From positions 1 through 46,001 of IMG/VR virus record IMGVR_UViG_3300031957_000640: a stretch of DNA of 46,001 bases, one strand, 5' to 3'. The position numbers were made by a program, and so were the translations under genes. Every line of letters begins with the position of its first letter. Positions within the stretch are counted from its first letter, which is position 1. The notes beneath the pieces were generated by a model. That model worked only from the letters and a program-made list of their open reading frames with translations. It was not told where the DNA came from and did no database searches. The stretch is from a virus. Below, piece after piece: positions 1-46,001 of the stretch.

Positions 1-92
1 GGATAATCTTCAGCAGAACCATTACCTAATGTTTCCTTTAACTGAGAGATTTCCTCATCATAAGCTTTAAATACTTCGTCAAATATTTCCAT
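1..92 (-). CDS. 5' part of an unrecognised small gene downstream of the decoration gene (leaves the window)
   Basis: On the minus strand an ATG at 92-90 opens a frame that stays open to the window edge and gives 30 residues beginning MEIFDEVFKAYDEEI. It starts three bases after the stop codon of the 96-650 gene, so it is the next gene in the head operon. The visible part is acidic and probably helical. In related phages this place holds small adaptor, scaffold or capsid genes, but 30 residues are too few to name it. Confidence 0.55.
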   Translation of the reverse strand, partial: MEIFDEVFKAYDEEISQLKETLGNGSAEDY

Positions 93-95
93 ACA

Positions 96-650
96 TTAAG
101 CTGCGAAAGCAAATGCACCTTTTAACAATGTTGGTGCTCCACCCATTTCAGCAGCAATATCCCATACACCGTCTTCATAACAGATAAATGCAATCTTACT
201 ACCAATAGTAAATAGATTTGTTGCTGCATTTGCAGGTGTGAAAACTAACTGAGTTTCACCCTCTGCAGAAATATCAAATGTTACTTCATCAGTTGCTCTT
301 GATTCAATAACAGAACCAGTTTTCCAAACATCATTGCCTGCTGCATTAAAAGTTAATGTAGCTGTTCCACCTTCTGTTTCTTTTGATTGAACATATACAC
401 AAACTGAACCTTCTTTTGCTGCAGGTAAAGCTGCTGCACAAGCTGCTGCACCAGTATAGTTTACTACATTTAGAGACATATCTACTAAAGTAATGTTTGC
501 ACCAGTAGCTGTATCAGTAAGTGATAAACCAGTTAAGTCAGGCATACCTGAACTCATTCTAGTTGTTTCAACATCTGAACTTGAATCTCTAGTTGCAATT
601 TGAAAACCTCTTGTAGACCTGACTGGTCCTTTAAAAGTTGTATTCGCCAT
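96..650 (-). CDS. Putative head decoration or capsid-associated protein, 184 aa
   Basis: The protein starts MANTTFKGPVRS, is rich in Ala, Thr, Gly and Val, and looks like an all-beta structural protein with no membrane segment or enzyme motif. The ATG at 650 follows a clear AAAGGAGA ribosome site. It lies directly downstream of the portal gene, where phage head-maturation and decoration genes usually sit. The role is inferred from position, size and composition only. A small head-fibre protein is the main alternative. Confidence 0.5.
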   Translation of the reverse strand: MANTTFKGPVRSTRGFQIATRDSSSDVETTRMSSGMPDLTGLSLTDTATGANITLVDMSLNVVNYTGAAACAAALPAAKEGSVCVYVQSKETEGGTATLTFNAAGNDVWKTGSVIESRATDEVTFDISAEGETQLVFTPANAATNLFTIGSKIAFICYEDGVWDIAAEMGGAPTLLKGAFAFAA

Positions 651-725
651 TTTATTCTCCTTTGTTACTCTACTGTCTTGGCAAGTCTGCTAGGTCAGTC
701 AGTAGAAATTTATAAATCCTAGAAC

Positions 726-3236
726 TTATTTATTTGATTTCTCAATAAAATTTAGTACGTCTTTGTCTTCTTTTTGTTCTACATCTGCTTGTTTCTTTGC
801 AGAATCAAATAACATCTTTTGTTGTTCTAATTGTATTTTTTCATCTTCAATAGCAAGCTTTGTCATAACATCTAATTGTTTTAAAGCTTCTCTACTTGTT
901 CTATCAGCATTAGATTTTTCAACTTTTAATTGAGCTGTTAATCCTTTATCTTGAGCATCAAGCATTTGAGCTTGACGTTTAATATCTAATCCTTGAGCTT
1001 CAATAGCTATCTTTGCATTTTCTTTTGCAGCATCTAGTTTTAATTTTTCTTTTTCAAGTTCTACTTTTGCCTGCTCTAATGCTACTAGTTGTTGCTCTGG
1101 TGACATTTGTTTACCCATTGCCATATTAGCATTAAGAACTTCTTGAGCTGCTGCAGCCATAACAGCTTCTATTTGAGAAGGTTGCTGAGCTTGTTGAGGC
1201 ATTTGCTCCATCATTAGTTTTGTTGTGCCACTCATTTGTTCTTGATATTTCATAAGAGTATGTTCTTGAACATTAGCTTCTAAAATAGGTTTTAATCTAG
1301 CCATAATAGGATTAGCTCCATTCATTGGGTCTGATAAATATGCCATCTTAACTTGAATGTGTGCATCATGATTTTGACCAGGAAAAGCTGAGATAGGTAT
1401 ACCTTTAGTTGCAGCAGCTATATCAGACACAGGGTCTAATGGTTGTGGTCTAGGTGCTGCTGGTAATATCTCTTCTATGTTAGGCATATTAGCAGCATTT
1501 AATATTGTTCTATTTAATGCTTCAAGATTAAACATACCTGGTGGTGATTGTTGTGCCATTTGTAATGCCATATTAGCTAACATCATTCTATGTGCATTAC
1601 TTGGTATATTAGGGTCACTAATTGGTACGACATCTACAACACCATCAAAGTCTTTTCTAAATATTTCTCTACTTGCATTAGGAACATCATATGGATATTC
1701 TCCTGGTAGATAATCATAATCTATCTCTGCAATAATTTTAAATTCATCTCTTTGTGATTTATGTAATCTTTTATGAACACCAGAAAAGAACTTACTAGAA
1801 GCTTCTATTAAAGCCATAGTAGTTCCAACAGGTCCATAGGAGGCAGCATCAGAAACAATTTGTTCTGTACTGTCTGCAAACTTCTGACCAGCAGCAGTTA
1901 CAAATCCAAGCATACTATATAGAACTGAGGAAGGCTCTTTATATGGGAGAGGAACTATAGCCTTTTGCAAATCTATACCAGTCGCTTCGACCTCCTTGAA
2001 CTCACCAGGAGCAATAGGTTCGTTATCGCCCACCATTCTTACTCCTTTGGCCTTAAATCCTCCAGGTAAATTAGCAAACTGACCTGCATCTACTAAGCTA
2101 CGCATAGCTGATGTGGCTGTTAATGTAAGATTACCTAAGAAGTGTATAAGACCTAACCCATAGAAACTGAACCCAGGCACAAATTTGTAATGAACAAAAT
2201 GCATTCTCTTTTCTTTATTTGCATCTTTGGCTCTATAGTTTCTACGAATACTTAGTACCTGACGAGATTCCTCCTCTACTGTAATAATGTAAGGAGCAAA
2301 CTCACCTTCTTCACATTCAGGGTCAGGAATGTCAAGATGTACGTGTTGTTCTAGTAATACATATTGTGGGTCACTATCTGCTGTTGGTGATATACCCATA
2401 ATAGTATTTAATTTTTCTGATAAATTTGTTTGTGATGGATTAGAAGGTGTAGGTAAATTTACATCTGCATATATACCAGCTTCAATATCTCTTTGCATAT
2501 CTACAGGATTACGATAAATAACGTGTGTATATCTATCTGCCTTCTTTAAATTAGAAGCATAATAAGAAACATAGAATTGGTCAATAGGTACAAACTCTGA
2601 TACTGGTCTTTCTAGTCCGGCATCATAATATACTTTCTTAATTGCAGAACCTATTAATGGTAGATGAAATAACATTCTTTCAAACTCATCAAAGTATTCT
2701 GGCATCTGCTCAGTTATTTGATAGTTCATAAAGTTCTGAACTCTATTAGCTTGTTCTTGTTTTTCTACAGATTGATTTCCTAGTATCTGTGCCTTTACAG
2801 GGCCACCAGCAGGAAATAATTCTTGTGAAGCTTTTGCTTGAAACTTAACAGCAGATTCAATTAATAGTGGATGCACTGCAGTACACGCACCTTCAAAAGG
2901 TTCTGTTGTATCTTCTAGTTTTAATCCTAGTAAATCAAATCCCCTTTCAAACATTGAATCCCATTCGCCTCTAGAATCTTTATCTGCTTGAAAATTATCT
3001 ATAACAGTATTAGCAATATCATTTAACAAACCTTCTTCCATATCTTCTGCAAGATTAGTATAATATTCTTTTGCTGTTACTTCTTCTTCTATTTCTTCTT
3101 CACCAAAGTTTACTACAACCCCACCATCATTATCTAATTCAAAAGATACATTCTCATCTTCTGGTACTGTAGCATTTATATTTACTACATTGGTTGATTC
3201 TTCTTTTTTGTCAAATGGATTTTTTTCTATCGCCAT
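726..3236 (-). CDS. Portal protein (head-tail connector), P22-like, 836 aa
   Basis: Large portal expected to form the dodecameric ring at the capsid vertex through which DNA is packaged and ejected. An acidic N-terminal stretch (residues 1-65) is followed by the portal core. After about residue 660 there is a long Gln, Ala and Lys-rich helical tail, probably coiled coil, matching the C-terminal barrel of P22-type portals. Length is close to the 700-850 aa usual for these. The ATG directly follows the TAA of the upstream 316-aa gene (no spacer), with a GGGGGAG ribosome site inside that gene. Neighbouring terminase supports the call. Assignment is by family resemblance and synteny. Confidence 0.8.
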   Translation of the reverse strand: MAIEKNPFDKKEESTNVVNINATVPEDENVSFELDNDGGVVVNFGEEEIEEEVTAKEYYTNLAEDMEEGLLNDIANTVIDNFQADKDSRGEWDSMFERGFDLLGLKLEDTTEPFEGACTAVHPLLIESAVKFQAKASQELFPAGGPVKAQILGNQSVEKQEQANRVQNFMNYQITEQMPEYFDEFERMLFHLPLIGSAIKKVYYDAGLERPVSEFVPIDQFYVSYYASNLKKADRYTHVIYRNPVDMQRDIEAGIYADVNLPTPSNPSQTNLSEKLNTIMGISPTADSDPQYVLLEQHVHLDIPDPECEEGEFAPYIITVEEESRQVLSIRRNYRAKDANKEKRMHFVHYKFVPGFSFYGLGLIHFLGNLTLTATSAMRSLVDAGQFANLPGGFKAKGVRMVGDNEPIAPGEFKEVEATGIDLQKAIVPLPYKEPSSVLYSMLGFVTAAGQKFADSTEQIVSDAASYGPVGTTMALIEASSKFFSGVHKRLHKSQRDEFKIIAEIDYDYLPGEYPYDVPNASREIFRKDFDGVVDVVPISDPNIPSNAHRMMLANMALQMAQQSPPGMFNLEALNRTILNAANMPNIEEILPAAPRPQPLDPVSDIAAATKGIPISAFPGQNHDAHIQVKMAYLSDPMNGANPIMARLKPILEANVQEHTLMKYQEQMSGTTKLMMEQMPQQAQQPSQIEAVMAAAAQEVLNANMAMGKQMSPEQQLVALEQAKVELEKEKLKLDAAKENAKIAIEAQGLDIKRQAQMLDAQDKGLTAQLKVEKSNADRTSREALKQLDVMTKLAIEDEKIQLEQQKMLFDSAKKQADVEQKEDKDVLNFIEKSNK

Positions 3237-4187
3237 TTATATAGCTCCCCCTGCTTTTCTATTTATAATTTTATCATATACTGGATGTTCTTTTCCTCTT
3301 ACAGATATAGTCCCAATAGGTTTTCCTAAATTAACAAATCCTTTAATAGTAGGTCTTAATCTAGGTTCTGTTTTTGATTTAGCATATCTAGATAAATTAA
3401 TTCCTTGAGGAAAATCAGCTTGTAATGTATAATAATGTTTACCTTTATTTTGAATAGATACTAAAGTAGGTGCATTTTTATAATTTTCTGGAGCATTCAA
3501 CCATTTCCATCCTGCACTTTTTTTAAATAAATTTGTTTTTATTTGTGTAGCTCCTTTTATATCAGGACTACCTACTTTTTCTACTTCAATATTTTTTGCA
3601 GTAAAACTTGGTTTACCTTCAGGTGTAATACCAATGCTAGCACTTTGAAAATTTTTATCTGTTAATTTTTCTTTTGTTATTGGATTTAAATATTCTCCTC
3701 CTGCTGGAGGATTTTTTTCTTTAAACATTCTTTGTGGCTTTGGAAAAATAGGAATAGTATCTTGTATTTTTTCTGCAATTTTTTTAGCACCTGTTTTAAC
3801 TATAGCTTTTGGAGCTCTAACTGTTGTTCCTAAAATTGGTACAGCTCCTATTGCTGACATTGCAGTTAATAATCCTTTAATAGCAGCTTGACCATAATTA
3901 CCTTCTCTGAATGCTTCTTTTGTTTCTCCAGCATACTTTGGTGTCTCAGCTGCTGATATAGCTTCACCAACAACAGGTGTAACTCCAGCAATAAGTTGTT
4001 GTCCTAAAGATAATTTTTCAAATCGTTCAAGTAAACTTGTTCCTAAATTATCTAGTTCAAATCCAGCTTCTTCATCTGTTATACTTTTTTGTGGCTTAAC
4101 TACAGCAACTTCAGGCTTTGGAGTCTCTACTATCTCAGGCCTTGGAATATCTACAGCTAAAGTTTTATATAATTCATTTTGGTTCAT
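3237..4187 (-). CDS. Unrecognised 316-aa protein between terminase and portal
   Basis: I do not recognise this gene. Residues 1-45 are charged and Pro-rich. Residues about 60-135 are Ala/Gly-rich and hydrophobic, with possible membrane-inserting helices. The C-terminal half is Lys-rich and hydrophilic and ends RKAGGAI. An N-terminal hydrophobic region joined to a compact basic C-terminal domain would suit an ejected virion protein or a delivered effector, but no catalytic motif is evident. The start lies 26 nt downstream of the terminase stop, with a weak AAGGGAAA ribosome site. The stop abuts the portal ATG, so the two are probably translationally coupled. Confidence 0.7.
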   Translation of the reverse strand: MNQNELYKTLAVDIPRPEIVETPKPEVAVVKPQKSITDEEAGFELDNLGTSLLERFEKLSLGQQLIAGVTPVVGEAISAAETPKYAGETKEAFREGNYGQAAIKGLLTAMSAIGAVPILGTTVRAPKAIVKTGAKKIAEKIQDTIPIFPKPQRMFKEKNPPAGGEYLNPITKEKLTDKNFQSASIGITPEGKPSFTAKNIEVEKVGSPDIKGATQIKTNLFKKSAGWKWLNAPENYKNAPTLVSIQNKGKHYYTLQADFPQGINLSRYAKSKTEPRLRPTIKGFVNLGKPIGTISVRGKEHPVYDKIINRKAGGAI

Positions 4188-4213
4188 TTTTTTCCCTTAT
4201 ATACATTATACCA

Positions 4214-5725
4214 TTAAACTCGCCAATATGCAACCCTTTTTTTACTTTTATTTTCTTCTTCCATATATGGGTCATCTGGATGCGTTAATCTCCAGGATTC
4301 TTTCATGTAATGTATGGCCATTGTCATTGCATCAACTTGGTCATCATGAGCCGAGTTTGGAAACTGTAAAATCTCTGTGTACAAATCATCAGACCATTTT
4401 TTATTTTTAGGTAGCCACACTCTGCCTGCTTCAATCATTGGTGATGCTGCATACACTCTAGATACTTTATCTTTGTCTGGTATATAATCTTGCACTGGTA
4501 ATCCAGCTCTACGCATATCTTGTATTAAAGATTGACCAGATGCTTTCTTTTCTATGATACATACATCAGGATTAAATTCATCATAGAGCATTTGTGCTAT
4601 TCGTCTTAGTTCTGGATATTCATATCTGCCTCGCATGTTTCCTAATAGAATTATATTTGAAACATAATCTTCATATCCATGTTCGTTCTCTTCAAATCTA
4701 GAAAAGATACCCCAGGTTTGTATTACACTATAGTCGGCAGTAGTTCTTGTAGAGAAAGCAGTATCATATGTTTGAATAATAAAATCACATGCTGGTGGTT
4801 CATCATACTCCCACCACTGTAACCATTTCTTTTTTATTAAGCCACCTTCATCAGGTGTTGGGTCCTGCATATATAATGCATTCCAGTACCTTGCACCATT
4901 AGAGGCTCTGATTTCTTGTTCATCAATCTTTAATGATTCATCTGTCTTCCATTCAGGAAAATAACTACCACCTACAGGTAACTGTAATAACTCGGCACTG
5001 GCTTCATCTAGCCATGCAGGTATTCTTACTACTTCCCAAGGTAGGATAGTTGAAAATTCTGATTGTTGTTTTAATAACCATCCACATAAATCATCATAAT
5101 GATATCTTGTATTAATAATTAAGATAGAACCATTAGGCATAATACGTGTTCTTAGTCCTGCAGGGTACCATTCTTTTACATATCGTCTTCCTGCTTCTGA
5201 GTATGAGTCTTCTTCAGACATCACATCATCAAGAATAGCTATGTGTGCTCCTCTTCCTGCGATTTGACTCTTAACTCCGGCTGCATAGTAGCTGCCTCCT
5301 TTGTTTGTCTTCCATTTTCCTGCTGCTCTAACGTCTGTCCTAAGAGAAACACCTGTAAATACGTCTTGAAAAGACTTAGTTGATACAATATCTCTAACAG
5401 ACCTACCGAAATCGCTAGAAAGCTGGTCGCTATGACTGACTGTAAGTATTTCATGTGCTGGATTCCTTCCAATATACCAAGCTGGGAACAATTTAGAACA
5501 GATAACAGACTTAGAACTCCTGGGAGGCAAGAATACCATCAGCCTTTTTATAGTTCCTTCTTCTAATTGTTTTAATTTCTCTGATATTACTTCTATATGT
5601 TTACCCATTTGCCAGTCAGAGACTAGTGTAGGGGCAAATAAACGTACAAATGTAAGGAAATCATGCTTAGAATAGTGCTTTATAGTGTTGTCCCACTTGT
5701 TTTTATAATTAATTACCTCTTCCAT
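4214..5725 (-). CDS. terL: Terminase large subunit (packaging ATPase and nuclease), 503 aa
   Basis: Motor that pumps DNA into the prohead and cuts the concatemer. The ATPase domain shows a Walker A-like segment LPPRSSKS at residues 66-73, with Ser where GKS-type loops have Gly, and a Walker B ILDD at 164-167. The C-terminal RNase H-like nuclease domain shows YDTAFS (D321) and a late HDDQVDA motif. Length is normal for the family. No ribosome site precedes the ATG. Instead a consensus -10 (5732-5737) ends six bases upstream, so the transcript is predicted to start at or near the ATG. The small subunit gene is 23 kb away on the other strand. Confidence 0.92.
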   Translation of the reverse strand: MEEVINYKNKWDNTIKHYSKHDFLTFVRLFAPTLVSDWQMGKHIEVISEKLKQLEEGTIKRLMVFLPPRSSKSVICSKLFPAWYIGRNPAHEILTVSHSDQLSSDFGRSVRDIVSTKSFQDVFTGVSLRTDVRAAGKWKTNKGGSYYAAGVKSQIAGRGAHIAILDDVMSEEDSYSEAGRRYVKEWYPAGLRTRIMPNGSILIINTRYHYDDLCGWLLKQQSEFSTILPWEVVRIPAWLDEASAELLQLPVGGSYFPEWKTDESLKIDEQEIRASNGARYWNALYMQDPTPDEGGLIKKKWLQWWEYDEPPACDFIIQTYDTAFSTRTTADYSVIQTWGIFSRFEENEHGYEDYVSNIILLGNMRGRYEYPELRRIAQMLYDEFNPDVCIIEKKASGQSLIQDMRRAGLPVQDYIPDKDKVSRVYAASPMIEAGRVWLPKNKKWSDDLYTEILQFPNSAHDDQVDAMTMAIHYMKESWRLTHPDDPYMEEENKSKKRVAYWRV

Positions 5726-6383
5726 AATATTATTATACCATACTTTGATAGAAAAGGCAACTAAAATTATGCCTTTATAGGTTTATATATAATATATATA
5801 ATATATATAATATATATACTATATAATTTCAAGTAGTATATTAAAATAAATATAATAATAATAATAATTATAATATATTTATAATACTATATAAACTATA
5901 TAGACTCGGCTTTGTCTATAGACCCTCAGATTTTTGTGCATATGTTTCACCTGCATATATATATATAGAAAAATGCAGATTTTTTGCCTGTACCCTTGCA
6001 ATATTATATTTATAGTTTCTTAAATCTCAAAAAACTATAGTTAGTTTCTGGCCATCTATAAAATTATATAAGTCTATACAGGTTGGTGCAGTTGTTCTAT
6101 CTGTTTGTATTATATAACAAAAGCCCCATAATCTAGGCAGTTACTCTATAATTATATAGGCCTCATAGTCTAGGCAACCTGTCAATAAACTGTCATAATA
6201 ATTATATATGACTATATGAGTGTCAATATTTTGAGCGCTGCGCTTTGCAATATTATTGCATTTAATTATTTATTATAGGTTTTTCCTATATGTATTATAG
6301 GTTATGTTTTTTATTATATATTTTTATATAAAAGTGTGATATTTTTGAAGTATTCAAAAATTAACAACAAAAGGGGTTTACCT
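5726..6383. other. AT-rich non-coding divergent region, candidate replication origin and early control region
   Basis: No convincing gene lies in these 658 bases. The left part (about 5783-5900) is nearly pure A+T with runs of ATATAT. A 7-bp hairpin TATAGAC/GTCTATA spans 5899-5920. CAGATTTTT-type elements recur near 5937 and 5980. CATAATCTAGGCA at 6127-6139 recurs with one mismatch at 6164-6176. TGTCA occurs three times between 6180 and 6233. A GC-rich island GAGCGCTGCGCT precedes the 15-nt inverted repeat TGCAATATTATTGCA at 6246-6260. The region separates the divergent early and late blocks. An early promoter must lie here, but none matches consensus well. Origin function is inference. Confidence 0.5.
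5732..5760 (-). promoter_or_regulatory. Sigma-70-type promoter driving the terminase/portal operon
   Basis: On the minus strand TTGCCT (5760-5755) is followed after exactly 17 bases by TATAAT (5737-5732). The preceding TGG makes an extended -10. The predicted start point, about seven bases after the -10, falls on or next to the terL ATG at 5725, implying a leaderless message. Confidence 0.65.
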
Positions 6384-6659
6384 ATGACTAATACATTAGA
6401 AAAATTAAAAGAGATAGTAAAAACAAACGAAGACTTTAAACAACAGTTAGAAGATGTTTGGTCTTCAATTACTGAGGCACTAGAAAAAATTGAGGATATT
6501 AAATACGATATTAATAATCCAGATAATAAAGATATGGGCGATATATCAGATTTCTATGATAATCATATAGAAGATATAAAAGATAATTTAGAAATAGAGC
6601 AAGGCAATATTCAAGAGGCAATAGATGAGGCCATAATTCAATTTAACTTAGAGGATTAA
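6384..6659 (+). CDS. First early gene, acidic 91-aa protein of unknown function
   Basis: Unrecognised. The ATG at 6384 is preferred over an upstream in-frame ATG at 6336 because AAAAGGGG lies just before it and the extra N-terminus (MIFLKYSKIN...) looks like leader sequence. The product is rich in Glu, Asp, Ile and Asn, strongly acidic and mostly helical. As the first gene after the divergent region it is probably made first on infection, where host takeover functions are common, but nothing in the sequence shows its role. Confidence 0.7.
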   Translation: MTNTLEKLKEIVKTNEDFKQQLEDVWSSITEALEKIEDIKYDINNPDNKDMGDISDFYDNHIEDIKDNLEIEQGNIQEAIDEAIIQFNLED

Positions 6660-6662
6660 AAA

Positions 6663-6884
6663 ATGAATAAAAAAGCATTTAAACAAGTAAACGAAATTAG
6701 TAAACACTGTAAATATCAATTAAGCGTTCAAGGTCTTCACGGTGACATGAACGACCTAGCTTATAAATTGCAAGAATTTATTACAAGTGAAGTTATGACA
6801 GAAAAAGAGCAAATAAAAAACTTTGGCTTTGCTCTTAATGATATTTGGTCTACTATTGTAAAACAACAAAATAGAAGGGGCTAA
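6663..6884 (+). CDS. Unknown early protein, 73 aa
   Basis: Unrecognised helical protein starting MNKKAFKQVNEISKHCK, beginning three bases after the stop of the previous gene and clearly in the same operon. No membrane segment or metal motif. It is followed by the hairpin and -10 element at 6900-6933. Confidence 0.65.
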   Translation: MNKKAFKQVNEISKHCKYQLSVQGLHGDMNDLAYKLQEFITSEVMTEKEQIKNFGFALNDIWSTIVKQQNRRG

Positions 6885-6899
6885 TATAGATTAAATTTT

Positions 6900-6933
6900 A
6901 TTGTAGCACTATTAATATTTATAGTGCTATAAT
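6900..6933 (+). promoter_or_regulatory. 13-bp hairpin overlapping an extended -10 (operator or attenuator)
   Basis: Bases 6900-6912 pair with 6921-6933 (13 pairs, one G-T) around the loop TAATATTT. The right arm contains TGCTATAAT, an extended -10 of the same form as the other promoters here. No good -35 lies 16-18 bases upstream and no T-run follows, so an operator-like control site is more likely than a terminator. Confidence 0.5.
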
Positions 6934-6965
6934 AAGACTTATTAACATAACCAAAGAGGCGCACC

Positions 6966-7184
6966 ATGATAAAAGAATATAAAAAATATATAGAAGATTT
7001 AGAAAAAAGGCTAGCTTATTATGAAAAATTAGACCAAAAAAGTTTTTTACAAATTCTTAAATTAGAAAATAAAATTATTAATTATGAAACTAATTATATA
7101 AAATATTCTAAATATGAGGAGTTACAAAATAATTATATTAATGTAGTGCAAATTTTAAATAATAAAAATAGAGGTGTAAAATGA
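6966..7184 (+). CDS. Unknown coiled-coil protein, 72 aa
   Basis: Unrecognised. Nearly all Lys, Glu, Asn, Tyr, Ile and Leu with a heptad-like pattern (MIKEYKKYIEDLEKRL), so probably a coiled coil. It starts after an AGAGGCG ribosome site and overlaps the next gene by four bases (ATGA), which suggests coupled translation with the GP88-like gene. Confidence 0.6.
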   Translation: MIKEYKKYIEDLEKRLAYYEKLDQKSFLQILKLENKIINYETNYIKYSKYEELQNNYINVVQILNNKNRGVK

Positions 7185-7831
7185 AAGTAAGGTTTACAAG
7201 GATGTCCAAAAATAATAAAATTGGTTTAATGCCGGTAACAACTAGTGAGGCCAGTAGTTGCCCTAGTTCTTGCCCTTTAAAAGATAAAAATATTTGCTAT
7301 GCAAAAAAGGGCAAAATGAGAATGATTTGGAACGAGGTAGACACTGGAATAAGTGGGAGACATAAAACAAAATTTAATAATGATTATGATAGTTTCATAA
7401 AAGAGATTCATAAATTGCCAAAGGGTACTATTTGGAGACACAACCAAGCTGGAGACCTTGCGCATACTGGCAATAATGAAACTATAGATTTTGATTTATT
7501 AAAAAGATTAGTAAAGGCCAATAGAGGAAAAAATGGCTTTACTTATACCCATAAAACAAAAGAAGCTAATAATTTTGATAAAATAAAATATGCAAATGAT
7601 AACGGCTTTACTATTAATCTATCAGCCAATAATTTAAATCATGCTGACGAATTAAAACAATATGATTTACCTATTGCTACTATAGTTGGCACTAAGCCAG
7701 TTAATAAAACACCCCAAGGCCATAAAATAAAAATGTGCCCTAATCAAAAGAATAAAAGTATTAAGTGTGAATTGTGTCAGTGGTGTAGCAAAAAAGATAG
7801 GAAGTTTATAGTAGGATTTTTAAAAGATTAA
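7181..7831 (+). CDS. GP88/DUF7227-like cysteine-rich phage protein, 216 aa
   Basis: The start resembles the GP88-type phage family: a short basic strand, then NNKIGLMPVTTSEASSCPSS with Cys at 27, 31 and 39. A central segment RHNQAGDLAH lies at 86-95, and a second cluster (C186, C196, C199, C202) is near the C-terminus. Seven cysteines in two groups suggest a zinc site or an Fe-S cluster. Biochemical function is not established to my knowledge. It is probably an early protein with a nucleic-acid role, by position only. Family recognition is from motif memory, not a search. Confidence 0.7.
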   Translation: MKVRFTRMSKNNKIGLMPVTTSEASSCPSSCPLKDKNICYAKKGKMRMIWNEVDTGISGRHKTKFNNDYDSFIKEIHKLPKGTIWRHNQAGDLAHTGNNETIDFDLLKRLVKANRGKNGFTYTHKTKEANNFDKIKYANDNGFTINLSANNLNHADELKQYDLPIATIVGTKPVNKTPQGHKIKMCPNQKNKSIKCELCQWCSKKDRKFIVGFLKD

Positions 7832-7845
7832 TTAAGAGGTATAAT

Positions 7846-8034
7846 ATGAAATATAATAATATAACTAAAGATATGAAAATAATATTAATGAATGAGGCCG
7901 AGCAAAAAAGATTAATAAAATATAATAAAGAGAAGACAAACGGAGGTCTTATAGATTATTGGAAAGGCTTGGCTATTATAGGAATAGGAACGGCAATAGT
8001 AGAATTATATATAATTATTGAGTTAATAAAATGA
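7846..8034 (+). CDS. Small protein with one C-terminal membrane helix, 62 aa
   Basis: Unrecognised. The N-terminal 40 residues are hydrophilic. Residues about 42-61 (GLAIIGIGTAIVELYIIIEL) form one membrane segment, so the protein should be C-tail anchored. Its TGA overlaps the next ATG (ATGA at 8031-8034). Confidence 0.6.
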   Translation: MKYNNITKDMKIILMNEAEQKRLIKYNKEKTNGGLIDYWKGLAIIGIGTAIVELYIIIELIK

Positions 8035-8186
8035 GAAATAAAAAATATGATTTATTAAACTATTTTATATATGATAAAAAATATCTAAGTAAAGCCTATA
8101 TAAAACACGTTGAAAAGTTTTTGGAGTCTATAGGAAAAACTAATAGTAGATATAGATATAATAAAAATAACAGTAATGTATATTAA
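8031..8186 (+). CDS. Unknown basic peptide, 51 aa
   Basis: Unrecognised. The product starts MRNKKYDLLNYFIYDKKY and is rich in Lys, Tyr and Asn. Support comes from the ATGA overlap with the preceding gene and an uninterrupted frame of 52 codons. It is the last gene before a 115-base non-coding gap with direct repeats. Confidence 0.5.
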   Translation: MRNKKYDLLNYFIYDKKYLSKAYIKHVEKFLESIGKTNSRYRYNKNNSNVY

Positions 8187-8210
8187 TAATATAAATAATA
8201 ATTTTAAAAA

Positions 8211-8260
8211 ACTTATAAAGATATTTAAAATTTAAAACACTTATAAAGATATTTAAAATT
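8211..8260 (+). repeat. Two perfect 22-nt direct repeats in a short intergenic gap
   Basis: ACTTATAAAGATATTTAAAA followed by TT occurs at 8211-8232 and again at 8239-8260, six bases apart (28-bp period). It sits in the non-coding gap 8187-8301 upstream of the 77-aa gene. A head-to-tail binding site for a regulator or replication protein is plausible. A recent small duplication is the alternative. Confidence 0.75.
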
Positions 8261-8301
8261 ATTATTTATAAAAATAAAATTAACAATAGGAGATAAAAAA
8301 A

Positions 8302-8535
8302 ATGCAAATTAAAGATTTAAAAAAAGGTGATATAATTTTAAGTAAGCAGTTAGGTACACCAATAAAAGGCAAGCTATTGGAAAGCCCCAAGCAAGGAAGA
8401 GGATTAAAAAAAGTAATACTTGTATACGCATACGGAGAAGATATAGGAATGTTTAATGAGCATGGCAGTATATATATAAGTGATATAGTAGCAGTAAAAA
8501 AAGATAATAATTGGATTAACATAAAACAAGGATAA
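8302..8535 (+). CDS. Unknown 77-aa protein, possible small beta-barrel
   Basis: Unrecognised. The sequence MQIKDLKKGDIILSKQLG and later alternating hydrophobic stretches suggest a compact SH3-like beta-barrel, such as KOW-type or adaptor folds. This is a shape guess only. It has a good ribosome site (AATAGGAG) and follows the repeat-bearing gap, so it may open a new transcription unit. Confidence 0.65.
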   Translation: MQIKDLKKGDIILSKQLGTPIKGKLLESPKQGRGLKKVILVYAYGEDIGMFNEHGSIYISDIVAVKKDNNWINIKQG

Positions 8536-8539
8536 AAAA

Positions 8540-8701
8540 ATGAAGATAAAAGATATAAAAAAGTTTATAGAAGTTGCGCACAATAAAGAAATACCTAAAG
8601 ATGTAGAGGAATTCTTTAAGCAAGATAGAAAGGGAGTTACTATAGAAGATATGGACTTCATACATTTTGTAAGAGCAATGATAAAAGAGGTTAGAAAATA
8701 G
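8540..8701 (+). CDS. Unknown 53-aa protein
   Basis: Unrecognised charged helical protein (MKIKDIKKFIEVAHNKEI...). It starts four bases after the previous stop, with that gene's GGATAAAA end serving as a weak ribosome site. Its stop codon (8699-8701) lies inside the left arm of the long stem of the following structured element, so translation and RNA folding may compete there. Confidence 0.55.
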   Translation: MKIKDIKKFIEVAHNKEIPKDVEEFFKQDRKGVTIEDMDFIHFVRAMIKEVRK

Positions 8702-8900
8702 CCTTTAATGGAGAGTGTCTATGGGTCAGGTGATTAGTAAAGATTCTGCAGAATGAGAGTTATATCTCACTAAGTGTACTGGCATAGGCCGTTCTTAGAG
8801 TAATAAAAGATAATCCTTGGAGTTATAACCAAGGTGTCTAAGTAGGAATTATAACTTCCTAAAGATTGGTTCGAATCCTTTACTCTCCATTAAGGGCTAT
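8698..8900 (+). ncRNA. tRNA-like structured RNA of unknown class, about 200 nt
   Basis: Bases 8698-8716 pair with 8882-8900 over 19 positions with a single G-U wobble. Its inner seven pairs GGAGAGT/ACTCTCC resemble a tRNA-Ser acceptor stem. GGTTCGAATCC at 8868-8878 is a perfect T-loop motif, exactly five bases from the 3' acceptor strand. CAGGTGA at 8728-8734 resembles a D-loop. The middle is not a normal tRNA: it holds hairpins at 8743-8754, 8754-8769, 8770-8798, 8815-8834 and 8843-8861. The loops of the last two (GTTATAA and TTATAAC) are complementary and could kiss. No anticodon arm, CCA or open reading frame is convincing. A tRNA with a large insertion, or a new phage RNA, are the options. 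Confidence 0.6.
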
Positions 8901-8981
8901 AAGAAAAACTTATAAGAGATATAGATTGATTATTATAATAGTAGGAGTAACATAAAATAAAAAAAGAAAGGAGTAAATAAA

Positions 8982-9200
8982 ATGAGTAGAGCAGACCATA
9001 GCAAAGAGATGCAAGCTAAATTTAAACACTTTCAAAATAAGTGTGATGAGTTTGCAGAAGAGATGCAAAAGTTTAGAGATGAGTTCACCATAGATAAACG
9101 TATGCATATGCAAGAGGAAGACAATGCTATAAGTTCTTTTCAGCATAAAGTTGAAATGATGTCAGATGCATTTAGAAAAATGAAATTTAATTGTTTTTAA
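8982..9200 (+). CDS. Unknown coiled-coil protein, 72 aa
   Basis: Unrecognised. Charged and helical throughout, starting MSRADHSKEMQAKFKHF, with Met, Glu, Lys and Phe in heptad-like spacing, so probably a coiled-coil oligomer. A strong AAAGGAGTAA ribosome site precedes the ATG. It is the first gene after the structured RNA. Confidence 0.65.
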   Translation: MSRADHSKEMQAKFKHFQNKCDEFAEEMQKFRDEFTIDKRMHMQEEDNAISSFQHKVEMMSDAFRKMKFNCF

Positions 9201-9216
9201 AAAGGAGTAAATAAAA

Positions 9217-9489
9217 ATGACAAAAAAAGATTTTATACAGTTTAGAACATACATATATCAGGCCAAAAGAATATATGGTTTAGTAAGAATTAATAAGGAG
9301 TATCAGGAAGGAGAATATATCAGGCTAAATAAAAAAGATTTATTAGATAGACTTGATACGTATCACTTGGAGTATAAAGAGGATATGCCATTAGATGTAA
9401 ACACTTTTAAATTTTATACTAAAGATAAAAAAGTATTTTACTTTAATGATAAATGGTTAGGAAGACCAGAAGAAGTCTGGATAGATTAG
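9217..9489 (+). CDS. Unknown 90-aa protein
   Basis: Unrecognised soluble protein starting MTKKDFIQFRTYIYQAKRIY, rich in Tyr, Lys and Asp, ending with an aromatic-rich segment. It has the same AAGGAGTAAATAAAA leader as the previous gene, which points to a duplicated ribosome-site cassette or shared translation tuning. Confidence 0.65.
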   Translation: MTKKDFIQFRTYIYQAKRIYGLVRINKEYQEGEYIRLNKKDLLDRLDTYHLEYKEDMPLDVNTFKFYTKDKKVFYFNDKWLGRPEEVWID

Positions 9490-9499
9490 GAGTAAAAAA

Positions 9500-9694
9500 G
9501 TGAATGAATACAAGTACATAGAAGAACAAGTTAAGATAAGAGAAGATTACAAAAGTAATATAATAAGTTTAGAAGAAGGTATTGACAAGCTAATTGCAAT
9601 CGGATATTCTTATGAAGAGGCAGAAGAATTTTTAACTAAAGAGATAGAGGAGATATCTTTTATAAAAGAACGCAACAAACATGGAGGTAACTAA
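9500..9694 (+). CDS. Unknown acidic 64-aa protein with GTG start
   Basis: Unrecognised. GTG at 9500 is chosen because TAGGAGTAA lies eight bases upstream and no in-frame ATG follows before conserved-looking helical sequence. The product is acidic and helical (residues 15-55). The C-terminal half has a helix-turn-helix-like spacing (IGYSYEEAEEFL), but this is weak. Its stop overlaps the next ATG (TAATG). Confidence 0.6.
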   Translation: MNEYKYIEEQVKIREDYKSNIISLEEGIDKLIAIGYSYEEAEEFLTKEIEEISFIKERNKHGGN

Positions 9695-9927
9695 TGAGTA
9701 AAACAAAAGAGGCGCTGATGAAAAAGGCTAGCAAGGACTGGAATCTTATAAAAGAAAAGATATGTGAAAGCAGTTCAATAGAAGAGGCCATATATAAAGT
9801 TAATCAGATATTAGAAGAAGGTAAAATAGATTTACCTTTGGAGTGTGATAATGCAGATGAGTTTATAGAGGTAGTGCGTGACGAATGGGTTGATTTTTGG
9901 TCAGGCTATAAATATGGAGGTTGCTAA
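9694..9927 (+). CDS. Unknown 77-aa protein
   Basis: Unrecognised acidic, helical protein (MSKTKEALMKKASKDW...) ending WSGYKYGGC. It is linked at both ends by one-base TAATG overlaps, so it belongs to a coupled chain with its neighbours. Confidence 0.6.
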   Translation: MSKTKEALMKKASKDWNLIKEKICESSSIEEAIYKVNQILEEGKIDLPLECDNADEFIEVVRDEWVDFWSGYKYGGC

Positions 9928-10133
9928 TGCAGATAGAAAAATTAACTGATAAAGAACAATTAATAATAGATTTTATTAAAGATAATAAAGTAGATGTAGA
10001 CGAAGTTATAGATGCTATTATAAAATATAATGGTATCATAGGTGTTGGCCTTGTTAGTTTACAAGAACACTTAGTATATGCAGTTAAGAAACATTTTAAA
10101 CAAGAATCACTAGATAAAATAATGAATGGATAA
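9927..10133 (+). CDS. Unknown 68-aa protein
   Basis: Unrecognised. The ATG at 9927 overlaps the preceding TAA (TAATG) and has GGAGG nine bases upstream inside the preceding gene. This makes it a better start than the TTG six bases earlier. The protein starts MQIEKLTDKEQL, with two predicted helices and a Gly/Val-rich middle. Confidence 0.6.
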   Translation: MQIEKLTDKEQLIIDFIKDNKVDVDEVIDAIIKYNGIIGVGLVSLQEHLVYAVKKHFKQESLDKIMNG

Positions 10134-10326
10134 AACAATGACATCAGAAAATATAATAAGAAAAGAAGAATTACAAAAGCTAACTAACAGTGTAGTAAGA
10201 ATGCGAAGGGAATTAGAAATAATACATAGCGCATTGACACAGTTAATAGATAAAGAGATACAAGATTTAGAAGATGAAGACCGATACTGGAATCAACAAG
10301 CAGATGTAGAGAAGGAGCGAGCATGA
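10126..10326 (+). CDS. Unknown helical 66-aa protein
   Basis: Unrecognised, highly charged and helical, probably coiled coil at residues 15-60. Starts at 10126 or, with better spacing to GGATAA, at the in-frame ATG 10138. It overlaps the next gene by four bases (ATGA). Confidence 0.55.
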   Translation: MDKTMTSENIIRKEELQKLTNSVVRMRRELEIIHSALTQLIDKEIQDLEDEDRYWNQQADVEKERA

Positions 10327-10508
10327 AGTTAAGACAAGAACAAACTGTTAAACATACATTGGAATCTATATTAGATAAAATAGAAGAGAAGCTAGTGGAG
10401 ATGCAGACTGAAGAGTATCAACTAAACACAGAAGACTATGATATGAAAAAAGATTTTTTTGATTTGCTCCTTATGATTGATAAAGCAAAAAAGGAGTTAA
10501 AAAAATGA
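10323..10508 (+). CDS. Unknown helical 61-aa protein
   Basis: Unrecognised. Charged coiled-coil-like protein starting MKLRQEQTVKHTL, preceded by AAGGAGCGAGC and overlapping both neighbours by four bases (ATGA). Its composition resembles the preceding gene, so the pair may form a hetero-oligomer, though that is inference. Confidence 0.55.
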   Translation: MKLRQEQTVKHTLESILDKIEEKLVEMQTEEYQLNTEDYDMKKDFFDLLLMIDKAKKELKK

Positions 10509-10660
10509 ATTATGTTTTTTATTTCTTTGGATTATCTTTATTTATATCCGGAGTAGGAATAGTGGCTGACACTGATTCAGATATATTATTATTTGTTGGA
10601 AGTGCATCTATTGTTTTAGGTTTAGGAACACTTTATGTAGGAGGTAAAGCAGATGAATAA
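10505..10660 (+). CDS. Two-helix membrane peptide, 51 aa
   Basis: The peptide has hydrophobic segments at about residues 3-20 and 28-46, separated by an acidic turn (ADTDSD). That is a hairpin-like inner-membrane protein, similar in build to small phage membrane effectors or class II holins. It overlaps the upstream gene by four bases and the downstream gene by eight. Function unknown. Confidence 0.6.
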   Translation: MNYVFYFFGLSLFISGVGIVADTDSDILLFVGSASIVLGLGTLYVGGKADE

Positions 10661-10868
10661 CAATTTAACACCACAAGAGCATTGGGAGTTACATCAGGGT
10701 GTATGGAATGCCATAGGTTGTAACATGAAAGTTATAGAGCAAGATGAAACAACCATAAGGTATATAGATTTAAATAGTAAAAGACATAAAGGTTTTTATA
10801 ATAAATATACCTATACATCTAATGATAATCACCCATATTTAATAACTGTAGGAGTACACCATGAGTAA
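10653..10868 (+). CDS. Unknown 71-aa soluble protein
   Basis: Unrecognised. Starts MNNNLTPQEHWELHQGVW, with several His and Tyr. It ends VHHE, the last codons being part of the overlap with the next ATG. It is the first link in a run of junctions with an eight-base overlap of the form ATGnnTAA (10653-10660 and 10861-10868). Confidence 0.55.
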   Translation: MNNNLTPQEHWELHQGVWNAIGCNMKVIEQDETTIRYIDLNSKRHKGFYNKYTYTSNDNHPYLITVGVHHE

Positions 10869-11049
10869 GTATACATTGTATGCAAAGAAAGTTTATTACT
10901 ATCGTAAAGATATTAATGCTCAAGATATGAAGAGTGCAGAGAAGAGAGGTGCTGACTATGAGGCAGATAACAATGCAGAAAGATTGTTTGAACCTTCAGG
11001 TGAGGAATTTTATATAACAAGTATAGAGGAGAATGATGATGCAGTATAG
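10861..11049 (+). CDS. Unknown 62-aa protein
   Basis: Unrecognised soluble protein (MSKYTLYAKKVYYYRKD...), ending in the acidic tail EENDDAV. That tail is encoded by GAGGAGAATGATGATG, which in the +1 frame supplies the ribosome site and three consecutive ATGs for the next gene. Confidence 0.55.
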   Translation: MSKYTLYAKKVYYYRKDINAQDMKSAEKRGADYEADNNAERLFEPSGEEFYITSIEENDDAV

Positions 11050-11245
11050 AATATACAGACACCCAGAGGGTATTGGATTAAATGGTAAAGAGTTTGCAGT
11101 AGATGATAAAAAAGATATTATACTTTTTAATACTGTTAATGATGCTGAAAAGTTTTTAGTAAAAGCCATAGGAAAAAAAGTAACCAGAGTAGAGCTAGAA
11201 GATAATCATGGACTACATATAGAGGAGAATGATGATGACGTATAA
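11033..11245 (+). CDS. Unknown 70-aa protein with triple ATG start
   Basis: Unrecognised. Three consecutive ATGs (11033, 11036, 11039) follow GAGGAG. The last has the best spacing. The protein reads (MM)MQYRIYRHPEGIGL and ends EENDDDV, almost the same acidic tail as the preceding protein, again produced by a GAGGAGAATGATGATG junction. Confidence 0.55.
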   Translation: MMMQYRIYRHPEGIGLNGKEFAVDDKKDIILFNTVNDAEKFLVKAIGKKVTRVELEDNHGLHIEENDDDV

Positions 11246-11663
11246 AGAAAAATATGAACAGCTAGCAGAACAGTTAGTTGGAGATGATGCTATATATAAT
11301 TATACTCAAGAAGAATTAATTAATGAAGTTAATAGATTAAAAGATATAGAGAAGAAATATTTTGATGGAGTTAAACCAAAAATAGATACAGTAACATTAA
11401 CCTTAATTAATAAACTAAAGAGGATAGATGATACAATCAATGAAGGTGCTTGGGAGTATATACATCTAGGAGATATATTAAGATTACAAGATGCTTTCCA
11501 AGAAGCTATTAATCACTATGACCTAAAGAAAGAAGGTGGTATACACGACTATGGAGCAGACAAAGGTAAGTACCAACAGTTTTATCATAGTGATTATGTA
11601 TGTTATACAGACCCAAAAGCATTTGACCCTAGCAAAGTAGAGGAGGAAGATGATGATGAGTAA
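11229..11663 (+). CDS. Unknown 144-aa acidic protein
   Basis: Unrecognised. Triple ATG (11229, 11232, 11235) after GAGGAG. The protein is acidic, helical in the first 110 residues, then Tyr-rich (YQQFYHSDYVCYTD), ending EEEDDDE. It is one of the larger proteins of the small-gene array. Its last eight bases, ATGAGTAA, overlap the start of the zinc-ribbon peptide. Confidence 0.6.
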   Translation: MMMTYKEKYEQLAEQLVGDDAIYNYTQEELINEVNRLKDIEKKYFDGVKPKIDTVTLTLINKLKRIDDTINEGAWEYIHLGDILRLQDAFQEAINHYDLKKEGGIHDYGADKGKYQQFYHSDYVCYTDPKAFDPSKVEEEDDDE

Positions 11664-11805
11664 AGACCATTATGATGACACAATTTATGACAGAGAATGT
11701 GATAACTGTGGAGAAAATACGAATGCCTTTGTAGGTTACTTACAAAGTTTTAAAATTTATTGTGAAGATTGTTGCCCAAATAATTATGGAGAAGATGATG
11801 AGTAA
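11650..11805 (+). CDS. Small zinc-ribbon-like peptide, 49-51 aa
   Basis: ATGs at 11650, 11653 and 11656 are in frame, and 11656 (MSKDHYDDTIYD) is the likely start. Two knuckles, CDNC (C15, C18) and CEDC/C (C37, C40, C41), about 20 residues apart give the spacing of a treble-clef or zinc-ribbon fold. Such peptides often bind nucleic acid or host RNA polymerase, but that is inference. It ends in the acidic GEDDE and overlaps the next start by eight bases. Confidence 0.6.
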   Translation: MMMSKDHYDDTIYDRECDNCGENTNAFVGYLQSFKIYCEDCCPNNYGEDDE

Positions 11806-12055
11806 ATATAAATATAGATTAGAAGAATGGTCAGAAGATACACGAAGTTATACTATAGAATGTGACATAAAACTTTCAAAAGATGAAGTAGATTTTGCAA
11901 TTTCTGAAGCAGATATAAATTATGAAGAGTCAGAAACAACACATAAAATTCCATTAGGTGATGGTACTATTGTACACGTTACCTATCATGGTAATGAATG
12001 GGGTGATGGAAGTTCAGAGATAACAGAAGGACAGGAGGACTTAGCAGATGATTAA
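11795..12055 (+). CDS. Unknown acidic 86-aa protein
   Basis: Unrecognised. I place the start at 11795 (MMSKYKYRLEEW) because GGAGAAG lies just upstream. The longer frame from 11762 would read through the tail of the zinc-ribbon gene. The product is acidic and predicted alpha/beta, with a Gly-rich strand pair (HKIPLGDGTIVHVTYHGNEW). Ends DLADD, encoded by the eight-base overlap with the glutaredoxin start. Confidence 0.6.
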   Translation: MMSKYKYRLEEWSEDTRSYTIECDIKLSKDEVDFAISEADINYEESETTHKIPLGDGTIVHVTYHGNEWGDGSSEITEGQEDLADD

Positions 12056-12287
12056 ATATATTATATACACACAAAAGAATTGCGTATACTGTGCAGAGGC
12101 AAAGTCATTACTAGCTGAGTGTGATGAGGCATATGAAGAGAGAGAACTAGATACTAAAGAAAAGATAAAAAGATTTAAAGAGGCCGGACATAAAACTGTA
12201 CCACAAATCTTTCTACACATAGGAGGATTTCATGACTTAGAAGAGTTTATGTTTGGAGATAAAAAAAAGGAGACAAAGAATGACTAA
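12048..12287 (+). CDS. grx: Glutaredoxin, 79 aa
   Basis: Thiol-disulphide oxidoreductase. Dithiol active site C12-V-Y-C15, the cis-Pro motif T50-V-P52 and the glutathione-binding GG at 59-60 are all present in a single domain of normal glutaredoxin length. The likely role is to keep phage enzymes reduced, most obviously to regenerate the C-terminal cysteine pair of the ribonucleotide reductase at 21519. That pairing is inference from known biochemistry. Linked on both sides by eight-base ATGnnTAA overlaps. Confidence 0.9.
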   Translation: MIKYIIYTQKNCVYCAEAKSLLAECDEAYEERELDTKEKIKRFKEAGHKTVPQIFLHIGGFHDLEEFMFGDKKKETKND

Positions 12288-12624
12288 AGAATATTTTATA
12301 GACGAGCCTACATTTTTAGAATTAAGTTGTGAACTTGCAGATAGAATGTTACAGAAGAAGGCCGGCAAGAACTACAAGAAATTTATAACTGTAGATAAAA
12401 AAGGTGTGGAGGTATATACTGATAAAGCACAATTATTATTTGAAGAATACCTAGAAGAGGTTACAGATATTTTGGTATTAAATAATATATGTCCAGATAA
12501 TTTTGAAGAAGACGTAGAATTTATGCCGGACTTAAAGTTAGTAGATGATGTACAACCAGAAGCAAAGATATTACCTTTCAAGGGACAGATAGGTGCTATA
12601 TCAGGAGAAAAAAAAGATGAGTAA
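12280..12624 (+). CDS. Unknown 114-aa protein
   Basis: Unrecognised. The ATG at 12280 follows AAGGAGACAAAG, which decides it over an upstream in-frame ATG at 12253. The product is soluble, acidic and mixed alpha/beta. A central segment (LLFEEYLEEVTDILVLNNI) is helical and the tail Lys/Glu-rich. Overlaps both neighbours by eight bases. Confidence 0.6.
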   Translation: MTKEYFIDEPTFLELSCELADRMLQKKAGKNYKKFITVDKKGVEVYTDKAQLLFEEYLEEVTDILVLNNICPDNFEEDVEFMPDLKLVDDVQPEAKILPFKGQIGAISGEKKDE

Positions 12625-12796
12625 AAGAATATTAAAAGCAGTAAGAGAAGCTAGCATATCTATAGCATCTTGTTTAGATGAACCTAGTAAAGTAACTAAA
12701 AAAGATTTGGAACATATACAAGACCAGATAACTAAGATAGAAAATTATTTAACACCTTTTTATTTAGAAGAGTTAGAGGAAATAAGAAATGAATAG
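12617..12796 (+). CDS. Unknown basic 59-aa protein
   Basis: Unrecognised. Start at 12617 (MSKRILKAVREASISI) after AGGAGAAAA. The longer frame from 12593 adds only residues coded by the ribosome-site region. Helical, with a basic N-terminus and acidic C-terminus. It is the last gene before the promoter at 12800. Confidence 0.55.
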   Translation: MSKRILKAVREASISIASCLDEPSKVTKKDLEHIQDQITKIENYLTPFYLEELEEIRNE

Positions 12797-12799
12797 GAG

Positions 12800-12828
12800 T
12801 TGCATAGAATAAATATCTATGGTATAAT
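12800..12828 (+). promoter_or_regulatory. Sigma-70 promoter with extended -10 and spacer dyad
   Basis: TTGCAT (12800-12805), 17-base spacer, TATAAT (12823-12828) preceded by TGG. CATAG (12803-12807) and CTATG (12817-12821) form an inverted repeat ending at the extended -10. It would re-start transcription in the small-gene array, ahead of 12843 and the genes leading to the primase-helicase. Confidence 0.65.
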
Positions 12829-12842
12829 AAGGATAGAAAATT

Positions 12843-12974
12843 ATGATAAAAATAAAACAAATAATTAGAGTACCTTATGTTGTGTTAAATAATTTACTTG
12901 ACACAAGATATAGGAGAAAGATTATGAAGAAAAATAAAAGGAGAAAGAAAAATGTTTCTGATAGCACATTATAA
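12843..12974 (+). CDS. Short basic peptide, 43 aa
   Basis: Unrecognised ORF directly downstream of the promoter, with ATG at 12843 after GGATAGAAAA. Very rich in Lys and Arg in its second half (RYRRKIMKKNKRRKK), so it could bind nucleic acid. It overlaps the next gene by 23 bases, and its second half contains that gene's ribosome site. Coding status is uncertain. Confidence 0.4.
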   Translation: MIKIKQIIRVPYVVLNNLLDTRYRRKIMKKNKRRKKNVSDSTL

Positions 12975-13164
12975 ATTTATGTCAAGTAAAAATTTAAGAA
13001 GGTGTGAATGGACTGAGAAATTTCCTATTGACCAATTAGTTGATGATGAAAATAAAGTATTAACTTTTAAAACTGAGAAGGAAGCAAAAGAGGCAATGGT
13101 ATCTTGGGGAGTTGATTTAGGTTTAGCCGAGCAGTCCGGTGTAGTGATAGAGAGAATACAATGA
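12952..13164 (+). CDS. Unknown 70-aa protein
   Basis: Unrecognised soluble protein starting MFLIAHYKFMSSKNLRR, preceded by AAAGGAGAAAG. Contains a helix with a KEAKEAM pattern and a closing beta segment. Its TGA overlaps the next ATG (ATGA). Confidence 0.6.
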   Translation: MFLIAHYKFMSSKNLRRCEWTEKFPIDQLVDDENKVLTFKTEKEAKEAMVSWGVDLGLAEQSGVVIERIQ

Positions 13165-13253
13165 TATGTGCACAGTTCACATTATATTATTTTCTTGGTG
13201 GAATTTTAATAGGAATGTTTATAATTTTATTAGCTTATTTATTAGCTAGATAG
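13161..13253 (+). CDS. Single-helix membrane peptide, 30 aa
   Basis: ATG at 13161 overlaps the preceding TGA. The product is almost entirely one membrane helix (LYYFLGGILIGMFIILLAYLL) with Arg at the end. Its tail TAGGAG supplies the ribosome site of the next gene. Very short, but tightly placed between two real genes. Confidence 0.5.
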   Translation: MICAQFTLYYFLGGILIGMFIILLAYLLAR

Positions 13254-13261
13254 GAGTAACA

Positions 13262-13489
13262 ATGTACGACCCAGTGGTATTAAATATATTAGAAAAGAAT
13301 GTTAAGGATTTACAAGAACAATTAGTAAATGCTAACAAAAGAATTAAAAGATTAACAGACGAGAACTATAAGTTAAGAAGAGAAATAGAATTAGTAAAAG
13401 ATAATGGTAAAAGAATTATCAATGATAAAGGAAGTGCGTGGATAGGAGATGCTGAGATGCCTGATGCCGGCCATTTAAAAGATGAGTAG
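13262..13489 (+). CDS. Coiled-coil protein, 75 aa
   Basis: Residues 5-50 form a clear Leu/Ile heptad coiled coil (ILEKNVKDLQEQLVNANK). The tail is Gly/Asp-rich and ends KDE. Strong TAGGAG ribosome site. Eight-base overlap (ATGAGTAG) with the next membrane peptide. Function unknown. Confidence 0.65.
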   Translation: MYDPVVLNILEKNVKDLQEQLVNANKRIKRLTDENYKLRREIELVKDNGKRIINDKGSAWIGDAEMPDAGHLKDE

Positions 13490-13622
13490 TGCCAGGGATA
13501 GGAGATTTAAAGCTACAGGTTCTTGGTTTCAAAGTCCAAGTAAAGTTAAATACTTATGGGTAAATAATATATTTCCTATATTATTACTTGTAAGTTTATT
13601 TTTTTTGTTATATAATTATTAG
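13482..13622 (+). CDS. Small tail-anchored membrane protein, 46 aa
   Basis: Starts MSSARDRRFKATGSWF, a basic aromatic head, followed by one membrane helix at about residues 29-46 (IFPILLLVSLFFLLYNY). The eight-base overlap with the upstream gene and the stop codon forming TAGGAG for the next gene support it. Function unknown. Confidence 0.55.
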   Translation: MSSARDRRFKATGSWFQSPSKVKYLWVNNIFPILLLVSLFFLLYNY

Positions 13623-13632
13623 GAGAATTAAG

Positions 13633-13818
13633 ATGCAGAATCTTTGGGATAAAGATGAGAAGAGAATGTACAGAAAATTATTTAAAGAATATAAACGAGA
13701 AGGTTGTTCAAATGAAGAGGCAAGTATGCTAGCGAAACAGGATTGTAAAAACAGTATTGGCCTTGATATTTATTCAGCAGAATTAGTATACAATAAAACT
13801 TTAAAAGATTTTGATTGA
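13633..13818 (+). CDS. Unknown 61-aa protein
   Basis: Unrecognised soluble helical protein (MQNLWDKDEKRMYRKLF...), charged, with two Cys. It has a good TAGGAGAATT ribosome site provided by the previous stop. No domain recognised. Confidence 0.6.
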   Translation: MQNLWDKDEKRMYRKLFKEYKREGCSNEEASMLAKQDCKNSIGLDIYSAELVYNKTLKDFD

Positions 13819-13822
13819 CATT

Positions 13823-13969
13823 ATGAAAAAATTTATTATAATAATTAAATATATATATAATATAATTAATAATTATTTATTAAAATATATAATAAATATA
13901 TTTATATTATTAATATCCTTATGGGTATTATATGTATTTATTATGATGATATATTATACATTTAAATAA
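13823..13969 (+). CDS. Ile-rich membrane peptide, 48 aa
   Basis: An uninterrupted frame in extremely AT-rich DNA gives a peptide starting MKKFIIIIKYIYNIINNY with a hydrophobic segment at about residues 24-46. It begins four bases after the previous stop, without a clear ribosome site. The low-complexity DNA makes coding status uncertain. Confidence 0.4.
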   Translation: MKKFIIIIKYIYNIINNYLLKYIINIFILLISLWVLYVFIMMIYYTFK

Positions 13970-13981
13970 AGGAATAAAAAT

Positions 13982-14059
13982 ATGTGGTTAGAAGTATTAA
14001 TAATATACACAGTAATATACACATTCATAGGGTTGAATAACTCTGCGAGTATGTTATAG
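13982..14059 (+). CDS. 25-aa membrane leader peptide coupled to primase-helicase
   Basis: ATG at 13982 after AAAGGAATAAAA opens 26 codons: MWLEVLIIYTVIYTFIGLNN and five more residues. The TAG stop (14057-14059) shares its G with the GTG start of the primase-helicase (TAGTG). Translation of this short ORF probably delivers ribosomes to that GTG, which has no ribosome site of its own. Confidence 0.5.
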   Translation: MWLEVLIIYTVIYTFIGLNNSASML

Positions 14060-15699
14060 TGCAAAGTAAATGGATAAGTAGAGGGAAGTGCCCATGTGGT
14101 AATTCCAGCAATGGATATAACATACATGCTGATGGACATGCCTTCTGCTTCTCCTGTCAAAAACGATTTAACAATGTAGGAGAGGCAAAAATGGAAGCGA
14201 AAGTTGTAGACATACAAAACAAAGTTTCAAGTACCGGTGATTATGGAGGTCTAGGAGATAGGAGAATAACTGAACAGACTGCCAGAAAGTATAGGACAAA
14301 AATAAAAACGAATGGTTCTATTATTTCACATCACTACTATGAATATTATAACACTGAAGGTAGCCATGTTGCTACTAAGGTACGACAAGTAGAAGGAAAA
14401 AGAATATGGTCTCAAGGAGATATGACTGATGCCTTATTGTTTGGACAGAATCTATTTAAATCTGGTGGTAAATATATTACTATCACTGAAGGTGAGATAG
14501 ATGCCATGTCTGCTTATGAGATGTTAGGAAGTAAGTGGGCAGTAGTATCAATAAAGAATGGAGTTCAAAGTGCAGTGCAGAATTGTAAGCAACACTTAGA
14601 ATACTTAAATACTTTTGAGAATGTGGTGGTTTGTTTTGACAATGACAAGCCTGGGATTGAAGCATCTCAAAAGGTTGCTCAGTTATTTGAACCTAACAAA
14701 TGTAAGATTGTAAGACTAGAACACAAAGACCCTAATGAATATCAGAAGATGGGTAAGGCTAAAGACTTTATACAAAACTGGTGGAGTGCAGAAGCATACA
14801 CACCGGCAGGCATAATGAACCTATCCAAACTAGGAGAATCATTATATGATGAGAAGGATTGTGAGACTATACCTTATCCTTGGAGTGCCATGAATGAAAA
14901 AACATATGGCATGAGAACAGGAGAATTAGTAACCTTTACATCTGGTGCAGGCATGGGTAAGTCTTCTATCATGCGTGAGTTAATGCATCACATACTTAGA
15001 AACTCTGGTGATAACATAGGTATACTAGCACTGGAAGAGAGTACAAAGAACACTGCATTTAATATTATGTCAGTTGAGGCCAATGAAAGATTGTACATTA
15101 AAGAGATAAGAAATAAATTCTCAAGAGAACAATTAAATAAATGGCAAGAAGACACGATAGGTTCTGGTAGGTTCTTTGCCTTTGACCACTTCGGTTCTAT
15201 AGGTAATGATGAGATACTATCTAGGGTTAGATACATGGCAAAGTCTTTGGATTGTAAGTGGATATTCTTAGACCATTTATCTATCTTAGTTAGTGGACAA
15301 GATGATGGAGATGAGAGAAAATCTATTGATGTATTGATGACTAAGTTGCGTTCACTGGTAGAAGAAACTGGTGTAGGTCTTCTCTTAGTATCACATCTAC
15401 GTAGACCTTCAGGAGATTTAGGCCATGAGAATGGTAAGGAAGTAACTCTATCACACCTTAGAGGTAGTGCTAGTATTGCACATCTATCCGATAGTGTGAT
15501 AGCATTAGAGAGAAATCAACAGGCAGAAGATGATGTCATAGCTTGTACAACAACGATTCGTATTCTAAAGAATAGATACACAGGAGAGACAGGTGTATGT
15601 TCTTACTTGCATTATGATAAAAACTCTGGTAGAATGTCACAAATAGACAATCCTTTTGAAAATGATTTAGAAGGAACAACAACAGGAGTTCAATTATGA
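14059..15699 (+). CDS. T7 gp4-like primase-helicase, 546 aa
   Basis: Bifunctional replication protein: primes lagging-strand synthesis and unwinds DNA as a hexamer. An N-terminal zinc site (C11, C13, C30, C33, with DGHAFCFSC) is followed by a Toprim domain (TEGEID, E144; DND, D194 and D196). The RecA/DnaB helicase domain has Walker A SGAGMGKSS (K301) and Walker B FLDH (D405). Length is close to T7 gp4 (566 aa). The first zinc pair is CxC rather than CxxC. The GTG start is set by the TAGTG overlap. ATG 14191 (M45), with GGAGAGG upstream, would give a helicase-only form lacking the zinc site, as in T7 gp4B. Confidence 0.92.
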   Translation: MQSKWISRGKCPCGNSSNGYNIHADGHAFCFSCQKRFNNVGEAKMEAKVVDIQNKVSSTGDYGGLGDRRITEQTARKYRTKIKTNGSIISHHYYEYYNTEGSHVATKVRQVEGKRIWSQGDMTDALLFGQNLFKSGGKYITITEGEIDAMSAYEMLGSKWAVVSIKNGVQSAVQNCKQHLEYLNTFENVVVCFDNDKPGIEASQKVAQLFEPNKCKIVRLEHKDPNEYQKMGKAKDFIQNWWSAEAYTPAGIMNLSKLGESLYDEKDCETIPYPWSAMNEKTYGMRTGELVTFTSGAGMGKSSIMRELMHHILRNSGDNIGILALEESTKNTAFNIMSVEANERLYIKEIRNKFSREQLNKWQEDTIGSGRFFAFDHFGSIGNDEILSRVRYMAKSLDCKWIFLDHLSILVSGQDDGDERKSIDVLMTKLRSLVEETGVGLLLVSHLRRPSGDLGHENGKEVTLSHLRGSASIAHLSDSVIALERNQQAEDDVIACTTTIRILKNRYTGETGVCSYLHYDKNSGRMSQIDNPFENDLEGTTTGVQL

Positions 15700-16013
15700 A
15701 ATGTTATAACTGTGGAACAGAATTAACTTGGGGAGGAGACCATGATTGTGAAGAAGACGAAGACCATGCTATAGTTACAAACTTATCTTGTCCTGAGTGT
15801 GAGGCTTTTCATTTAGTATATTGGGGTCACAAAGGAGAAGAAGAAGATAAACAACTTTGGATAAAAGGTTATAAAGAGTGGTTAGATAACAAAAAAGAAA
15901 AAGAACCAGAGATGTGGGAGCATTATTGTGATGCAGAAAAAAGTATGATGGAAGTAGGTAAAGGAGAGCCTTGTAACTGGTGTGGAAAGGAAGAGAATGA
16001 AAGTAATCCTTGA
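15696..16013 (+). CDS. Acidic zinc-ribbon protein, 105 aa
   Basis: Starts MKCYNCGTELTWGGDHDC. CYNC (C3, C6) and CPEC form one zinc ribbon, and a second group (HYC... CNWC) lies near the C-terminus. Strongly acidic between them. Its ATG overlaps the helicase TGA by four bases, and its 3' end overlaps the polymerase start by 17 bases. It is therefore co-translated with the replication proteins and may be an accessory nucleic-acid or protein-binding factor (inference). Confidence 0.7.
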   Translation: MKCYNCGTELTWGGDHDCEEDEDHAIVTNLSCPECEAFHLVYWGHKGEEEDKQLWIKGYKEWLDNKKEKEPEMWEHYCDAEKSMMEVGKGEPCNWCGKEENESNP

Positions 16014-17643
16014 TATAGAAACAGATGGTTTTAATCCTAGTAAGATACATTGTATTGTAGCAAAGAATGTAGATACTAATTTGGTTACTGTATTTGACCC
16101 AGATACTATGTATAGTTTTAATAGTTGGGCAAAGAAAGTAGATAAGTTTATCATGCATAATGGTTTATCTTTTGATGCACCGGTTCTAAATAGGTTGTTA
16201 GGTACAGGAATAACACCAGATAAAATAATAGATACATTAATTTTGTCACAGTTATTTAATCCTATCAGAGAAAAAGGACATAGCCTTAGAGCATGGGGAG
16301 AAAAACTAAACATGCTTAAAGGTGGAGAAGATGTAAACTTTTCTAAGTATGATTTTAATATGTTGAATTACTGTAAACAAGATGTAGAAATAACACATGC
16401 AGTCTATAATGAATTAATAAAAGAAAGCAATGGTTTTTCTCAGGAGTCTTCAGACCTTGAACATAATATAAGATTGATACTAGACCAACAAGAGAAGAAT
16501 GGTTTTGCTTTTGATATGATGAAGGCACAACAGTTATTAGCAAAATTAAAAGAAGACATCTATGACTTAGAACAATGGTCACTGGAAGAGTTTGAACCTA
16601 CCATTGTGGAGATGAAGACTAAGACAAAAGAAATTCCTTTTAACATTGGCTCTCGTCAGCAGATAGCAGACAGGTTAATGAAGAAAGGTTGGAAGCCTAA
16701 ACAGTTTACAGATAAAAAGAATATTATTATTAATGAAGCTGTTTTAAAAACAATTAAAGAGCCAGAGTTAAAACTTACTGCAGAAAGATTCTCAAAGTAT
16801 TTTTTACTACAGAAGAGAGCAGTAATGGTAGAGTCTTGGATTGATGCCTGCGATAATGATAACAGGGTACATGGTAAAGTAATGACACTACGTACTATTA
16901 CAGGTCGCATGGCACATAACTCACCTAACATGGCACAAGTACCGGCTGTATACTCACCATATGGTAAGGACTGCAGAGGGTTGTGGACTGTATCAGACCC
17001 TATGAAATATAAATTAGTAGGTACTGATGCTAGTGGTTTAGAGTTACGTTGTCTTGCTCACTATCTTAATGATACAACTTATACTGATGAGATATTGAAT
17101 GGAGATATACATACAAAGAACATGGAACTAGCAGGCCTAGCAAATAGAGACCAGGCGAAGACATTCATATATGCCTTTCTTTATGGAGCTGGTGCAGAGA
17201 AAATAGGTAAGATAGTAGGAGCTGGAAAGGAGCAAGGAAATAGTTTAATAAAAAGATTTCTATCTAACTTACCATCACTAAGAAGATTAAGAGAACAAGT
17301 AGAAAGTGTAAGTAGAAGAGGTAAGATAAAAGCTATTGATGGAAGATACTTAAAAGTTAGAAGTCCACATTCAGCATTGAATACTCTTCTGCAAGGAGCA
17401 GGTGCTATTGTTTGTAAGCAGTGGTTGTTACATATTATAACGAGAGTATATAATAAAAAACTTGATGCAAAGTTAGTAGCTTCTGTTCATGATGAATATC
17501 AATTTGAAGTGGCTAACAAAGATGTAAATGAATTTTGTAGTATCACTAAGATTGCTATGAAAGAAACTGAGAAGACATTAAAGTTAAGATGTCCTTTAGA
17601 TAACGATTACAAGGTAGGAGTAACATGGGCAGAAACACATTAG
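15997..17643 (+). CDS. polA: Family A DNA polymerase, T7 gp5-like, 548 aa
   Basis: Replicative polymerase. A 3'-5' exonuclease domain opens the protein (VILDIETDGF; D6, E8). Polymerase motif A is TDASGLELR (D344), motif B RDQAKTFIYAFLYG (K388, Y392), motif C VHDEYQF (H498, D499, E500). The residue equivalent to E. coli Phe762 and T7 Tyr526 is Tyr392, the form usual in virulent T7-like phages. Shorter than T7 gp5 (704 aa), so thumb or exonuclease insertions are reduced. Start 15997 (MKVILDIE) follows GGAAAGGAAGAG and puts the exonuclease Asp at its normal place. No phage thioredoxin was seen. Confidence 0.93.
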   Translation: MKVILDIETDGFNPSKIHCIVAKNVDTNLVTVFDPDTMYSFNSWAKKVDKFIMHNGLSFDAPVLNRLLGTGITPDKIIDTLILSQLFNPIREKGHSLRAWGEKLNMLKGGEDVNFSKYDFNMLNYCKQDVEITHAVYNELIKESNGFSQESSDLEHNIRLILDQQEKNGFAFDMMKAQQLLAKLKEDIYDLEQWSLEEFEPTIVEMKTKTKEIPFNIGSRQQIADRLMKKGWKPKQFTDKKNIIINEAVLKTIKEPELKLTAERFSKYFLLQKRAVMVESWIDACDNDNRVHGKVMTLRTITGRMAHNSPNMAQVPAVYSPYGKDCRGLWTVSDPMKYKLVGTDASGLELRCLAHYLNDTTYTDEILNGDIHTKNMELAGLANRDQAKTFIYAFLYGAGAEKIGKIVGAGKEQGNSLIKRFLSNLPSLRRLREQVESVSRRGKIKAIDGRYLKVRSPHSALNTLLQGAGAIVCKQWLLHIITRVYNKKLDAKLVASVHDEYQFEVANKDVNEFCSITKIAMKETEKTLKLRCPLDNDYKVGVTWAETH

Positions 17644-18056
17644 AACCAAAGACAGAAGATAGAAAGAAGTTTGATTTAGATTTACAGTATGGGCAAGTAA
17701 AAGAAAAGATTGTTGCTGACATGCTACAAGATAAGAAGATAGAAGTAAAATCTGAAAGAGGTATGTGGTTAAAGACAGGTAACATTGCGATTGAATATGA
17801 AAGCTATGGTAAACCTAGTGGTATTAACGCAACCAAAGCAGACTACTGGTTTCATAATCTATGTGTGGGAGACCAAGTATATGGCACACTAGTATTTGAA
17901 ACTAAGATGTTGAAGAGAATTGTTAATACATCTATCAATGAGAATCAAGTTAGAAGTGTATCTGGTGGAGACCACAATGCAAGTAAGATGTATCTAATGA
18001 ATATACAGAATCTTTTTTCTCAAAATATAATACAGAAAAGTGTTGACAATGCATAG
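17625..18056 (+). CDS. Putative PD-(D/E)XK endonuclease, 143 aa
   Basis: The pattern Glu27, then IEVKSE (E40, K42), followed by a conserved-looking NIAIEYESYG strand, fits small PD-(D/E)XK nucleases that act on recombination or branched DNA. Placed between polymerase and SSB, where T7-like phages carry a junction-resolving or DNA-degrading nuclease. Strong TAGGAGTAAC ribosome site inside the polymerase gene, 19-base overlap. The nuclease call rests on motif spacing and context. A VRR-like or restriction-like role is possible. Confidence 0.6.
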   Translation: MGRNTLEPKTEDRKKFDLDLQYGQVKEKIVADMLQDKKIEVKSERGMWLKTGNIAIEYESYGKPSGINATKADYWFHNLCVGDQVYGTLVFETKMLKRIVNTSINENQVRSVSGGDHNASKMYLMNIQNLFSQNIIQKSVDNA

Positions 18057-18072
18057 TAAAATATGCTATAAT
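18043..18072 (+). promoter_or_regulatory. Consensus sigma-70 promoter for the SSB gene
   Basis: TTGACA (18043-18048), 18-base spacer, TATAAT (18067-18072) preceded by TGC, so both hexamers are perfect and the -10 is extended. GCATA (18051-18055) and TATGC (18062-18066) form an inverted repeat abutting the -10. The -35 lies inside the end of the upstream nuclease gene. Confidence 0.8.
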
Positions 18073-18101
18073 ATAATTTTATTAACAAAAAAGGAGTACA
18101 C

Positions 18102-18572
18102 ATGAGTGTAATTAGTGGAACAGCTTATTGGGCGAGCATTACAAGCCCAAATACAACCTTTGATGCAGATGGTACATGGAGTATTGATGTAGCTAATTTA
18201 GATGCAGATAACAAAGCTATTGCAGAGAAGGATGGTTTAATTATTAAAAACAAAGGTGATGACAGAGGAGACTTTGTTAACATTAAAAGAAACGTCAAGA
18301 GAAAAGATGGTAACTTAAATACTCCACCGGAAGTTCTTGATGCTCAGAAGAGAACTATGATGAGTACGTTAGTAGGTAATGGTTCTAAAGTAAATGTACT
18401 ATACTCTACATATGAGTGGAAGTTTAAAGGGAGAGCTGGAGTATCAGCTGACCTGAAGAAAGTACAGGTAGTCGATTTAGTTCCTTATCAGGGTGATGCA
18501 GATGATGCATTTGATGTAGTACCTGATGGTTATTCTGCTGAAGCAGATGAAAAAATTCCTTTTGCCTCTTAA
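18102..18572 (+). CDS. ssb: Single-stranded DNA-binding protein, gp2.5-like, 156 aa
   Basis: Coats ssDNA during replication and recombination. The N-terminal GTAYWASITSPN and a following strand-rich body fit the gp2.5-type OB-fold. The acidic C-terminal region (DADDAFDVVPDG) is typical of phage SSBs that contact polymerase and helicase. Usual length is 150-230 aa. It has its own consensus promoter, an AAGGAGTACAC ribosome site and a terminator immediately after its stop, so high independent expression is expected, matching the large amounts needed. Confidence 0.75.
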   Translation: MSVISGTAYWASITSPNTTFDADGTWSIDVANLDADNKAIAEKDGLIIKNKGDDRGDFVNIKRNVKRKDGNLNTPPEVLDAQKRTMMSTLVGNGSKVNVLYSTYEWKFKGRAGVSADLKKVQVVDLVPYQGDADDAFDVVPDGYSAEADEKIPFAS

Positions 18573-18582
18573 CTAAAGGATA

Positions 18583-18621
18583 GTGGGAGACTGTTTGGCT
18601 GAGCAGTCTCTCACGTTTTAT
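18583..18621 (+). terminator. Rho-independent terminator after ssb
   Basis: GTGGGAGACTG (18583-18593) pairs with CAGTCTCTCAC (18604-18614) over 11 bp with one G-U, loop of 10, followed by GTTTTAT. It is one of the most GC-rich hairpins in this AT-rich DNA. The next gene starts three bases later, so read-through must supply that gene. Confidence 0.8.
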
Positions 18622-18623
18622 AT

Positions 18624-19481
18624 ATGAAAAAAATAGATACAATAGTAGAAGATATATATGGTTTGTTTGAGAAGAAGAATGAACATCTTACTGAGAAAGA
18701 AGTAGATAAATGTATAGATGATTTTGCTAGCTCGGTTAAAGTGCATGTAAAAGATTTCTTAAAACAGATGCCTCAAGATAAACCTAGGTTAAGATTATCA
18801 ACTATAGGTAGACCAGACAGGCAACTGTGGTATGATTTTAAACAGCCTCGCACCGAGTCTTTCCTACCTAGTACCAGGATTAAGTTTCTCTATGGTTATA
18901 TCTTAGAAGAACTATTAATTATGCTTGCCTCTATCTCTGGACATAAGGTAACTCAACAACAGAAGCAAGTAGAAGTGGAAGGAGTTAAAGGACATCAAGA
19001 TTGTTTTATAGATGACGTATTAGTAGATTGTAAGAGTGCCTCTGGTAGAGGATATAATAAATTTAAATATAATAATTTATCAACTGACGACCCTTTCGGA
19101 TACATTCCTCAGATATCTGCATACGCAGAAGGTAATGGAGTAAATGAAGCCGGCTTTCTAGTTATTAATAAATCTACAGGAGAACTATGTTATACAAAAG
19201 TACATTCATTGGAGATGATAAATGCTAAAGAAAGAGTTAAGAAGATTAAAGAAGTGGTTAAGTCTGATACTGCACCGGACAAATGCTACCCTGCTGTTGC
19301 TGATGGCAAGTCTGGGAATTATAAGCTTGCTACTGGTTGTATTTATTGTAGTCATAAGCATACTTGTTGGAGTGATGCTAATAGTGGTAAAGGACTTCGT
19401 GCTTTTAATTATTCAACTGGTAAAAGATATCTTACACATGTTGAGAAAGCACCTAACGTAGAGGAAGTACATGATAAATAG
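18624..19481 (+). CDS. PD-(D/E)XK exonuclease, RecB/Cas4-like, 285 aa
   Basis: Likely 5' exonuclease for host DNA degradation or recombination. The nuclease core shows E95, GHQD (D126) and VDCK (D135, K137), the RecB-family triad. Four cysteines near the C-terminus (KCYP, GCIYC, HTCW) could ligate an Fe-S cluster as in Cas4/AddB-type enzymes. Starts directly after the ssb terminator. Its 3' end overlaps a GIY-YIG homing endonuclease by 11 bases. T7-like phages carry gp6-type exonuclease here, but this protein belongs to a different nuclease fold. Confidence 0.75.
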   Translation: MKKIDTIVEDIYGLFEKKNEHLTEKEVDKCIDDFASSVKVHVKDFLKQMPQDKPRLRLSTIGRPDRQLWYDFKQPRTESFLPSTRIKFLYGYILEELLIMLASISGHKVTQQQKQVEVEGVKGHQDCFIDDVLVDCKSASGRGYNKFKYNNLSTDDPFGYIPQISAYAEGNGVNEAGFLVINKSTGELCYTKVHSLEMINAKERVKKIKEVVKSDTAPDKCYPAVADGKSGNYKLATGCIYCSHKHTCWSDANSGKGLRAFNYSTGKRYLTHVEKAPNVEEVHDK

Positions 19482-20265
19482 TCATTGGACTTGTTATGGC
19501 ACAGAAAAATCTTTTGTGCCTAACGAGGATAAGTTTGGTTTTGTTTATATTATAACAAATACTAAGAATGGTAAGGCCTATGTAGGATGTAAACAATATT
19601 ACTCTATGACTAAAAAGAAAACAAAACATAAGTGGGAGATGTATACAGGTTCATCTAAATATTTAAATAAAGATATAGAAAAAATAGGTAAAGAACATTT
19701 TAAATTTGAAGTAATAGCAGAGTATAAAAACAAAAGAAGTTTACGTTACTATGAGATGTACTATCAAGTAAAGTGGAATGTTCTTACTGCTACTGTAGAA
19801 GGTAGTGATAAAAGAGCATATTATAATTCCTATGTTGGTGGTAAATTTTTTCCTCCTATTGAGTTATATCAAGACCCAGAATATAAAAAAATGATGCGTA
19901 AAAAAGTATATGATAATCCTAAAGTTGCAGATAAAAAAAGAAAGTCAGCTTTAAAAAGAGAAGAGAATATTGAATATAAAAAAAAGATGAGAAAGAATAA
20001 TTATGATAATCTTGAAGTTAAAAAAAAGCAAAGTGAAAAAAATTTAGGAGAAAAAAATTCTAGTGCACTTGGACCTCATAAATTAACTTTTAAAGATGGT
20101 CGTTTAATAATTGTTTCTAATTTAGCTAGATGGGCTATGGATAGTAATAAATATGATTGGGCACAACTCTTTCATTTAAAAAAAGGTTATAAAATACAAG
20201 ATGGAAAAAAAATTAGAATATTAAAATGTAAAGATATAATTAAAGTGGAGAAAGTAAATGATTAA
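19471..20265 (+). CDS. GIY-YIG homing endonuclease, 264 aa
   Basis: Freestanding selfish DNA endonuclease. The GIY-YIG signature appears as GFVYIITNTKNGKAYVGCK (residues 23-41), with the catalytic Glu at E95 in LRYYEMYYQ. The rest is Lys-rich, with repeated YDN/NMOD-like DNA-binding segments. Base composition is even more A-rich than the neighbours, consistent with separate origin. ATG overlaps the exonuclease stop (ATGATAAATAG), and its own end overlaps the HNH gene by eight bases. Confidence 0.9.
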   Translation: MINSHWTCYGTEKSFVPNEDKFGFVYIITNTKNGKAYVGCKQYYSMTKKKTKHKWEMYTGSSKYLNKDIEKIGKEHFKFEVIAEYKNKRSLRYYEMYYQVKWNVLTATVEGSDKRAYYNSYVGGKFFPPIELYQDPEYKKMMRKKVYDNPKVADKKRKSALKREENIEYKKKMRKNNYDNLEVKKKQSEKNLGEKNSSALGPHKLTFKDGRLIIVSNLARWAMDSNKYDWAQLFHLKKGYKIQDGKKIRILKCKDIIKVEKVND

Positions 20266-20824
20266 AGAAATATTTAAACCATTATATATTACTAAAGATG
20301 GTAGTCTTTTTAAAGCAAAAGGCTATGAGATTAGTAATCATGGTAGATTAAAAAGTTTAAAGATAAATAAAATAAGAAAAAGAAGTCACGAAAAAGATGT
20401 TAGTAAACCTAATAATAAAGGATATATTAAATATGGTATTTCATTAGATGGTTATACAAACAATCAAGCTAAGAGTAAAAAAAATTATAGTATAAGAGAG
20501 CATAGAGTAGTAGCTATAAACTTTATACCTTTTGATTTATATGATAAATATGATTGGTGGCATACTATACCTAAACATTTTCAAATACAGTTTGGTATAT
20601 TAAATCATCAGGTAAATCACATTGATGGAAATATACATAATAATTTGGTAAGTAATTTAGAATGGGTTACTCCTCAACAAAATACTAAACATGCTTATAC
20701 TCTTTTTGATTATAATAAACATTCAGAAAGAATGCAAGAGCATGCAAAAAAAGTAATAAAAAAAGGAACTTTTAAGGGTAAAAATAATCCTATGTATAGA
20801 TATAGAAAAAATACACTTAATTAA
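20258..20824 (+). CDS. HNH homing endonuclease with NUMOD4 domain, 188 aa
   Basis: N-terminal NUMOD4-like motif YEISNHGRLKSL (residues 23-34) is followed by an HNH_3 nuclease core: H82, then NHIDGN (120-125) and NNLVSNLEWVTP (128-139). Such freestanding enzymes nick or cut a cognate site in related phages. It is joined to the GIY-YIG gene by ATGATTAA, so the two selfish genes are co-translated and sit as one insert between exonuclease and the 20833 gene. Confidence 0.9.
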   Translation: MIKEIFKPLYITKDGSLFKAKGYEISNHGRLKSLKINKIRKRSHEKDVSKPNNKGYIKYGISLDGYTNNQAKSKKNYSIREHRVVAINFIPFDLYDKYDWWHTIPKHFQIQFGILNHQVNHIDGNIHNNLVSNLEWVTPQQNTKHAYTLFDYNKHSERMQEHAKKVIKKGTFKGKNNPMYRYRKNTLN

Positions 20825-20826
20825 TA

Positions 20827-20855
20827 TTGACAATGAAGAATGAACCTGATATAAT
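20827..20855 (+). promoter_or_regulatory. Perfect consensus promoter at the right edge of the homing-endonuclease insert
   Basis: TTGACA (20827-20832), 17-base spacer, TATAAT (20850-20855) preceded by TGA: both hexamers perfect and the -10 extended. It starts two bases after the HNH stop, and its -10 lies inside the next coding sequence as annotated. Confidence 0.65.
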
Positions 20856-21183
20856 ACAGATAGAAAACTTATTCTATTCTGAACCTTACAACTCAGAGAA
20901 GAGATTGTTTTTGTCTGTAATACTACAAGCATTATTAGATGTATCAAAGAATGTTATCACATCTAATGATAAAGTAAACAAAGCACGAGCTGAGTCCTGG
21001 TTCTTTGCAGAGGTTGGAGTAACTTGCGAGAACTTTGAAACAGTTTGTGGTATGGCAGGAGTAACACCAAGTAAAGCTAGGTCATTTGCTTACAAGGTTA
21101 TTAAGGCAGACAATAAAAAGTTTTTAAGAAATAGAATAAGAAGTGTATTAAGAGGCGACAATGAAAAAGAAAATGACGTTTAA
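20833..21183 (+). CDS. Conserved-looking phage protein, 116 aa, DNA metabolism cluster
   Basis: No function recognised. The middle (WFFAEVGVTCENFETVCGMAG) and following helix (PSKARSFAYKVI) resemble small helix-rich phage proteins found next to replication genes, possibly DNA-binding. ATG 20833 is used, though a TTG at 20827 also fits and no ribosome site is visible. A consensus promoter overlaps the first codons, so its message may start inside the annotated frame. It overlaps the DUF3310 gene by 11-23 bases. Confidence 0.6.
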   Translation: MKNEPDIIQIENLFYSEPYNSEKRLFLSVILQALLDVSKNVITSNDKVNKARAESWFFAEVGVTCENFETVCGMAGVTPSKARSFAYKVIKADNKKFLRNRIRSVLRGDNEKENDV

Positions 21184-21532
21184 AGAAAGTTTTTATAAAT
21201 TATATTCTGATATGAGAAAGGTAGAAGAGGACAGAGATATGGGACAAATGGATGAGGCAATAAGAGAGACAGTTAAACAACAAGGTTTTAAGAAAACAAA
21301 TATAAAGAAGGAAGCTATTATAGCTACAGATAGACAGGTAGGTGGAGACCATTATAAGACTTGTAAGATACAGCCTGTTGATTATATTGTAGAAAATAAC
21401 CTGACATTTCTTGAGGGTAATGTAGTAAAGTATATTACAAGACACAGAAGAAAAGGTGAAGGTGCTAATGACATTGAGAAAGTAATACATTATTGTGAAC
21501 TAATATTGGAGAAAGATTATGGCAGGAAATAA
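21161..21532 (+). CDS. DUF3310 protein, 123 aa
   Basis: The C-terminal 65 residues carry the DUF3310 pattern: VGGDHYKTCKIQPVDYI, then NNLTFLEGNVVKYITR and a terminal helix IEKVIHYCELIL. This domain is common in phage genomes beside nucleotide metabolism genes and is sometimes called nucleotide-kinase-like, but its activity is unproven. Two in-frame ATGs (21161 and 21173), the second at an 11-base overlap. The 3' end overlaps the ribonucleotide reductase start by 14 bases, linking it to dNTP supply. Confidence 0.8.
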   Translation: MKKKMTFKESFYKLYSDMRKVEEDRDMGQMDEAIRETVKQQGFKKTNIKKEAIIATDRQVGGDHYKTCKIQPVDYIVENNLTFLEGNVVKYITRHRRKGEGANDIEKVIHYCELILEKDYGRK

Positions 21533-23444
21533 CTATTTACCTACAGAGTATCAGACGTTTATACATGCGTCTAGATATGCACGTTGGTTAGAAGAAGAAG
21601 GTAGAAGAGAAAGTTGGATTGAAACAGTATCTAGGTTTAGTAACTTCTTTCAAGGACATTTAGATAAAAATTTAGGTGTTGTCTTACCTCCAGAAGTATG
21701 GAGAAGAATAGAAGATAGTATTATAGGACTACAAGTTATGCCTTCTATGAGAGCATTGATGACAGCAGGGCCTGCATTAGAAAGAGAAAACATCTCTGGA
21801 TATAATTGTTCTTATACTCCTATAGATAGTCCTCGTTCTTTTGATGAGATACTTTATATACTTATGAATGGTACAGGTGTAGGATTCTCTGTTGAAAGAG
21901 AAGGTGTTAATCAATTACCTACTATACCTGATAGAGAGTTTGAACAAACAGAAGATGTTATATCTATAGCTGATTCTAAAGAAGGATGGGCCAGAGGATT
22001 TAGAGATTTAATATCTTTTCTTTATACCAATAGAATACCTAAAGTAAATGTAAGTAAAGTAAGACCTGCAGGTGCTAGGTTAAATACCTTTGGTGGTAGG
22101 GCTAGTGGTCCTCAACCTTTAGTTAATCTAATTGATTTTACTATTAATAAATTTAAAGAAGCTAAAGGTAGAAAGCTATCCTCTATGGAGTGTCACGATA
22201 TTGTGTGTAAGACTGGTGAAGTTGTGGTTGTTGGTGGTGTGCGTAGGTCAGCCCTTATATCTCTGTCTAATTTATCAGACCAGAGATTAAGGGTTGCTAA
22301 GTCTGGTGCTTGGTGGGAGACAAATCCTGAGAGAGCATTAGCTAATAACTCAGTAGCATATACAGAAAAACCTGATGTAGGTATGTTTATGAAAGAATGG
22401 TTAGCATTATTTGAAAGTAAATCAGGTGAACGTGGTATTTTTAATAGAGCATCTGCTCAAGCAAAAGCTAAAGAAAATGGTAGACGTAAATCAGACTATG
22501 CATTTGGTACTAATCCTTGTAGTGAGATTATACTTAGACCTAATCAGTTCTGTAACTTAACTGAAGTAGTATGTAGACCTGCTGATACAGTAGAAACATT
22601 AAAGAATAAAATAGAAGTAGCTACTATACTAGGTACAATACAAGCTACACTTACTAACTTTGGTTATCTTAGAAAGAGATGGAAAGATAATACAGAAGAA
22701 GAAAGATTACTTGGTGTATCATTAACAGGTATCATGGATAATAGTATACTATCTAGAATGAGAAGTACGTTACCAGAAACACTACAAGATATGAAACAGA
22801 AAGCTGTGACAGTAAACAAGGAGTGGTCAGAGAAGTTAGGTATACCACAATCAACAGCTATTACTTGTGTTAAACCTTCAGGTACAGTTAGTCAGTTAGT
22901 AGATAGTGCTAGTGGTATTCATGCTAGACATAATCCTTATTACATTAGAACAGTAAGAGGAGATAAGAAAGACCCTCTAACAGAGTTTATGAAAGACCAA
23001 GGCATACCTTGTGAAGATGATGTAATGCAACCAAATAATGCTGTGTTCTCTTTTCCTATGAAGGCAGATTCTAATGCTGTATTTAGAAATGATATGACAG
23101 CTATAGAACAGCTAGAGATATGGAAGTGTTATGCGCAACATTGGTGTGAACATAAACCATCAGTAACTATATCAGTTAAAGAACACGAATGGGTTAATGT
23201 AGGTAACTGGTGTTGGAATAACTTTGATACATTATCTGGTATATCATTCTTACCTTTCTCTGACCATACATATCAACAGGCACCTTATCAAGACATAGAT
23301 AAAGCTACATATGAAGAGCTTGCTTCTAAGATGCCTGAGAATATTAACTGGTCTGAACTTAGTAAGTTTGAAAAAGAAGATACAACAAAAGGAGCACAAG
23401 AATTAGCATGTACTGCAGGTTCATGTGAACTAGTAGATATATAA
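21519..23444 (+). CDS. nrdJ: Class II (adenosylcobalamin-dependent) ribonucleotide reductase, monomeric type, 641 aa
   Basis: Converts ribonucleoside triphosphates to deoxy forms for phage DNA synthesis. The layout matches the Lactobacillus monomeric enzyme: C97 (in YNCSY) and C345 (in QFCNL) form the active-site pair. C334 and E336 in NPCSEI hold the thiyl and proton-transfer roles. The C-terminal C631-x4-C636 pair relays electrons. It needs B12 coenzyme, which the phage does not make, so the host must have it. Somewhat shorter than the 739-aa Lactobacillus protein. Last gene of the replication run. The glutaredoxin at 12048 is a plausible reductant. Confidence 0.9.
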   Translation: MAGNNYLPTEYQTFIHASRYARWLEEEGRRESWIETVSRFSNFFQGHLDKNLGVVLPPEVWRRIEDSIIGLQVMPSMRALMTAGPALERENISGYNCSYTPIDSPRSFDEILYILMNGTGVGFSVEREGVNQLPTIPDREFEQTEDVISIADSKEGWARGFRDLISFLYTNRIPKVNVSKVRPAGARLNTFGGRASGPQPLVNLIDFTINKFKEAKGRKLSSMECHDIVCKTGEVVVVGGVRRSALISLSNLSDQRLRVAKSGAWWETNPERALANNSVAYTEKPDVGMFMKEWLALFESKSGERGIFNRASAQAKAKENGRRKSDYAFGTNPCSEIILRPNQFCNLTEVVCRPADTVETLKNKIEVATILGTIQATLTNFGYLRKRWKDNTEEERLLGVSLTGIMDNSILSRMRSTLPETLQDMKQKAVTVNKEWSEKLGIPQSTAITCVKPSGTVSQLVDSASGIHARHNPYYIRTVRGDKKDPLTEFMKDQGIPCEDDVMQPNNAVFSFPMKADSNAVFRNDMTAIEQLEIWKCYAQHWCEHKPSVTISVKEHEWVNVGNWCWNNFDTLSGISFLPFSDHTYQQAPYQDIDKATYEELASKMPENINWSELSKFEKEDTTKGAQELACTAGSCELVDI

Positions 23445-23452
23445 GTTTTTTG

Positions 23453-23481
23453 TTGCATTCATATAAAAAATATGTTATAAT
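23453..23481 (+). promoter_or_regulatory. Sigma-70 promoter for the secreted-protein and transferase cassette
   Basis: TTGCAT (23453-23458), 17-base spacer, TATAAT (23476-23481) preceded by TGT. CATAT (23460-23464) and ATATG (23470-23474) form an inverted repeat ending one base before the -10. The promoter fills the 71-base gap between nrdJ and the 82-aa gene. Confidence 0.7.
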
Positions 23482-23515
23482 AGTAGTATTATAAAAAATA
23501 ATAAAAAGGAAAAAC

Positions 23516-23764
23516 ATGAGAATAATTTTAGTACTAATAATAAGTTTATTTACATTACAATTAAAAGCAGACCCTTGGTTTGATTCAATAGGTTATAGGT
23601 ATTATCATGATATGGATAATGAACGTAATGGTTCTAAGTTTAGAAGTTATTTAAAAAAGAAAATGTCTAATGGTAATAACTTAAAGATAGCATATGAGAG
23701 AACCAGAACAGGTATGGGTATAGAAGCAGGTACTGCATTTATTGATTATGAATTTAAGTTCTAG
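23516..23764 (+). CDS. Secreted or outer-membrane small protein, 82 aa
   Basis: The first 18 residues form a good signal peptide (MRIILVLIISLFTLQLKA, cleavage likely after LKA). The remaining about 64 residues have alternating Tyr/Phe-rich strands (IGYRYYHDMD ... AFIDYEFKF), ending in Phe as outer-membrane strands often do. It has its own promoter and an AAAAGGAAAAAC ribosome site. An exported phage protein made before lysis may alter the host envelope, for example superinfection exclusion. That role is inference. Confidence 0.65.
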   Translation: MRIILVLIISLFTLQLKADPWFDSIGYRYYHDMDNERNGSKFRSYLKKKMSNGNNLKIAYERTRTGMGIEAGTAFIDYEFKF

Positions 23765-23772
23765 GAGACAAT

Positions 23773-24561
23773 ATGAAAATTAGAAATGATATGGATACAG
23801 TATATATTGGCTATGACCCTAGAGAACATGCAGCTTATGAGGTATTAAAGTTCTCTATAGAAATCAGAGCTAAGAATCCTGTAAGAATTGTGCCTCTTAA
23901 AAAAGATGCATTGATTAGAAATGGTATGTTCAAAAGAAAGTCTAACAAGATGGGCAATCAACAGTATGATGAGATAGATGGTAGACCTTTCTCAACTGAT
24001 TTTAGTTTTACTAGATTTCTTGTACCACATCTAAACTTATATGAAGGTATGGCATTATATTTAGATACAGATATGTATTGTTATGGAGATATAACAGAAC
24101 TATTTGATATGTGCAGAGATAATTATTATCCTGTATGGGCAGTACATCATAAGTATAATGTAGATAAAGGTGTGAAGATGGATGGTCAGGCACAAGAACC
24201 TTATAATATGAAGAACTGGTCTAGCCTTATGATGTTTAATTGTGGTCATCACTATTTAGAAAACCTAAGTATTGATGCTATTAATACAGAGAAAGGTAGA
24301 TGGTTACATACATTTAAATGGTTGCCAGATGAGTCCTCAGATGTGGGACAGATACCTGAAGAATGGAACTGGCTTGACGGACATTCACCAGAGGATATGA
24401 AACCAAAGATTGTTCACTTTACAACAGGTGGGCCTTGGTTTTCTAAGTGGAAACCTAGAGGAACTACTGAAGGTAAGTATGCTGTGAAGTGGTGTGAAGA
24501 TGCTAGGTGGTTACAGATGAAAGGTATTATACCTAAAGAAAAGGATTATTTAATATCATGA
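23773..24561 (+). CDS. Glycosyltransferase, GT8-like, 262 aa
   Basis: Opens with a Rossmann-like strand VYIGYDPREHAAYEVL, and carries LYLDTDMY with a DxD metal and nucleotide-sugar motif at D98-D100. The closing HFTTGGPWFSKWKP segment is typical of GT-A retaining enzymes of the GT8 type. It would transfer a sugar to a host glycan or to a virion protein; the acceptor cannot be told. Starts nine bases after the secreted-protein stop and overlaps the next gene by four bases. Confidence 0.8.
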   Translation: MKIRNDMDTVYIGYDPREHAAYEVLKFSIEIRAKNPVRIVPLKKDALIRNGMFKRKSNKMGNQQYDEIDGRPFSTDFSFTRFLVPHLNLYEGMALYLDTDMYCYGDITELFDMCRDNYYPVWAVHHKYNVDKGVKMDGQAQEPYNMKNWSSLMMFNCGHHYLENLSIDAINTEKGRWLHTFKWLPDESSDVGQIPEEWNWLDGHSPEDMKPKIVHFTTGGPWFSKWKPRGTTEGKYAVKWCEDARWLQMKGIIPKEKDYLIS

Positions 24562-24785
24562 GAGAACTATCAGATACATTATATAAATCATTGAGATGTC
24601 ATTATAAAGCTGAAGTTAATAGAGCATTATATCAACTTGATTTAGCATTTCAAAAACCGGTAGCAATAGGAGAACATCCAAAGATAGTAGAAGATTCTAT
24701 TGTATTAATAAAACAATTAGCTGAAGCTGAAGAAGCTTTAGAAACATTAGAGAATAACTTTGGAGTATACAATGAAAAAAGTTAA
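24558..24785 (+). CDS. Unknown helical 75-aa protein in the transferase cassette
   Basis: Unrecognised. All-helical and acidic (MRELSDTLYKSLRCHYK ... AEEALETLENNF). Linked by ATGA to the GT8-like gene and by a 14-base overlap to the large transferase. It may be a small partner or adaptor for these enzymes (inference). Confidence 0.6.
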   Translation: MRELSDTLYKSLRCHYKAEVNRALYQLDLAFQKPVAIGEHPKIVEDSIVLIKQLAEAEEALETLENNFGVYNEKS

Positions 24786-27075
24786 TATCGTTACATCATT
24801 TAATGAAACTATATTAAAAAATAATGGTGTTCATTTATTAAGTTCTTTAAAAGAAAATTTAGATACTAAAATAAATGTTACTGCTTATCATCATGATTGT
24901 AAGTTAGATGCTTATTCATTACCTAAATATACTTATAAAAATTTACATGAAGTAAAAGAACATGAAGACTTTATAAAAAGATATGGTGAACATGATGGTA
25001 CAGAAGAAGGTAAGATACCATACAATGAAAAGTTAGATGCATTAAAGTGGTCACATAAAGTATTTGCCTTAACTGAAAAAGCATTTGAACTTGCAGAAGA
25101 AAGTAAAGATGCAGGTTGGTTAATATGGATTGATGCTGATTCTTATTTAACAAAAAGATTAACTGAACAAGATATGTTGTCTATGTTAAATGATAAAGCT
25201 GATGTTGTTTATAATCCTGATGAATCTTTCTTTATGGCTTTTAATTTAAATAAACAACCAGCATTAGATATTCTATCAGATTTACGTGGAGCTTATATAT
25301 TAGGTGAGATGGTTACATATAGAGAGTGGCATGATTATTATATTTTATCTAGACTATTAAATATATATCAAGCACATGGTATGAAAATAGATACAGCTCA
25401 ACAAGTATATAATTATTTATATCACTTTAAAGGTAGAACTGATTTATCAAAAGTTGCTTTAAGAGATGCAAAAGGTAATAGAATTTTTTCTTTACCTGAT
25501 ACTGTTTCATCAGATATTAAACCTAATAGATATGAACAGATACATCAAATAATGAAAACATATAAACCAAAATCTGTAATTGAAACAGGTACTTGGAATG
25601 GTGGTCGTGCTATTGAGATGGCATTAACAGCTTTTAAATATTCCGATACATTTACTTATCATGGTTATGATTTGTTTGAAGATGCTACTTTACAAACAGA
25701 CCAAGAAGAGTTTAATGCAAAGGCACATAACAAAATGTCTGCTGTTCAAGAAAGATTAAATTCATTTGCAGAACATATGAAAGATAATAAAAATAAAACT
25801 TTTAATTTTGAATTACATAAAGGAAATACAAGAGACATTTTAAAAGACCAAGGAGAGTGGTTTGATATGGCCTTTATTGGTGGTGGTAATAGTATTAAAA
25901 CTGTTGCTCATGATTATGAATGTGTTAAGAAAACACCTATCATAATGCTTGACCATTACTTTAGAGAAGATGATGATAAGATGGCTCCTAATGATGTATA
26001 CTGTGGAGTTAATAAAGTTTTAGAAAAAATAAAATCAAACAAAGAAATAAGAAAACATATACTACCTTCTGGTGACAAAGTTGTTGATGGTGGTTTTACT
26101 CATTTACTATTATTTTTAAATGATAAAAATTTACCTGATATACCAGGAGATTTAAAGAGAGTTCCTATTGTTGTTAATCCAAGGGACTGTGTACCTAAAG
26201 AATATATTAGAGATAATATTAAAGATAATATAAAATTAATATCTGATAAGAAGTTTATTCAAAAATGTAGAACAAATGATAAACATGCTATTATTATTTC
26301 TGGTGGACCTAATATAAACTATGATGAGTTAAAAGATACTATTAAAAAATATCCAGATGCTTTAACTGTTTGTGTTAAACATGCTTATCCAGGATTATTA
26401 AAAAATAATATTAAACCAGATATATGTATTTTATTAGACCCTAGGTCTGTTGATGGTATTAGTACACATGGTATTAAAAGAAAAGATTTACTAAAAGATA
26501 TTATACCAGAGACTAAATTTTTAGTAGCATCTATGACAGACCCTTCTGTTCTTAATTACTTAATAGAAAAGAAAGCTAACATCTGGGGTTGGCATGCTTT
26601 CACAGAATCTTTAAGAGATGATGAAGATAGAAAACAACAGATACAAAACAATCAAGTAAAAATAAGAGAAGACATTGGCTTACCTCAAGGTGCAACACTT
26701 ATTACAGGAGGTACTTGTGCAGCTATGAGAGCTATAGGTTTATTACATACTTTAGGTTTTAGAAGTATTCATTTATTTGGATTTGAATGTTCACTACCAG
26801 GAGAGCCTACAGAGGATATGAAAAAAGAAACTACAGGTGCTGATGATGAACCAAAGAGACCAAAGTACTTACAAGTTTCTGTAGAAAATAAATCTTACTG
26901 GACTACCGGAGAGCTACTAGCAATGGCACAGGATTGTGAGAAAACATTTAGTGATAAAAGTATGGGTATTCTTTTTTATTTTTATGGTAACAATTCTTTA
27001 GTATCAGAACTGTGGAAAAAATCTCAAGATAAACAAAACTTACCTACGTATGAGGATATGTTTAATGTACAATAG
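24772..27075 (+). CDS. Three-domain glycosyltransferase / methyltransferase-like / DUF115 protein, 767 aa
   Basis: Start at 24772 (MKKVNIVTSFNE) after TTTGGAG. Residues about 1-240 look like a GT-A glycosyltransferase with WIDADSY (D121, D123). Residues about 255-450 resemble a class I SAM methyltransferase: SVIETGTWNGG at 268-278, then HGYDLFED and FDMAFIGGG. Residues about 495-767 match the DUF115 (MAF/MptE-like) fold: IIISGGPN (G511-P513), KPDICILLDPR, then GGTCAAMRAI and IHLFGFECS. DUF115 proteins act in flagellin nonulosonate glycosylation and in archaeal pterin synthesis. The fusion implies stepwise building of a modified glycan. Target and activity are inferred from fold only. Confidence 0.75.
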   Translation: MKKVNIVTSFNETILKNNGVHLLSSLKENLDTKINVTAYHHDCKLDAYSLPKYTYKNLHEVKEHEDFIKRYGEHDGTEEGKIPYNEKLDALKWSHKVFALTEKAFELAEESKDAGWLIWIDADSYLTKRLTEQDMLSMLNDKADVVYNPDESFFMAFNLNKQPALDILSDLRGAYILGEMVTYREWHDYYILSRLLNIYQAHGMKIDTAQQVYNYLYHFKGRTDLSKVALRDAKGNRIFSLPDTVSSDIKPNRYEQIHQIMKTYKPKSVIETGTWNGGRAIEMALTAFKYSDTFTYHGYDLFEDATLQTDQEEFNAKAHNKMSAVQERLNSFAEHMKDNKNKTFNFELHKGNTRDILKDQGEWFDMAFIGGGNSIKTVAHDYECVKKTPIIMLDHYFREDDDKMAPNDVYCGVNKVLEKIKSNKEIRKHILPSGDKVVDGGFTHLLLFLNDKNLPDIPGDLKRVPIVVNPRDCVPKEYIRDNIKDNIKLISDKKFIQKCRTNDKHAIIISGGPNINYDELKDTIKKYPDALTVCVKHAYPGLLKNNIKPDICILLDPRSVDGISTHGIKRKDLLKDIIPETKFLVASMTDPSVLNYLIEKKANIWGWHAFTESLRDDEDRKQQIQNNQVKIREDIGLPQGATLITGGTCAAMRAIGLLHTLGFRSIHLFGFECSLPGEPTEDMKKETTGADDEPKRPKYLQVSVENKSYWTTGELLAMAQDCEKTFSDKSMGILFYFYGNNSLVSELWKKSQDKQNLPTYEDMFNVQ

Positions 27076-27712
27076 AGATAAGCCTTCTGAAGATTACAAT
27101 ACTCTTTTAGATGAGTATAAAACTTTTCATAAAAATAGTAAATATTTTAATGGAATATGTTTAGCTACTCATGTTGAAAAACTAATAGATGTTTCATCTT
27201 TAGAAAAACCTAAAAGTTTATTAGACTATGGTTGTGGTAAAGGTTTATTATATGATGATACTGATTATGATAAATTAGGTTTAAATAAAGAGGGTAGTAC
27301 TTTACCTAGTTCTTTACCTAAATTATTACAGTTAGATTATTATGCGTTATATGACCCTGCATATCCTAAACATAGTAAATTACCTAAAGGTAAGTATGAT
27401 GCTGTGATATGTACAGATGTAATAGAACATATAGATGAAAAAGATATTGATTGGATTCTAGAAGAAATATTTTCTTATAGTAGAAAGTTTGTCTTACTTA
27501 CTATTGCCTGTTATAAAGCATTAAAAACATTTAACAATGGTAGAAATGTACATGTTAATATAAAAACTCCAGAACATTGGAAAGAAAAATTATTACAGTT
27601 ACATAACAAACATCCACATCTAAATATATATTATAGTTTAGATGTGCTTGAAGATGAAGAAGCAGAAAAACTTAAATCTATAACAGAATGGAAATTAATA
27701 GAAAGGAAATAA
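27065..27712 (+). CDS. SAM-dependent class I methyltransferase, 215 aa
   Basis: Motif I LDYGCGKG at D54-G60, then CTDVIEHI with the acidic motif typical of Rossmann methyltransferases, and a closing strand region. Start 27065 (MYNRDKPSEDYN) is chosen over 27050 because GAGGA sits eight bases upstream. Overlaps the large transferase by 11 bases and ends the cassette. It is probably a small-molecule or sugar O/N-methyltransferase by context. A DNA methyltransferase is unlikely, as no target-base motif (DPPY or similar) is seen. Confidence 0.8.
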   Translation: MYNRDKPSEDYNTLLDEYKTFHKNSKYFNGICLATHVEKLIDVSSLEKPKSLLDYGCGKGLLYDDTDYDKLGLNKEGSTLPSSLPKLLQLDYYALYDPAYPKHSKLPKGKYDAVICTDVIEHIDEKDIDWILEEIFSYSRKFVLLTIACYKALKTFNNGRNVHVNIKTPEHWKEKLLQLHNKHPHLNIYYSLDVLEDEEAEKLKSITEWKLIERK

Positions 27713-27713
27713 T

Positions 27714-28112
27714 ATGGCACTACTAAGTTTGATTGGACCTGCTACAAAGTTATTAGGTAAGTTTATAGAAGATAAAGATGTAAAAAATAAACTTGCTCAT
27801 GAAGTAGCTACAATGGCAGAGAAGCATGCACAAGAATTAGCTAAAGGACAATTAGCAATAAACAAAGAAGAAGCAAAGTCTGGTAATATATTTATTGCCG
27901 GCTGGAGGCCCTTCATAGGTTGGGCATGTGGGGTTGCCTTAGTATGGCACTTTATTGCAGCTCCGTTTATTATTTTCTTTGCAGCACTATTCGGTGCAAC
28001 ATTACCAGCATTACCTGAGTTTGATATGGGAAGTTTAATGACTGTATTAATGGGTATGCTTGGACTTGGAGGCCTTAGAACTTTTGAGAAATATAAAAAA
28101 GTTACTAAGTGA
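27714..28112 (+). CDS. Holin of the GTA 3-TM type, 132 aa
   Basis: An amphipathic N-terminal half (residues 1-58, Lys/Glu/Ala-rich) is followed by the family signature AGWRPFIGWACGVALVW, two to three membrane segments (about 64-95 and 100-122) and a basic tail. It matches holins first described in gene transfer agents. It makes lesions in the inner membrane to time lysis. It lies on the opposite strand from the lysozyme-domain protein at 29623. GTGA overlap with the next gene. Confidence 0.85.
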   Translation: MALLSLIGPATKLLGKFIEDKDVKNKLAHEVATMAEKHAQELAKGQLAINKEEAKSGNIFIAGWRPFIGWACGVALVWHFIAAPFIIFFAALFGATLPALPEFDMGSLMTVLMGMLGLGGLRTFEKYKKVTK

Positions 28113-28315
28113 AGAAGAAAGTTATTGTTGAAGTGAGTATAGAAGAACCATTATGGGATATGTATAATGAATACTCATGTAATCAAATAAAATTAAAGTT
28201 TAAAAATACTAGGAAAAATAATAAGCCTGTTATTAATCATAGTATATGGATACCAAAAACTTATGAAGAATGGTTTAATAAAATAAAATTTCCCAAGGAG
28301 GGACAAAAAAAATGA
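28109..28315 (+). CDS. Unknown 68-aa protein with GTG start
   Basis: Unrecognised. GTG at 28109 overlaps the holin TGA (GTGA). Basic, with beta-strand-like sequence (KKKVIVEVSIEEPLW) and aromatic residues. Its 3' end holds the AAGGAGGGAC ribosome site of the next gene. Confidence 0.55.
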   Translation: MKKKVIVEVSIEEPLWDMYNEYSCNQIKLKFKNTRKNNKPVINHSIWIPKTYEEWFNKIKFPKEGQKK

Positions 28316-28473
28316 AACAAACAATTTATTTTGGAGTATTAGCACTGATATTAATTCTTGTACTTATATTTGCAAGAACTAGTTCAGAAATAATAGATGA
28401 GAATACACCTATTAAAAGCAGTAATGTTCTTGAAAAAGAATATGAAAAATACGAAATGAGTAATTACAGATAG
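28312..28473 (+). CDS. Single-pass membrane protein, 53 aa
   Basis: One N-terminal membrane helix (residues 5-20, IYFGVLALILILVLIF) and an acidic, charged 30-residue tail. The build resembles a small inner-membrane spanin or a lysis accessory peptide, and it sits three genes from the holin. No Cys for a lipobox. ATGA overlap upstream, TAGTG overlap downstream. Confidence 0.6.
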   Translation: MKQTIYFGVLALILILVLIFARTSSEIIDENTPIKSSNVLEKEYEKYEMSNYR

Positions 28474-28745
28474 TGGCAGAGTTTAAGAAACATACCCCTT
28501 ATAAAACTAAAGATTGGTATCTCAAGTGGGCATCATCTTTAGTTTTAATTGTGGGTATCATGCTTACATCACATAATATCTACCCATATAATTTATATGT
28601 TAGTTCTGTGGGTTTATTAGGTTGGACTGTTGTAGGATTCTGGTGGAATGATAGAGCAATTATGATTGTAAATCTTGTATCACTAGTAATATATGTAACA
28701 GGTCTAATTAATTATTTATTATTTACAATGACGAGTATAGATTAA
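28473..28745 (+). CDS. Three-helix membrane protein, 90 aa
   Basis: GTG at 28473 (TAGTG). Three hydrophobic segments at about residues 17-34, 41-58 and 64-84, with a conserved-looking WNDRAI between the second and third. Resembles small membrane proteins seen in marine phages and their hosts (possibly the DUF6552 type). Could assist lysis or alter the host membrane. Role unknown. Confidence 0.65.
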   Translation: MAEFKKHTPYKTKDWYLKWASSLVLIVGIMLTSHNIYPYNLYVSSVGLLGWTVVGFWWNDRAIMIVNLVSLVIYVTGLINYLLFTMTSID

Positions 28746-28746
28746 T

Positions 28747-29205
28747 ATGGCATTAAATGACCAACAAGAAAGATTTTGTCAGTCGTATATTTTGCATAGG
28801 AATGCTTCGGAAGCTGCTAGAGCTGCCGGTTATTCGCAAGAACATGCAGCACGACAGGGGCATAGACTACTACAAAACGAGGAAGTTGTCGAGAGGATTA
28901 CAGAGCTCGAACAAAACTTAACTACTGACGTAGATGTTATTACTGAGATAGAAAAACAATATGAATATGCTAGAACTAATGGACACACTAACAGTGCGAT
29001 TAAAGCTCTAGAGTTATTATCTCGAATCAGAGGGACTCAAGAAGAGAAAGAAGATATGACAGACCCTGTAAAACTTAAAGAAGATTTAGTAAAGTCTGCT
29101 AAGATAATGGGTAAAGATTTTTATTTTGATATAGCTAAAGAAGCTGGGTTTCTAGATAGAGGTAACAAGGTAGACAATGTAGATAATAAAGAACACAAAG
29201 AATAA
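28747..29205 (+). CDS. terS: Terminase small subunit, 152 aa
   Basis: DNA-recognition part of the packaging motor. The N-terminal helix-turn-helix pattern QERFCQSYILHRNASEAARA with AGYS, then HAARQGHRLL, is the standard terminase-2 signature. A helical oligomerisation region and a Lys/Asp-rich tail follow. Encoded 23 kb from terL and on the opposite strand, at the end of the plus-strand block. The last 54 bases overlap the 3' end of the minus-strand gene 29152-29598, marking the convergence point of the two transcription blocks. Confidence 0.9.
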   Translation: MALNDQQERFCQSYILHRNASEAARAAGYSQEHAARQGHRLLQNEEVVERITELEQNLTTDVDVITEIEKQYEYARTNGHTNSAIKALELLSRIRGTQEEKEDMTDPVKLKEDLVKSAKIMGKDFYFDIAKEAGFLDRGNKVDNVDNKEHKE

Positions 29206-29598
29206 TACACAACCACCTATAATAGTATTCTCTACCATCTTTCGTTGCTTTCTTCTCTCTTCTAGGATTGCTTCTTTTTTTTCTTTTCTTATCTGTGCTT
29301 GTATTCTTAGCACTTCATTCCATGCATTAGGGCCATGAGATAAATTTACAAAGTTACGTAATTCTCTTTCCATACGTTCTGCTTCTTTTACAGCAGCAAA
29401 AGTTTCTAATGCTTCTTCTTCTACAGAACCAAAAGACCTACTCTTTTTTTTCTTATGCCCATCCTTAACTGCTTGAATCGCACCCATCCATCTGCCCAAA
29501 TCCTTGGACATACTTTCTACTTGCTTACCTACTTTAAATCCTGATACAATAGTTTTGTATGCAGTCGTAGCTATACCTATCGCTGTAACTGGGTCCAT
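29152..29598 (-). CDS. Virion-associated or membrane protein of a marine phage family, 148 aa
   Basis: Starts MDPVTAIGIATTAYKTIVSG; the middle is a charged helical region (DLGRWMGAI, EEEALETFAAVKEAERMERE, GPNAWNEVLRIQAQIRKE). It ends in a strong membrane helix (about residues 125-147). This architecture recurs next to lysozyme and ejection-protein genes in marine podoviruses, as I recall, without an assigned role. The C-terminal anchor suggests action at the inner membrane. Last gene of the minus-strand late operon. Confidence 0.65.
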   Translation of the reverse strand: MDPVTAIGIATTAYKTIVSGFKVGKQVESMSKDLGRWMGAIQAVKDGHKKKKSRSFGSVEEEALETFAAVKEAERMERELRNFVNLSHGPNAWNEVLRIQAQIRKEKKEAILEERRKQRKMVENTIIGGCVLFFVFFIIYIVYLVTSI

Positions 29599-29622
29599 GT
29601 TTGCCTCTTAACTCTTAATGGA

Positions 29623-30696
29623 TTATATAAATCTTGGTTGTCTTTTATAGGGGTCTGATTCTATCATGCCTCCTGATTGTTTTTTCTTAGGCTGTCTTTC
29701 TATTAAAACTTTATTCATTAATTTTCCATACTCTGGTTTACTTAAATTTTGTGATAATTTATCTAAATAAGAACTCCATAATCTTTTATTTCTATCACCT
29801 AAAATAACTCTGTTACCTTCTGGTCCAGTATATCTGTCAGTCATATTATCAACTATTCCTTTAATATCATTTTTTGATGCAGCAGTAGTTAATCCTGGTG
29901 CCTTTTTAGGTGATAATCCATTAAAAGTGCTTTCGACTAATAATTCTTGTATGGTCTTTGATAAATCTGAAAACTTTTTACCTGTTTTATTTTCATATTC
30001 TACTTTAGTTATTCTACCTTTTTCTTTGATATCTTCTTTAAGAATTTTTAGTGCATCTTCTTTACTTATAGGAATAAAGTTTCCTTTATCATCTTTAACT
30101 TTAATACCATAAACTAATCCACTTTTATATTCTTCTGATGATAATTTATGGCCATAACCTATATCATAAGTTTTGTCTAATTTTGGATTTAATTTTGATT
30201 CAACAGATAATGATACTGTAGGTATAAATCCTTCAGCACCTGTTAAAAAATCAGTAAGAGTATTTGATGACTTAAACTCAAACTTTATAGGTTTTTCTAC
30301 AACAGTTTCTTTAGATTGTTCTGATTTGTCTGTAACATTTTCTTTAGGTTCATCTACTAAATTAACAGGTATTACATTTTCTTTTAAATTATTTTTTAAA
30401 CTAGTTAAACTAGGCTTTACTGTTTCTACATTTATTTTTTGATTCTCTGTAGGTTCAAATGTACTTTCTTGAGTTTTTTTCATATTATCTGTATTATAAA
30501 CAGTATTTAAATTAGGTCTGTAAATTTGTTCATTTAATACAGAAGGATTTCTACTATTATCCATAGCTACACCTCTTGTTCCTTCACCATCTACAGAACC
30601 TATAGGTATTTCTTCTTGCCCACTTTTTATATCTCCTAAATTTACATATAAAGATGCTAATGCTTTTGATAAACTATCATATTCTTTTTCAGACAT
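29623..30696 (-). CDS. Protein with a C-terminal T4-type lysozyme (GH24) domain, 357 aa
   Basis: Residues 1-145 are a hydrophilic, low-complexity extension rich in Asn, Thr, Lys and Val. Residues about 147-300 resemble GH24 muramidases: catalytic Glu155 in GAEGFIP, then KTYDIGYGHKL at 175-185. The C-terminus ends KKKQSGGMIESD and RQPRFI. The long N-terminal arm and its place among virion genes suggest a virion lysozyme used during DNA entry, an endolysin, or both. The middle catalytic position (Asp/Cys in T4-type enzymes) lies in a looser segment and I could not place it with certainty. Confidence 0.75.
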   Translation of the reverse strand: MSEKEYDSLSKALASLYVNLGDIKSGQEEIPIGSVDGEGTRGVAMDNSRNPSVLNEQIYRPNLNTVYNTDNMKKTQESTFEPTENQKINVETVKPSLTSLKNNLKENVIPVNLVDEPKENVTDKSEQSKETVVEKPIKFEFKSSNTLTDFLTGAEGFIPTVSLSVESKLNPKLDKTYDIGYGHKLSSEEYKSGLVYGIKVKDDKGNFIPISKEDALKILKEDIKEKGRITKVEYENKTGKKFSDLSKTIQELLVESTFNGLSPKKAPGLTTAASKNDIKGIVDNMTDRYTGPEGNRVILGDRNKRLWSSYLDKLSQNLSKPEYGKLMNKVLIERQPKKKQSGGMIESDPYKRQPRFI

Positions 30697-30708
30697 ATTT
30701 TTTTCCTT

Positions 30709-30915
30709 TCATCTGTACACTCTTACTTTTTTATTTTTTAAATCTACTTCTACAGGCTTACATATTGCTGTATATCTTTTCTTTGTTACTGGGTCAGCCG
30801 GTTGTTTCATTACCCTAGAGGCAAAGTATCTACATCTATTAATGTCAGCAAACATCATATTACTTTCTTGTTGTGCTTTACCTAAGTATATCATTAATAT
30901 AAATACTGTGGTCAT
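30709..30915 (-). CDS. Unknown 68-aa protein with hydrophobic N-terminus
   Basis: A short hydrophobic start (MTTVFILMIYLGKAQQ) could be a weak signal or membrane anchor. The rest is basic, with two Cys (RCRYFASR, TAICKPV). Overlaps the 82-aa gene by four bases (ATGA). Possibly an outer or inner spanin-like partner, but there is no lipobox, so I leave it unknown. Confidence 0.6.
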   Translation of the reverse strand: MTTVFILMIYLGKAQQESNMMFADINRCRYFASRVMKQPADPVTKKRYTAICKPVEVDLKNKKVRVYR

Positions 30916-31160
30916 TTACCTATTGACCTTCTTATCATATCATCTATCTTACCTTCAAGCCTATCAAATCTTTGCATGAGTTGTGTCATATCATCTTTAA
31001 CATCATCCTTAGTTGCATACATCAATGCCATGTTCTCTTTAGACTTTGCTAGTTCATCTTTAACTTTACCAATAGAAGCAGACGTAGAACGTATCCACCA
31101 TAGAAAGCCACCTATTGCCATAGTTAATATTGCATTCCATATCATTGTCATATCTGCCAT
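30912..31160 (-). CDS. Membrane-anchored coiled-coil protein, 82 aa
   Basis: N-terminal membrane helix (residues 5-22, WNAILTMAIGGFLWWI) followed by a long charged coiled coil (ATKDDVKDDMTQLMQRFDRLEGKI). The build matches small phage proteins annotated as XhlA/holin-accessory or spanin-like. With the 68-aa protein it may form a lysis pair next to the lysozyme. Inference from topology only. Confidence 0.65.
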   Translation of the reverse strand: MADMTMIWNAILTMAIGGFLWWIRSTSASIGKVKDELAKSKENMALMYATKDDVKDDMTQLMQRFDRLEGKIDDMIRRSIGK

Positions 31161-31161
31161 C

Positions 31162-34100
31162 TTAATCTCCTATATTTACTTCTGGTAATTCTGTTGATAA
31201 ATTTTTTAAATTATACTTACGATAAATACTATCAAAAGCATTACGTAGTCTTGGAATTTGTGTAACTAAATCTCTATTTTCTCTAGCATATGTTTTCCAA
31301 AAAGACTTATCAAAACGTGGAGCTTGAAATTTTCCTTTGGTAATTAAATTTATTTCTTTTTTAGATAGCCCACCTGCTTGACGAACTTGTCGAGACATTA
31401 ATATTTTCTTAGCTTCAACAGGACTTTTAAATTTTAGTAAACTATTATACAGTTGGTAAATACCTTCCTGTGCTACAAACTGTTCTTCAATTCCTTCTTG
31501 ATATAACTTTCTCATATTCTGTAAAGAAAAGTTTGCATCTCTAGCACTTAATCTTTGTTTAATAGTAGATGATGTAATATTATTATTTCTATTAGCATTA
31601 CTTAATAAAGTCTTAGCAGCAAAAGAAACATTCTTTATTGGATTAACAATAGTTTCTTTTGTTCCTAATCCAAATATACCTAGAGGTCCTGTAAAGTTTA
31701 AACCTACTTCCGACAGATAACCAGCAACACTACTTGCATCTCTCATTAGTTTTCTTTTTTCACCAAAGTATAAAGGGTCTAGTTTAGATTGTAAGTAAGA
31801 ACCACCTTGGCCTCCTATTGGTTTACTCAATGCATCTAATGTTTCATATGCTCCAACATCTCCAGCTAGCTCTCTTATATTTTTTACAACACCAGGTTCT
31901 GATATCTTATATGCTTTAAATAAAAAGTCTGCTGCACGTAAATCATTTTCTTCTTTAACATAACCTAATATATTTTTAGCATAATCTAAAACTAATGACT
32001 CACCAACAAAAGGAGAGGCAGTATTCTTAATTACTTGTAACATTTTTTCATCTAAGTTTTTAGTTATGTCTTCACCATTTGCTGCACCTACTAATAAAGG
32101 ACTAATAATATCTAGTACATATTGGTCAGGGTTGTTATAACTTAAATCAGTAACAGCATACTCTTTTTCACCATCTTTATTTATATATTCTCTAACTTGT
32201 AGAGCATGATTTTTGGCCCACTCTGGTAAAGACTGACGAATAAAATCCATAACTTTATCTGTACCTTGAGTAGTATTATATACATAAGCAGCTAGTGCCG
32301 GTGCTGCAGCTACTGCCCCTTGAGACAGTAAACGATTAGCACCAGACTTAATTAAACCTCTACCAGATTTAGTAGACATGCCTAATTCAAAACCATCTTT
32401 AATTTCTTGAGAGCCCATCTTTAAAACTCTATACTTATTACGTAAGTTCTCTGCAGGAAAAGCAGTAAAAGAACCAAGTATAGGTATGCCTCTCATCTTC
32501 TCTAATACTTTTGGTATTCTAGAATATACTGGCATAACATTTAATGCATTTGAAATAGCTACTTCATCTACTAAAAAATCATCAAATGCTTTTGTATCAT
32601 CTGGTGTAACATATACTGGCTGATTTTCTTTAACTGGTTTACCTGTTGATAAATCAATTACAGGTTCTTCTGTATCTGGGTCAAGCTTTGTAACTCTTTT
32701 AGTTCCTTTAATTGGTATACCATAATCTCTTTCATAATTAGCTCTCATGATTTGTTTTTGTTCAGGAGACATATCATCAAAGATTTTTTGAAACTTAGCT
32801 TTCTCACTTAAATAACTTGCTATCTTACCTAAATCATCTGTCTTTGTATATATCTGTTCTGCTTTTCTAGCAGTTTTTTTAAAGCCTGCTGTTTTTTCTA
32901 GAGAACTAACTCCCATTGAACCTACACGTACAATATTTCTAGCTAATACACCTTGTATACCTTTTATATTATTCTCATTAATATCTGCAAAGTCTGATAA
33001 TCTATTAGCAATTTGATTTAATTCCACATTAGTACCTTGCACACCTAATCTTCTTAGCTTATCAAACAAAGCATCTTTATCTTTTTTAGATTTTGTTACT
33101 ACAATTTTAGCTAACTTACCTATACCTGTCCAGTTACCTGAATTAGCCACAGTAAGTAAAGCACCTAGTGCATTTCTTACGTGAGCAAAAGGATTATATA
33201 CTGTCTTACCTTTTTTAATATAACCTTGAGTTGCTGCAATAGCTTGAGCAAAAGGACCTAGTGCTTCATTCTTAGATAAAAATCCTGTTCTATCTGTCAT
33301 AACTTTTATCTTAGCTGCTAATTCTTTTGGTATAAATATTTCTTGTGCAGGTGCTGCATAAATATCACCACGAACTTGAAAAGGTGTTTCATCATATAAA
33401 GACTTTTCAAATGCAGAAGCTTTAGAAGTTACAAGAGGAACAGCATCTTCACCTAATAGTTCTTTAGCTTTAAAAGCAGAGTCAGCTCTTACTGCCAAAC
33501 CTCTGTTTAATAAACTATCAGATAACTGTGCAGCTATTCTTAAATCAGCAACAGGTTCTACAATACCAGCTATAGTTTCAGTAGCTCTTAGTGCTGGGTT
33601 TTGATTTAAACCATAGATTGTTTTAATAACATCAGGCAATTCTTGTTTTGCTTTTAATGCACCATACTTACTTCTGCTTTGTAAACTTGGTGTATATAAT
33701 CTTTGCATTTCAGTATTAATAATTTTATTTAATTTGTTTTCATCATAAATACCTTCTTTACTTTGTTTACTAACAAATTCTTTTAATGTACCATCTGCAT
33801 TTCTAAGTCCTAGTTTTTTACCTAGAACCTCATCTTCTACTGCAAGATTACGAAACTCAACAATAGTATCTCTATTTCGTGCATCTTTTTTCCAAAGATT
33901 AAAATCTTGTCTACCTCTCTTTGTAAACTTTTCAAAGATATCTCTTACATAGTTATTTTTTAAACCATAAATTGTTTTAGTTTTTTCAGATATTTGTAAT
34001 CGTGGGTCATCTAATTCTTTTCTAACTTTAGTTCTAAGACGAGTAAAGTCTCTTAGACTATTAGCTAAATCAGGACTTCTTAATCTAACATTTCTTCTAG

Positions 34101-35052
34101 CTATAGTATCTCCTTCCATAGCTTTATTAACTAATTCAATATCTGTTGGTGTAGGAGCTTTAAAATCTCTTTGCCAAAATGTTTCAATATCTCCAGATAA
34201 CTTTTCAGCATCTTGTTTAATTTCTTTAAATGCTGATTCGCCTATCTCAATGTTTCTCATGGTAGCATTATCTAAACCAGCCTGAGGCATAAACCATTTT
34301 TCTAACCAGTTTTGTGCACCTCGTACAGCATTACTATCTGAAAGACCTGTAGCCTTTGAAGCACTCTTAACACCAGCTCCTATAGTAGAACCTACAATAT
34401 TAATACCAGCACCTCCTAAAGGACTTATCACACCTTCAGCTAAACCTTGTAAAGCTATATCACCATAATCATATTCTCCTTGTGCCCTTCTTCCTAATGC
34501 CATATCTACATTTTGAGAACGTGCTTGTTGTGCACCACCTCCAGCACCAGCAATACCACCTTCTACTGCTAATGAACCAAGCACTGGCTTAGTACTTAAA
34601 GCTTTTATCTTTGCTTTTACTGTTGCTCTAACACCTTGCTTTGCAGCTTCTTTAGCTCCAAGAACAGCAGCACCACCTGTGCCTAGTGTAAATGCACCAG
34701 CAATAACAGATAATAAGTTAGTAGGGTCTGTAATACCAGCAGCAGCATAATCACCTAGTGCTCTCCACATAGGTGCACCACCTTCACTAAAAGCTGAAGG
34801 CAGTTGGTCTACTTTATCTAAAGCTTCTGAGTAAGATTTTTTATTAACATCTGATAACTGTTTTATTTTACTACCCTGTGTAAAGGTAGATGAAATATTA
34901 GTATCAAAATATCTTCTCTTCTGTAAAAACTTATCTAATACTTCTTGTCTATTATTAGTTACAGTTTCACCCATAGCTTTTAAAGAATGATAAGCATTAC
35001 TTAAAAAATTATCATCTTGTAATAAAGAATTATATGTTACTTTATTATTCAT
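31162..35052 (-). CDS. Large internal virion / DNA-ejection protein, 1296 aa
   Basis: The largest gene in the window. An Ala/Gly-rich hydrophobic stretch (about residues 105-235) could insert in membranes. The rest is charged and helical. Such very large proteins encoded beside lysozyme and tail genes of podoviruses (T7 gp16, P22 gp16/gp20-like) are packaged in the head and ejected to form a trans-envelope conduit. I saw no transglycosylase motif. ATGA overlap with the upstream 724-aa gene links the ejection proteins in one operon. Confidence 0.65.
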   Translation of the reverse strand: MNNKVTYNSLLQDDNFLSNAYHSLKAMGETVTNNRQEVLDKFLQKRRYFDTNISSTFTQGSKIKQLSDVNKKSYSEALDKVDQLPSAFSEGGAPMWRALGDYAAAGITDPTNLLSVIAGAFTLGTGGAAVLGAKEAAKQGVRATVKAKIKALSTKPVLGSLAVEGGIAGAGGGAQQARSQNVDMALGRRAQGEYDYGDIALQGLAEGVISPLGGAGINIVGSTIGAGVKSASKATGLSDSNAVRGAQNWLEKWFMPQAGLDNATMRNIEIGESAFKEIKQDAEKLSGDIETFWQRDFKAPTPTDIELVNKAMEGDTIARRNVRLRSPDLANSLRDFTRLRTKVRKELDDPRLQISEKTKTIYGLKNNYVRDIFEKFTKRGRQDFNLWKKDARNRDTIVEFRNLAVEDEVLGKKLGLRNADGTLKEFVSKQSKEGIYDENKLNKIINTEMQRLYTPSLQSRSKYGALKAKQELPDVIKTIYGLNQNPALRATETIAGIVEPVADLRIAAQLSDSLLNRGLAVRADSAFKAKELLGEDAVPLVTSKASAFEKSLYDETPFQVRGDIYAAPAQEIFIPKELAAKIKVMTDRTGFLSKNEALGPFAQAIAATQGYIKKGKTVYNPFAHVRNALGALLTVANSGNWTGIGKLAKIVVTKSKKDKDALFDKLRRLGVQGTNVELNQIANRLSDFADINENNIKGIQGVLARNIVRVGSMGVSSLEKTAGFKKTARKAEQIYTKTDDLGKIASYLSEKAKFQKIFDDMSPEQKQIMRANYERDYGIPIKGTKRVTKLDPDTEEPVIDLSTGKPVKENQPVYVTPDDTKAFDDFLVDEVAISNALNVMPVYSRIPKVLEKMRGIPILGSFTAFPAENLRNKYRVLKMGSQEIKDGFELGMSTKSGRGLIKSGANRLLSQGAVAAAPALAAYVYNTTQGTDKVMDFIRQSLPEWAKNHALQVREYINKDGEKEYAVTDLSYNNPDQYVLDIISPLLVGAANGEDITKNLDEKMLQVIKNTASPFVGESLVLDYAKNILGYVKEENDLRAADFLFKAYKISEPGVVKNIRELAGDVGAYETLDALSKPIGGQGGSYLQSKLDPLYFGEKRKLMRDASSVAGYLSEVGLNFTGPLGIFGLGTKETIVNPIKNVSFAAKTLLSNANRNNNITSSTIKQRLSARDANFSLQNMRKLYQEGIEEQFVAQEGIYQLYNSLLKFKSPVEAKKILMSRQVRQAGGLSKKEINLITKGKFQAPRFDKSFWKTYARENRDLVTQIPRLRNAFDSIYRKYNLKNLSTELPEVNIGD

Positions 35053-37223
35053 CTTTGGTCGTTTACTTTAAATTCTTCTTTATTAGGATTTTCATCAAAA
35101 ATTGCTTTAAATCTAGCATCATATGCTTTTTGTTGTGAAGGTTCTAAAAGATATCTTATTTTTAAATAATTTTCATAACCTACATTTGGGTTTCTTCCGT
35201 CTTCTGTACTTGCTAAATAATTATCAGCTTGTTCAGTAATAGTTAAACCTGTTTTTAATACTTTATCTTTAGCTGCATGATTTAATCTCATTTGTTCTAA
35301 TCCAGTAGTATATTCATCAATATCTATTTTACCTTGATTAAGTAATTGTTGATATTTACCTACTCTTGCTTGAAACTGTTGATTAGCACTATCTCTTACA
35401 ATTTGTCTTTCTTCTCTATTTAAATCTTTTAAAGTTTTTAAATACTCTTGAGAACCTTCAGTTGCTTTAGCTCCTGCTTTTCCAAACTCAGCAAAGAAAC
35501 CACCACCTTTACCATCACCAGTTAGTAAACCTTTTCCTAAGTCTATTAAGAATTTACTTCTAGCTGCTTTTCTAGCTGTTTCTTTTTCTTCAGTAAGTCT
35601 AGCTTTATCAGCTTCACCTTGTGCTTTAGCTGTAGCCTCTAATCCAGCATACTGTTGAGCAAGATTAGTAAACTGTTTTCTCACTGCATCATAAGGATTA
35701 AATTCTGTTGTATCTCCTGTACCAGGTCTAGCATTACCTATAATATCACCACTTATTAATTCTTGATTTTGTTTATTAACTGATGGATTATTATTATTAA
35801 CTGATGGATTATTAACTGATGAATTATTAGATGATGTATTATCAACTGGTGTTGTATCTAATATATTTTTTAAAGTTGTGTACCTATCTTGTTGTTCTTT
35901 AAACTCATCTAAACCAGGTTCACCATCTTCAACAAATTTTTTGTCTCTTTTCATTCTATTTATTTTTCCTTCAAATTCTACTGCTCTTTGTTTTTGTTTT
36001 TCAGTCGTTCTTAGAGGATTTAAAGCTTTGCCTACTTTACTAATTCTTTCAGGTAATGTTGATATAAATTTATCTAGAGGTGGTCCTTTTGAAGCTAAAT
36101 TTTTACCACCTACATTTATATTTTGTAAACTATTAAAAAATTGTTTTAAAGAATCAATAGTAGATGGACCATCTTCTTCATCATACTCTTCTATCTCTTC
36201 ATTTATATCTGCCATTTGTGCTGGTGTTGTTGGATTACTAAAAATTGATTGACCTATCTTTTTTTTTACTACAGGTAAACCAGATAAACCTCCATCAATA
36301 CTACCACCTTCAGAAAATAGTTTTAAATTCTTAGCAGCATCATAAGTACCTAAAGCAGTTGCTCCAGTTCCTAGTGCTGTTGCTAAAGGACTTGGTCTAT
36401 ATTGTTGTTGTGTATATTGTACTTGACCTTGATTAATAGGTGTACCAGCTACTAATGCTTGGAACTTACCGAGTTGTTGTTCTGGAAATTCTCTTTCAGT
36501 TAAAAATCTTTTATATGATTCATCTAATAGAGTTTGTTCTCTTTGTTGTTGTTCTCTACCCATAGCTTCTAATGCACCTAATTCTCTAGCTTGTGATGTA
36601 AACTGTTGAGGTACTAATGAAGATAAACCAGAAGCAGCTTGCCTCTCTCTTAATTTCTGTGCCTCAAATTGTTTTTGTGCATTTTGAAAAGCTGCTAAAT
36701 CTCCTTTAGCTTGTAAGTCAGATAGTAATCTTGCTTGATTATCTCTTGCTTGTGACTCTAACATAGCAGCTCTAGACCCACCAAAAGAACCAGCATCTAT
36801 TGCTGATTTTCTAAGGCCTGGTAATGTTTGTTGTTCAAATTGTTCTGTTGCCTGTCTCTTAGCAATATCAGTTACTGCTTGTTGATAAGGATTCATAAAA
36901 GGCTGCAGATTTTCAGTTGTTGCCTGCTGTGTTTGTCCTCTAATTAATCCAGAAGCCTCATCATATATAGGTTTAGATTGTCCTACTAATTCTCTTAAAC
37001 CTGCTTGAGCTGTTGTTTGGTCATCAGATATAGCAGCTAAAGTTTTTCCCTCATAAGGAACAAAACCTTCATCCATTCTTTGTTTATATAATGCTTGACC
37101 TTTACCTAATATGTCTTTAAGATAAGGTGCTATTTCTTCTGCTATTTTGGGTTCAGATATACTAGCCGGTACAATCTGTGTAGGTTGACTTCTAGTTAGA
37201 CCTAATAAAGACGAAAGACTCAT
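35049..37223 (-). CDS. Virion or ejection protein, Gln-rich helical, 724 aa
   Basis: Gln, Ala, Arg and Glu-rich helical N-terminal region (residues 40-260), with segments such as GSFGGSRAAMLESQARDNQ that recur in marine phage virion proteins. A Gly motif (FSEGGSIDGGLSGLPVV) follows near residue 310. An Asn/Ser-rich linker with short tandem repeats (DNA about 35778-35840) precedes a second helical domain. Probably an internal head or ejection protein by position between two other large virion genes. Start and stop both form TAATG/ATGA junctions. Confidence 0.6.
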   Translation of the reverse strand: MSLSSLLGLTRSQPTQIVPASISEPKIAEEIAPYLKDILGKGQALYKQRMDEGFVPYEGKTLAAISDDQTTAQAGLRELVGQSKPIYDEASGLIRGQTQQATTENLQPFMNPYQQAVTDIAKRQATEQFEQQTLPGLRKSAIDAGSFGGSRAAMLESQARDNQARLLSDLQAKGDLAAFQNAQKQFEAQKLRERQAASGLSSLVPQQFTSQARELGALEAMGREQQQREQTLLDESYKRFLTEREFPEQQLGKFQALVAGTPINQGQVQYTQQQYRPSPLATALGTGATALGTYDAAKNLKLFSEGGSIDGGLSGLPVVKKKIGQSIFSNPTTPAQMADINEEIEEYDEEDGPSTIDSLKQFFNSLQNINVGGKNLASKGPPLDKFISTLPERISKVGKALNPLRTTEKQKQRAVEFEGKINRMKRDKKFVEDGEPGLDEFKEQQDRYTTLKNILDTTPVDNTSSNNSSVNNPSVNNNNPSVNKQNQELISGDIIGNARPGTGDTTEFNPYDAVRKQFTNLAQQYAGLEATAKAQGEADKARLTEEKETARKAARSKFLIDLGKGLLTGDGKGGGFFAEFGKAGAKATEGSQEYLKTLKDLNREERQIVRDSANQQFQARVGKYQQLLNQGKIDIDEYTTGLEQMRLNHAAKDKVLKTGLTITEQADNYLASTEDGRNPNVGYENYLKIRYLLEPSQQKAYDARFKAIFDENPNKEEFKVNDQR
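35778..35840 (-). repeat. Short tandem repeat coding an Asn/Ser/Pro linker
   Basis: Units related to TTAACTGATGGATTATT on the plus strand occur several times, coding NNSSVNNPSVNNNNPSVN-like linker sequence in the 724-aa protein. In-frame expansion and contraction are likely in related phages. Confidence 0.7.
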
Positions 37224-39097
37224 TATACTCTCCTCATTCTATTTAATGCTTGTAAACCATCTATTTCTTTTTGTTGTTCTCTTTGTCCTGTTGCTGCCAT
37301 ACGCACATCTTTTACAGTTTCATCCATTATTTTTGCACCTGCATCAGGATTACCATTACCTAATAAAGACATTGTATTAGCATCTACCACATACTCTTTA
37401 GGACTTACTGCTAATGTTGCTACTTGTTGGCCATTATCTCGCTCTACAATAGGCATATATACATTATCTTCCATACCATCACCTTGACCTCCAACCATGC
37501 CTGAGAACTCTTTATATCGAACATCTAGGCCATTCTGAGGCATTTGTCCACCATATGCCATACCTATTAAACCACCTGATGAAGCTAACTGAGTATCTCC
37601 TGGTCTAATAAATCTAGTTTTAACACCAGAAGATAATGCACCAACTCCTTGTGATGCAGCATAGTTTGGATTATAATTTTTATAAGCTAACTGTATTAAC
37701 TCTAAAGCTCTATCAGTTGGAACTATTTCTTCTTCTCCAGTTTCTGGATTAATTCTGTAATATTCTGTAGCTACTTTACCATAGTCTGTTTCTACTTGTC
37801 GTTGTTGTAAACCCTCTGGAAGGTCTGGTTGTTCTGGTTCTGGAGCTAATGCTTGTGCAGCTGCTGTTCCTAATGCTAATTGTCCTATTGTACTTTCAGG
37901 TATTAATTTATTTAAATAAGGTACTCTATTTAATTCTCTTCCAATTAAAGTTCCTTTATAATCTGGACCAGATAAACTTAATGAATTTTTTATTTTATCT
38001 ACAGTAGATAAGTTAGCATATCCTGCATCTGCTGCATCTGCTGCATCTGCTGCATTTCTTATTACGTCTGCTTCACTTATAGTTCCAGGTACAGCAACAT
38101 CTTGATAATTTGCTAAATTAGGGTTTACTCCTGGAGAAAAAGTTTCAGCAGCTGGAATAGTTTGTGCTTGTTGATAACTATCTCCCATAAGATTAGCACG
38201 AGTTGTACCTGTTGCATCATATTTTAAAGGAGTCTCTGTATATGTACCTTGAGGAACTGGACCAACTACATCTGCTTTATTAATTGCAAGACCACTAGTA
38301 GGTCCACCAGTTGTACCACCTCTAACATACTCAGTTTGATTAGGTTGCTCACCTTTTAAACCACTAAGACCTGTTTGGTCTCCAAAACTTTTTCCTACAA
38401 ATTCTCCAGTGCCTGCAAATCTATCACCTAATCTAGAAACAAAAGTTCCTGATGGGTCATAACCAGCTCCACCTGTAACACTTTGTCCTAAATCAGAAAA
38501 TACATTTGTTGCTGCAGCTGTTGGAGCATTCTGTAACGAAGCAGTTGAAATATCACTACCATAACTAGCAGCATCAGGGCCTAAATTAGAAGCATAATTA
38601 GATGTTCCATCTCCTACAAATTCACTTCCAGCTTGTGAACCTTCTGATAACTTACCTTTAACTGCTTCTGCAGCAGCAGCTCTAGCAGCAGCCTGTGTAA
38701 CTTTATATGGATTACCTTCTGCTTTAGGGTCTTTCATTGCAGCTATACTAGCAGCTATTGCAGCAGCTGCAGCAGGATTACCACCTAATAAAGGAGCCAA
38801 ACCTAAAATAACATTACCAACTTTTGATTTAGATAAAGGTCTAACAATAGCTCTACCAAATACTTTAGCAGGAGGAAGTTTATTAAAAGCTCTAATTGCT
38901 TTCTTTAAAAATCCACCAAATCCTGCTTGTACTACAGGAAGATTAACAAGACCACCAGAAGCTGCATATTGCATATCTCCTTCATCAGCCATACTACCAG
39001 CTGTTAAGTCTGATAATAATGCTAGCCTTTCTAAACCTGTAGGTTCTTGCTCTTGTAAATTATCTCTAAACATCATTAAATCCTGTAGTCCGTTCAT
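37223..39097 (-). CDS. Virion structural or ejection protein, Ala/Gly-rich, 624 aa
   Basis: Residues 55-130 contain a glycine motif (AASGGLVNLPVVQAGFGG) and an Ala-rich hydrophobic block (NPAAAAAIAASIAAM). The centre is low-complexity Gly/Thr/Ala. The C-terminal quarter has ASSGGLIGMAYGGQM and a conserved-looking block (LAVSPKEYVVDANTMSLLGN then GAKIMDE) common in marine phage structural proteins. GCATCTGCT-type triplet repeats at about 38022-38055 code an AADAAD run. Role in the tail or ejection apparatus is inferred from place in the operon. Confidence 0.6.
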   Translation of the reverse strand: MNGLQDLMMFRDNLQEQEPTGLERLALLSDLTAGSMADEGDMQYAASGGLVNLPVVQAGFGGFLKKAIRAFNKLPPAKVFGRAIVRPLSKSKVGNVILGLAPLLGGNPAAAAAIAASIAAMKDPKAEGNPYKVTQAAARAAAAEAVKGKLSEGSQAGSEFVGDGTSNYASNLGPDAASYGSDISTASLQNAPTAAATNVFSDLGQSVTGGAGYDPSGTFVSRLGDRFAGTGEFVGKSFGDQTGLSGLKGEQPNQTEYVRGGTTGGPTSGLAINKADVVGPVPQGTYTETPLKYDATGTTRANLMGDSYQQAQTIPAAETFSPGVNPNLANYQDVAVPGTISEADVIRNAADAADAADAGYANLSTVDKIKNSLSLSGPDYKGTLIGRELNRVPYLNKLIPESTIGQLALGTAAAQALAPEPEQPDLPEGLQQRQVETDYGKVATEYYRINPETGEEEIVPTDRALELIQLAYKNYNPNYAASQGVGALSSGVKTRFIRPGDTQLASSGGLIGMAYGGQMPQNGLDVRYKEFSGMVGGQGDGMEDNVYMPIVERDNGQQVATLAVSPKEYVVDANTMSLLGNGNPDAGAKIMDETVKDVRMAATGQREQQKEIDGLQALNRMRRV

Positions 39098-39291
39098 TAT
39101 ATTTTCCTTTTGTCCATATAGTTTGATTGTGCTTTTGTTTGGTCTGCATAAAAATTATTGCTTACATCACGTAAGGGTTCTATCTTTTGTTTTTGACTAT
39201 ATATACCCTGCATTAATCCAGTCTTACCTTGATTAATATTTTGTACATAAGTACTTGTATTTATAAAATTAAAATAATCTGTTTTGTTCAT
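39097..39291 (-). CDS. Unknown 64-aa virion-operon protein
   Basis: Unrecognised small soluble protein (MNKTDYFNFINTSTYVQ...). Both ends are one-base TAATG overlaps in the late operon, so it is made with the tail proteins. It may be a small tail or ejection subunit. Confidence 0.6.
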   Translation of the reverse strand: MNKTDYFNFINTSTYVQNINQGKTGLMQGIYSQKQKIEPLRDVSNNFYADQTKAQSNYMDKRKI

Positions 39292-39572
39292 TAGAAAAAA
39301 GCCTTAAATGTTGTTGAAGTTGCAGTGCTTACATAACCTTTATATTTACCAGCACTTGTTGTATACACCACATCACCTTTTTGTGGGTTTGTAATATTAC
39401 CTGAAGTTACTTCTACTCTTATAGTTGTTGATGGTCTATTATCTACTTGTGCATCTCGTGCATCTAATTCATTTAATAATGTAGAACCCCATCTTTGCAT
39501 TTCATTATATAAGTTTCTTATTTCTTCTGTTGGTAAGTTTACGAGATTAGATAACTCAGGATATCTTGCCAT
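39291..39572 (-). CDS. Small putative tail protein, 93 aa
   Basis: N-terminal helix pair (MARYPELSNLVNLPTEEIRNL then WGSTLLNELDARD), then a beta-rich C-terminal half. Similar small proteins lie next to the stabilisation protein in marine podoviruses, as I recall, but no function is established. TAATG overlaps at both ends. Confidence 0.6.
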   Translation of the reverse strand: MARYPELSNLVNLPTEEIRNLYNEMQRWGSTLLNELDARDAQVDNRPSTTIRVEVTSGNITNPQKGDVVYTTSAGKYKGYVSTATSTTFKAFF

Positions 39573-41434
39573 TATCTACCACCATCTTTTTGTAGTCCCA
39601 TACGTATTGTTCCCCATCTCCAGTTTGTACCGGTGGAATCACAAGATACCCTGATTCTAGCTTGCCTTCCTCGTGCTCGCATACTTATCTTTTCTGTAGT
39701 ATTAGATATAGTAAAAGGACCTTTCTCAGTTACCTCTTGACTTTCAGGATATCTTTTAGTCTTAACACTAAATTTTATATTACCTGTATTAATATCATAG
39801 TCTGGTATAATTTTATCCATAAACATTAATTCATTACCATCATCTAAATCAAAATCTGCTGACTCTATAAAAGAAGTTTGTGCTGCATTGTTTGCTGTAT
39901 ATACAGATACTGGTTCATTATTATATAAGTTACTACCACCTACAGATGAACCTGTTGTTATTGTATTTCCAAATACTGTTCTATCTGCAAAGGTTGTAAA
40001 TAATCCTGTACCATATACCCAGTAGTTTTCCTCTGGTGAATGTACTACATACTTATTACACTCAGATGAATCAGTGCCTGGATATAACCAGATAATTTCT
40101 TTAAACTCAGAGTTAATACCAGCAAACACTTTATCTTTTACATCATAGTTTAAATCATCAAATATAAATCTTCTTACTGTACAAGGTAAAGTTCTTACTT
40201 GACCATCATAAGCATAGAAGTTTTCTTCACCCATCCAATAAGATATACCATTATAATCAACACCACCATGTGCAGATATCATACCACAATTACTACCTGC
40301 TTGTCTAAAACTAAAAGTAAATGGTGGCCCAACAAATTGCATTAACCATAATGAATTATCTGTCCATATATTAATAGCATTTCTACTTCTTACTGCACCT
40401 ACTAATTTTGTACCATCTGTTAATACTGTTTCACCTGATGTAGAACTTGTACTTGGTACCCAATTAGTTACATCTTCTTGATTAGACCATCTAACAGTCA
40501 TAGGGTCAAATGTTCCATTAGGGTCTGCAGTAGTATTAAAAGCATTACTACCTAAACATATTAAGTGTCTATCATTTGGTGATACTATAATAGAGTTTAC
40601 AGTTGTTGGTGTTGAGTTTGTAGCACCAGATACTTTTGTTGCTCTTTCTGGTGTTGCAGAAGCATCAACATCAAATCTATAAATTGTGCCTCCTCTTCTA
40701 TTTGCAATAACATCTTCACCAAAGTTATCTAAACTCCATTGTGTAATCTCACTTACAAAATCACTAGAACCTGTAGATGTTGGTTGATTCCATGCTCTTA
40801 CATTAGAGGCACAAACACCAGCATTATAAACACCAGCACCAAATCCTAAACCTGCTACAGCTTCAGCAGCTCCAGTTTCTAATAAGAAGTGAGCTGTTGC
40901 CTGACTTCCTGATGCTTGAGCAGCACTTGTTGTAGTAGCTACATCTATTGCAAAAGTATTATTACTAATAACACTTACAGGAAAAACTGAATTTCCTAAA
41001 GTTACATTACCACCTATAGTAGTAGAGCTTGTAAAAAATACAAAGTCACCTGTACTTCTACCATGTGCTGTTGCTGATACAGTTATTGTATTAACACTAA
41101 TAGCACAAGAGAAGGCATTTGGTAAAGTAACAGAAACAGATACCGGTGTAATATCTACAATTCTATCACCATCATGTTCAAAGAGTTTTTTCTCTGTACC
41201 AAATACAGCTCTTTTTAATCTTCTATTATCTGCAAAAGTTACTAAGTCTCTAGCATTACCATCAAAGGTTGCACTAACTCTTGTTTCATATCCACGTATT
41301 ACTTCTGGTTTACCTGCTCTAAATCGTACTCTATCTCCGTCATACCATTTACCTTCTTCAGCATACTGTGTTGACTCTCTATGAAAACCAGGAGCAATAT
41401 TATATTTAATAAGTTTTGCGTCAGGATGTGACAT
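39572..41434 (-). CDS. Phage stabilisation / tail accessory protein, P22 gp10-like, 620 aa
   Basis: Seals the portal after packaging and carries the tail hub. Starts with the characteristic APGFHRESTQYAEEGKWYDG and DRVRFRAGKPEVIRG, followed by a long beta-rich body consistent with the gp10 beta-propeller fold. An extra beta domain at about residues 90-180 (Ser/Thr-rich) may be an inserted Ig-like module. Length is larger than P22 gp10 (472 aa), explained by that insert. Supports a short-tailed, P22-like tail architecture. Confidence 0.8.
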   Translation of the reverse strand: MSHPDAKLIKYNIAPGFHRESTQYAEEGKWYDGDRVRFRAGKPEVIRGYETRVSATFDGNARDLVTFADNRRLKRAVFGTEKKLFEHDGDRIVDITPVSVSVTLPNAFSCAISVNTITVSATAHGRSTGDFVFFTSSTTIGGNVTLGNSVFPVSVISNNTFAIDVATTTSAAQASGSQATAHFLLETGAAEAVAGLGFGAGVYNAGVCASNVRAWNQPTSTGSSDFVSEITQWSLDNFGEDVIANRRGGTIYRFDVDASATPERATKVSGATNSTPTTVNSIIVSPNDRHLICLGSNAFNTTADPNGTFDPMTVRWSNQEDVTNWVPSTSSTSGETVLTDGTKLVGAVRSRNAINIWTDNSLWLMQFVGPPFTFSFRQAGSNCGMISAHGGVDYNGISYWMGEENFYAYDGQVRTLPCTVRRFIFDDLNYDVKDKVFAGINSEFKEIIWLYPGTDSSECNKYVVHSPEENYWVYGTGLFTTFADRTVFGNTITTGSSVGGSNLYNNEPVSVYTANNAAQTSFIESADFDLDDGNELMFMDKIIPDYDINTGNIKFSVKTKRYPESQEVTEKGPFTISNTTEKISMRARGRQARIRVSCDSTGTNWRWGTIRMGLQKDGGR

Positions 41435-41442
41435 GTATAATC

Positions 41443-42363
41443 CTAATCAAAGTTTTTTAATAATGCTGCATCTATTGTTGATGCACTTCTTGTACTATAT
41501 ACTAGTATATCTACATCTGCTGCACCTGTACTTAATGTTGGTGCTGCTCCAGATACAAATTGATAAACACTATTATAAGATAATGTTCTTGAACCTGTTC
41601 CATCTTGTATAACATATATCTGTCCTGTTTGTCCTGCTACTGCATTAGTAGGTGCTGCTAATGTTCTATTACCACCTATAGTAACTAAAAAGTTATTACC
41701 TAATGCAAAGTCTACTGTTATACTTGCAGCATCTGTTAATGTTGTTATTGGGTTATATGCTCTAGCAGATGTTCCTACTTTTAATGAACCTGCTTCTACT
41801 ACAAAGTCTCCACGTACAGTTGTATTTACTGTTACTGAAGTTTTTACATATCGTAAATCAGCTATAGATACATCAGGTACATTTGTTGTTCCTGTTCCTA
41901 CATCTGCATTAGCTGCTGTACCAAATCCTAATCCTTGAGTATTAGTAGGAAATACACTTGTGCCATCACAAATAACAAGACCTACAGAACCAAAAGGTAT
42001 AGTATAACCAGAACCACCTGCAGTTTTTATTTTAACAATATCACTAGCTGTAGTGTTGGCAGACACTTTATTATTAATTACATAACTTTTTGAGTTAGAT
42101 GGTATCTCTAATGTTATAGTTGTATTAGTTCCACCTACTGAACCTTTAACTTCAAGAAAGGCAGACCTAGCTGTATCACCTGCACCATTAACTGCAGATA
42201 ATGTAACTGTTGCTGCTGAACCTATTGAGATAGTTGTATATGCTGCAATAGCATCATCTACTAAACTAATAACACCATCATTTAATACAACACCCCATGA
42301 GTTAGGATTATCTCCATCACCCTGTTTGTTTAACCTTATTCTACTTGTAAATGTTGATGCCAT
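41443..42363 (-). CDS. Tail fibre-like protein, 306 aa
   Basis: N-terminal MASTFTSRIRLNKQGDGDNPNSWG is a typical tail-fibre attachment start in marine phages. The rest is a repetitive Thr/Ala/Gly-rich beta region, with AYNPITTLTDAASITVD and GNNFLVTIGGNRTLAAP-type strands. No enzyme motif. It probably trimerises as a short fibre or adaptor for adhesins. Strong AGGAGTAAAA ribosome site. Positioned between adhesin genes and the stabilisation protein. Confidence 0.75.
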   Translation of the reverse strand: MASTFTSRIRLNKQGDGDNPNSWGVVLNDGVISLVDDAIAAYTTISIGSAATVTLSAVNGAGDTARSAFLEVKGSVGGTNTTITLEIPSNSKSYVINNKVSANTTASDIVKIKTAGGSGYTIPFGSVGLVICDGTSVFPTNTQGLGFGTAANADVGTGTTNVPDVSIADLRYVKTSVTVNTTVRGDFVVEAGSLKVGTSARAYNPITTLTDAASITVDFALGNNFLVTIGGNRTLAAPTNAVAGQTGQIYVIQDGTGSRTLSYNSVYQFVSGAAPTLSTGAADVDILVYSTRSASTIDAALLKNFD

Positions 42364-42371
42364 TTTTACTC

Positions 42372-42662
42372 CTATTCAAATATAAATTCTTGTTGACCAC
42401 CTATGAGACCACAAGTGATTTTGTCTGTTCCTGTTATCATAATTAACCAATTACCTTTATTTTTATTAGTATATAATTCTATAATACTATTATTAGAGGT
42501 TACTGCAAAAGCTGTTCTAGTGAGAGCTAATCTATTTTCTAAATCATTAACTGCAAAGTCTCTATCTGCACATACATAAGTTGTTGTAAGTTTTCTATTT
42601 ATAAATTGATTACTAAAAGATATACTAGTAATAAAAAATAATAGTATTACTAGATACTTCAT
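42372..42662 (-). CDS. Exported 96-aa protein in the tail cluster
   Basis: Residues 1-17 form a signal peptide (MKYLVILLFFITSISFS). The mature part has two Cys (YVCADRD, KITCGL), possibly a disulphide, and is beta-rich. Lacks a lipobox. Exported proteins are unusual among tail genes. It may be a periplasmic lysis or exclusion factor. TAATG-linked to the small ORF upstream. Confidence 0.65.
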   Translation of the reverse strand: MKYLVILLFFITSISFSNQFINRKLTTTYVCADRDFAVNDLENRLALTRTAFAVTSNNSIIELYTNKNKGNWLIMITGTDKITCGLIGGQQEFIFE

Positions 42663-42760
42663 TAGTTATCACACTCACAAAGCTTACCAAATAATCTTTT
42701 CTTAAATTTTTTATAAAAATCTTTTATTCTATCTAACATACTGCTTAACATCATAATCAT
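42662..42760 (-). CDS. Short basic peptide, 32 aa (or 25 aa)
   Basis: In-frame ATGs at 42760, 42754, 42751 and 42739 on the minus strand lead to a TAA that shares one base with the ATG of the exported 96-aa gene (TAATG). The peptide (MLSSMLDRIKDFYKKFKKRL...) is an amphipathic basic helix ending CECDN. It overlaps the 212-aa gene by 32 bases. Possible coupling leader or small membrane-active peptide. Confidence 0.4.
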   Translation of the reverse strand: MIMMLSSMLDRIKDFYKKFKKRLFGKLCECDN

Positions 42761-43367
42761 CACTCCATCTGTTTATTCTTGCTACTTCTGTTACATTACC
42801 ATCACTATCTCTAGTATCTTCGTATAGTGCTTTAAATGCTGCCATATCACTTGCACCATCTATAGCTGCTTCAATAGCTGCACAGTCTGTCTTAATGTCT
42901 CCTACATACGTTCCAACTGCACTTGGTATAGTTGCACTACTATCATATGCTTGTCGTTCTACAAGCCAATTAAATCGTTTTATAAGATAATTTGCTGTTT
43001 CTTTAGCTTGATTCTTAGCTATAGATTTTAAACCTAATGTTACTCTTTGATTGCCTTTGTAATCTAGTACTGCATTACCATCTTCATCTACATCATTAAC
43101 ATCTACTAAAGACTTAGCTGTTATTGTATAAGATGTTGTTACTTTCTTATCAGAAGCACTAAAACTATATGTAGCTTGTGAAGTATATTCAAATCTATCA
43201 TCTCCTTTTGTACCACTATCTTCTACAGGATATATTCCTATAGCAGCTTTCTCTGCATCTGTATATTTAGTAAACATATTAGATGGATAACGAACCTCAC
43301 CTATTACCAAAGATTTTGGTCTTTGATATATTTGTTCTATTTTATTATCCTTTATTAAAGCCCACAT
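42729..43367 (-). CDS. Putative tail-fibre assembly or accessory protein, 212 aa
   Basis: Starts MWALIKDNKIEQIYQRPKSL, with a following PSNMFTKYTDAEKAAIGIYPVE segment typical of phage proteins encoded after fibre genes. The C-terminal half is helical (AKNQAKETANYLIKRFNWL) with Asp-rich turns. The pattern is shared with DUF4376 or tail-fibre assembly-like proteins and it may be a fibre chaperone. AGGAGGTGAAAT ribosome site is strong. Confidence 0.6.
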   Translation of the reverse strand: MWALIKDNKIEQIYQRPKSLVIGEVRYPSNMFTKYTDAEKAAIGIYPVEDSGTKGDDRFEYTSQATYSFSASDKKVTTSYTITAKSLVDVNDVDEDGNAVLDYKGNQRVTLGLKSIAKNQAKETANYLIKRFNWLVERQAYDSSATIPSAVGTYVGDIKTDCAAIEAAIDGASDMAAFKALYEDTRDSDGNVTEVARINRWSDDYDVKQYVR

Positions 43368-43380
43368 ATTATTTCACCTC

Positions 43381-45117
43381 CTAAAAAGTATTGTTATATT
43401 TAAATGGAACGTCACCCCATGCTCCAAAGATGTATTTTCCAGTATTAGCATTATTTAAACCACCATTTCCACGTAGCTTAACACCATTACTAAGAAAATC
43501 TACACCATGTGTAGAACCTGCTGTAGCTGCTGCAGTAGTACTCCAATATACCTGACTATCTGAATGTGCAGATGTTGGATTGTAAGTTGCTCTAGCAGTA
43601 TCAAATACACCCCAAGGTTCAGCAGAAGCTCCTGTTTCATACCATTTAAAAAATATCATACGTGGTCTAAAACCAGTATAAATAAATGGTCCATCATTAT
43701 TACCATTTCCAGTATAACTTCCAAACTTACTGTAGCCTTCAACTCCATGCCACGCATATATAACATAAGTTTGACCACTTGTACTTACATTACTTTCATT
43801 ACCTATATGTATTAAAGTATCAGTAGGTGCTGTATCATTCCACATACCTGAGCTAGTACCTGCAGCATCAGCTGCATTTAATGTAAGATATTTTGTTGGT
43901 CCCATACCTACATGATAATTTTTCCAAGACTGGTCACTACTTCTTCTTTTAGCTATTATAAATTCTGGAGCTTTTTCTAAACCATGTCCTAGTGTTGCTG
44001 CACTACCTGTGCCTGTATAAGTAATTATACTAAAACCTGCTTTAGTATTTGCTTGTGTAGAACAAGTTGTAGAGCCTTCTGCGTTACTAGTATTTACTCC
44101 TCCTGCACCCTTCCAACACCATGCAACATATTCTCTACTACTATCATTTGGACCACTACCACTAGTTCCAAAAACAAAACCATCATCATTAAATGCAGTA
44201 TATATAGGATTAGTATTTCCCATTGAACTATCTGTTTCTTCATCACTTGTTGCATCAGAAAATAAATGTTTAGTAATGCCTCTATTAGTATCAGTTAAAA
44301 AATTTCTTTGACTACTACTTGTCATTTTTGCCCAGACTAAATCAGGTTTCAGTCCTAATCCTGTTATTGTTTGAGCACTTGTTGAACTACCAGTATAAGT
44401 AACTACACCAAATTGTTTACCAGGATAATCGTCATCAGTCTGTGCAGGGTCTATGTCATCTGATATAACAATATTCCCAGAACAATTTGCTAAAAATCCT
44501 GTAGGAACAGAGTACTTGAAGTCCCCAAAACCATTTTCATCTGCATTACCACCTGCAGTTTCTTGTCCTCCAAAAGTAGAATCTTGACCAAAATTAAATG
44601 TTACTGTCATTCCATTAGCACTACTTTTATAACCTCCCCAAAAAATATCACTCATATTTTCAAACATAGTTGCTGAACCTGTATAGATAGGATTTGCTCC
44701 TGTAGCAGGATTACCAGAATTTCTCCACGTTCCATTCACTCCAACCCACCATTTATAAGTTGCAGGGTCATAAGCCATCATAACTATATTACCTGTTGAT
44801 ACAACACCTCCTATATCTCCAACATCTGTACCTGTTGTATTTTTATAAAGATACACATCTCCACTACTATAATTTAATTGAAATGATAATGAATCTGTAT
44901 AATATGAATTACATTGACCACTTCTAATTCCTATATTACCTCCATAATTAGATTGAGCATCTACTCTTACTTCACAATAAGATTTTGTAGTCATTGATAT
45001 AGATGCAATATATCCATCATCACCACTTAAAGCATATTTTAAATTACCATTACTAAATGTTCCTACAGACATTTTTTGTAAAGGATTTAAGGTTGCAAAA
45101 TTTCCACTACTTGCCAT
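43381..45117 (-). CDS. DUF7483-like tail protein with SPRY-like N-terminal half, 578 aa
   Basis: The N-terminal 200 residues resemble a SPRY/concanavalin-type sandwich (YCEVRVDAQSNYGGNIGI, VMMAYDPATYKWWVGVNG). The C-terminal half carries repeats typical of DUF7483 marine phage tail proteins (GLGLKPDLVWAKM, EYVAWCWKGAGG, GHGLEKAPEFIIAKRR, YVIYAWHGVEGYSKFGSY). It is probably a host-binding fibre or spike. It follows the LamG-like gene by six bases, so both adhesins are co-produced. Confidence 0.75.
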   Translation of the reverse strand: MASSGNFATLNPLQKMSVGTFSNGNLKYALSGDDGYIASISMTTKSYCEVRVDAQSNYGGNIGIRSGQCNSYYTDSLSFQLNYSSGDVYLYKNTTGTDVGDIGGVVSTGNIVMMAYDPATYKWWVGVNGTWRNSGNPATGANPIYTGSATMFENMSDIFWGGYKSSANGMTVTFNFGQDSTFGGQETAGGNADENGFGDFKYSVPTGFLANCSGNIVISDDIDPAQTDDDYPGKQFGVVTYTGSSTSAQTITGLGLKPDLVWAKMTSSSQRNFLTDTNRGITKHLFSDATSDEETDSSMGNTNPIYTAFNDDGFVFGTSGSGPNDSSREYVAWCWKGAGGVNTSNAEGSTTCSTQANTKAGFSIITYTGTGSAATLGHGLEKAPEFIIAKRRSSDQSWKNYHVGMGPTKYLTLNAADAAGTSSGMWNDTAPTDTLIHIGNESNVSTSGQTYVIYAWHGVEGYSKFGSYTGNGNNDGPFIYTGFRPRMIFFKWYETGASAEPWGVFDTARATYNPTSAHSDSQVYWSTTAAATAGSTHGVDFLSNGVKLRGNGGLNNANTGKYIFGAWGDVPFKYNNTF

Positions 45118-45123
45118 ATCTAT

Positions 45124-45918
45124 TTAACTCCCAAATGTTGGACTATCAAGAACTTGATGGTCTGCACCCATGTTATTAACTGTAAAATCATTATTGTTTC
45201 CTGAACTATCATTCCCAAGGTCTCCTGAATTTTCAAATTTAAGATGAAAACCATTCGTACCAAATGTAGTTCCACTTGGGTCTTTTGGTATCCACACACC
45301 ATTCTTACTTTCTGCAAACTGAGTAGGTGCATAAGATTGTCCATCACAATGTATAACCTCTGCCATGTAACCACCAAAGTATTGACTTGTATCACCATAA
45401 TATCCTATAATCATAGGATAACCAGAATAATTTATTAAAGTATCATAGTTTAAAGTAGAAGCAGTATATTCATTAATATCAGTAAATTGAGTTCCATTAT
45501 GATATAATCTAGTTCTATCTGCACTTGATGATTGTGTCATATCTACTCTAAGAACTAAATGCATCCAACTGCTAACATCTCTTTGCAACGCAACAGTACC
45601 TCTATTAAAACGAAATGCACCACTTGTATATTCATAAATACGAGTATCGTCAGCACTAGAAAATCTTATACTAAATTCATTTCCACTATTATATGTACCC
45701 ATAAGAGCATCATCTTGTCCTAAGTCAGTTTTTTTAATCCAAGCACTAAAAGTCCAAGTTTTTCTATTACCAGTAGAACTAACTGACCTTGATAAATAAG
45801 AACTACTAGCAGAATCAAACCTAGCTGACTGTTCTATTTGATGGTCATAAAAACTAGCACCACCTGCACTTGCTGCTGCTGCAGCTCCTGCTAATAAATT
45901 ATTTTGAAAGACTCCCAT
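45124..45918 (-). CDS. LamG/concanavalin-like adhesin, 264 aa
   Basis: After an Ala-rich start (NNLLAGAAAAASAGGASFYD) the protein follows the laminin-G/concanavalin A-like lectin pattern: RFDSASSSYLSRSVS, KTWTFSAWIKKTDL, SSWMHLVLRVDMT, RLYHNGTQFT and GYMAEVIHCDGQ. A C-terminal HLKFENSGDLGNDSSGNN closes the sandwich. Such modules bind glycans and sit at fibre tips. ATG shares one base with the upstream stop (TAATG). The DNA gives no sign of a frameshift joining it to the 578-aa protein. Confidence 0.8.
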   Translation of the reverse strand: MGVFQNNLLAGAAAAASAGGASFYDHQIEQSARFDSASSSYLSRSVSSTGNRKTWTFSAWIKKTDLGQDDALMGTYNSGNEFSIRFSSADDTRIYEYTSGAFRFNRGTVALQRDVSSWMHLVLRVDMTQSSSADRTRLYHNGTQFTDINEYTASTLNYDTLINYSGYPMIIGYYGDTSQYFGGYMAEVIHCDGQSYAPTQFAESKNGVWIPKDPSGTTFGTNGFHLKFENSGDLGNDSSGNNNDFTVNNMGADHQVLDSPTFGS

Positions 45919-46001
45919 TATGCGTATGCCTGTGAAATTACCATTTGAATATCTCCACCAACTCCATCACTAGATGCTGATACAATAATATAATCTAATC
46001 T
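45918..46001 (-). CDS. 3' end of an upstream tail gene entering the window
   Basis: Twenty-seven residues and a TAA are visible on the minus strand, ending VGGDIQMVISQAYA. Open to the window edge. It joins the LamG-like gene by TAATG, so it is the preceding tail or fibre gene of the operon. Too little is present to name it. Confidence 0.55.
   Translation of the reverse strand, partial: RLDYIIVSASSDGVGGDIQMVISQAYA

Follow-up and report, generated by a model that had tools for sequence, protein, structure and literature searches.

A conserved, structured RNA with a loop–loop lock, encoded on the + strand of a viral genome fragment, is shown by covariation among homologous sequences. As judged from these comparisons, it is a member of a previously uncatalogued family of phage non-coding RNAs, about 165–200 nt (~180 nt) long between the two strands of the acceptor-like stem (A1 to A1′). 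The fragment, hereafter the window, is the whole 46-kb stretch of an IMG/VR virus record that was analysed. We favour, at a probability of roughly 0.45, the reading that this tRNA-like RNA is released from an early transcript and acts in trans as a non-decoding tRNA mimic, occupying a host protein that handles tRNAs. It would be a tRNA look-alike of a new kind, perhaps deployed by these phages against a host machine that handles tRNAs, and it raises the question of why a phage makes a tRNA-shaped RNA yet holds its anticodon loop shut.

A first-pass annotation of the window had drawn attention to a 19-pair stem with one wobble between 8698–8716 and 8882–8900. Direct reading of the sequence gives 19 continuous pairs including one G-U. 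This is the longest such pair of arms lying ≤260 nt apart in the whole window, and no stem of ≥19 pairs was present in 20 dinucleotide-shuffled windows. The sole other gapless stem of ≥19 pairs in the window (≤260 nt) is an inverted repeat at 8190–8270 composed of A+T only. The fold energy of the region is –66.5 kcal/mol (z = –4.55), a value that 0/200 shuffles equalled. The parts of the RNA and the adjoining reading frame are as follows (window coordinates).

8540–8701, + strand: 53-aa ORF directly upstream of the RNA; part of a shared gain/loss cassette
8698–8709, + strand: 5′ arm of stem P0, pairing with 8889–8900; includes the TAG with which the upstream ORF stops
8710–8716, + strand: 5′ strand (GGAGAGT) of acceptor-like stem A1; paired in all 22 sequences (100%), 2 of its pairs doubly changed
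8717–8722, + strand: 5′ strand (GTCTAT) of P2a, pairing with 8784–8789; G-C/U-A/A-U covariation
8723–8724, + strand: D-loop-like GG bulge (equivalents of G18 and G19); 19/56 swap in L141/L151 versus L139
8725–8729, + strand: 5′ strand (GTCAG) of P2b, pairing with 8779–8783; double changes at 4/5 pairs
8752–8771, + strand: P3 hairpin (AATGAGA/TCTCACT, loop GTTATA); double changes at 7/7 pairs
8779–8783, + strand: 3′ strand (CTGGC) of P2b, by covariation
8784–8789, + strand: 3′ strand (ATAGGC) of P2a, by covariation
8790–8793, + strand: junction CGTT, invariant or nearly so in the alignment
8794–8799, + strand: 5′ strand (CTTAGA) of P5, pairing with 8837–8842; 100% paired, double changes at 4/6 pairs
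8800–8814, + strand: purine-rich internal-loop strand GTAATAAAAGAYAA; unpaired and near-invariant in 22 sequences (GTAATACAAGACAA in L177)
8815–8834, + strand: P6 hairpin (CCTTGG/CCAAGG); 99.2% paired, double changes at 5/6 pairs
8822–8828, + strand: L6, kissing (anti-anticodon) loop; 100% paired with 8849–8855 in 22 sequences
8837–8842, + strand: 3′ strand (TCTAAG) of P5, by covariation
8843–8861, + strand: anticodon-like arm P7 with a 7-nt loop (TAGGAA/TTCCTA); pairing 100%, 2 of its pairs doubly changed
8849–8855, + strand: L7, anticodon-like loop Y-U-N-U-A-A-C; kissing partner of L6
8865–8881, + strand: T-like arm (ATTGG, loop TTCGAAT, CCTTT); two U-U mismatches, A-U there in 6–7 homologues
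8882–8888, + strand: 3′ strand (ACTCTCC) of A1, by covariation
8889, + strand: discriminator-like A73; A in every homologue with its flank read, the next bases varying
8889–8900, + strand: 3′ arm of P0, by permutation of flank duplexes

Homologues were gathered by pattern scans of viral contigs and through tblastn neighbours. Beyond the window, 25 contigs, all viral, were found to carry 21 distinct sequences, which together with the window form an alignment set of 22. A covariance model built from 18 homologues scores the members at 111 to 198 bits; the lowest score belongs to L177, a divergent member found through relaxed patterns, and a final relaxed pattern scan returned no further members. 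The RNA is single-copy in each record searched and its presence is patchy: 7 of the 14 records tested lack it. No homologue was found by blastn, models or patterns among cultured phages and plasmids (blastn gave short T-arm or chance matches only) or by a covariance-model search of 397 genomes from the order of a Pelagibacteraceae genome, where a positive control was not possible. A pattern scan of genome contigs gave 23 matches and no homologue, nearly all of the matches being ordinary tRNAs after a chance GTAATAAAAGA and the remainder coding or other sequence.

Compensatory change, on which the first-pass annotation had made its proposal depend, is abundant among the 21 distinct homologues. 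Pairing is kept in 93.8% of pair cells over the 22 sequences, with double changes at 29/55 pairs. Cells changed on both sides number 145 against 43 in shuffles, none of the 500 shuffles reaching the observed value, and sliding the partner strand by 1–3 columns lowers pairing to 36–49%. The alignment counted here had been fitted to the structure, the kissing helix excepted; an unfitted MAFFT alignment, counted as a control, led to the same outcome (24 double-change pairs, 0/500 shuffles). RNAalifold, unaided, recovers helices A1, P2, P5, P6 and P7. G-U combinations outnumber A-C by 64 to 15 across the alignment, hence the + strand is the RNA strand; single-base indels fall within the conserved core, so the RNA is not coding. 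Taken as comparative evidence, these results make it almost certain that the proposed structure is correct. Patchy presence might suggest a chance inverted repeat, a decayed tRNA or a MITE-like insert, the latter two of which had been raised at the outset as ways for the proposal to fail. Covariation at 29 pairs, unmatched in 500 shuffles, refutes such an origin; the single copy per record searched also speaks against it, and its probability is negligible.

The arms shown by covariation meet in a five-way junction: the acceptor-like A1, an extended D-arm-like P2/P3, the extra domain P5/P6, the anticodon-like arm P7 and the T-arm. The interior had been described as five hairpins in place of an anticodon arm. 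That layout of free hairpins was not borne out: P2 carries P3 at its end, P5 carries P6 at its tip and P7 is itself the anticodon-like arm. The long-range helices P2 (8717–8729/8779–8789) and P5 (8794–8799/8837–8842), evident from covariation, had been missed both by the first-pass annotation and by single-sequence MFE folding. The internal-loop strand of the P5/P6 domain has the near-invariant consensus GUAAUAAAAGAYAA (about 14–15 nt). An alternative pairing is possible between AGAGTAA (8797–8803, P5/internal loop) and TTACTCT (8880–8886, acceptor 3′ strand); the GAGTAA stem and the acceptor 3′ strand change together in L097 only.

The 19-pair stem itself consists of two parts. Its inner 7 pairs (8710–8716/8882–8888) form the conserved, tRNA-like A1, while the outer 12 form a separate co-varying leader/trailer stem, P0. 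Native flank duplexes are more stable than swapped ones (–13.0 versus –9.5 kcal/mol; 0/2000 permutations), indicating coevolution of the two arms. We assign P0 to the leader and trailer and not to the core because it is short and interrupted in L082/L087 and not clear in L177.

The suggestion of a new tRNA-like phage RNA is upheld by the lack of an Rfam family or ARAGORN call, by the co-varying homologues and kissing contact, and by the tRNA-like ends, putative elbow and anticodon-like arm; we regard the tRNA-like nature of the RNA as quite probable. The resemblance of the inner seven pairs to an acceptor stem was borne out, A1 being conserved and 100% paired in 22 sequences. A T-loop-like sequence indeed lies in the expected place (GGTTCGAATCC at 8868–8878, adjoining the acceptor-like strand), and the two T-T mismatches reported in the T-stem are present, replaced by A-U in 6–7/22 homologues. 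Spacing as in a tRNA is seen for A1 with A73, for the T-arm and P7, whose loops are both of 7 nt, and for the linker of 3–4 nt. All members have a T-arm of 5 positions with a 7-nt loop, its stem cells being paired at 71.8% and its stem mismatched in many members. CCA is not encoded. The proposal of CAGGTGA as a D-loop proved wrong, the D-loop-like element being the GG bulge at 8723–8724. The close relatives L139 and L141 show 20 differences, 12 of which make up six compensatory pairs, one of them the putative elbow pair 19/56: G19 becomes C as T-loop C56 becomes G in one lineage (L141/L151 versus L139), and the pair is invariant elsewhere. This exchange of G19-C56 for C-G, confined to one lineage, is the change expected of a tRNA elbow; sequence comparison supports a tRNA-type elbow between the D-loop GG and the T-loop, together with tRNA-type ends with A73.

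When P2b-P3 and P5-P6 were excised in silico, ARAGORN called tRNA-Tyr/(cta) in 18/22 sequences and in 0/440 with shuffled letters. As proof of a tRNA core this excision is weakened by a control in which random excisions of equal sizes were called at 65%, and because of this control we take the calls as support for the acceptor together with the 3′ half but not for the D-arm. Equivalence to a D-arm would instead rest on the GG bulge and the 19/56 swap of one lineage. The Rfam tRNA model aligns the 3′ half with the tRNA-like layout given above, but at 14.3 and 16.1 bits versus a cutoff of 29. Without excision, ARAGORN reports tRNA-Tyr(ata) in L082 (3166–3239) and L087 (6701–6774) only, and the acceptor paired in these calls differs from the conserved stem; where a viral contig is annotated with tRNA-Tyr(ata), a member of this RNA family could have been misnamed.

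The two loops proposed to kiss are fully complementary (GTTATAA at 8822–8828, TTATAAC at 8849–8855), and the contact holds throughout the family: in 22/22 sequences each of the 7 bases of L7 has a possible partner in L6, so that no free anticodon loop of the kind found in a decoding tRNA is seen. The variable kissing pair 139/165 is found as U-A, C-G, G-C and U-G; a tree built without the kissing columns requires at least 6 changes at this pair, and the L6/L7 helix had been left out of the structural model. U33 and A37 of the anticodon-like NUA loop are always kept in the alignment, and N34 may be G, A or C, its L6 partner changing accordingly, so that it seems to be the pairing that is maintained, not a fixed anticodon. 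A working tRNA or suppressor, charged and decoding UAY or UAG once the L6 hairpin opens, would explain the constant U33, A37 and A73 and the ARAGORN calls after excision. We consider it very unlikely, given the free drift of N34 with L6, the T-stem mismatches, the fully paired loop and the two extra domains of an RNA far larger than tRNA. A tentative idea, which we hold at clearly less than even odds, is a tRNA with a built-in anti-anticodon: the L6 hairpin would mimic a codon (UAN) and cap the NUA loop in cis, giving a switchable or permanently locked tRNA recognised by a host or phage factor, possibly via the internal loop. We know of no cis-locked tRNA of this kind.

Fully complementary 7-nt loops would equally suit kissing between molecules, as in an oligomerising scaffold comparable to phi29 pRNA, GOLLD or ROOL, and GOLLD, ROOL and OLE are reported to form homo-oligomers (PMC12286853). 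L6 and L7 sit on neighbouring arms of one junction, where they can meet in cis, and oligomerisation leaves the tRNA-like ends and elbow unexplained; we think a scaffold improbable.

ARAGORN finds no tRNA and no tmRNA in the window; no Rfam 15 family reaches its gathering score, with chance-level matches only at E≤10, and a permissive Rfam search of three homologues gave no family match. The earlier exclusion of a plain tRNA stands, the Rfam tRNA score being below cutoff. The RNA shares with canonical tRNA (RF00005, especially tRNA-Tyr) a 7-bp acceptor, A73, a 5-bp T-arm with a 7-nt loop, a putative G19-C56 elbow, a 5–6 bp anticodon-like arm with a 7-nt Y-U-N-U-A-A-C loop and a 3–4 nt variable linker. 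It differs in its two extra domains (P2b-P3, P5-P6), cis-paired anticodon-like loop, drifting N34, often mismatched T-stem and size of about 180 nt. The exclusion of tmRNA was likewise sound (best tmRNA score 7 bits versus a cutoff of 70). tmRNA (ssrA) is present in marine phages such as Melnitz (PMC9004378). It resembles our RNA in that an acceptor and T-arm are accompanied by inserted helices and a degenerate D-domain. In the phage RNA, however, ARAGORN finds no tag reading frame, P2 and the T-arm are not directly joined by a helix, and the length is half that of tmRNA. The bacterial Y RNA YrlA also carries a tRNA-like module inside a larger non-coding RNA; unlike YrlA, the phage RNA has no Rfam match, and no Ro/Rsr gene was recognised nearby among the part of the window ORFs scanned. 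In RNA genomes of plant viruses, tRNA-like structures such as the tyrosylatable one of the BMV type form the 3′ end and have a pseudoknotted acceptor. They too are viral tRNA mimics with extra domains, whereas the RNA described here has an ordinary acceptor stem and belongs to a DNA phage.

The window has a G+C content of 32% and encodes a portal, a terminase, a T7-like primase-helicase, DNA polymerase A and ribonucleotide reductase. The closest cultured relative of the terminase is that of Pelagibacter phage HTVC027P (40.5% identity), from which we infer marine phages with SAR11-like hosts; the carriers are probably phages of uncultured marine bacteria. The RNA lies in a window-type locus in 19/22 variants. 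An upstream ORF of 53–62 residues is present in 17/17 readable loci of this type (L137 and L129 end too close for it to be read), its stop codon lying 8–11 nt before A1, inside P0. L011, whose terminase is 93% identical, lacks both ORF and RNA, and its flanks match L107 on both sides; therefore ORF and RNA were gained or lost as one unit. In L082, L087 and L177 the RNA occupies other loci, where no such ORF adjoins it. L082/L087 are placed among other sequences in the tree, a position consistent with transfer of the RNA between phage types. A weak relative of the ORF in AP013541 has no RNA beside it.

An RNA–protein module, in which the 53-aa protein binds the RNA as a guide, scaffold or type III toxin–antitoxin-like pair and the RNA works only with the protein, would account for this constant neighbourhood and joint loss, and for a well-conserved protein (17 invariant residues) that is predicted to fold (pLDDT 86.8). 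The three RNAs with no adjoining ORF speak against it. Pfam and fold searches with the protein gave sub-threshold Pfam hits only, no RNA-binding or toxin family and no meaningful fold match, and direct reading of the RNA shows no repeat array of a type III antitoxin. We judge such a module unlikely.

A start codon follows the RNA by 37–102 nt in window-type loci, and in L082 a ribosome site comes directly after P0, as might be expected of a cis-regulatory leader or riboswitch for the downstream gene. However, several unrelated genes lie downstream at varying distances, each with a ribosome site of its own, which favours a discrete RNA over the leader of one gene. No terminator was found near the RNA on the + strand and there is no shared expression platform, so we give a regulatory leader little credence. 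On the minus strand, the sole terminator-like site nearby is the P6 hairpin (8815–8834) with ATTATCTTTT after it, a sequence complementary to the conserved internal loop. A consensus promoter scan upstream of the L082 RNA gave no support, though TTGACA-19-TATAAT is visible there by eye.

For the trans-acting mimic that we favour, we envisage the following course. The RNA would be expressed in the early region within a longer transcript and cut from the mRNA at the base of A1 by RNase P/Z-type processing, with the P0 stem helping. Once freed, it would act in trans as a stable tRNA mimic, one presumably unable to decode as its anticodon-like loop is held shut by L6, and would bind and occupy a host tRNA-cleaving defence nuclease, a synthetase, RNase P or EF-Tu, favouring the phage. 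A precedent for interference with tRNA cleavage exists: tRNA-Tyr of T5/T6 defeats PtuAB of retron-Eco7/Septu, which cuts tRNA-Tyr (PMC11555353, PMC13096335). Such anti-defence tRNAs resemble the present RNA in being phage-encoded, in their tRNA-Tyr-like loop and in a possible supply or decoy role, but they are ordinary decoding tRNAs, whereas here the loop is blocked. By analogy, a non-decoding tRNA-Tyr-like decoy may be a natural extension of this strategy. We place the decoy mechanism alone well below one half. A plain decoy should have no use for a dedicated ligand or partner, yet the near-invariant 14-nt internal loop hints at one; this counts against the favoured reading, as do the mismatched T-stems of many members and the lack of an encoded CCA. 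Should the RNA prove to be an anti-defence decoy or takeover RNA, the tRNAs that phages are known to supply would be joined by a non-decoding RNA, and a tRNA-targeting process would be indicated in hosts without studied defences.

Other features of the window were also recorded. A DUF7227 protein (7181–7831; Pfam PF23872; PHROG 2554, unknown function) with a cysteine-rich motif is encoded upstream of the RNA cassette, and its gene is retained there in several relatives. A GIY-YIG-type homing endonuclease-like ORF (19471–20265) lies among the replication genes. The A+T-rich intergenic stretch at 8180–8280 contains two 28-nt direct repeats (8200–8227, 8228–8255) within a 50-nt imperfect inverted repeat; a stretch resembling it is also found in L011, and it is possibly a phage origin or regulatory site.
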